From the NCBI GenBank assembly GCA_022562615.1, contig JADFOW010000006.1, forward strand, positions 1-41,563: a stretch of 41,563 bases of DNA, written 5' to 3'. The notes below the pieces were generated by a model, which saw only the letters and a list, made by a program, of their open reading frames with translations, had not been told where the DNA came from and ran no database searches. Positions 1 to 41,563 of this stretch are shown piece after piece. The translations under genes were made by a program, and so were the position numbers. This DNA is from Nitrososphaerota archaeon. GTDB lineage: Archaea; Thermoproteota; Nitrososphaeria; Nitrososphaerales; Nitrosopumilaceae. Positions within the stretch are counted from its first letter, which is position 1, and each line of letters opens with the position of its first letter.

Positions 1-618
1 TGTAAGTTCTGTAATTTTTTCTCCATCCAAATCTTTCAATGTTACATCAATCTCAGCTTGATTGATTGCCCCAAAACTTTGATAGAACTGTGGATTTGGA
101 TTTACGTCTTTATCAAATACCTTTATAGCAATATTATAATTTTCATTCCAAAAAGTTTTGAAGTTTTGTTGAACCAAAACAATCATCTCTATAGGTTTTG
201 TATTATCTTCTATTACAGTGGTAGCATCTTGAACTGGAACAGTTTCTAATTTTATTGGATCTAATTGATTGCTTCCAAGAAAATAGCTATTGATTAAATA
301 ATCTCCATTTCCTATTCCTTTTGCGTAAATTAAAATATTTTCAGAGTGTACAACAAAAGAATTTCCCATAATTTTGATTCTAGCATTTTCAATTTCTACT
401 ATTCTATCTCCTATTACAAGCAAACCTGATTGTAGGATTGGAATTATTTTATCAAACCTCGAGTATTGATTTTCGCCAAATTCTAGAGACAAAACAATTT
501 CTCCATCTTCTGACTCTGCGATGATGTTTTTATTTTCAATATCCGCAACTCCAAAAACAGATTGTGGGACTAAAACTAGCAAAAATAACGGAAGTAAGAA
601 AAGTCTTTTCAAAGCCAT
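1..618 (-). CDS. Secreted hypothetical protein, C-terminus truncated by the window edge
   Basis: Minus-strand reading frame open from ATG at 618 to the window edge: MALKRLFLLPLFLLVLVPQSVFG(signal peptide)VADIENKN...FGAINQAEIDVTLKDLDGEKITELT. Confidence 0.75.
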   Translation of the reverse strand, partial: MALKRLFLLPLFLLVLVPQSVFGVADIENKNIIAESEDGEIVLSLEFGENQYSRFDKIIPILQSGLLVIGDRIVEIENARIKIMGNSFVVHSENILIYAKGIGNGDYLINSYFLGSNQLDPIKLETVPVQDATTVIEDNTKPIEMIVLVQQNFKTFWNENYNIAIKVFDKDVNPNPQFYQSFGAINQAEIDVTLKDLDGEKITELT

Positions 619-727
619 TTTGAAGTACCACCAAATTGTTTAAAAATTTTAAAAAAATACTTTATTTCCCAATTGGTTGAAAATATTGATAGATTTTTAA
701 TCAATTAATTTCTCTAAATTGTAAGTT

Positions 728-1309
728 ATGATTGTTGTAATTGAGGGTGGTGATCAAGCAGGGAAAAAAACTCAGACTGAATTACTATTCAAAGCTTTGA
801 AAAAAAGAAAAATCAGGGCTAAAACCTTTAGTTTTCCTGATTATACAACACCCATAGGCAAGGAGATTGCAAAGTATCTAAGTGGAAACAGAAAATTCCT
901 TCCACAAACCATTCACTGTCTTTTAGCTGCGAATAGATGGGAAAAATTAAGCCAAATTTTACAAGCACAATCAAAAAACTCTGTTTTAATAATGAACAGA
1001 TACTATCAATCAAATCTGGTCTATGGCCTTGCAAATGGACTGAAACAAGGTTGGTTAGAAAATTTGGATGCAGGTCTTCCAAAGGCTGATCTTGTCATTT
1101 TACTTGATATATCTCCAAAGGAATCTTTTCAAAGAAAGAAAAGAAATCGAGACAAGTTTGAAAAAAATGAAGAATTTCTTAAGAAGATCTCAAAAATTTA
1201 TCGAGTTACTGCAAAGAAAAAACGATGGAAAATCATTGATGCCTTGCAATCAAAAGAAAAAGTGCATCAAGAAATATTGAAAGTCTTTTCTAAAAAAATA
1301 GGACTATGA
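728..1309 (+). CDS. tmk: Thymidylate kinase (dTMP kinase)
   Basis: N-terminal P-loop IEGGDQAGKKTQ, then NRYYQSNLVYG and DLVILLDISPKESFQRK, typical of dTMP kinases. Confidence 0.85.
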   Translation: MIVVIEGGDQAGKKTQTELLFKALKKRKIRAKTFSFPDYTTPIGKEIAKYLSGNRKFLPQTIHCLLAANRWEKLSQILQAQSKNSVLIMNRYYQSNLVYGLANGLKQGWLENLDAGLPKADLVILLDISPKESFQRKKRNRDKFEKNEEFLKKISKIYRVTAKKKRWKIIDALQSKEKVHQEILKVFSKKIGL

Positions 1310-2541
1310 AAAAGAATTATTTAGATATCATCGATCCCATTCATGATTTTATTCGTGTTTATGATCATGAACTTGAAATTATTGATAATCCAATATTTCA
1401 AAGGCTAAGAAGAATTAAACAACTTTCTGGAGCTCACCTTACATATCCTGCAGCTCAGCATACAAGATTTGAGCATTCCCTAGGTGTGATGCATATCGCA
1501 AGTCAGGCTGGTCATGCGCTAAAAGAAAAAGGAATTTTGAAATCAGATGATATAGAAACTCTAAGACTTGCAGGGCTTTTACATGATATAGGTCATGGAC
1601 CATTTTCACATCTTTTTGAAGAAATAATACAACAAAAAAAAATTTCCCATGAAGATTTTGGAAAGGCTATCATTCTCGAATTAGAGATTGGTGATACTTT
1701 ATCAAAAAATGGGTTTGATAAAAAATTCATTACCAAAGTAGCTTTCGGCGAATCAAAATATCAGTACTTAAATGAAATTATCTCAGGTGCTCTAAGTGCT
1801 GACATGATGGATTATCTGTTACGTGATGGATATTTCACTGGAGCAGAACACGCAAAAATTGATCACAAAAGATTAACACAATCACTGGAGGTGCACAAAA
1901 AAAAACTCGCTTTAGAAAGATCTGCACTTTATTCCTTTGAATCTATGATGCATTCTAGATATCAAATGTTCAAAGCAGTTTATTTTCATAAAACAGTTAG
2001 AGCAGCGGAAGTGATGTTGATTGAAGCATTAAGATTATCTGATGATGAGTTTGGTTTTACTTCCTTTAACATAAACGAATTTGTCAAACTTACCGACGAA
2101 TATGTTCTATTCATGATTCTTTCTTCAAAATCATCAAAGCTGAAAAAAGCAAGACAACTTGTCGAGGACTATCAAAATAGAAAATTGTTAAAATGTGTTT
2201 ATGAGAGAATTTTAACGAGTAAAACACTATTAGAACAAATTAAAACAAACGAGATTAGATATTCCCTTTCTAAAAAATCCAAAGTCGATGAAAATGAGAT
2301 TTTTGTTGATAGTTCGGTTACTCCATCAATACCTTTTTCCCCTTCTAAAAAGGAATCAAAACAAATTATTCTAATTACATATGAAAACGGAAATGCGCAG
2401 GCTCAAGAATTGCCCATCTCAAAAATCCCTATTGTCTCTGCAATATCTGGATTTATGAATATTTTGAGGGTATACACACCTAAAAAAAATAGAAAAAAAG
2501 TTGAAATTGCTGCAAAATCAATCTTGGGTGATCTAAAATAA
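1306..2541 (+). CDS. HD-domain phosphohydrolase (SAMHD1/dGTPase-like)
   Basis: [40 protein letters not shown] and [12 protein letters not shown] motifs of the HD superfamily. Confidence 0.88.
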
Positions 2542-3218
2542 CGAAAAAAAGAATTGTAATCAAACTTTCAGGACGTATTTTTGGCATAGATAATGTAAAA
2601 GTGTTAAAAGACTATGCTTCATTTCTAGTTAAGATTAGTAAGATATGTCAACCTATTGTAATTGCCGGCGGTGGAAATATTGCAAGACATTATATTTCTC
2701 ATGCAAGATCCTCAGGAGCTGATGAATCTACGTTAGATGAACTTGGAATAGAAATTTCTAGATTAAATGCTAAACTTTTGATTTATGCATTGAAAAACAG
2801 AGCATATTCACATCCACCTACCACTTTACAAGAAGTAAAACATGCAGTTGATGATGGTTTGATTGTTGTAACAGGTGGTTTACATCCAGGACAGAGCACA
2901 AATGGAACAGCTGCATTAATTGCTGAAAAAATCCAAGCAGAACAATTTCTTAATGCCACAGATGTTGATGGAGTCTACGATATGGATCCCAATAAATACA
3001 AAAAAGCAAAAAAGTTCACACAAATTGAATTAAAGGATCTTAAAAAAATGTTAGTTCATGAAAATTCTTTTGCAGGAGGATATGATTTGATGGATATCGT
3101 TGCTTTGAAAATTATTGAGCGATCTAAAATTAAAACCAGAATTTTAAAGGCAGACCCCAAAATTATTGAAAAAGCAATAAAAGGTGCAAATGTGGGAACA
3201 AAAATAGTTTTACCTTAA
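2538..3218 (+). CDS. pyrH: UMP kinase (archaeal type); apparent non-canonical start
   Basis: [11 protein letters not shown]...[14 protein letters not shown]...[19 protein letters not shown]...[13 protein letters not shown]. The track start (GTG 2601) omits the KLSG motif; the frame reads ATA ACG AAA AAA AGA ATT GTA ATC AAA CTT TCA GGA from 2538. Confidence 0.88.
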
Positions 3219-3224
3219 AATTAA

Positions 3225-3581
3225 TTATTCTGTTAATTTATTTTGAAGAGTTGGACGATCCTCAGTCCAGATTTGGATAGTTGATTTAGGATATTCAGGA
3301 ACTTTTGATTCTCTTAATTTTTTATAAATTTCTAATGCTTCTTTTTTTTCTACTTTCTTTGATTGAGCCTTTGTATATCCATCTTTATCTACAATTACTG
3401 CAACGTATCCATCTTCAGATTGTATAACAGCTGTAAATTCTTCTTCCCCAACAGGAAAGAATTTTCCATCAATTTTTTTTGTGGTTAGAGTAAGCATCCC
3501 AAATCCCGCAATTTCAAATATTTTCATTTGTGATTTGTTAGCTATGATTTTTCCTTGTTGTACTGCCTGAAAATATTGCAC
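3225..3581 (-). CDS. Conserved hypothetical protein (118 aa)
   Basis: ORF track; protein-like composition; fits between convergent neighbours. Confidence 0.6.
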   Translation of the reverse strand: MQYFQAVQQGKIIANKSQMKIFEIAGFGMLTLTTKKIDGKFFPVGEEEFTAVIQSEDGYVAVIVDKDGYTKAQSKKVEKKEALEIYKKLRESKVPEYPKSTIQIWTEDRPTLQNKLTE

Positions 3582-3642
3582 AACAATTTTTCTTTTTAAT
3601 AGTATAATAACTATCTCAACATTTAAGATATCCTAAAGGTAA

Positions 3643-4194
3643 ATGATTTTATTGAATTCCAAGATATTTGTCATTGCAACAATTGTAGTTTTGGTGGGAG
3701 CTTTAGGAGTTATTACTCTAACAACCTCTACCTCCGACAAAGAACCTTTCCAAAAAATTCAAAACCAAGCCAAGCTCATTACTATTGAATTAGAAGATAT
3801 TTCAATTCTACAAGTTTCGGAAAGAGCAGCTCTTATAGAAATAAAATTTAAGCTTAATAATCCAAATTCTCGTTCAGTGATTGCTACCCTTTTAACATAT
3901 TCACTCTATGCATCAAGTGACTCTGAAGAATACAAAATGAGTTCAGGTACAATTGGAAGTAGACCATCAGGGATAGTGGATGGATCGGACTACTATATTA
4001 TACTTAGCCGTAATTCCATTGTATTGAAAGATAAGCTAATTCTTGATTATCCAGGAAATTCTCCGGAGTTGATGTCCATTCTAGAAAGTAGTAATCCCAG
4101 TTGGCGAGTAGATGGTAATGTTTTCTATAATCTTAGTTCAATGACTAGTGGCCAAGAAATTGAGGTTCACTTTGATCTAAGAATTGAGAGTTAA
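3643..4194 (+). CDS. Membrane-anchored protein with LEA14/WHy-like domain
   Basis: N-terminal TM helix, then LIEIKFKLNNPNSRSVIATLLTYSLYASSD, resembling the NPN motif of LEA14-like folds. Confidence 0.6.
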   Translation: MILLNSKIFVIATIVVLVGALGVITLTTSTSDKEPFQKIQNQAKLITIELEDISILQVSERAALIEIKFKLNNPNSRSVIATLLTYSLYASSDSEEYKMSSGTIGSRPSGIVDGSDYYIILSRNSIVLKDKLILDYPGNSPELMSILESSNPSWRVDGNVFYNLSSMTSGQEIEVHFDLRIES

Positions 4195-4204
4195 AATTAC
4201 TAAG

Positions 4205-4240
4205 GTATCATAATATTTGAAAATTATGATACATTGTTTT
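4205..4240 (+). terminator. Perfect 10-bp stem-loop followed by a T-rich tract
   Basis: GTATCATAAT-atttgaaa-ATTATGATAC followed by attgttttt, just after the stop at 4194. Confidence 0.55.
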
Positions 4241-4294
4241 TAAATTAAATATATTGGCAAAGTTATAAAAGCCCGTGCCTCTGTTTTTTATCAA

Positions 4295-4405
4295 ATGGCA
4301 GAAGCAGGTATAGCAGCATTTGGTGTAACAGCAGGAGTATTCATTGCATTAGCAGTTGTGTGCTTTGCATTACGTGGTAAAGGACATCCAGAACCACTAG
4401 AATAA
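4295..4405 (+). CDS. 36-aa single-TM microprotein
   Basis: ATG...TAA: MAEAGIAAFGVTAGVFIALAVVCFALRGKGHPEPLE; TATA-like sequences (aaatatattgg, ttataaaag) upstream; absent from the ORF track. Confidence 0.65.
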   Translation: MAEAGIAAFGVTAGVFIALAVVCFALRGKGHPEPLE

Positions 4406-4439
4406 ACAAAGGAAATAATTCCTTTACAATATTTTTAAT

Positions 4440-5087
4440 TTAATTTTCCTTTGAAATTCCAAACATTTCAGCTATCGAGAGCTGTTTTGAGTGCTTTTTG
4501 CTGATAAAACATCTTGTATAATATTGACAATCCATGCAATTCAGAGAGGGCTCTAGAATTGGAGTTTTTTGTTCATTTAGAAGATCACTTAAGACTCGTA
4601 CTCTTCTAATTACTTCTTCAAACATTTTTTTATCACGAGTCAATGAAAAAGTGAATTCTTCTTTATCGCTTGTAATGTAGATTATTACTCCAATGGTTTT
4701 ATCATAAATCCACAAACAGGCATTTAGGTAAAGTAGATCATTTGCGTGAGGTGATTCTAGAATAGTTTGAGCGGGCCTAAATAAGATAATCATATCATCT
4801 ACTATCATGTCAGCCTGACCCTTTAATTTTATATCATCAATTGCAAATTCTTTTGGTTCACTGCCATACTCCAATTTCCGAAGTAATCCACTAAGAAGAT
4901 CATTGAATCCTCTTCTTTCAATCTCTTTTGAATCTGTCCTGTCATAATACGATCGTCTCAAACATTGAATTACCTCTTGTAAATGAATAGTCTTATAATC
5001 ATTAGCATCAATTTCAATTTCTAATTCTCGGCTGATCGAATCAATTGCATTTTTAATTATGCTTCTATAATCTGTATCACCCATCAT
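4440..5087 (-). CDS. Cas4/RecB-like PD-(D/E)XK-family protein with Cys cluster (standalone)
   Basis: QEVIQCLRRSYYDR, LKGQADMIVDDMIILFRP and C-terminal CMDCQYYTRC resemble Cas4/Dna2-type FeS nucleases. Confidence 0.65.
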   Translation of the reverse strand: MMGDTDYRSIIKNAIDSISRELEIEIDANDYKTIHLQEVIQCLRRSYYDRTDSKEIERRGFNDLLSGLLRKLEYGSEPKEFAIDDIKLKGQADMIVDDMIILFRPAQTILESPHANDLLYLNACLWIYDKTIGVIIYITSDKEEFTFSLTRDKKMFEEVIRRVRVLSDLLNEQKTPILEPSLNCMDCQYYTRCFISKKHSKQLSIAEMFGISKEN

Positions 5088-5119
5088 GATAAAACACCTA
5101 GAAAGTACATCTTTATAGG

Positions 5120-5356
5120 TTAATTCATAATCTTTATGAGAAATTTTGAGATTCTACCAGAGAAAGCCAGGGCCACAAGATGTACACCAAATCCCAATAC
5201 TGCTCCCAGCACAAAATTCCCTGTTCCATAATAGATTCCAAGAAATATGGCCAAGGCAGGGAGTGTGAAAATCATTGCCAAAAATGTACTTATCCATATC
5301 ATATTAATTAAAACTCCAGTAGGAACTTTCTTTTTTTTAGAAGTAAAGTGTACCAT
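5120..5356 (-). CDS. Small two-TM membrane protein adjacent to ATP synthase subunit C
   Basis: 78 aa: MVHFTSKKKKVPTGVLINMIWISTFLAMIFTLPALAIFLGIYYGTGNFVLGAVLGFGVHLVALAFSG...; 8 nt from the subunit C gene. Confidence 0.65.
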   Translation of the reverse strand: MVHFTSKKKKVPTGVLINMIWISTFLAMIFTLPALAIFLGIYYGTGNFVLGAVLGFGVHLVALAFSGRISKFLIKIMN

Positions 5357-5364
5357 TTTCAGGC

Positions 5365-6402
5365 TTAATTTTCTTCAAGAATTAATTTAGACATTGTAAT
5401 TTCTGCTGGAATTTTTTGTTCTACAGCATAAGCAATAGCTGCCAAATTTCTTACCTCATAAGCAGTTAATTTGGTTATACCAATAATGGTTGCAAAACTG
5501 AACATCTTTGAAAAAGATCTAATTGAGGATTGATAAATTTCTAATTCAAATGCTCTTTCAAATTCAGCTATCATATCTAATTCATTTTCAGCTTCTGGAA
5601 TTAGATTCTTGTACTTTGTACTAGTTAATTCATTAAATGCATCTCTTATTGAAACTGCACTTATCATTCGTCCAAGTAATTCTCTTGATGCACTAGCAGA
5701 AACTGAAACAATCAAATCTTGAATTTGATCTTCCTCTAGACCCCAGAATTTTCCTCGTATTACACTTAACAAGTTGTAAAAATCAATATCCATACCAATT
5801 AATTTGGCAACTTCGGGTTCTCTGCTATTTTTCATGGCACGACCTAAATGCTGATACAAAATTTTATCAAAGTAAAGGTCAAAAATTTGGATATTCTTTT
5901 TATCATTGTAAAGAGCAGCAGCTTTTGCAATTTCTTCTCCAAATGGTCCTGAGCTTAAATTTGCCACTGTCTCTTCCAAATCTTTTGCAACTAGTGCTTT
6001 AATGACAATATCTCTTTGCTTGATCAGTTCTTCTGCATGAAGATTGATATGCACTTCAATTTCTTCTTGAGATTTACCTAGAACCTTTCCCTTTAGTACT
6101 GATTTTAAATTAGAAATAATGAATTTCATGTAATATGCGTTAAAGATATTTTTATCCCCTGATGTTTTGGCAATAGAATAATGAACATCTGCTAAATGTC
6201 CCCTTAATGCATTTTCAATCTTCTGAGAAGTATATGGTTTTTGAACCTCTGAAACTGAAACTCCATAAATTGTATTTTTGATTCTTGTAATTAATTCATC
6301 TAAATCTCTAGATTCAGCTAATGTTTGGAAATCTGCCTTTTTTAGCAATTTACCTTTTTTGCTGTATGTTTTGACTGAGGCATAGACATTATTGGCGCCC
6401 AT
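5365..6402 (-). CDS. atpC: A-type ATP synthase subunit C
   Basis: YASVKTYSKKGKLLKKADFQTLAESRDLDELITRIKNTIYG and YNLLSVIRGKFWGLEEDQI resemble V/A-ATPase subunit C/d. Confidence 0.82.
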   Translation of the reverse strand: MGANNVYASVKTYSKKGKLLKKADFQTLAESRDLDELITRIKNTIYGVSVSEVQKPYTSQKIENALRGHLADVHYSIAKTSGDKNIFNAYYMKFIISNLKSVLKGKVLGKSQEEIEVHINLHAEELIKQRDIVIKALVAKDLEETVANLSSGPFGEEIAKAAALYNDKKNIQIFDLYFDKILYQHLGRAMKNSREPEVAKLIGMDIDFYNLLSVIRGKFWGLEEDQIQDLIVSVSASASRELLGRMISAVSIRDAFNELTSTKYKNLIPEAENELDMIAEFERAFELEIYQSSIRSFSKMFSFATIIGITKLTAYEVRNLAAIAYAVEQKIPAEITMSKLILEEN

Positions 6403-6468
6403 TTCAATGAATCTTGTTAGGTAACTGATTTTAATGTTTGGCGATTCAATCTTAATTAATCCAAATTT

Positions 6469-7137
6469 TTAGGTAATTTTATTGAGGAATCTTATGGCCT
6501 CCTCCTTTTCTTGTTTTGCAAGTTTCAAAAAGGCCTCTAGAAATTCTTTTTGATTAGTCAAAGATTCATCAGAAATATTTTGAAGTTTTGAGAGATCAAA
6601 TGGAAGAAGATCTTTGATTTTATGATCACAAAATGACTTTACATATTTTTGAAAAATAGAGTAGATAAAATTGGGACTTGTGTTAGAAAGATTAATTATG
6701 ATTTTTTCAAATTCTGTTTCATTGGGAGAAGATTTTGAGAAAAATTCCTTCAATAATTCTTCTTTGTTTTCAATTTCCTTTATAGACAAAGCAATTAAAA
6801 CACCTTTTCTAGTCAAATGGTAAAATGGAATTCCCATTTCTTGTAGGGCCTTAGGACCACGGTTTAGAGGCAATCTTCCGTTCTCTTCTGCAATCCCCAT
6901 TGGAAGCAAAATCTCGTCAAGGTCCCTAAAAATTCCTGAATAGATATTTTTCCAAACAATTCCTTGACCTTTAGCAATTTTTCGAGATATACCTGTTCTG
7001 GTTCTCTCTGCTGCGTTTGCGTTACTAGATAAAATTCGTATAATTGATCTCTGTCTTTTGGCCTCACCTGTAAGGCTATTGTCCTTGGTTTTGAACGTGT
7101 CAAATATTGACAATTTTGTGCTTGTTTTTACCTTCAT
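6469..7137 (-). CDS. Conserved hypothetical protein, possibly winged-helix N-terminal domain
   Basis: 222-aa ORF; ISRKIAKGQGIVWKNIYSGIFRDLDEILLPMGI...YHLTRKGVLIAL is HTH-like. Confidence 0.6.
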   Translation of the reverse strand: MKVKTSTKLSIFDTFKTKDNSLTGEAKRQRSIIRILSSNANAAERTRTGISRKIAKGQGIVWKNIYSGIFRDLDEILLPMGIAEENGRLPLNRGPKALQEMGIPFYHLTRKGVLIALSIKEIENKEELLKEFFSKSSPNETEFEKIIINLSNTSPNFIYSIFQKYVKSFCDHKIKDLLPFDLSKLQNISDESLTNQKEFLEAFLKLAKQEKEEAIRFLNKIT

Positions 7138-7263
7138 CTATTACACCATAACATAATTTTCAATTTCTATGATAATATCTAAATAAACTAAAATATAATA
7201 ATTTACAATTTTACCAATTTTATGGTCACAACCCTTAAATGACTTTCAATTTCGATTAAAATA

Positions 7264-8826
7264 ATGAATTCTAGGAACCACAAGTATGCTCTATTACTTG
7301 TGGCCGTAGTAGCCATTACAGCAATAGGTGCAATGTCACAGGCATATGCACAAAGTATTGATGATGGTATGGACGGATATGTTAAAGGAACCAGTGGAAT
7401 TTACACAGGTAACCCTAACGAATGTTGGTTTGATGACGGTGAAGGTGGCATGTTGCCATGTATGGTAGATACAGGTGATATGGCATGGATGCTAACAGCA
7501 ACTACATTAGTACTCATAATGTCCCCAGGAGTCGGATTCTTTTATGGCGGTTTAGCCAGATCAAAGAATATCGTCAATGTACTCGGCATGACCTTCATGG
7601 TTATGGGATTAATGTCAGTACAATGGGTTCTATGGGGATACTCGTTAGCCTTTGGTCCCATTGACAATGATGCAAACTTATTCATGGGTAATCTTGATTA
7701 TGTAGGTTTCAATCAAGTTTCTGCCTGGGCACCATTAGGTGAACCAGGTCCATGTGGAGACACGTGGTCGGCAGCATACCAAATGAATGCCTTCAAAGAG
7801 GGAGATGTTTGTAGTCAAGGTTGGCCAGGTACAGTTCCACATCAACTATTCGCAATGTTCCAAGCTACATTCGCAATAATTACACCAGTTCTGATTATTG
7901 GTGGATTAATTGACAGAATGAAGTTTAGTGCATTGATAGTCTTCATGCTCATATGGGGAACCTTCGTTTACGACCCAATTGCACATTGGGTTTGGGGAGG
8001 TGGATACATAGGAGGAGGAAGTCTCGACCTTGATCCAGATCTATCACCGTCATACGGATTAGACTTTGCTGGTGGTACTGTAGTACACATTACTTCAGGA
8101 TTCTCTGCATTGGCATGTGCCTTAATTCTTGGCAGAAGATTAGGATATGGTAAAGTGCCAATGGAGCCACACAACATACCCTTGGTTATACTTGGGGCAT
8201 CCCTTCTATGGTTTGGATGGTTTGGCTTCAACGCAGGAAGTGAAGTAATGGTAGACGGCATTACGGTAAGCGCATGGACTGTTACAAATACCGCAACAGG
8301 TATGGCTGTAATTACTTGGATGTTAGTGTCATGGGCACATACAGGAAAACCAAGTGTTGTAGGAGCCGCATCTGGCGCAGTAGCGGGATTGGTAGCAATC
8401 ACTCCAGCTTCTGGTTGGGTTGGTCCTATGGCGTCAATAATAATCGGTATTGCAGCTGGTACACTTTGTTACGGTGCTATCGCATTCAAGAATGCACGAA
8501 AATGGGATGACGCATTAGATGTATGGGGAGTACATGGAATAGGTGGTCTTACAGGTGCAATTCTGACTGGTACATTAGCTAGTCCACACGTTTGGGATAC
8601 CGGAGACGGTATTGGCGCATGGACAGGTACTGCAGAGGGAATGGAACAGCAAGCAATCAACATTATTGCTGCGTTTATCTCAGTAGGTTATGCCTTTGGT
8701 GTTACCTTGATAATCGTGAAAGTAATGGATGCCGTTTGGCCTGGCGGAATCAGAGTCACTCCTAAAGAAGAGGAGATTGGTCTTGATTTGGCACAGCACG
8801 GAGAAAGAGCATACGTAAACGAATAG
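7264..8826 (+). CDS. amt: Ammonium transporter (Amt) with signal peptide
   Basis: MLTATTLVLIMSPGVGFFYGGLARSKNIVNVLG, DFAGGTVVHITSGFSALACALILGRR, WFGWFGFNAGS, DVWGVHGIGGLTGAILTG. Confidence 0.97.
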   Translation: MNSRNHKYALLLVAVVAITAIGAMSQAYAQSIDDGMDGYVKGTSGIYTGNPNECWFDDGEGGMLPCMVDTGDMAWMLTATTLVLIMSPGVGFFYGGLARSKNIVNVLGMTFMVMGLMSVQWVLWGYSLAFGPIDNDANLFMGNLDYVGFNQVSAWAPLGEPGPCGDTWSAAYQMNAFKEGDVCSQGWPGTVPHQLFAMFQATFAIITPVLIIGGLIDRMKFSALIVFMLIWGTFVYDPIAHWVWGGGYIGGGSLDLDPDLSPSYGLDFAGGTVVHITSGFSALACALILGRRLGYGKVPMEPHNIPLVILGASLLWFGWFGFNAGSEVMVDGITVSAWTVTNTATGMAVITWMLVSWAHTGKPSVVGAASGAVAGLVAITPASGWVGPMASIIIGIAAGTLCYGAIAFKNARKWDDALDVWGVHGIGGLTGAILTGTLASPHVWDTGDGIGAWTGTAEGMEQQAINIIAAFISVGYAFGVTLIIVKVMDAVWPGGIRVTPKEEEIGLDLAQHGERAYVNE

Positions 8827-8836
8827 AAAACCTCAC

Positions 8837-8857
8837 TTTTCTTTTCTTTTCTTTTTG
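8837..8857 (+). terminator. Pyrimidine/T-rich tract downstream of amt
   Basis: cttttcttttcttttcttttt starting about 10 nt after the amt stop; archaeal terminators are commonly T-rich. Confidence 0.5.
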
Positions 8858-8897
8858 AAACAAATGAATTTACAAGTGAACAAAATCTAAATTAATT

Positions 8898-9674
8898 ATG
8901 TTAATCACTACATCGGAATTAGAATCAAAACTTGAACAATCAACATTGTTAGTAATCGACACTCGTTCATTTAATGAATATTCAGAGGGACATGTTCCAG
9001 GATCTGTCAATTTAGATCTCTTTGCATTTCATTGGGTAGATACAACAAAACAAGGAATAGAAAATTTTAACAAACAAATGGAGATGATTTTTTCGTTTGT
9101 AGGGATAGACTCTGAAAAGAAAGTTGTTTTTTATGATAATGTCTCAGGTATGTTAGCTGCAAGAGGTGTTTGGATGCTAGAATATTTTTCACATCCAGAT
9201 GTACATATGTTAGATGGCGGCATGAAAAAATGGAAAAAAGAAAACCGACCAATCGAGACAAAACAGAATGCATCTCAACCATCAAAATTTTCTGGAAAAA
9301 TTAATCCTGAAATTATTTCCAATTATGAATTTATTTTAAACAATATTGATACGCTAAAGATTATTGATGCAAGATCTGATGAGGAATATAATGGAACTAT
9401 TGTAAGGGCAGCACAAGTAGGACATATTCCAAAATCTATCAATATTGATTGGAATCTAAATATCAATGGTGAGGGAACTTTCAAATCGGATGATGAACTA
9501 TCCAAACTTTATCAAATACCCAAAGATTCTGCGATTGTGACTTATTGTCAAGGAGCCTATCGTGCTGCCAACACGTTTCTTGCATTAAAGAAACTTGGTT
9601 TTAAGAATGTCCGTGTATATCTAGGCTCTTGGGGAGAGTGGGGAAATAAACTAGATTTACCTGTGGAAAAATAA
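8898..9674 (+). CDS. Thiosulfate/3-mercaptopyruvate sulfurtransferase (tandem rhodanese)
   Basis: Two rhodanese modules (VIDTRSFNEYSEGHVPGSVNLD; IIDARSDEEYNG...GHIPKSINIDW) with active loop TYCQGAYRAAN. Confidence 0.93.
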   Translation: MLITTSELESKLEQSTLLVIDTRSFNEYSEGHVPGSVNLDLFAFHWVDTTKQGIENFNKQMEMIFSFVGIDSEKKVVFYDNVSGMLAARGVWMLEYFSHPDVHMLDGGMKKWKKENRPIETKQNASQPSKFSGKINPEIISNYEFILNNIDTLKIIDARSDEEYNGTIVRAAQVGHIPKSINIDWNLNINGEGTFKSDDELSKLYQIPKDSAIVTYCQGAYRAANTFLALKKLGFKNVRVYLGSWGEWGNKLDLPVEK

Positions 9675-9732
9675 TTCATCTCAACCCTAAATAGATTTGA
9701 GCTTTTTGATATTATGAAACAAATTAAAAAAA

Positions 9733-9819
9733 CTATGAACTGACTATCATTAATCCAAAAATTGCAAATCCAAGAATAACGAGTGCAGGAATTAAAGTTA
9801 TTATGAACTCTTTTGACAT
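9733..9819 (-). CDS. 28-aa single-TM microprotein
   Basis: Minus-strand ATG (9819) to TAG (9733): MSKEFIITLIPALVILGFAIFGLMIVSS; absent from the ORF track. Confidence 0.5.
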   Translation of the reverse strand: MSKEFIITLIPALVILGFAIFGLMIVSS

Positions 9820-9895
9820 GAATTTTCTAATTTATACTTGGTAATAATCGTTAATATTTCCTTTTATACAAAATTTTATTTTATCTTCAAAAATT

Positions 9896-12127
9896 CTACT
9901 CTTTCTTATTCTTCCAAGAATAAGAATTGTAAACGATCTCTGGAACTAATTGTTTGAAGGGTTGAGAACCACCATCATACCATTTTGTAAAGAACTCATA
10001 GAGGTGAAGCCTAAGAGACTGTATGTAAACAATCAGGCCTTCAATCATCATTATCCCTATCTGTCCTCCTATGATAAGTATAAGAGCAGTTGGTGAACCA
10101 AGTCCTCCCAAGTTTTCAAAGGCCTGGTTTACTGTAAGCAAAAGAGCTGCATGTACTAGAAGCATAATTCCTAATCGTGCATAACTGATTGAATGCGCTA
10201 GACATTCAATGGTTTTCCCAAGTAAAACCTCCATTATAACACTTACCATGTCACCACCATCCTCTGGATGTTTTTTGTTATGTTTTATTCCACCAATCAT
10301 CATCATTACAACACATGCAAGTATGATAATAATTGAAACTCTAACAACTATCCATACAACTGCCCATTCTCCAACAAGTATCGAGACCCAAGGAACAGGT
10401 TCTGTGTGAATCCTGGAATACATATTCATTACATCATATCCAGAACCTATTGCTCCCATCATTACGCCAAAAACTCCCAACCACATGATCATATTAGGAA
10501 TAGCTTCAAAGATCAGTGCATCTTTATCTTTCCTTTTTGCATAGTTGCGAATACGTAAAAGAAAAGCCCATCCTAGATGAATAACTCCTAAGAATAATGA
10601 CACTTTGAGAATCATGATTACTTGATCAAATGTTAATTCTGCTACACTTATTGCACCTATCAACCACGAAATTGAATGAAGTGGCCCACCTTCATGTAGC
10701 AAAGCTTCCATACCTGCCAAGTGTTCTATATGAAATCCAAACGCTTCTCCCTGAAAAATTCCTGCAACTGCACCAGCACCGCCAGACATTGCTAGTAACA
10801 TTCCCCATCTTGATAGAGTGCCCTGACCTTTGAATTTGAACAATAGGCCTAAACACATTAACAATAATCCATGACCTAAATCTGCAAACATTAATCCATA
10901 AAATATAGGCCACATGAGTGCGATCATCCATGTGGGATCAAACTCTCCTCGTTTGGGAATTCCTTGGCTATTAGTAATTACTTCATATGTTCTAACCCAT
11001 TTGGGATTATCTAAATAAACAGGAAGATTTGAAAGTGTCTCTTCCTCTTTAATTTCTTCAGTTATTGACATCCACTGACTTGTTACTTGTTTGAATTTTT
11101 TTTCCATTTTCTTTGGAATATATCCTTGTATAACTGCAAAATTTTTAGTACCTCCCGGTTTACGTAATGTTTCAAGAACTTCTTTCGCTACAAACGCATT
11201 TTCATGCAATGTTAGAATTTCACCACGAATTTTTTTTGTGGTAGAGACTAATTTTTTTGAAATAGATTTTTGTTTTCCTGTTAGCTCCTTTATCTTTTCT
11301 TCTGCCAAAGAATATGCTTCACTTGGAATCTGAGGAAAATCTTTAGGTATACTAAAAGGATTAGAATTAAGGGCTCGCATAACTTTAAGAATTTTTTCAG
11401 AGTCATCAATATCAGAAATTATTATAATCGCTGATTTTTCTTTAGATTTTAAATCATATTTGAAAATTGGGATGCCTTCTAACAATCGTTCAATTTCACC
11501 ATAATCAGAGGAATTAATGACAAATAGATTTGCATAAAAATAATTCAAAGACCCAAACCCACTTAAATCAATTTTCAGATTGTTTACAACCTGTAATGTT
11601 TCTTTTAATGATTTGAATTCTTCTAAAGAGTGACTGATCTCTGAATTTTCTTCTAACAATTTAGCTGCTTTGGTGATATTATCTGGAATGTTCTCCAGAT
11701 CTGCAACCATATCTTCAATCTCATCAATTTCATAATTTTTCTTTTTAATTACAGTCCCTTTGAAAAGAATCTCCATGATGCCAACTCGTAGAGGAATATT
11801 CAATCCCTTGATCACCTCTTCAATAAATTGATGTGTTTTTTGTGCACGTAAAAGAAGATCATCAATTTCAGGAGTAACTGTTTCATTTTCCATCTCCATT
11901 TTATGAAACCATTCAAACTCAGTTAGACGTGAAATTGCTTTTGGAGAATCAGTTCTTGGAAGTATAACACTGCCCATTAAAAGTTCTGCAACAGCCACAC
12001 TTCCAACGGCGACTGTTACATTATAATATCTTTCTAAGTCAAAATGAAAAATATGAATTTTTTTGAATTTTTCCATTTTCTCCCAAACATTAAAATCTAT
12101 TATGAAATGAGCAACTCGTGTTGACAT
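9896..12127 (-). CDS. atpI: A-type ATP synthase subunit I (a subunit); true start probably downstream, near MAVAELLMGSVILPRTD
   Basis: GSVILPRTDSPKAISRLTEFEWFHKME; C-terminal membrane domain WPIFYGLMFADLGHGLLLM, GKTIECLAHSISYARLGIMLLVHAALL, LRLHLYEFFTKWYDGGSQPFKQL. Confidence 0.93.
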   Translation of the reverse strand: MSTRVAHFIIDFNVWEKMEKFKKIHIFHFDLERYYNVTVAVGSVAVAELLMGSVILPRTDSPKAISRLTEFEWFHKMEMENETVTPEIDDLLLRAQKTHQFIEEVIKGLNIPLRVGIMEILFKGTVIKKKNYEIDEIEDMVADLENIPDNITKAAKLLEENSEISHSLEEFKSLKETLQVVNNLKIDLSGFGSLNYFYANLFVINSSDYGEIERLLEGIPIFKYDLKSKEKSAIIIISDIDDSEKILKVMRALNSNPFSIPKDFPQIPSEAYSLAEEKIKELTGKQKSISKKLVSTTKKIRGEILTLHENAFVAKEVLETLRKPGGTKNFAVIQGYIPKKMEKKFKQVTSQWMSITEEIKEEETLSNLPVYLDNPKWVRTYEVITNSQGIPKRGEFDPTWMIALMWPIFYGLMFADLGHGLLLMCLGLLFKFKGQGTLSRWGMLLAMSGGAGAVAGIFQGEAFGFHIEHLAGMEALLHEGGPLHSISWLIGAISVAELTFDQVIMILKVSLFLGVIHLGWAFLLRIRNYAKRKDKDALIFEAIPNMIMWLGVFGVMMGAIGSGYDVMNMYSRIHTEPVPWVSILVGEWAVVWIVVRVSIIIILACVVMMMIGGIKHNKKHPEDGGDMVSVIMEVLLGKTIECLAHSISYARLGIMLLVHAALLLTVNQAFENLGGLGSPTALILIIGGQIGIMMIEGLIVYIQSLRLHLYEFFTKWYDGGSQPFKQLVPEIVYNSYSWKNKKE

Positions 12128-12720
12128 CTAATTCCTCATTAGAACAAGCTATTGACAAAATTCTTGAAAAAACAGAGAAAGAAATTCTATCAGATCTTAA
12201 AAATTCAGGTTTAGACTCTAAACAAACACTAGATGATTCTCTTACTAAACTTGAACAGGAATATGATAAAATTATCTCTGATGGCAACAAAGAAGCCGAT
12301 AAAATTGAAAAACAAATTATTGGAAGTTCCGAACTAGGGACCAGAAACAAACAACTAACAACTGTAGAAGAATCAATCGATAAAGTATTTACAAAAGCAC
12401 TAGATGAAATTGCAAATGCTGATCGCAGTGGCGATTATTTAGATTTAATTAAATCCCTCTTTGATGAATCAACTAAAATCTTAGGTACAACAGAAATTGT
12501 TGTTTATACGAACTCTAAAGATAAAGATATAGTTCAATCATTGCTATCTAAATATCCTGGAGCTGAACTTTCATCGGAAACAATTGATTGCCTTGGGGGC
12601 GTTAAAATAAATTCTAAGGATGGTACAATGGCATTTGACAATACAGTTGATGCTAAAGTTGAAAGATTGAAGCCTTTAATTAGGAAAGAAATTTCAACCA
12701 AATTCGGAGTAGGTAATTAG
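12118..12720 (+). CDS. atpE: A-type ATP synthase subunit E (peripheral stalk)
   Basis: Coiled-coil N-terminus, [25 protein letters not shown]...[52 protein letters not shown]; directly upstream of atpA. Confidence 0.9.
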
Positions 12721-12721
12721 C

Positions 12722-14500
12722 ATGGGAGCTCAGGGTAGAATTGTTTGGGTAAGCGGTCCGGCTGTTAGAGCCGATGGAATGTCTGATGCAAAAATGTACG
12801 AGACTGTAACTGTTGGAGATGCTAAACTTGTTGGTGAAGTTATTCGACTTACAGGGGATGTCGCATTTATTCAAGTCTATGAATCAACAAGTGGATTAAA
12901 ACCAGGTGAGCCTGTAATTGGTACTGGAGCCCCACTTAGTGTTTTTCTAGGTCCAGGAATTATAGGACAAATTTATGATGGAATTCAAAGACCTCTAAGA
13001 GAATTATCAAAAATTTCAGGTTCCTATATTGGAAGAGGTATTACAACAACCCCGGTAGACATGACTAAACATTATCACTTTTTACCAACAGTAAGCATCG
13101 GTGATGAAGTTTCTGGTGGAAGTATACTTGGTACTGTCAAGGAAACAGACCTAATTGAGCATTCCATTATGGTTCCACCTGACCACAAGGGAGGAAAGAT
13201 TACAAATATTGTAAGTGAAGGAGATTATGATTTAGAAACTGAAATAGCAACCACTGAGAAAGATGGCCAAACCACTTCTCTTAAGATGTATCACAAATGG
13301 CCTGTTAGAAAACCACGACCAATCTTAAAACGACATGATCCTACAGTTCCACTTATAACCGGACAACGAGTAATTGATACATTTTTTCCAATTGCAAAAG
13401 GGGGTACAGGTTCTATCCCAGGTGCCTTTGGAACAGGAAAAACCGTAACCCTACACCAAATTGCAAAATGGGCAGATTCCCAAGTTGTTGTTTACATCGG
13501 ATGTGGCGAAAGAGGAAATGAAATGACAGAAGTACTTGTCGATTTCCCCAAACTCAAAGATCCAAGAACTGGAAAACCACTTATGGATAGAACAGTTTTG
13601 GTTGCAAACACAAGTAACATGCCAGTGGCAGCAAGAGAAGCAAGTATCTATACTGGTGTAACAATTGCTGAATATTATAGAGATATGGGTTATGACGTTG
13701 TACTGGTAGCAGACTCAACTAGTAGATGGGCCGAAGCCCTCAGAGAGATGAGTGGACGTTTAGAGGAGATGCCTGCAGAGGAAGGTTACCCATCATATCT
13801 TGCATCAAGGTTAGCAGAATTTTATGAAAGAGCGGGTCGTGTTAGGGCCTTAGGAAGTCCAGATCGTGATGGTTCAGTTACCATAATTGGAGCAGTATCA
13901 CCATCAGGGGGTGACTTTACCGAACCAGTAACAACTCATACAATGAGATTTATCAAAACTTTCTGGGCTTTGGATGCAAAACTTGCATACTCTAGACACT
14001 ATCCATCAATTAACTGGATGAATAGTTATTCTGGTTACTTGGCAGACATTTCAAAATGGTGGGGAGAAAACATTAGTGATGACTGGCTTAGTCTTAGAGG
14101 TGAGGCCTATGCTGTTTTACAAAGAGAAGATACCCTAAAAGAGATTGTCAGACTCTTAGGTCCTGAAGCGTTACCTGATGAAGAAAAAATAATTCTTGAA
14201 GTTGCTAGGATGATAAAGATTGGTTTGTTACAACAAAACTCTTTTGATGAAGTTGATACTTACTGTAGCCCAGAAAAACAATTTAAATTACTAAAACTAC
14301 TTGTTGACTTTTACAATAGAGGACAACAAGCTCTTAAAGAAGGAGCAGCATTAGCTGATATTCGAGCAATGCCCATTGTTGGTTCAATACTAAAAGCAAG
14401 AATGGATATCAAAGATGATCAGATAGCAAAACTTGATCAGTTAGATCTTGATATGCTAGAACAATTCAAAAGCATTACAGGAGTGAAAATTCAAAATTGA
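12722..14500 (+). CDS. atpA: A-type ATP synthase subunit A (catalytic)
   Basis: [34 protein letters not shown] (P-loop), [41 protein letters not shown]. Confidence 0.98.
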
Positions 14501-15882
14501 GTGCCGAGGGTGGAGTTCAATACAGCAAGATTGCAGAAATCAAAGGTCCACTAGTAGTGGTTGATGATGTTTCAAGTGCAGCATTTGATGAACTTGTAGA
14601 AATTGAAACAAATGAGGGCGAGAGAAGATTAGGCAAAGTTCTTGAAGTTGGAAATGGTAAGGCAATTGTACAGGTATTTGAGGGAACAACTGGATTATCC
14701 ATCTCAGGTACTAAAGCAAAATTTGTTGGTAAAGTCATGGAGATGCCTGTATCAAAAGAGGTACTCGGAAGAGTCTTTGATGGTTTAGGTAGACCAAGAG
14801 ATGGGTTACCTGATCCAATTGCTGATAAATTTATTGATATTAATGGTCAACCAATGAATCCTGAACAGAGAGAATATCCAAAGGACTTCATTCAAACTGG
14901 TATTTCAGTAATTGATGGAACCATGACCTTGGTTAGAGGACAAAAACTTCCAATATTTTCAGGGTCTGGTATGTCTCACAACCTTCTTGCAGCACAAATT
15001 GCCAGACAAGCAACCGTAGTTGGGACAAAAGATGATTTTGCTGTAGTATTTGCAGCAATCGGTGTGCAATACAGCGAGGCAGAATATTTCAGAAGGAGTC
15101 TTGAAGAATCTGGTGCACTAAAACGAAGTGTTCTTTTCCTAAATACAGCAGATGATCCGGCAATTGAAAGAATCATTACTCCACGTGTTGCACTAACAGT
15201 TGCCGAGTATTTGGCATTTGACCTTGGAATGCATGTTCTAGTTATACTAACCGATATGACAAACTATGCTGAGGCATTAAGAGAAATTAGTGCAGCGCGA
15301 GAAGAAGTGCCAGGAAGAAAAGGTTATCCAGGTTATCTTTACACTGACTTGTCAACAATTTATGAAAGAGCAGGAAAACTAAAGGGCAAAAAAGGAAGCG
15401 TTACACAGGTTCCAATTTTATCAATGCCTTCAGATGACATTACTCACCCAATTCCAGACCTTACAGGATACATTACAGAAGGTCAAATTGTTCTTGGTAG
15501 AGATTTGTTCAGACAAGGAGTTTATCCGCCTGTAAACATCTTGATGAGTCTTAGCCGACTGATGAAAGACGGAATTGGCAAGGGAAGTACAAGAGAAGAT
15601 CATGCTGAAGTTTCTAATCAGATTTATGATGCATATTCTAGAGCACAAGAAGTAAGGGCTCTTGCAGGAATTGTAGGTAAAGCAGGATTAACTGAGATTG
15701 ATTTGAGATACATGGACGTTGGAGATGCCTTTGAAAAAGATTTTCTAACTCAGGCAACTGATGAAAGTAGGACAATTGAAGAAACTCTTGGTATTATGTG
15801 GAAAATTGTTTCTCTACTTCCAAAGAACGAGATTACCAAAATCAAAGACAAGTACATAGACCAATATTATACAGGAAAGTAG
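14497..15882 (+). CDS. atpB: A-type ATP synthase subunit B; TTG start overlapping the atpA stop
   Basis: [80 protein letters not shown]. Confidence 0.98.
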
Positions 15883-15886
15883 TAAA

Positions 15887-16519
15887 ATGTCGTTTGGACA
15901 GAATGTAGCTGCAACAAAAATTGAACTACTAAGATTCAAAAAATCTAGTCAAGTCGCAACAATGGTACAGAAAATCCTGGATGATAAGCGCAAGGTTCTC
16001 TTAAAAAACATTGAAGAAATGATTACGGAAGCCTCAAAGGCAAGAGGAGGAATTTGGGATCCATTACAAGATATTTACAAATCTGTTAATGAGGCATATC
16101 TTTCATTAGGAACCGGAACAGTTGATTCTGTTGCTGAATCTACACCACCAGTAATGGAAGTTGAAATCAAGGTAAGAAGAGTTGTAGATGTAAAAATTCC
16201 TGCACTTACTGTAACTGAAAAAGATACAAAATCAATGCCTTATGGATTTGCAGATACAAACTCCTCAATAGATAGAGCCGCAAAACAGATCAAAGTATTA
16301 CTTCCAAAAATCTGTAAAGCAGCAGAATATGAAAATTCCATATTCAGTCTGGCAAAAGCACTAGAAAAAACCCAAAAGTTACTAAACGCATTAGAAAATA
16401 TTATTATTCCACAGTATAAGAACAATATTCGATTTATTCTGGCTGCTCTAGAAGAAAGGGAAAGAGAAGATTTCGCAAAGTTAAAAAAAGTAAAAGCCAA
16501 GATGGAAAGAAGGAAATAA
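15887..16519 (+). CDS. atpD: A-type ATP synthase subunit D (central stalk)
   Basis: ATKIELLRFKKSSQVATMVQKILDDKRKVLL...TQKLLNALENIIIPQYKNNIRFILAALEEREREDFAKLKKVK. Confidence 0.95.
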   Translation: MSFGQNVAATKIELLRFKKSSQVATMVQKILDDKRKVLLKNIEEMITEASKARGGIWDPLQDIYKSVNEAYLSLGTGTVDSVAESTPPVMEVEIKVRRVVDVKIPALTVTEKDTKSMPYGFADTNSSIDRAAKQIKVLLPKICKAAEYENSIFSLAKALEKTQKLLNALENIIIPQYKNNIRFILAALEEREREDFAKLKKVKAKMERRK

Positions 16520-16650
16520 TGGCAAAAGAAGAAATCAAAAAATTACTTGAAAATTCAAAGAAGGAATTAGACAAAGATTATGATAATTTTGTAAAAACTA
16601 TTCAAGATGATCTTCAATCATTTAAAAAAAAGACACTTGATAAAATTTGA
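16519..16650 (+). CDS. 43-aa charged coiled-coil microprotein between atpD and atpK
   Basis: ATG overlaps the atpD stop (TAATG); MAKEEIKKLLENSKKELDKDYDNFVKTIQDDLQSFKKKTLDKI then TGA; absent from the ORF track. Confidence 0.7.
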   Translation: MAKEEIKKLLENSKKELDKDYDNFVKTIQDDLQSFKKKTLDKI

Positions 16651-16662
16651 TCCAAAAAATTC

Positions 16663-16682
16663 GCGATGATTTAAATATGGAA
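16663..16682 (+). promoter_or_regulatory. Strong promoter-like BRE/TATA sequence for atpK
   Basis: GCGATgaTTTAAATATGGAA about 20-30 nt upstream of the atpK ATG; near-identical sequence at 28891-28909. Confidence 0.6.
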
Positions 16683-16702
16683 CCTAAGAGGCTTAATCGG
16701 AT

Positions 16703-17014
16703 ATGAGATCTGTTGTTTTATTGTTATCATTTATGGCCTTAGCGTTTGTAGTTGCAGGTCTTACAGATGTAGCATTTGCACAGGAAGAAGAAACTGGTGG
16801 AATGAGCGATGGTTCCAAACTAATTGGTGCAGGTATAGCATTTGGGGTTGCAGCAGGAGGTGCTGGTGTTGGTTTAGGTCAAGTAGGTGCAGCAGGTCTT
16901 GCAGTAATTAGTGAGAACCCAGCCTTACAGTCTAAAGTTTTCATTTTCGTAGGTATGGTAGAATCAATCGCAATCTATGGTATAGTTATGATGTTTATCA
17001 TCTTGGGACAGTAG
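16703..17014 (+). CDS. atpK: A-type ATP synthase subunit K (c/proteolipid) with N-terminal signal peptide
   Basis: MRSVVLLLSFMALAFVVAGLTDVAFAQEE...KLIGAGIAFGVAAGGAGVGLGQVGAAGLAVISENPALQSKVFIFVGMVESIAIYGIVMMFIIL. Confidence 0.95.
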   Translation: MRSVVLLLSFMALAFVVAGLTDVAFAQEEETGGMSDGSKLIGAGIAFGVAAGGAGVGLGQVGAAGLAVISENPALQSKVFIFVGMVESIAIYGIVMMFIILGQ

Positions 17015-17052
17015 ACACGGTCGTAAACTCTTTTTATAATTTTCAAAAATTT

Positions 17053-17535
17053 TTAATTATATTTTAGTTGGGTTACATCTAAAACACGTGCACAATATCT
17101 ACACTTGAGTACTCTTCCTTCTTTGTCAATTACGTCCATTATAGATTCAATGTGCTCATGACTATTAGTAATACATTCAGGATTAGAACACCGAAAAATC
17201 CTATCTATCTCATTTGGAAGTGAGACTCTTCTTTTTTCTACTAGCTTGTAATTTTTGATGATGTTAATTGTGGCCTTGGGGGCAATTACTGCCAGTTTGT
17301 TGGTGTCATCATCAGCTAGAAACTTGTTTTCCACTTTGATAATGTCTTTTTTCTTAAATTTCCCACTTGGGACATTTAATGCAATAGTGATGAGGCTTCC
17401 ATCTGTGCCATCAATTTGAAGGGCTGCCAATACTTGAAGACCTTTTCCTTCATCAATGTGATCAATTACCGTTCCTTCTTTGATTCGTCGAACCATTAGT
17501 TCGGACTCTTGCATCAGAATACTTTGTATAGTCAC
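17053..17535 (-). CDS. pyrI: Aspartate carbamoyltransferase regulatory subunit
   Basis: MVRRIKEGTVIDHIDEGKGLQVLAAL; zinc site CSNPECITNSHEHIESI...CRYCARVL. Confidence 0.96.
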   Translation of the reverse strand: MTIQSILMQESELMVRRIKEGTVIDHIDEGKGLQVLAALQIDGTDGSLITIALNVPSGKFKKKDIIKVENKFLADDDTNKLAVIAPKATINIIKNYKLVEKRRVSLPNEIDRIFRCSNPECITNSHEHIESIMDVIDKEGRVLKCRYCARVLDVTQLKYN

Positions 17536-17555
17536 ATGTATATATTATTGAAAGA

Positions 17556-18485
17556 GTGAACGATTTCTACAACAAGGATCTCATTTCAATTAAAGATTAC
17601 AACAGAGATCAATTTGAGAAGATCTTTGAGTACACTGAAAAGATAATGAATATGGATCCCACTAAAAGAAGAGAAATCTGTAAAGGAAAAACTTTGAGCT
17701 ACTTATTTTATGAACCAAGTACCAGAACTCGTCTTAGCTTCGAGTCTGCCATTGCTTCAATTGGGGGCAATTCTTTGGGAATTTCTGATATTTCATCGTC
17801 TTCTGCCCAGAAAGGTGAGAGCCTTGCAGATACTGTTAAAATAATGTCCATCTATTCAGATGTACTAGTTTTAAGACATCCACTTGATGGCTCTAGTAGA
17901 TTTGCCTCTGAGATTTCATCAAAACCTGTAATTAATGCAGGAAGTGGAACTGAAGAACATCCAACGCAAGCCATACAAGACTTGTTTACAATTAAAAAAG
18001 AAAAGAAAAAGATTGATGGATTAAAAATTGGCATTATAGGTGATTTAAAATATGGTAGGACCGTTTATTCACTTTTATCTGGTCTTGGAAACTATGATGT
18101 TGAAGTCCATTTGATTTCTCCAGAGTCGTTACGAATAAGATCAGACTCTATTTATGAAATAAGAAAAAAACTATCCTTTACTGAATCTACAGACCTTGAA
18201 GAACACATTGAGGATCTTGATGTAATTTATGTAACAAGAATTCAAAAAGAAAGGTTCCCAGATGAGGAAGAATATCTCAAGGTAAAGGGAAGCTATGTAA
18301 TTGGACTTGATTTGCTTCAAAAGATGAAAGACGATTCCATAATTTTACATCCTCTGCCAAGACTAGATGAAATTTCTACAGATATTGATAACACAAAAAA
18401 TGCAAAGTATTTCCAACAAGCTGAATATGGAAAACATACTCGTGCTGCTTTGTTGGGTTTAACTCTCAATGAAAATGGGTTCTGA
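17556..18485 (+). CDS. pyrB: Aspartate carbamoyltransferase catalytic subunit
   Basis: LFYEPSTRTRLSFESA, VLRHPLDGSS, EHPTQAIQDLFTI, GDLKYGRTVYSL, HPLPRLDEI. Confidence 0.97.
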   Translation: MNDFYNKDLISIKDYNRDQFEKIFEYTEKIMNMDPTKRREICKGKTLSYLFYEPSTRTRLSFESAIASIGGNSLGISDISSSSAQKGESLADTVKIMSIYSDVLVLRHPLDGSSRFASEISSKPVINAGSGTEEHPTQAIQDLFTIKKEKKKIDGLKIGIIGDLKYGRTVYSLLSGLGNYDVEVHLISPESLRIRSDSIYEIRKKLSFTESTDLEEHIEDLDVIYVTRIQKERFPDEEEYLKVKGSYVIGLDLLQKMKDDSIILHPLPRLDEISTDIDNTKNAKYFQQAEYGKHTRAALLGLTLNENGF

Positions 18486-18555
18486 GTAGTTTTACAGAAT
18501 AAAATAAAAAAATTCCGTATTCCATATATCGGAAGAAGATTCAAAAGAAAATAGT

Positions 18556-19266
18556 TTGACTCAAACAAAAATTATTCCCATTTTCCCCCTTGACTTGGTA
18601 TTGTTTCCAAGACAAGAATTACCACTTCAAATATTTGAGCCTCGATACAAGCAACTAATTGATGACTGTATGTTAGGTGATGGACAATTTGGTGTATGCT
18701 TAGTTGATTCAAGCAATCAAATTCGTGGTTGGAATGGCCCAAAATCAGTGGGTACAATTGCCAAAATTACCAAATGTGAAGACGTTGAGATGAATAGTAT
18801 GCAGTTACATGTTCAAACAATGGGTCGCAGTAAATTCAGAATAAAAAAAATTATTCCACCATCAATAGAACTTCCCGAAAACTATGATCCCTATTCTATC
18901 GAAGGTCACCAAGTAATTTCTGATCTTAATGAAAAATCACCTACTGATGAAAAAATGTACATCAGAGCAGAAGTTGAATTGATTCCTGAAATCGATGATA
19001 ATATTTCATTGAATCAATGGGAGTACCTAGTTAATTTATGGAAGAAAAAAACTATCAAGCAAGCTTTTCCACAAGTAATTGAGCCATCTTCTCTTGATCT
19101 AATTTTAACCCAATACTATCTTACAACTGACACTCCAACAATTGATTATTTGTATTCTTTGGTTGCCCTTGGTGCACAAGATCCAAATGATCTACAGCCA
19201 ATCTTGGAGGCAAATTCTATGGAAGAATTAATTAAAAAAGTTGAGAAATTAATGACAATAATATAA
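18556..19266 (+). CDS. Lon N-terminal (substrate-binding) domain protein; TTG start
   Basis: IIPIFPLDLVLFPRQELPLQIFEPRYKQLIDDCMLGDGQFGVCLV. Confidence 0.9.
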   Translation: MTQTKIIPIFPLDLVLFPRQELPLQIFEPRYKQLIDDCMLGDGQFGVCLVDSSNQIRGWNGPKSVGTIAKITKCEDVEMNSMQLHVQTMGRSKFRIKKIIPPSIELPENYDPYSIEGHQVISDLNEKSPTDEKMYIRAEVELIPEIDDNISLNQWEYLVNLWKKKTIKQAFPQVIEPSSLDLILTQYYLTTDTPTIDYLYSLVALGAQDPNDLQPILEANSMEELIKKVEKLMTII

Positions 19267-19288
19267 CCCCAAACTGTCTAAAACTATA

Positions 19289-20671
19289 TTGTCACAATTA
19301 AAACTTGGGCTTCTTTTATTCGGAGCAGTTTTGTTACTTCCAGTAACCAATGTTTATGGTCATGGATTAGGTATCGAAACAATCTCTTCAGTTGACATTC
19401 AAGGGAAAAAAATTTCAATCTCAGTTGAACTTCCCTTATCTTTTGATAACTTGGATGAAAAACAAATCACAATTACTGCAATTGAGGATGAAACAAGGAA
19501 AAATGCAAAAAATGTTACCTTTCTAATAGGTCTATTTTATGAAAATGAAATGATATTTCGAAATTATTTTTTTACATCTGATGGTATTCTACAAATTAAA
19601 GTAACCCCTACTCTAGAAGAAGAAATTATTATTCACGGTGAGCAAGACTCTCTGTTGGGTGCTTGGTATGGAACAGAATTAAATCCACTTAAAATCACAG
19701 GGCCTATCTTTAATTCTGGCGGCCTTTACAATTTCGAGATTGAAGTCAGGACAATTGATGAGCCCACAAATATCCTAAAGGACTCTGGAATCTACAAAGT
19801 AGATTTGAGTGTTGCAGAAACAACTCAATATTGGCAAAAAGATGCTCAAAACCAAGATGTTTCCTTTAGAATAAAGTCATATTTTGACCAAATTTCAAAT
19901 TTCGAGTATGATTCTGAAAATAAGCAAGTAACTTTTGAGATGCCTTTTGATTGGAGTGAAAAGCAAATGTCTCATATTCCTGTTGTTCATGAGGAAATTC
20001 ATTTTCCAAACGAATTCACTGAATTTTTATCTCCGGGTTATATAGGACATGTAAATGGAATTAAACTCTTTAAATCCTCAGTTACAATAGATGACTATTC
20101 AAACGAAGATGAGAGGATAGTACATCTCGTATTATTGCAAGACCACATAAGATTTTTAAAAAACCAGATGAAAAAATTAGAAGAACCATTACCTGATAAT
20201 ATGGTTTTTACATTGTCTACAACTGAAAAAATAGACTTTCCCTTAACGGCGTATACTAAAAGTGAAGATTTTCTTTTAAACCTATCATGGGATCCTCTAA
20301 CAATTGAACCAGATACAAAAATAAAGTTTGTCTTTACAATCAGAGATGGTGCAACAAATGTGCCACTACGTAATTCAGACTATACATTTGTAATCATACA
20401 AGGAGGAAAAGAAATTTACAGAACAACTGGAATGGCAATAGTAGGTGGAGACTCGGAAGACTATTACTTTACAGAGGATCAAACAGGACCTACAATAATT
20501 CGATTTGAAAATATAAGAAATACAGGTCAGGAAACTGAATTTGGATTTGTGGTAGTCCCTGAATTTGGTTCTTTTGTAACCTTGATTCTCTTTATATCTA
20601 TAATGGCAATAATTATTTTATCCAAAAAAACTTCATTTACCCTAAGAAAATTTCAATTACAAGGTAACTAG
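19289..20671 (+). CDS. Secreted surface protein with PEFG-CTERM sorting signal; predicted mature N-terminus HGLG; TTG start
   Basis: Signal peptide ...PVTNVYG|HGLGIETI; C-terminus VVPEFGSFVTLILFISIMAIIILSKK; paralogue of 28924..30624. Confidence 0.8.
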   Translation: MSQLKLGLLLFGAVLLLPVTNVYGHGLGIETISSVDIQGKKISISVELPLSFDNLDEKQITITAIEDETRKNAKNVTFLIGLFYENEMIFRNYFFTSDGILQIKVTPTLEEEIIIHGEQDSLLGAWYGTELNPLKITGPIFNSGGLYNFEIEVRTIDEPTNILKDSGIYKVDLSVAETTQYWQKDAQNQDVSFRIKSYFDQISNFEYDSENKQVTFEMPFDWSEKQMSHIPVVHEEIHFPNEFTEFLSPGYIGHVNGIKLFKSSVTIDDYSNEDERIVHLVLLQDHIRFLKNQMKKLEEPLPDNMVFTLSTTEKIDFPLTAYTKSEDFLLNLSWDPLTIEPDTKIKFVFTIRDGATNVPLRNSDYTFVIIQGGKEIYRTTGMAIVGGDSEDYYFTEDQTGPTIIRFENIRNTGQETEFGFVVVPEFGSFVTLILFISIMAIIILSKKTSFTLRKFQLQGN

Positions 20672-21040
20672 CTTTACAGTATCCATCTTTTTGTTTGTTT
20701 GAAAATCTTTTGTAATTGTCGAGATTTTTTCTGCATCACCATGAATTACAAACAACTCCATACATTTTTCTTTCTCAATCTTACTGTGAAGATGTGTTGT
20801 AATTAGATCCTCAAAGTTATGGGTAATTCCAGAAACGATATGATCAAACTCATTATTGTGAACCACTAGTAGAATGGCATGAATGACTCCAGACAAATCT
20901 GATTTCTGTTTCTCTTCTGAGACAAATGATCTAATGCCTGCCCTTATGGCCTCAGACCGTCCAGAAAATCCCATGGATTTTTGAAGCTTGTCTAACTCTG
21001 TCAGAATCTCATCGTTAAGTGAGATTGAGACTATTGGCAT
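20657..21040 (-). CDS. nikR: NikR-like ribbon-helix-helix metalloregulator
   Basis: RHH domain MPIVSISLNDEILTELDKLQKSMGFSGRSEAIRAGIRSFV; C-terminal domain with THLHSKIEKEKCMELFVIHGD matching the NikR H-x-H...C metal-ligand pattern. Confidence 0.88.
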   Translation of the reverse strand: MPIVSISLNDEILTELDKLQKSMGFSGRSEAIRAGIRSFVSEEKQKSDLSGVIHAILLVVHNNEFDHIVSGITHNFEDLITTHLHSKIEKEKCMELFVIHGDAEKISTITKDFQTNKKMDTVKLVTL

Positions 21041-21046
21041 ACGCCT

Positions 21047-21094
21047 AATGTTATTAATTATCTTATAAGTTTAGCAGTTAAAGTTATTAACATT
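21047..21094. promoter_or_regulatory. Inverted repeat in the nikR/znuA divergent intergenic region
   Basis: AATGTTATTAA (21047-21057) and TTATTAACATT (21084-21094); perfect AATGTTA/TAACATT arms, each adjacent to a TATA-like element. Confidence 0.45.
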
Positions 21095-21130
21095 TTATAA
21101 ATTTATTAATAATTTTAATGGATTTTTGAC

Positions 21131-22081
21131 ATGAACAATCAAGTCAAATTTGCAATAATTGCAATTGTTGTTGTAATTCCTCTTAGCTCATATTCTGTTT
21201 GGGCAAATGATTCCAGTTTACAATTTAAAGAAACAAATGGTTTGACCAAACTCCAAGCTATTTCGTCTTTTTATCCTTTATACGAATTTGCCCAACAAGT
21301 TGGCCAAGACAAAGTCAACGTACTTCTGTTAGTTCCAGAAGGTGTAGAACCACATAACTGGGAACCAACAATACAAGATGTGCAACGAATGCAAAAATCC
21401 AATCTGATCATAATCAATGGATTTGGATTTGAGAATTGGGTTGAAAGTTTAGAGGAGATGAACTATCAAGGAATTGTAGTTGATACAAGTGACGGAATTT
21501 TTAAAAATAATAATAAAATTTTCAAAGAAACATCTGAAAATAAAGAACTTGAAGAACACAACAAATATTTTCCTAAATCAGGAGATCCCCATATTTGGCT
21601 AAATCCAGTTTTAGCAAAAATCCAAGTACAAAATATTGCAGATGCATTTTCTAAATTAGATCCCCAAAATGAAAAATTCTATCAGAAAAATGCCCAAAGT
21701 TACATGGTTGAGCTAAATGGATTAGATTCAAAAATTAGAAATGATTTATCTAACTGTAGTCGTGATTTTATTACATTTCATGATTCGTTTTCATATTTTG
21801 CATATGAATATGAATTACATCAACATACAATCATTTCATCAAATAATCCTCACGGGGAACCTACTGCAAAAACTTTGGAAAATGTAATTAATATTTCAAG
21901 AGAATTAAAAATTAAAATTATTTTTACTGAAGACACAACTGATCCAAGGATATCAAAGGTTGTTGCAAATGAAATAGGTGGAAAAATTCTCATGTTATCT
22001 CCATTAGAAATTTCTGGCGATGGAAATTATATTTCACGAATGACTGAAAATCTAGATAACCTAAAGGAGGCATTATGTTGA
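21131..22081 (+). CDS. znuA: Zn/Mn-type ABC transporter substrate-binding protein
   Basis: ISSFYPLYEFAQQVG, PEGVEPHNWEPTIQDV, GDPHIWLNPVLAKIQVQNI, FITFHDSFSYFAYEY. Confidence 0.9.
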   Translation: MNNQVKFAIIAIVVVIPLSSYSVWANDSSLQFKETNGLTKLQAISSFYPLYEFAQQVGQDKVNVLLLVPEGVEPHNWEPTIQDVQRMQKSNLIIINGFGFENWVESLEEMNYQGIVVDTSDGIFKNNNKIFKETSENKELEEHNKYFPKSGDPHIWLNPVLAKIQVQNIADAFSKLDPQNEKFYQKNAQSYMVELNGLDSKIRNDLSNCSRDFITFHDSFSYFAYEYELHQHTIISSNNPHGEPTAKTLENVINISRELKIKIIFTEDTTDPRISKVVANEIGGKILMLSPLEISGDGNYISRMTENLDNLKEALC

Positions 22082-22797
22082 ATATTGTAGAAATTGAACA
22101 TCTTACAGTCCAATATCCAGATGTAAAGGCCCTAGACGATGTTAGTTTTACAGTTAACAAAGGTGATTTTCTAGGCATAATTGGCCCAAATGGTGCAGGT
22201 AAAAGCACTCTTTTTGCTTCAATGCTTGGACTAAACACAAAATACAAAGGCAAAATAAAATTTTTTGGGCAGGATATTAGAAAGTCAAAAGACTATCTTA
22301 AAGAAATTGGCTATGTTCCTCAAAAACCAATTTTTGAGAAAAATTTTCCAGCTACTGTAAATGACGTTGTACAAATGGGTTTGAGACAAGAATCCGATGC
22401 AAATAAGATTGATGAAATCTTACAGCAGCTTTGGATTCATGAATTAAGTAAAAGAAGGATTGGAGAATTATCTGGAGGTCAGCAACAGAGAGTCTTTATT
22501 GCAAAGGCACTTGTCAACAACCCAAAACTTTTGATTCTTGATGAACCAATCACTGGAATTGATCAGCAAAGCATCGAACTTTTCTATAGTATTCTAAGAG
22601 AATTAAACTCTAAACAAAAAATTACCATAATCTGGTCATCTCATGATTTGGATGCAGTAAATCAGCATGCAAACCATGTAGCTTGTCTTAATAGAAAGTT
22701 ATTCTTTCATGGTGAATCTGATGAATTCTTTGAAAATGACGAACTTGTAAAACAATATTCTGAAGCGTCAATGCAGGAACACATGCATCATCATTAG
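22075..22797 (+). CDS. znuC: Zn/Mn-type ABC transporter ATP-binding protein, His-rich C-terminus (EHMHHH)
   Basis: Walker A GPNGAGKST, signature LSGGQQQRVFIAKALV, Walker B LLILDEPITGID. Confidence 0.95.
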   Translation: MLNIVEIEHLTVQYPDVKALDDVSFTVNKGDFLGIIGPNGAGKSTLFASMLGLNTKYKGKIKFFGQDIRKSKDYLKEIGYVPQKPIFEKNFPATVNDVVQMGLRQESDANKIDEILQQLWIHELSKRRIGELSGGQQQRVFIAKALVNNPKLLILDEPITGIDQQSIELFYSILRELNSKQKITIIWSSHDLDAVNQHANHVACLNRKLFFHGESDEFFENDELVKQYSEASMQEHMHHH

Positions 22798-22799
22798 TT

Positions 22800-23618
22800 A
22801 TGTCATTAGAAATTCTCACCTTCAGCTTCATGCAAAGAGCACTTATCTCAGGAGTTGCTATTGCAATCTTGTGTTCAGTAATAGGACTATTTCTTGTTCT
22901 GCGACGGTACGCTCTGTTTGGTGATGCAATAGCTCACTCTTCTTTTGGTGGAATTGCTTTGGGTTTAATGGCTGGAGTTTATCCTCTTTGGACGGCTTAT
23001 GGTGTTTCATTAGTCAGCGCCCTAGTAATTACTAAAGTCAAAGAAAAATACAATATCTCAGGGGATGCCTCAGTTGCAGTTCTTTTGTCATCCGGAATTG
23101 CCATTGGGCTCGTAATTATCGGGATTTCAGGTGGATTTACCATTGATATCTTTAGTTTTCTATTTGGCAGCATTCTTCTTGTAAGCGTCAATGATACAAT
23201 TCTGATTTTATCATTGACAGGAGTTATTCTAATTGTTGTTTTATTGTTGTATAGACAACTACTTTATTCTACATTTAATGAAGAACAGGCTAAGGTTAGC
23301 GGTATTCCAGTTGAAAAAATTAATTATCTAATTGTCTTTATGGCTGGAGTTACCGTTGTTACTTCTATTCAGCTAGTTGGTGTTTTGTTGATTTCAGCAT
23401 TGTTTGTAATTCCCAATGTTACGGCAATTATGTATGGAAAAGGATTTAAACAAACAGCCATTCTTTCTATATCCTTTTCAATATTTTCTGTTGTTGCAGG
23501 AATTTTAGTTTCTTATATTTTTGATATTACTCCTGCTGGCACAATTGTATTGTTATCCATTAGTTTGCTTGCCGGAACTATGGGAATAAAGTCTGCTGGT
23601 TTGTTATCTAAGAATTAA
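22800..23618 (+). CDS. znuB: Zn/Mn-type ABC transporter permease
   Basis: FMQRALISGVAIAILCSVIGLFLVLRRYALFGDAIAHSSFGGIALGLMAG, typical of the ABC-3 permease family. Confidence 0.93.
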   Translation: MSLEILTFSFMQRALISGVAIAILCSVIGLFLVLRRYALFGDAIAHSSFGGIALGLMAGVYPLWTAYGVSLVSALVITKVKEKYNISGDASVAVLLSSGIAIGLVIIGISGGFTIDIFSFLFGSILLVSVNDTILILSLTGVILIVVLLLYRQLLYSTFNEEQAKVSGIPVEKINYLIVFMAGVTVVTSIQLVGVLLISALFVIPNVTAIMYGKGFKQTAILSISFSIFSVVAGILVSYIFDITPAGTIVLLSISLLAGTMGIKSAGLLSKN

Positions 23619-26388
23619 TTAGTGAGTTCAGTCTTCTTTTGTCCTTAACGCTTCTTACAAAAAATAATGATGTTGCTACTATTCCCATTGCAATTAAAGG
23701 GGAGGCAATCTCAGTATACTTTAATTCAAATTTTTCTGTTGTTTGTATTTGAGAGGCTACTAGGGGAACTTCGGTAATCTTTACCATTCCTAACTTATTT
23801 CCTTGTTGTTCAACAAACCAAACATTATCTTTATCATCTGATGTCATAAATTGTACAAATGATGTTGTGGTTGGAACTGGAACTTCTATCAGATTATTAT
23901 TATGCGGATCGTATGCTGCAATATTATCAACAGTGTGTTGTGCAAACCAAATGTTCTCATATCTATCAAATGTCATTCCAAATGGAAGTGCGTCTTGGTT
24001 CGGTACAGGAATTCTCTCAAAAGTCTCTAAAATTGGGTTAAATTTGACAATCCCCAAGCCTGAATGTTCCGTAATCCATAGATTCCCTTCCTTATCAAAG
24101 GCTAACGCCTCTGGTCCTTTTAGTGGCTTTTCATCTGAAAATTCGGTGATCTCATTATTTTGTGGATTGATAAATCCTATCTTACCAAAACCTGTTTCCG
24201 TAAACCAGATTTTTCCTTCATCATCAATTGCCAAAGCAAATGGCAATGATCCCTTTGCTAATTGAATTTCTTCAAATGTATTAGAATCTGGAATGTATCT
24301 CAAAATCTTGTCTTTATTGATTATTGTAATCCAAATATTTCCCTCAAAGTCTGCTTGAACAAAAGTAGATGTACTATCATTAATTGTAGGTTCAATTTTT
24401 GGTAAAGAAACTGTAGTGATTTTTGTATTACCTGGATCAAAGAATCCAATTTGGTTTCTTGGAGGATCATTAAACCAAATCTTTCCCTCATTATCTTTAG
24501 TAAGCATCACAGTAGTTACTCCATCAAACGAATGAGAAGTAAATTCTTGAGTATCTAGTGAGAATTGCCATAGTCTAGGAGCCGTTGGATCACTAATCCA
24601 TATTGAGTTTTTCCCATCATACAGCGGGTATAATGGTTTTGTAGATTCAGGAAAATCATATTCTATAATCTCCATTTGCAGATCTGGTAATCTTGGTTTA
24701 ACAAGTAGATTCATTATAACAGATTCATTTGCATTTTGAATTCTTTTAATTTCAATTTCTGTTTGCCAGTGTCCTGAAAATCCAAAGATCAACTCTCCTC
24801 GAAACACAGCTGGTCTGCCTTCCTCTTGAGAAATCTTTATCATAGGAACTTCAATGGGTGAGATATTTCTTTGTGGATTGGAAATCTTTACTTTAATCTC
24901 ATCTATATCTTGCAATTGGTTATTTTCGAAATCACTAATTTTTACCAGAATGGTATTTGTGCCACTGGAAAATGGGCTGATTTCAATATCAAATTTTGCA
25001 CTTTCAGAAAATTCTATTGTTCTAAATCCATACAACACTTCTTGTGCCTCAACTTTTTGAATTTCTCCGGCAGGCAAAGTACCATTTGTTAAAAGCGCTA
25101 CTACACCAAGTAAAATTATTCCTAAGGTGACATCTACCTTTAATGATCTTTTTAGTCTCTTGTGAACTGAAATTGATTTTGAACCAAGTGCTTTTTCGCC
25201 AGACTTTTGGACTTTAAACTGAAGGAAACCCCCTAGTCCTATCATAATTGCAGCAATGGTAATCTTTGCCAGAATTAATTTTCCATAAATTGATTCAAAA
25301 ATTATTCCTACATCACTTTCTAATAGCCACATTAAGGTTGGACCAGTTATTATTACGATTCCAACTGCTATGGTAAATGCAATTGAAAATCTTGGAATCA
25401 TTACGAGTGTCATTTTCTCTCTGACTGTTATGTCTAATCTTGAAAATGTTGGAAGTAATGTAAATACAAAATAAATAATTCCACCAATCCAAATTGCAGC
25501 AACTAAATTATGCACATAATCCAAGACAACTGGTCCCATCTCCCCACTTGCAGAACCGTGTCCTATCATAGTTGACGTCCCAATTAGTGCAAGGGATAAC
25601 AATAGCATTGGAATTTGATTCTTTTTTGTAATCTTTTTTTTTCTATCCATCCAAAACCATACTCCCAAAAGAATAATGGTAATTATCATTCTGATCACCC
25701 AAGTTGTTCCAAAGGTGGTCTGTATAGCATCAAATGCCGAAGTCTCCAAACGTAAAGTATGGACTGCAAGCATGGCAATGTTTGATGCAAATACTACCAT
25801 CAATCCAAGGCCAGTTAAGGTCATGAATTTTCCATGATGAACAGAATCTATTTTTACAATTTCCTTTCTAATCAGATTTTTGTTTTGAGTTCCCCATATC
25901 AACATCGAGGCAATTACTGAGCCTAAAACTATGGTTTGTCCAACAAGTCCAGGAAACCTAGAACCAGCCTCTGGAAAGAACAGGATATCATAAATTGACT
26001 TTGGCATGTCTGTTGGAATTTCAAATTTAGCATCTCCTACTCCGAAGATGAAAGCATCAGGAACCAAGTGCCCATCAACTTTTGAAAGAACTTTGCTTGT
26101 TACCGTGTACACTCCCTCTTCAAGTGCAGGGGTAGTAACAATTAGTGATTCTTCACCCAAGTAGTATTGAGAATCTTTGTTATCGATTTGATCACCATTA
26201 CTATCAAAAACTTTCAGCGAGCTAAAGTCTAACTCTATTGACTCTGAAAAAATTACAGTTATCTCTGTTACTCCAACAGGCGCATTTACTCCTGATCCTG
26301 GACTAGTTTCCTCGGTAAATGGATGACCTGCTGCATATGGAATTGAAATTGATAAAACAAGCAAGGAAATAATTAGAAATTTTCTCAT
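23608..26388 (-). CDS. CopC-CopD-beta-propeller (Vgb/NHL-like) fusion, 926 aa
   Basis: Signal peptide then HPFTEETSPGSGVNAPVGVTEITVIFSESI...SKVDGHLVPDAFIFGVG (CopC); multi-TM CopD-like domain; repeated GKIWFxE/GNLWITE propeller blades; C-terminal TM. Confidence 0.88.
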   Translation of the reverse strand: MRKFLIISLLVLSISIPYAAGHPFTEETSPGSGVNAPVGVTEITVIFSESIELDFSSLKVFDSNGDQIDNKDSQYYLGEESLIVTTPALEEGVYTVTSKVLSKVDGHLVPDAFIFGVGDAKFEIPTDMPKSIYDILFFPEAGSRFPGLVGQTIVLGSVIASMLIWGTQNKNLIRKEIVKIDSVHHGKFMTLTGLGLMVVFASNIAMLAVHTLRLETSAFDAIQTTFGTTWVIRMIITIILLGVWFWMDRKKKITKKNQIPMLLLSLALIGTSTMIGHGSASGEMGPVVLDYVHNLVAAIWIGGIIYFVFTLLPTFSRLDITVREKMTLVMIPRFSIAFTIAVGIVIITGPTLMWLLESDVGIIFESIYGKLILAKITIAAIMIGLGGFLQFKVQKSGEKALGSKSISVHKRLKRSLKVDVTLGIILLGVVALLTNGTLPAGEIQKVEAQEVLYGFRTIEFSESAKFDIEISPFSSGTNTILVKISDFENNQLQDIDEIKVKISNPQRNISPIEVPMIKISQEEGRPAVFRGELIFGFSGHWQTEIEIKRIQNANESVIMNLLVKPRLPDLQMEIIEYDFPESTKPLYPLYDGKNSIWISDPTAPRLWQFSLDTQEFTSHSFDGVTTVMLTKDNEGKIWFNDPPRNQIGFFDPGNTKITTVSLPKIEPTINDSTSTFVQADFEGNIWITIINKDKILRYIPDSNTFEEIQLAKGSLPFALAIDDEGKIWFTETGFGKIGFINPQNNEITEFSDEKPLKGPEALAFDKEGNLWITEHSGLGIVKFNPILETFERIPVPNQDALPFGMTFDRYENIWFAQHTVDNIAAYDPHNNNLIEVPVPTTTSFVQFMTSDDKDNVWFVEQQGNKLGMVKITEVPLVASQIQTTEKFELKYTEIASPLIAMGIVATSLFFVRSVKDKRRLNSLINS

Positions 26389-26471
26389 TTAATCTTCAGA
26401 TTATTGTTTATGATTTAAACAGTTTTCATTTTGTTAGTACCATTCACGTAAAGATAATAACATGTCTAATT

Positions 26472-27116
26472 ATGATTAAAGCCATGAAAGTAGCTAGTTT
26501 TAGTTTTATTGCATTATTGTTTTCTATAGGATTGGTATCACAAGCTTTTGCTCACAATATCATTGAGGTTGAACCATATGTGATAGAAGTCGGTTGGGGA
26601 ACAGAACCTCCTGTGGTAGGATTTAGAAATGATTTTGTGTTTGAAATTAGTGAACTTGGAGACAGCCCTGGATTAAAAGTTGGAATTAAAAATGCTTTCA
26701 AGAATATAGAGGCTACAGCAAAGTTTGGTGGGGTGATAAAAGTTTTAGATATTAGCTCTGATTCACGACCGGGACATTACTTTTCTAATGTAATTCCAAC
26801 CAAGACAGGCTCATATTCGATTCAACTCAAAGGTGAGATTAATGGAGTTTCTATAGATATTGAAATTCCAGTTGAAGATGTAGAATCTACTGCTGTACTA
26901 GATTTTCCACCAACTAGCGGTTCATCATCTGATCAAGATGTTTCTGCCCTGAAAAGTGCAGTATCTTCTCTACAAAAGGACGTCTCTGAAATAAAATCTG
27001 GTTCGCAAGTCGAGGATTCATCTGAAGGTGCTGCATACGACTTTGCTATTCTTGGATTATCTATTGCAGCAGCCGCAATAATCTTAGCAGTAATTGCTTT
27101 AGTAAAAAGAAAATAG
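26472..27116 (+). CDS. Secreted, C-terminally membrane-anchored protein; predicted mature N-terminus HNII
   Basis: Signal peptide ...LVSQAFA|HNIIEVEPYVIEVGWGTEPPVVG; C-terminal TM FAILGLSIAAAAIILAVIALVKRK. Confidence 0.75.
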   Translation: MIKAMKVASFSFIALLFSIGLVSQAFAHNIIEVEPYVIEVGWGTEPPVVGFRNDFVFEISELGDSPGLKVGIKNAFKNIEATAKFGGVIKVLDISSDSRPGHYFSNVIPTKTGSYSIQLKGEINGVSIDIEIPVEDVESTAVLDFPPTSGSSSDQDVSALKSAVSSLQKDVSEIKSGSQVEDSSEGAAYDFAILGLSIAAAAIILAVIALVKRK

Positions 27117-27131
27117 AAAAAGAGTGGATTC

Positions 27132-27962
27132 CTAAAGTCTTGGAATAACTCTAGTTTTTGCAGTAACTGCTACGATGCTTATGATTGCAACTGCAAGTAT
27201 CATCATTGCAACTGTTCCAAATTCAGGAACAACTTGCGCTGTTTCTACTTGACCAATTGGTCCAGTAAATGGTTCATCTATACCAAACCCATTGAACATT
27301 ACATTGACTTCTACTGGTGCATCATCTGACGCTGCTGCTGGTAATGGATCTGTCATGTGATTCATTACACCATCATGATCATGTACACCCATTTCATCAA
27401 GAACAACCTCACCATTCTGGGTTGCTTTAATGTCATAGTTGACATGTTCAACAGCTTCACCCATCATGGTAAAAGTCACATCAATTGACAAGCTTTCACC
27501 TTGATCTGCAGATCCGGTTACAATGTCTACCATTAGTCCACCGTCTTCATCCATCATTGCTTCTCCAACAGATACAATTCCTGCCATCCATGGATGAACC
27601 ATGCAGAAGTAAGGAAATTCACCTGCTGATTCAAACGTGTGGGAGAAAGTTGTTCCTGCCATAAACAAGCTACTGTCAAATTCACCAGATGGTCCATCTG
27701 CTGCACTTCCAGCAGTTACAGTGTGAGCTGCTGTGTCATCGTTTGACCATATTACTTCTCCGCCAACATCTACTGTTACCATATATGGCATGAAACATTC
27801 GTTTGTTTCCTCACACCCTGGAACAGACGTTCCTTGTGGGGTGCTAACCATTACAGGTTCTGCAAATGCAGGACTTGAAACCATACCGGCTACAATAGCA
27901 AATAATACGAAGAAAGAGCCTATAGCTATAGTCTTCATTAAAATGAATACCTGATGGCACAC
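27132..27962 (-). CDS. Blue copper protein (cupredoxin) with PEFG-CTERM; likely real start at the internal ATG (MKTIAIGS)
   Basis: DTAAHTVTAG and FPYFCMVHPWMAGIV type-1 Cu ligands; C-terminus VVPEFGTVAMMILAVAIISIVAVTAKTR. Confidence 0.92.
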   Translation of the reverse strand: MCHQVFILMKTIAIGSFFVLFAIVAGMVSSPAFAEPVMVSTPQGTSVPGCEETNECFMPYMVTVDVGGEVIWSNDDTAAHTVTAGSAADGPSGEFDSSLFMAGTTFSHTFESAGEFPYFCMVHPWMAGIVSVGEAMMDEDGGLMVDIVTGSADQGESLSIDVTFTMMGEAVEHVNYDIKATQNGEVVLDEMGVHDHDGVMNHMTDPLPAAASDDAPVEVNVMFNGFGIDEPFTGPIGQVETAQVVPEFGTVAMMILAVAIISIVAVTAKTRVIPRL

Positions 27963-27996
27963 ATAAAAACTTCACTGGTGTTCCCAAAATTTGAAC

Positions 27997-28815
27997 TTAG
28001 TTTTTTCTATATTGGTACAACTTTAGAATTCCAAATGCAGGAATTCCAGCATACATTCCAATGTTTAGCAAAATCAAAGAAATACCATAACCTAACATCT
28101 CTTGTTCTGAATCAATTTCAACATGATTTAGAAGAGATAATGAAGTCAACATTGGTATTAGTGTTATTTTCACACCTTCCTTGAAGATTGGATTTTCTCT
28201 TTCAAAGTCTGCAATTACAGGTGAAAAGGAATAATAAAATTCGTTAAAAGTACTCATAAATGATATTCCGGATTCTGTTTGAAGAATTTTGTTGTCTCTT
28301 AATTCTCGTAGTTGTTGTACTTGAGGAGCTAGTTCTGAGCCAAATGTTGCGGTGGCAATCAAACAACCACCACCATTGTCTTTTGTAGGTGGCGGTGTTG
28401 TAGATTGTGCGTAAGCCTCCCCTACTGCAATATCGAACGATACAGTTTCAGGAGGAATTGGTTGGAATAAAATTCCTTCAACTCCAAATTCTATCGTGTA
28501 CAGACCATCTTCTTGAAACTCATACTTCAAATTTTTTAATGTACCCTCAGAAGTATGAAGGAGATCTGTTGGCCCCAAAATGATTTCCCCATCTTTTGAA
28601 ACTGAAAATCTCCAATCGATATGTACTTGAATTTCTTGCGTTTGGGGATTAATAAAATCAGTTCTCAATGTGGTTAATTCACCAGGAATAACTTCATCAT
28701 ATGATAATCTTATCTCTAATGTTCCTTTTTCTGTTGGCAAAATCTGTGTATTTGCTTGAGCAAATGCTGGTGTAATTAACAGAGAAATTAACAATAATGC
28801 AAATAGAAATTTCAT
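27997..28815 (-). CDS. Secreted protein with CFI-box-like motif and C-terminal TM
   Basis: Signal peptide ...LITPAFA; motif GGGCLIATATFGSELAPQVQQLRELRDNKIL resembles CFIATAAYG...LREFRD. Confidence 0.78.
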   Translation of the reverse strand: MKFLFALLLISLLITPAFAQANTQILPTEKGTLEIRLSYDEVIPGELTTLRTDFINPQTQEIQVHIDWRFSVSKDGEIILGPTDLLHTSEGTLKNLKYEFQEDGLYTIEFGVEGILFQPIPPETVSFDIAVGEAYAQSTTPPPTKDNGGGCLIATATFGSELAPQVQQLRELRDNKILQTESGISFMSTFNEFYYSFSPVIADFERENPIFKEGVKITLIPMLTSLSLLNHVEIDSEQEMLGYGISLILLNIGMYAGIPAFGILKLYQYRKN

Positions 28816-28890
28816 ATAATCTCTTTCTCCTCCATAAATAAAAATTACACTTTAAATCATTTTGAGAAATTTATTTAATGGTAATTTTAT

Positions 28891-28909
28891 GCGATCTTTA
28901 AATATGGAA
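28891..28909 (+). promoter_or_regulatory. Strong BRE/TATA promoter-like sequence
   Basis: GCGATcTTTAAATATGGAA, nearly identical to the atpK promoter at 16663-16682. Confidence 0.6.
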
Positions 28910-28923
28910 TCTTAAAATTATTA

Positions 28924-30624
28924 ATGTTGTCAATCAAGTTTGCAGTAATTATTGCTATAATTGGAATCTTTACCATTCCTGCTTTTGTTCCTAATGCTTT
29001 TGGACACGGACTTGGGGGAGACCAAGCCCCACCAATTAGTTTTGGTGACATGGAGGTAACTGTTAGAACTGATCTGACTCCTTCTGATATCACCGTAGGC
29101 GAAGTTGATGATATAAACATGAAAATTCGTTTCTTTGATACATTGACAGATACGACTCTTGATAAAGTAACATACAGAGTTGAGATATGGCAAAAAGGAG
29201 AACTTTTAGCTCGAAATTTGTTTTATGACTTGGATGGAGTATTAAATGTAAAAATTAAACCAGTACCTGGCTGTGATCAAATCGACTTGTGGAGATGTAC
29301 AGTTTATGGTGGTTCTGAACACGCTAGTGCACCCGGAGCACTATTTGTATATGGGGAAGGAAGGCCAACAATGACTGGCCCAATTTTTGTAAAAGGAGGA
29401 CTTTACAACATTAGAATAGATATAGAAGGTGCAACCAGTCCTAGAACTCTTATTGCTAATTTACTTAGCTATGACACTTTTGTTAGTATCGCACAAGAAC
29501 AAAACTATTTTATCCCAACAGCCAATGCAGAAGAGATTCCAGTAATTATAAAGACTTACTATGATGAAGTTGAAAACTTCCAATTTGATCCCTCAGACAA
29601 TTCAATTTATTTTGACATGCCATTTGATTGGAGTCCTGACTATATTGATCTGGTTCCAGTAGTTCACGAAGAAGTCAGGGTACCAAAAGACTTTGCACCA
29701 TATGCAGAGGGAAAACAATTCAAAGGATATGTCAATGGAGTAGAAATAGATCAAAGAGCTCTTCTAAATGATCCGTATTCATATGAGGATACAAATATTA
29801 TACATTTTCTAATTACAAATAAGGAGCTAAAAAAGATCAACGAAACTTTAGGACCTGAAAACCAGAATAGTGGTATTATGAAATTAAAACTAGTTCCACA
29901 AAGTGAAGTGTCAAAAACATCCACGGAATTTTTTCTAGTTGATCCTACAAACGACTTTGCACAAGTTCCAACCACTGTAAATATTTCATGGGATGGAAGG
30001 TATGGTGCAACCGATGAAATTCCCTTTGAAATAACTTTCTTTGATGAAAGCCGAAACCTTCTCAAGGATGTTAGATATGCCTACTCCTTAATTGATAATG
30101 AAAGTAATCAAGAACTTGAAAGCTACTCAGGGGATGATGTCAACAATCCAGGAATCATTGCTACTGAAGGAATCGACATTCAAAAAATTTACATAGAATC
30201 CCAAGGTCAATACAGACTTGATATTCTAGTGTATGGAATAGGCCTCGACATTGATCCAACCTATTCTGGAATTGGCTCTGCAATAATAGAGATTGGACCC
30301 AGTCTTCCAAAAGATACTATTCTACCAACCACTGAGGTAAAACCATCCGCTGCAATTCCAGAGTGGGTTAAGAACAGTGCTGGATGGTGGGCAGAAGGAG
30401 CTATTGGAGATTCAGATTTTGTTTCAGGAATTCAATTTTTAATTAAAGAAGGAATAATGAAGATTCCTACAACAACACAAGGCACAGGCTCTGGTTCTAA
30501 TGAAATTCCAGAGTGGATTAAGAACAATGCTGGATGGTGGGCAGAAGGATCCATTGGAGATTCAGATTTTGTTTCAGGAATTCAATTTTTAATCAAAGAA
30601 GGAATAATGACAATAAAGTCATAG
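28924..30624 (+). CDS. Secreted surface protein, predicted mature N-terminus HGLG, with two C-terminal IPEW...GWWAEG repeats; TTG start
   Basis: Signal peptide ...[14 protein letters not shown]; paralogous to 19289..20671 (GPIFxxGGLYN, F(D/E)MPFDWS, PVVHEE); two IPEW(V/I)KN(S/N)AGWWAEG(A/S)[19 protein letters not shown] repeats. Confidence 0.8.
30355..30468 (+). repeat. Tandem coding repeat copy 1 (114 bp)
   Basis: attccagagtgggttaagaacagtgctggatggtgggcagaagg...; closely matches 30505-30618. Confidence 0.9.
30505..30618 (+). repeat. Tandem coding repeat copy 2 (114 bp), 150-bp period
   Basis: attccagagtggattaagaacaatgctggatggtgggcagaagg... Confidence 0.9.
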
Positions 30625-30646
30625 GTTTTTAAATAAATTCCATGAA

Positions 30647-30862
30647 GTGAAAACAATGAAAGACATCAATGAAATCCTACCAAAGATTCCAAACATGAGA
30701 TGGGGTGCCTTAATGAACAGAGCTCCAACTAATAGAAAAGTAAAAGAGATGAACCAAATCTTTCCACATAATGGAAAGTGGCATACTGTCTTTGAAGAAA
30801 AAGATTATGTTACTATTGATGGAAAACAAATATGGAAAAAAAATCCAAACAAATGGACTTAA
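30647..30862 (+). CDS. Small conserved hypothetical protein (about 68-71 aa)
   Basis: MKDINEILPKIPNMRWGALMNRAPTNRKVKEMNQIFPHNGKWHTVFEEKDYVTIDGKQIWKKNPNKWT. Confidence 0.65.
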   Translation: MKTMKDINEILPKIPNMRWGALMNRAPTNRKVKEMNQIFPHNGKWHTVFEEKDYVTIDGKQIWKKNPNKWT

Positions 30863-30935
30863 AATTGGTTTTTAATACCACCCATTTTCAATAGAATAAT
30901 CTTATTATACAATTTTCCATCAATTAAAGTAACTA

Positions 30936-31751
30936 ATGCTTCCATTACGTGATGAGAATCCACATCCACCAGGATTCAAACCAAAAGTTACTTACGCATT
31001 AATTATAATCAATGTAATTGTATTTCTTCTACAAGTGATTTACACAGGACAATTTTTTGATTTTTCAATGGTTGGTTATAATCAAGCAGGTGAAATAATA
31101 AAAATATACCCAGATACTATTGACATGTATTACAACTGGGGTGCAGTCCCAAGCTGCATCACAGGGGCTAATGAATTGAATATTAATTTTGGAGCGGGTC
31201 CTGTTACAATTTCATGTCCTAATGTATCATTCATATCATTACTTAGTTCTACCTTCATGCATGGCGGTTTGATGCATCTTGGAGGAAATCTGTTGTTCTT
31301 GTGGATATTTGGTGATAACATTGAACAAAAATTTGGCAAGGTAAAGTATCTTGGAATCTATTTACTATGGGGAATACTTGCAGGTCTGATTCACATAATG
31401 GGTGACCCAACAAGTCCAATTCCTGCAGTAGGAGCTTCTGGCGCAATCTCTGGAGTGTTAGGTGCATACTTGGTGATTTTTCCAAGAGCAAGAATTCAGA
31501 CATTTTTGATGTTGGGATTCTTTTGGAGAATGATGCATATTCAGGCAAGATGGTTCTTACCATTTTGGCTAGTCTTTCAAAACTTACTCCCATTTTTCAT
31601 AGGAGGATTCGGTGTTGCAGGTGGCGGTGTGGCATATCTTGCTCACATTGGGGGATTTGCCATTGGACTTGCTACAGGTTATCTGTACAGAAAAACACAT
31701 AGTTCTGACTTTATGTATGGAACTCGTTATGGTTACAGACCAGATTACTGA
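30936..31751 (+). CDS. Rhomboid family intramembrane serine protease
   Basis: TFMHGGLMHLGGNLLFLWIFGDNIEQKFG, PAVGASGAISGVLGAYLVIFPRARI, AHIGGFAIGLATG. Confidence 0.95.
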   Translation: MLPLRDENPHPPGFKPKVTYALIIINVIVFLLQVIYTGQFFDFSMVGYNQAGEIIKIYPDTIDMYYNWGAVPSCITGANELNINFGAGPVTISCPNVSFISLLSSTFMHGGLMHLGGNLLFLWIFGDNIEQKFGKVKYLGIYLLWGILAGLIHIMGDPTSPIPAVGASGAISGVLGAYLVIFPRARIQTFLMLGFFWRMMHIQARWFLPFWLVFQNLLPFFIGGFGVAGGGVAYLAHIGGFAIGLATGYLYRKTHSSDFMYGTRYGYRPDY

Positions 31752-31789
31752 CTCTAAAGAATAAATCAACGAATCATACCAGGCTAGTC

Positions 31790-31966
31790 ATGCCCTTGAT
31801 AACAGTATCAATGTATCCTGGAAGAACTCAAGAACAAAAAGACGAATACGCAAAGGCCATTACAAAATTAGCTGTAGAGATTCTAAAAACAAAAGAGACC
31901 CACGTAATTGTAGTCTTTGAGGATAATCCAAAAGAAAACTGGTTTTTGGCAGGAAACCAACTTTAA
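31790..31966 (+). CDS. 4-oxalocrotonate tautomerase-like protein (58 aa)
   Basis: MPLITVSMYPGRTQEQKDEYAKAITKLAVEILKTKETHVIVVFEDNPKENWFLAGNQL; N-terminal Pro after Met; absent from the ORF track. Confidence 0.85.
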   Translation: MPLITVSMYPGRTQEQKDEYAKAITKLAVEILKTKETHVIVVFEDNPKENWFLAGNQL

Positions 31967-32121
31967 TTATTTTTTAAAAAGAAAAAGATTGGAATATTTA
32001 TCTTCCAGTCATAAGGATAGACATACAAATCGATTGGATACCTAATTTAGGACAACTTGGCATGATAAAAAAATACACATTTGTTATTTGTACCATCTAA
32101 AAATAATATTATATTATAAAC

Positions 32122-32244
32122 TTAGAATTTCTGGGTATCGCCTATTGCGTCTGCATTGTTATGAATTTGATCAATATGCCTTGATAGTTCCTCATTGTCT
32201 TCAAACAAAGATTCACAGTATGGACATTTACTTTCTTGTGCCAT
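32122..32244 (-). CDS. Single C2H2 zinc-finger microprotein (40 aa)
   Basis: MAQESKCPYCESLFEDNEELSRHIDQIHNNADAIGDTQKF; C-x2-C-x12-H-x4-H; absent from the ORF track. Confidence 0.75.
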   Translation of the reverse strand: MAQESKCPYCESLFEDNEELSRHIDQIHNNADAIGDTQKF

Positions 32245-32335
32245 GACTTTTCTAAATCTTTCGCCTATTTATGGTTAGTCCAAAAGAACTACTGATTTCT
32301 CTATCCTTTTATTCTCATTTGTAATTACAAATTCT

Positions 32336-33142
32336 ATGAAAGTGGCAATTGTTCAGTTTAAGGCTTCTACTAACAAAGAAACTAATCTAAAAAAAATTCT
32401 CAATTATATTTTAAAGGCAGCTCAAAACAAAGCAACACTTGTCGCCTTTCCAGAATTTATGATGTTTTACACAGCCTCTTCTCAAACACCAAAAAAATTA
32501 GCGAGTTTGGCTGAAACCATTAATGGTAATTTTGTAACCACAATTGCAAATACAGCAAAAGAAAATCAAATTCAAGTTATAGGTTCATTTTATGAGAAAA
32601 GCACAAAAAAAGACCGCGTCTATGACACCTCATTTATAATTGACAAATCAGGCAAAGTAATCTCAACTTACAGAAAGATTCACCTGTATGACGCTTTAGG
32701 ATTTAGAGAATCAGACAAAATGACATCAGGATCAAAGATTGCTAAACCAGTAACGACATCAATTGGTAAAGTTGGAATGATGATTTGTTATGACTTGAGG
32801 TTTCCTGAAATGTCAAGATCACTTGCTGCTGCAGGTTCTGAAGTTTTAGTTGTACCATCTGCATGGGTAAAGGGTTACATGAAAGAAGAACACTGGTTAA
32901 CAATAAACAAAACTCGTGCTATTGAAAATGGATGTTATGTTATAGCGCCTGATCAAGTAGGAAATATCTATTGTGGACGAAGTATTGTAGTTGACCCGTA
33001 TGGTAAGATTCTTCTTGATATGAAAAAGAAACAAGGAATAGGATATGTTAACATTGAATTAAAAAAAATAAAACAGGTTCGGAAAGTGCTTCCTTTGCTT
33101 AAACACCGAAGAACAGATGTTTATCCTACTTTGAAGGCTTAG
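32336..33142 (+). CDS. Carbon-nitrogen hydrolase (nitrilase/Nit family)
   Basis: FPEFMMFY, KIHLYDALGFRESD, GMMICYDLRFPEMSRSLAAAGSEVLVVPSAW. Confidence 0.93.
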   Translation: MKVAIVQFKASTNKETNLKKILNYILKAAQNKATLVAFPEFMMFYTASSQTPKKLASLAETINGNFVTTIANTAKENQIQVIGSFYEKSTKKDRVYDTSFIIDKSGKVISTYRKIHLYDALGFRESDKMTSGSKIAKPVTTSIGKVGMMICYDLRFPEMSRSLAAAGSEVLVVPSAWVKGYMKEEHWLTINKTRAIENGCYVIAPDQVGNIYCGRSIVVDPYGKILLDMKKKQGIGYVNIELKKIKQVRKVLPLLKHRRTDVYPTLKA

Positions 33143-33593
33143 ACTTTCTGCTTTTGCAATTAAAGTTTGAGCATTGTTTAGTCCACTTTTGTTTTCTTGA
33201 ATAACGAAAAATTATCATTGGCCATTGACATTCCTCACATGGCACTTTAATTGCGCGAAGTTTTGCTTTTTGAAAAAGAGGAGATGATGCCTTGCATCCA
33301 CCATAAAAATTCGAACAACCAATGAATCTTTTTTTGGTTACCCTTGATCGAATAACCATCAACTGGCCAAGTTTACACTCCGGACATTGAACTAGTCCTT
33401 TCTTTGGGGAATTTGTTCCCAAAATAATGTACTTTCTCTCTCTGGAGGACCAGGAAAGAAACCCATTGCTATCAAAGTATTGAATGATCTCTTTTTTGAA
33501 AATTGAAATTTTTGATTTTGTAGTCCTTACGGTATGTCTCTCTTTTTTCTCTTTTACTTGGATGGTCTGAAGCTGTACTTTTTTTACCAACAT
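33126..33593 (-). CDS. Standalone topoisomerase IA-type zinc-ribbon protein
   Basis: CPECKLGQLMVIRSRVTKKRFIGCSNFYGGCKASSPL and CEECQWPMIIFRYSRKQKWTKQCSNFNCKS. Confidence 0.82.
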   Translation of the reverse strand: MLVKKVQLQTIQVKEKKERHTVRTTKSKISIFKKEIIQYFDSNGFLSWSSRERKYIILGTNSPKKGLVQCPECKLGQLMVIRSRVTKKRFIGCSNFYGGCKASSPLFQKAKLRAIKVPCEECQWPMIIFRYSRKQKWTKQCSNFNCKSRKSKPSK

Positions 33594-33644
33594 AATCTTT
33601 TACTGATTTTTCTAAAACGATTTTTATAGGGAATCTGGTCAGTC

Positions 33645-34805
33645 TTGTTAGTGGAAAAGGTTTGTGTTCTTGGTGCTGGTAGTACCAAATATGGAAAACT
33701 ATCTGAAAGTATAGCCGATATCGCCACTCAGGCATCAATTGGTGCTATTGAGAGTGCCGGAATCAACCCTAAAGAGATTGATGCGTCTTACATTGCAAAC
33801 GTCTTTGGCGTTGCAGACAAGCAGGTACATCTGGGACCTGTCTTAATGAGCAGATTGGGAATTCCAGATAAACCATCATTATCAATAGAATCTGCTTGTG
33901 GTAGTGGTTCAGTGGCCTTCAGAGAAGCCTTTGCTAACGTGGCTGCTGGCTTTTATGACTGCCTGATAGTTACTGGAGTTGAGAAGGTCACTCATACTGG
34001 AACAGAATGGACTACAACTTACTTTGCATATTGTTCAGACTTTTTTTATGAAGGACAAGCAGGGGCATCATTTCCAGGATTGTTTGCATCAATGGCAAGA
34101 GCTTACTTGACAGAGTTTGATGCTACAGAGGAAGACTTTGCAAGAGTTGCCGTAAAGAATCATGAAAATGGATTATTGAATCCCAAAGCTCACATGCAAA
34201 AAAAAATTACTATTGAGGATGTAATGAACTCGGCAGTAGTCGCAAGTCCGCTAAAACTCTTTGATTGTTGTCCATTTTCTGATGGTGCAAGTTCTGTTAT
34301 ACTTTGTTCTGAAAAATTTGCAAAAGAACATAATAAAGATTACATAGAAGTTATTGGATCAGGTAGAGGCGGTTCATCTGCAGCACTTCAAGGAAGAGAA
34401 CACCTGACTACAATTCCAAGTACAAAGATTGCAGTCGAGAAAGCCTACAAAATGGCAGGAGTAACTGCAAAAGAAATTGACTTTGCAGAAGTACATGACT
34501 GTTTTACAATTGCCGAAATTATTGACACTGAAGACTTAGGATTCTTTGAAAAAGGAGAAGGAGTTGTAGCTGTTCGTGAGGGTAGAACCAAATTAAATTC
34601 AGACATTTCAATTAACCCATCAGGTGGTCTTAAATCAAAAGGACACCCAATAGGAGCTACAGGTGTTGGACAAGTAGTAGAAGTATTTGATCAATTAACA
34701 GGAAAGGCAGGAGAACGAACAGTCAAAGATGCAAAAATTGGTCTAACTCATAACTTTGGTGCAACTGGAGCAAGTTGCGCTGTTCATATATTCCAGAGTG
34801 TGTAA
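33645..34805 (+). CDS. Thiolase (acetyl-CoA acetyltransferase / SCP-x-like)
   Basis: SIESACGSGSVAFREAFANVAAGFYDCLIVTGVEK, EVHDCFTIAEI, NPSGGLKSKGHPIGATG. Confidence 0.95.
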   Translation: MLVEKVCVLGAGSTKYGKLSESIADIATQASIGAIESAGINPKEIDASYIANVFGVADKQVHLGPVLMSRLGIPDKPSLSIESACGSGSVAFREAFANVAAGFYDCLIVTGVEKVTHTGTEWTTTYFAYCSDFFYEGQAGASFPGLFASMARAYLTEFDATEEDFARVAVKNHENGLLNPKAHMQKKITIEDVMNSAVVASPLKLFDCCPFSDGASSVILCSEKFAKEHNKDYIEVIGSGRGGSSAALQGREHLTTIPSTKIAVEKAYKMAGVTAKEIDFAEVHDCFTIAEIIDTEDLGFFEKGEGVVAVREGRTKLNSDISINPSGGLKSKGHPIGATGVGQVVEVFDQLTGKAGERTVKDAKIGLTHNFGATGASCAVHIFQSV

Positions 34806-34806
34806 A

Positions 34807-35172
34807 ATGTCTGTTGAAGAGCAACTTATTGAAAATGCTAAACAAGGTAAACTCCTAACTCACAAATGTACCAATTGTGGCTATCTTCATTTATCTACCG
34901 CCTATTATTGCCTAAAATGCGGCAGTAAGGGATTTGAGGATGTCCTTTTAGAGGGTACAGGCACAATTGCTACTTATACCATAATTACCGTCGCTCCTGC
35001 AGGCTTTGAAAAATATACTCCATATGCATTTGTTGTGATGCTTTTAGATAATGTTGAATTAAGAATTTCAGGATTTATGCCCGATATTGCTACCCCTGCT
35101 GAACTCCCTGTTGGAACCAGAGCTAAAATTACTGGTTTTGATGAAAGAGGAATTATCATAGAAAAGCAGTAA
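34807..35172 (+). CDS. DUF35 Zn-ribbon/OB-fold protein, thiolase partner
   Basis: CTNCGYLHLSTAYYCLKCGSKGFEDVLLEGTGTIATYTIITVAPAGFEKYTPYAFVVMLLD; ATG 2 nt after the thiolase stop. Confidence 0.93.
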   Translation: MSVEEQLIENAKQGKLLTHKCTNCGYLHLSTAYYCLKCGSKGFEDVLLEGTGTIATYTIITVAPAGFEKYTPYAFVVMLLDNVELRISGFMPDIATPAELPVGTRAKITGFDERGIIIEKQ

Positions 35173-35242
35173 AATAATTTAGTAAAATTATTAAAAAAAA
35201 TTATAATCGATTCTTAATTATTTTATATTCGTGATCATATTC

Positions 35243-35404
35243 ATGTCTGTAGAAGTAACATGTGGAAAATGTGGTGAAAAGATCACAAAAATGAAAATGC
35301 TCAAATCTCTAAAAGATGTAATGAAACCTTACAACAGAAAGTGTCCTTCATGTGGAACAACATTATCAGTCTCTGAATTTTCTCTTGATGTTCAAAAAAA
35401 ATGA
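35243..35404 (+). CDS. 53-aa zinc-ribbon protein
   Basis: MSVEVTCGKCGEKITKMKMLKSLKDVMKPYNRKCPSCGTTLSVSEFSLDVQKK; CxxC...CxxC; absent from the ORF track. Confidence 0.78.
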   Translation: MSVEVTCGKCGEKITKMKMLKSLKDVMKPYNRKCPSCGTTLSVSEFSLDVQKK

Positions 35405-35511
35405 TCTAATTTTCAGAAAAATAATCTCAACCGATCAAGAAATGATCCAAACGCATTAAAAAATGATCTAATTTTTAAAAAAAATAATCCAAACCCCAAA
35501 TTTTGATCAAA
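35402..35511 (+). promoter_or_regulatory. Array of five GATC-core motifs upstream of the ATP-cone/HTH protein
   Basis: TGATCTAAT, CGATCAAGA, TGATCCAAA, TGATCTAAT, TGATCAAAT at 35402, 35432, 35443, 35464, 35504; two embedded copies of aatgatctaatttt...aataatc. Confidence 0.5.
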
Positions 35512-35562
35512 TTTTCTAAAAAACTAACAAGTCACAAGTCTTAATTACTCCTTTTTTTAGTC

Positions 35563-37662
35563 TTGAATATGGATATGATGGGAGAGCTAGAAGAAATAAC
35601 GAAAGGTAGCATTCTTCAATCAACATCAAAACGAGTTAGAATGATCTTTTCTGTCATGGCAAGTCCTAACAGAATAGATATCTTGAGAATTTTAAATTCC
35701 AAGGGTCCTTTGACCTACTCTGAATTAAAATCCCTTGCTGGATTTAAATCAAAAAAAGAGAGTGGTAAATTTGCATACCATCTAAGAAAATTATTAAGAC
35801 AGTCACTTGTTGCATTAAACAAATCTGAAAGACGTTATACAATCACAAATCTCGGAAAACTTGTTTTGAGCTTGGCTAGACAAATTGAAGAAAGATCTAT
35901 TATTGAAAGTGGAAAAATGTATGTTAGAACATCTCAAGAATCTATTGAGGAATTTAATTCCCATAAAATCATCCAATCCCTTGTTAGAGAAGGAAGTCTT
36001 CCATTAGAACTAGCCCAAAAAATTACTGAAGAAGTTGAAAATAGAATTTACAAATATCAGACTACATATCTTACTGGCGCATTAATACGAGAAATGGTCA
36101 ACTCTGTACTCTTAGAACATGGTCATGAAGAGTATCGCAATAAACTGGCACGCCTAGGCCTGCCTGTATATAATGTCCAAGAAATGCTCACAAACTTAGA
36201 CAATGTAGGAAATGGCGCAGATAGTTTGTTATTTACTACTGGTCAGAAAGTGTTTGCAGAGTACCTCCTAACTAACCTCTTACCAAAAGATGTTGCAGAT
36301 TCTCACCTTTCTGGAGATTTACACATAACAAATCCTGGTATTTGGTCAATGATTCCAGATACAATTTTTGTAAATGTAAAAGAGCTCATTGAAGATGGAA
36401 TTATTCTTGGTGGAAAATATCTTGATGTGTCAAGAGTACCATCGTCAAAATCCCTTGATGATATTACAGCATCTTTGTCTGTAATCATTTCTCTACTTTC
36501 AAAAGAAGTTTCACAAGAAATTGTACTTGATGGAATGGTTTCATTGTTTAGCAAACATTCAAAGAATGTTGAAGAACTTGAACAAAAATTAATAAATGCA
36601 TTTGCTACTGCATCTACAACTCCAAATTACAATAAAATGAATACTAATGTTTCAATTAGACTTGCTCTAGGATCTGATACAAAAATTATTATTGCAATAA
36701 TTAATGCATACCAAAATTACACAAAGATAACACCAATTCCAAAGATTGGTTTGATCATCGATTATTCTAAAGGAAAGATTACTGATGTTTCAGAGAAAGC
36801 AGCCGAAATAATTTCAAATGGAGGAAAGATAACATTTACCAAAAATCAAATTTCAAGTTATGGAATTACAAATGGTACAACTAAAAACACCAGACCACTC
36901 GCAATTACCTTGCAATCTGTTTCAATAAATCTTCCAAGACTAGCATTTGAATCAAACAAAGATGAAACTTACTTTAGAGCAAGACTTGCACTGCTTATGA
37001 AACCAGCATTATCCTCTATGGCCTTAAGAAAGAAAGACATCTCTGATCTTACTAGGAGAGGATTGAATCCTATACTTGCAAAGAACACCCAATATATGCA
37101 AAGAAGTTCAATTTCTCTTGTTATCAATCTAGTAGGCCTAAAAGAAGCAGTCTTTAACATCCTAGGTTATAAAAACAACAAAGACGGCAGAGCGATACTT
37201 CATAAAGTAATAGAGACAGCAGTGGATGTTGCCGCCAAAAAAGGTAAGGAAATAGGTGATCCAGTCTTTATATCAATGATTGAGACTGATGGATCTAGAA
37301 GATTCACTACCCTTGATGGTGAAAAATACGGTAAGAATTCTGCCCTAAATACTACGGAAACTGATTCCTACTCACAAGGGATAATTCTTAATGCCTCTGA
37401 AGTTGGTGGATATACCAGCAAAAGTGATGAAATTATAGAGTGCAACAAATTATCAAAGATTCTAAATGGTGGTCTTTCAGTCAGTCTGCAAATTGCTGAT
37501 GACGCTAAAATTATTGATATCAAAAAATCAATAGAAAAGACAGCAGAATTGACGAATTCATTCAAACCAGTAAAGAGTATTGCTATCTGTGGCGAGTGTG
37601 GATTTAAAGACGAACCCTTTACAGACAAATGTCCAAAGTGTAAGTCACCTTACATAGTGTAA
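35563..37662 (+). CDS. Winged-helix + ATP-cone + NrdD-like + Zn-ribbon protein; predicted non-catalytic, possibly regulatory
   Basis: N-terminal wHTH (MASPNRIDILRILNSKGPLTYSELKSLAGF); ATP-cone (YVRTSQESIEEFNSHKIIQSLVREGSLPLELAQKITEEVENRIY); NrdD-like segments (HLSGDLHITNPG, LQSVSINLPRLAFES, LNGGLSVSLQI); terminal CGECGFKDEPFTDKCPKC; no glycyl-radical motif. Confidence 0.82.
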   Translation: MNMDMMGELEEITKGSILQSTSKRVRMIFSVMASPNRIDILRILNSKGPLTYSELKSLAGFKSKKESGKFAYHLRKLLRQSLVALNKSERRYTITNLGKLVLSLARQIEERSIIESGKMYVRTSQESIEEFNSHKIIQSLVREGSLPLELAQKITEEVENRIYKYQTTYLTGALIREMVNSVLLEHGHEEYRNKLARLGLPVYNVQEMLTNLDNVGNGADSLLFTTGQKVFAEYLLTNLLPKDVADSHLSGDLHITNPGIWSMIPDTIFVNVKELIEDGIILGGKYLDVSRVPSSKSLDDITASLSVIISLLSKEVSQEIVLDGMVSLFSKHSKNVEELEQKLINAFATASTTPNYNKMNTNVSIRLALGSDTKIIIAIINAYQNYTKITPIPKIGLIIDYSKGKITDVSEKAAEIISNGGKITFTKNQISSYGITNGTTKNTRPLAITLQSVSINLPRLAFESNKDETYFRARLALLMKPALSSMALRKKDISDLTRRGLNPILAKNTQYMQRSSISLVINLVGLKEAVFNILGYKNNKDGRAILHKVIETAVDVAAKKGKEIGDPVFISMIETDGSRRFTTLDGEKYGKNSALNTTETDSYSQGIILNASEVGGYTSKSDEIIECNKLSKILNGGLSVSLQIADDAKIIDIKKSIEKTAELTNSFKPVKSIAICGECGFKDEPFTDKCPKCKSPYIV

Positions 37663-37720
37663 AACTCATAATTTCAAAACTAGCTACGATCATTTTATAT
37701 AAATTTTGATTATTTACTGA

Positions 37721-37733
37721 TACGATTATCGTA
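37721..37733. promoter_or_regulatory. Perfect palindrome upstream of nrdJ
   Basis: TACGAT-T-ATCGTA just upstream of a TATA-like atatatt; another TACGAT half-site at 37685-37690. Confidence 0.5.
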
Positions 37734-37871
37734 AAATTGAATATATTGTGTTGGTATGAATTTCATAATAGAAGTGTTAAAAAAATTGACTAGCGAAAGG
37801 GACAAGATCAAAACTTTTCGAGCACATAAGTTATATCCACATTCATTCTAACCCTTGCGGGGAGATTATAA

Positions 37872-40520
37872 TTGGATAATTCACAAATTGAAAGTACTAT
37901 CAATGAGATCCGTAAGCGCAATGGCACAGTAACGGCTTTCAATGAAGATAAAATTTCAAATGCCATCTTCAAGGCATTAGCAGCCACATCTAAAGCCGAT
38001 CGTGCGCTGGCAGATCAACTAGCAAATAAAGTTGTACAAAAATTAGTTGAGCAAGGATTCACAGACACAAGAGCACCTAGTGTTGAGGATATTCAAGATA
38101 TTGTAGAATCCACTCTTATTGACAGTGGTAATAGCGATATCGCAAAAGCATACATCGTTTACAGACACGAGAGAAGAAAATTAAGAGATGAAAAGATGAA
38201 AGTATTAAACACCAAGGTTTTGGATCCGGTTTCAAAGAAATTTGATCTAAACTCTCTTAGAGTTTTAGCATCAAGATATCTCTTCAGAAATGGAAAAAAT
38301 GAGATTATTGAGACTCCAACTCAAATGTTTGAGAGAGTTGCAATTTTGGTAGGAATAGGCGATATTCTTTATGATGCTCAAGTATTTGAGAAATCAGGAA
38401 ATACAACTCAAAATATTGAAGAAGCAGAAAGCTATCTTGAAAAATTAGATAACTTTGACTATAAATTTAAAGTTGGAGAGTATTTTCTCAACAAGTGGCA
38501 TTTTAGATCGCTTATCAATCACTATACCACACTTGCAAACAATGGTCAGATGAAGATCGGGTTTAAGGAATTACTGACACTAATTGCAGCCAAGAAATTT
38601 GATAGATATGCTGATAGAATCACCGAATATTTTGATTTGATGACATCTCAGGATTTCCTTCCAAACTCCCCTACCATGATGAATGCAGGTGGTAGATTAG
38701 GACAACTCTCAGCATGTTTTGTGCTTGGAATGGGAGATGAAATGGAACAAATTATGAAGTCTACATCTGATGCAGCATTAATTTTTAAATCTGGAGGAGG
38801 AGTTGGAATCAATTACTCTGATCTTCGTGAAGAAGGAGATATTGTCGCATCAACATCAGGTGTTGCATCAGGACCAGTATCTTTCATGAATATCATAAAC
38901 ACCGTAACTGAAGTTGTAAAACAAGGCGGAAAAAGAAGGGGTGCTAACATGGGAATCATTGAAGCATGGCATCCAGATGTTGAAAAGTTCATTACAACTA
39001 AAACACAACCTGGGGTTCTTGAGAACTTTAATGTCAGTGTTGGGATCTGGGAAGACTTTTGGCATTCTCTTGTAAACACAAAAGACGGTAATTACATGCT
39101 ACGTAGTCCACGTAATAAAAAACCAGTCAAAGAAATCAGTGCACACCAATTAATTGATTTAATAGCCTTATCTGCATGGAAGAGCGCAGAGCCTGGTTTG
39201 ATCTTCTTTGATCAAATTAACAAGTACAATGTATTTGCAAAAGCAAGACAAGCTCCACTAAGAGCAACAAATCCATGTGGAGAACAAAGTCTTTATCCTT
39301 ACGAATCATGTAACCTAGGTTCTATCAATCTAGCAAATCTTGTGAAAAGAAAAGCAGATGGAGAATATGAATTTGATTGGCAAAGATATGAAGAAACAAT
39401 TAGAAAAACAACGAGGTTCTTGGACAATATTATCGATGTGAATAATTATCCTGTAGATGAGATTGACGTTGCATCAAAAGAATCTCGTAGAATTGGATTA
39501 GGTGTAATGGGTGTTGCAGACCTGTTATACAAATTAAATATTCCATACAATTCCCCTGAAGGATACGATCTTCAATCAAAACTATCAGAAACACTAACAT
39601 ACTATTCAATGGAGGAAAGTGTTGCACTCGCAAAGACTCGTGGTGAATTCCCTCTATGCTCTAAAACTGAATATCCTGAAGGAAAGATTCCGATTGCTGG
39701 ATACTTTGAAAAGCCAAAAGAGTCACATTCCTATGAGTGGGATGCTCTAATTGAGAAAATCAAAAAGCATGGAATTAGAAATGTATTGAATACAACAGTT
39801 GCGCCAACAGGTACACTATCTATGATAGCTGACTGTTCCAATGGAATGGAGCCAGCGTTTGCCCTTGTTTTTGAAAAAAGAGTAACCGTAGGCAGATTCT
39901 TCTATACAAACAAGATCGTTGAGCAAACACTAAAAGAAAATGGCCTGTACAGTGATGAAATGCTTGCAAAGATTGCAGACAACTACGGGTCATTGAAAGG
40001 AATTCCTGAAATCCCAGAGTGGATGCAAAAAGTCTTTGTCACTGCAATGGATATCCATTGGGCTGATCATCTTATGGCACAAGCTGTTTGGCAAGACTGG
40101 ATTGGAAATGCTATTGCCAAGACAATCAACATGCCATATGACGTTACTGCAGAGGATGTAAAGTCAGCATATTTGTTGGCCCATGAGTTGGGACTAAAGG
40201 GAATTACGGTATATCGTGATGGCTCTAGACATAAACAAGTACTTCACATGACCAGTGAAAATGCACAAAAAACATTTGATGTGGTTCCAACCCAGCATGT
40301 TACTAACTATGTAAGTAATATAATCACAAATCCATACATAAAATCACAGGTAAATGCAGCATTGGAAATCAAAGTTCACGAGGAGGAAATTTTAGCCGAA
40401 CCACAAAGACAAGAAGTGTCTGAAGAGCGTCTGTGCCCAACATGTAAGAACAATCTAGTCTTTGTAGAGGGTTGTAGTCTCTGTATTGAATGTGGATACA
40501 GTGGATGTACTTCGGGATAG
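37872..40520 (+). CDS. nrdJ: Adenosylcobalamin-dependent (class II) ribonucleotide reductase; TTG start with SD-like GGGGAG
   Basis: N-terminal ATP-cone; NSPTMMNAGGRLGQLSACFVLGMGD, SGGGVGINYSDLR, NPCGEQSLYPYESCNLGSINLA, APTGTLSMIADCSNGMEPAFA; C-terminal CPTC...CIECGYSGC. Confidence 0.93.
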   Translation: MDNSQIESTINEIRKRNGTVTAFNEDKISNAIFKALAATSKADRALADQLANKVVQKLVEQGFTDTRAPSVEDIQDIVESTLIDSGNSDIAKAYIVYRHERRKLRDEKMKVLNTKVLDPVSKKFDLNSLRVLASRYLFRNGKNEIIETPTQMFERVAILVGIGDILYDAQVFEKSGNTTQNIEEAESYLEKLDNFDYKFKVGEYFLNKWHFRSLINHYTTLANNGQMKIGFKELLTLIAAKKFDRYADRITEYFDLMTSQDFLPNSPTMMNAGGRLGQLSACFVLGMGDEMEQIMKSTSDAALIFKSGGGVGINYSDLREEGDIVASTSGVASGPVSFMNIINTVTEVVKQGGKRRGANMGIIEAWHPDVEKFITTKTQPGVLENFNVSVGIWEDFWHSLVNTKDGNYMLRSPRNKKPVKEISAHQLIDLIALSAWKSAEPGLIFFDQINKYNVFAKARQAPLRATNPCGEQSLYPYESCNLGSINLANLVKRKADGEYEFDWQRYEETIRKTTRFLDNIIDVNNYPVDEIDVASKESRRIGLGVMGVADLLYKLNIPYNSPEGYDLQSKLSETLTYYSMEESVALAKTRGEFPLCSKTEYPEGKIPIAGYFEKPKESHSYEWDALIEKIKKHGIRNVLNTTVAPTGTLSMIADCSNGMEPAFALVFEKRVTVGRFFYTNKIVEQTLKENGLYSDEMLAKIADNYGSLKGIPEIPEWMQKVFVTAMDIHWADHLMAQAVWQDWIGNAIAKTINMPYDVTAEDVKSAYLLAHELGLKGITVYRDGSRHKQVLHMTSENAQKTFDVVPTQHVTNYVSNIITNPYIKSQVNAALEIKVHEEEILAEPQRQEVSEERLCPTCKNNLVFVEGCSLCIECGYSGCTSG

Positions 40521-40530
40521 CATTTGATTA

Positions 40531-40780
40531 ATTGCGGACAAATATTTGACCATCCGCCAGAAGGTATTCTGAAATTTACAAAATTAGACTTATCCAATTT
40601 TCGTGGACCTGCTTTGCGGGGAGGCAATAGCTGCTTACCATGCAGAAGTAGTTACCGTTCGTTGATTGGTTAAGCGTGAGAACACGTGAAAAAAGGCAAA
40701 AGACCTGTGTTACCAACAGGTACAATGCTTCCTGAGGGAGGACGCGTGGGATCACGAAATTATTATAATTATTTTTTATT
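40531..40780 (+). ncRNA. Candidate structured ncRNA of unknown family
   Basis: GC-elevated non-coding interval with several stem-loops (GCGGA/TCCGC, CAGAA/TTCTG, CCTGC/GCGGG, CTGC/GCAG, CGTG/CACG, ACCTGT/ACAGGT, CGTG/CACG) ending before a T-rich tract. Confidence 0.45.
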
Positions 40781-40839
40781 AAACAACTGTACATTGAAAG
40801 GGAAAGAGTTGTTGGATCCAAATTAAATCTGGGAAAATA

Positions 40840-41385
40840 CTATGGCAGTAGGATTGCCGCGGCAATCACTGTGGTCCATAATCCTTTTTTATCTCCCTTT
40901 GCCGATTGAGTAATATTAAAGGATTTAACTATTTTACCAGACATTTTATAAACATCTTCTCTTTCAATCCAATCTTTATCAGGATCAAAATTAACACCTA
41001 AAGTCGTAGCCAACATTGTAGCTGCCAAATCTTCCGCATATTCACCGGCAATTTTTGCGGATTCTCCATGCGGGTGGTGTTCGGATAAATAACCATAGGC
41101 GCTTTTATTTGTTGGAAGTGCAACACCTATGGATGCAGCTATCATTCTGTTTGGTTCATTTGTTGAATTTCGTGCCATCACGGCATGTATTATTTGTCCC
41201 GGTTGTATTTCATTTAATCCTTCTTTAACAGGAACCCTTTTACAGTTAACCGGATAAATACTGCTAACAGTAACAAGATTACACATCTCAATATGTGCAT
41301 TTCGCAAAGCAAGCTCAAATGATGTTAAATATTCTTTGCTTTTACCAACACCTTTTGTAAAGAATATTTTTTTAGGTAAATACAA
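40840..41385 (-). CDS. pdaD: Pyruvoyl-dependent arginine decarboxylase; TTG start with SD-like GGAG
   Basis: [42 protein letters not shown] (Ser cleavage site), [57 protein letters not shown]. Confidence 0.93.
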
Positions 41386-41445
41386 TGTTTACACTCCGTA
41401 ATAAATTATTAATTTTCATTCTCCATCCGTAAATATTTATACTAC

Positions 41446-41563
41446 TTATTTAAATAATTTAATAAACTTCCTTTTGCCTACCTTCAGGATCATATTGTTT
41501 TCAACTTTTATCTTCTCATTAATGTTAATTATTTTATTACTGTTTATTGTAACACCACCCTGA
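41446..41563 (-). CDS. tyrS: C-terminal fragment of bacterial-type tyrosyl-tRNA synthetase (S4-like domain), truncated by window edge
   Basis: Minus-strand frame: QGGVTINSNKIININ EKIKVENNMILKVGKRKFIKLFK*, typical of S4-domain C-termini of bacterial TyrRS. Confidence 0.7.
   Translation of the reverse strand, partial: QGGVTINSNKIININEKIKVENNMILKVGKRKFIKLFK

Follow-up and report, generated by a model that had tools for sequence, protein, structure and literature searches.

A catalytically dead, NrdD-derived winged-helix protein encoded beside ribonucleotide reductase genes in Nitrososphaerales archaea: a likely transcription regulator

A 699-residue archaeal protein derived from NrdD, the class III anaerobic ribonucleotide reductase (RNR), is likely to be a transcription regulator of RNR genes, analogous to bacterial NrdR and standing outside the NrdR family; its DNA binding, target, effector and sign of action are inferred. 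Since it joins a dead reductase to a DNA-binding domain and is encoded beside whichever working reductase the cell uses, it is probably a switch for the supply of DNA precursors. The gene of this protein, hereafter the regulator, lies in a stretch of 41,563 nucleotides from a Nitrososphaerota archaeon of the Nitrosopumilaceae (contig JADFOW010000006.1), and this whole stretch is referred to as the window. The control of RNR genes has been worked out in bacteria, with NrdR, and NrdR is rare in archaea (PMC9110341).

The open reading frame of the regulator is intact and single-copy in a genome of 1.54 Mb. Its features and the reductase gene that follows are listed below.

35563-37662, forward strand: gene of the regulator, 699 aa, with a TTG start and an alternative ATG at 35569
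35620-35892, forward strand: winged-helix domain, residues 20-110 (Pfam HTH_20 / DUF7347 at 28-102)
35917-36135, forward strand: ATP-cone, residues 119-191 (Pfam PF03477, 35.8 bits with a cut-off at 25.8, E 1.2e-08)
36214-37542, forward strand: NrdD-derived, catalytically dead region, residues 218-660 (Pfam, PDB profile, hhalign and Foldseek)
36865-36867, forward strand: position of the thiyl-radical cysteine (E. coli C384), Ile here; the codon is approximate, by alignment
37588-37641, forward strand: C676, C679, C690 and C693, a Zn site homologous to that of NrdD and not followed by a glycyl-radical loop
37872-40520, forward strand: nrdJ, the putative target, encoding a class II ribonucleotide reductase (TIGR02504 match of 723.6 bits, cut-off 399.95)

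All Pfam matches of the regulator (HTH_20, DUF7347, ATP-cone and NRDD) exceed their curated cut-offs; HTH_20 reaches 32.6 bits against a cut-off of 27, and NRDD covers residues 218-695 with an E value of 9.7e-22. A preliminary description, made from sequence alone, had proposed an ArsR-like winged helix, an ATP-cone and an NrdD-like region in the 699-aa protein at 35563-37662, cysteines limited to a single one plus the four of a terminal ribbon, and class II nrdJ as the next gene. The domain order held upon Pfam, hhalign and Foldseek analysis, the cysteines number exactly five, and the identity of nrdJ was confirmed with TIGR02504. Regulator and nrdJ are separated by about 210 bases on the same strand, and the NrdJ of the window has an ATP-cone of its own according to Pfam. 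For the predicted structure model of the regulator the mean pLDDT is as low as 53.7, with the barrel better, and a separate model of winged helix plus ATP-cone (pLDDT 44.8) was too low for use. Two other small genes were recorded nearby: a 53-codon frame upstream of the regulator (35243-35404, forward strand), with four cysteines in two CxxC pairs and conserved across ammonia-oxidiser loci, and a 155-aa protein (33126-33593, reverse strand) in which two topoisomerase-type C4 zinc ribbon stretches fall just under the Pfam cut-off.

Homology of the regulator to NrdD is certain. An hhalign comparison matched a profile of 26 relatives to one built from 14 true NrdDs across 652 columns, with an E value of 5.4e-96, and a PDB profile search with the relatives returned NrdD structures from 1.3e-34, the sole other match being a weak ribosomal zinc-ribbon. 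With the predicted model, which is of modest confidence, all 33 Foldseek matches below 1e-3 (the top 33) were NrdD, the best with an E value of 3.6e-15. In a tree with E. coli NrdD as its root, the 48 regulators group together in a clade with an SH-aLRT support of 99 that is nested next to a single lineage of archaeal NrdD (support 96), and within this clade the ammonia-oxidiser proteins form one of their own (support 99). Descent from NrdD with a single origin is shown, while the detailed branching order remains unsure because several branches are long.

The loss of catalysis is shown by a residue alignment of 48 winged-helix relatives with 19 NrdDs, including that of E. coli. Equivalents of E. 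coli C175, C384 and G681 are present in 19 of 19 NrdDs. The window protein has Ile at the thiyl-radical position and Thr at that of the second active-site cysteine (C175); no RxxGY was found in it, and the chain, which stops right after the last Cys pair, terminates before the position of the loop. Equivalents of C175 and RxxGY, sought by alignment, occur in none of the 48 winged-helix relatives; a cysteine at the C384 position is retained in a few only (L121, L125, L166 and perhaps L133), and the complete catalytic set is found in 0 of 48 across the archaeal phylum. A remnant of the radical loop is still recognisable in some relatives, for example SRVSAK as compared with SRVTGY in NrdD. The earlier claims that the glycyl-radical motif is missing and that reductase activity is unlikely were thus borne out by the alignment with the 19 NrdDs. 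Its claim of a terminal four-Cys zinc ribbon requires correction: the ribbon is present, and since its cysteines align with those of the NrdD Zn site (E. coli C644/C647/C662/C665) it is the inherited C-terminal site of NrdD itself; the reading as an added module was rejected.

Purifying selection on the regulator gene is also shown. The dN/dS ratios, computed for the window gene against eight close relatives, are 0.006 for the winged helix, 0.033 for the ATP-cone, 0.08-0.10 for the outer NrdD parts and 0.19 for the middle. No other region is nearly as constrained as the winged helix: a 70-residue core is letter-identical in 106 sequences, and in five relatives from a different family of the same order (L112, L113, L114, L116 and L163) the domain is 95-96% identical, with 22-53% identity in the NrdD part. 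Some aberrant forms were also recorded. The regulator frame is split in L165 (5426-7500) and L076 (1864-4029), with a TGA in G312, through decay or sequencing error, and nrdJ is still downstream; shortened regulators of 535-602 aa without the Zn site occur in L140, L142, L144, L146 and L149, in most of which a NAC-like gene adjoins the regulator on the opposite strand.

The neighbourhood of the regulator was then compared across lineages. Among ammonia oxidisers 123 loci could be judged, and in 122 of them nrdJ is the next gene downstream on the strand of the regulator; L164 is the exception, and two further loci end too early. In other lineages the slot after the regulator is filled by three NrdD lineages or by two other NrdJ types: NrdD type A, placed after a small glutaredoxin, in L121, L125, L167 and L168, type B in L150 and L151, type C in L166, and NrdJs unlike the ammonia-oxidiser type in L115 (31-34% identical) and L128 (39-43%). 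L121 and L166, which share a genus code, have regulators that are 95% identical and intervening NrdDs that are 27% identical, and pyrB and pyrI flank beyond nrdD in both. The partnership of regulator and RNR gene thus outlives replacement of the RNR, and a constant regulator beside a variable reductase fits the prediction for a regulator of whichever RNR is used. The synteny with nrdJ that the preliminary description had put forward for checking was therefore found as a linkage to RNR genes that is conserved even across such replacement. It had named conserved catalytic residues, the lack of a match to NrdD or to a winged helix, and the lack of both linkage with RNR and DNA binding as results that would refute it, and none of these was obtained. 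As a separate observation, a broken piece of a glutaredoxin gene lies between the regulator and the replaced nrdD in L166 (5057-5300), left behind by the exchange of the enzyme.

Outside the ammonia oxidisers, many relatives have no RNR neighbour and converge on pyrB or a NAC gene. Direct convergence on pyrB is frequent in loci without RNR (nine loci or lineages), several with pyrI beyond, and this convergent arrangement means that pyrB and the regulator are not in one transcript. In L111, L112, L114 and L163, pyrB lies just past nrdJ. The window itself carries a divergent pyrI/pyrB-like pair (17053-17535, reverse strand, and 17556-18485, forward strand) about 17 kb upstream of the regulator; as this pair sits just beyond the RNR gene in relatives, an old cluster has seemingly been pulled apart here.

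The distribution was examined in a sample of 401 genomes of the archaeal phylum, with only a viral scan outside it. Within this sample the regulator is present in all listed Nitrososphaerales genomes, and many other families of the phylum have more distant forms, in which the winged helix and the ATP-cone are joined to the whole NrdD region or to a part of it. NrdJ is present in all ammonia oxidisers, in which the search for the NrdD family gave one weak match only, which fits the regulator itself. A search with TIGR00244 found no NrdR in the genome of the window or in any listed ammonia oxidiser. Of 251 genomes, 18 were found to have NrdR, and 17 of the 18 belong to family f5, where several copies lie directly upstream of nrdD; because this family carries NrdR as well, NrdR and the regulator need not be exact substitutes. 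The viral scan (IMG/VR) gave two contigs with an NrdD-like match (L172 and L173), and L172 was rejected as a viral copy of the regulator, appearing to be an ordinary archaeal dithiol-type NrdD without winged helix. A Nitrosopumilus-type regulator with nrdJ is also present in loci L041 and L092, whose records bear the names Phycisphaerales bacterium and Proteobacteria bacterium and are probably wrongly binned contigs.

Three elements between the regulator and nrdJ were considered as candidate operators, all of them unproven.

37721-37733, no strand: inverted repeat TACGATTATCGTA, unique in the genome at one mismatch or fewer; unproven candidate operator
37755-37767, no strand: inverted repeat TATGAATTTCATA, the only exact copy in the genome; unproven candidate operator
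37774-37790, forward strand: GTGTTAA-N5-TTGAC, conserved before nrdJ in Nitrosopumilaceae; unproven candidate operator

Both inverted repeats are conserved in Nitrosopumilus-like genomes, and GTGTnAA-N5-TTGA occurs in 74 of 107 intergenics when up to one mismatch is allowed, compared with 1.5% of shuffles, a figure that cannot be taken as a probability since the intergenic sequences are related. The inverted repeats were absent when looked for in genera with 99-100% identity in the winged helix (L170 and L171), and none of the three elements was found in loci of the Nitrososphaeraceae-like type (L112-L116). No operator is claimed, because the repeats are missing despite this near-identity of the winged helix and nothing is shared with the Nitrososphaeraceae-like loci. 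The stretch before the regulator gene (35396-35523) contains three copies of a AAAAAATGATCTAATTTT-like repeat, and GATC-containing 8-mers are common to this stretch and the region upstream of nrdJ.

The following mechanism is proposed. A duplicated copy of an ancestral archaeal NrdD would have become incapable of radical chemistry and acquired a winged helix at the N-terminus; this domain is inferred to bind DNA in the vicinity of the reductase gene that follows. The ATP-cone, the dead reductase barrel, or both may report the nucleotide or dNTP pool and alter this binding, and by analogy with NrdR, plentiful dNTPs would probably lead to repression of nrdJ and possibly of the regulator's own gene. 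ATP-cones usually begin with a basic pair. This position is Thr-Ser in the regulator, so that nucleotide binding by its ATP-cone is not assured. The role suggested in the preliminary description, an NrdR-like regulator with the inactive reductase fold as an additional sensor, is supported as a whole, with DNA binding and nucleotide sensing inferred; the sensing half remains an inference because the DNA/nucleotide step lacks a test and the basic pair of the ATP-cone is changed. A bolder reading, which we entertain but would not quite favour, is that a whole radical reductase became a transcription factor whose dead barrel still binds the allosteric effectors of RNR, perhaps also substrates, and signals the dNTP state to the winged helix; the regulator would then be an ancient, phylum-wide dNTP sensor that holds the RNR slot while the enzyme swaps between class III and class II.

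Against regulation of RNR genes it can be objected that there are no DNA-binding or expression data and that a near-invariant winged helix could mean many targets. The regulator might accordingly be a broader regulator of nucleotide metabolism or a global one, acting for example on pyrBI and many other genes, with the RNR neighbour being one target or a frozen ancestral arrangement. The near-invariance of the winged helix would be expected if many sites had to be kept, and the direct convergence on pyrB in nine lineages points the same way, as does the position of pyrB past the RNR in further lineages, ammonia oxidisers among them. We consider this explanation unlikely, as the gene that follows on the same strand is time and again an RNR gene, exchanged for other RNRs and not for unrelated genes. 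Less likely still is an inactive reductase subunit that contacts NrdJ for added allosteric control, its winged helix being a protein-protein module. The retained reductase scaffold and the adjacency to nrdJ would suit such a role; however, the NrdJ of the window already has its own ATP-cone, the partner switches among unrelated class II and class III reductases while the regulator stays, and constraint that is strongest on the winged helix is hard to account for without DNA.

The two remaining explanations can be all but dismissed. An active or unusual class III reductase would agree with homology that spans the whole length of NrdD, but the thiyl cysteine, the second active-site cysteine and the glycyl-radical loop are missing, and the window protein scores 71.9 bits with TIGR02487 (NrdD), below the cut-off of 326.35; an active NrdD variant was rejected on the residue evidence. 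A decaying NrdD pseudogene kept by chance could be argued from the loss of the Zn site in lineages L118 and L164, the stop in L165 (G312) and the forms reduced to 535-620 aa in families f12, f17 and f33. It was rejected on the dN/dS values of every domain and on the stretch identical in 106 sequences, with frames open almost everywhere, and for the ammonia oxidisers it is already refuted.

As a regulator of RNR genes, the protein would offer a concrete and testable candidate for archaeal RNR control in the abundant ammonia oxidisers, given its presence in all listed Nitrososphaerales genomes of the sample. The apparent conversion of an enzyme fold to use in a transcription factor is also unusual. 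Annotation pipelines could easily label the protein as an anaerobic reductase and thereby misstate the physiology of oxygen-dependent organisms. Neither this family nor an archaeal counterpart of NrdR was found described in the open-access literature searched (subscription journals were outside its scope).

Compared with NrdD, the regulator shares the ATP-cone, the barrel and the C-terminal Zn site, in sequence profile and fold, whereas it is without the thiyl cysteine, the C175 equivalent and the glycyl-radical loop and has an added winged helix. With ArsR/SmtB-like regulators (HTH_20, DUF7347) it shares the winged-helix core; unlike them, it has no metal-binding cysteines in this domain, and the metalloregulator model reaches 23.6 bits against a cut-off of 55. 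NrdR (TIGR00244), the bacterial repressor of RNR genes, resembles it in an ATP-cone joined to a DNA-binding domain and in adjacency to RNR genes, and in Streptomyces coelicolor nrdR adjoins class II nrdJ (PMC9110341). NrdR, however, has about 150 aa and binds DNA by an N-terminal Zn ribbon, whereas the regulator has a winged helix, for which DNA binding is inferred, a C-terminal Zn site derived from NrdD, a full reductase fold attached and a different domain order, and TIGR00244 gave no match in it. The regulator therefore belongs to neither the NrdR nor the NrdD family; its architecture is substantially new, and its NrdR-like role is an inference.
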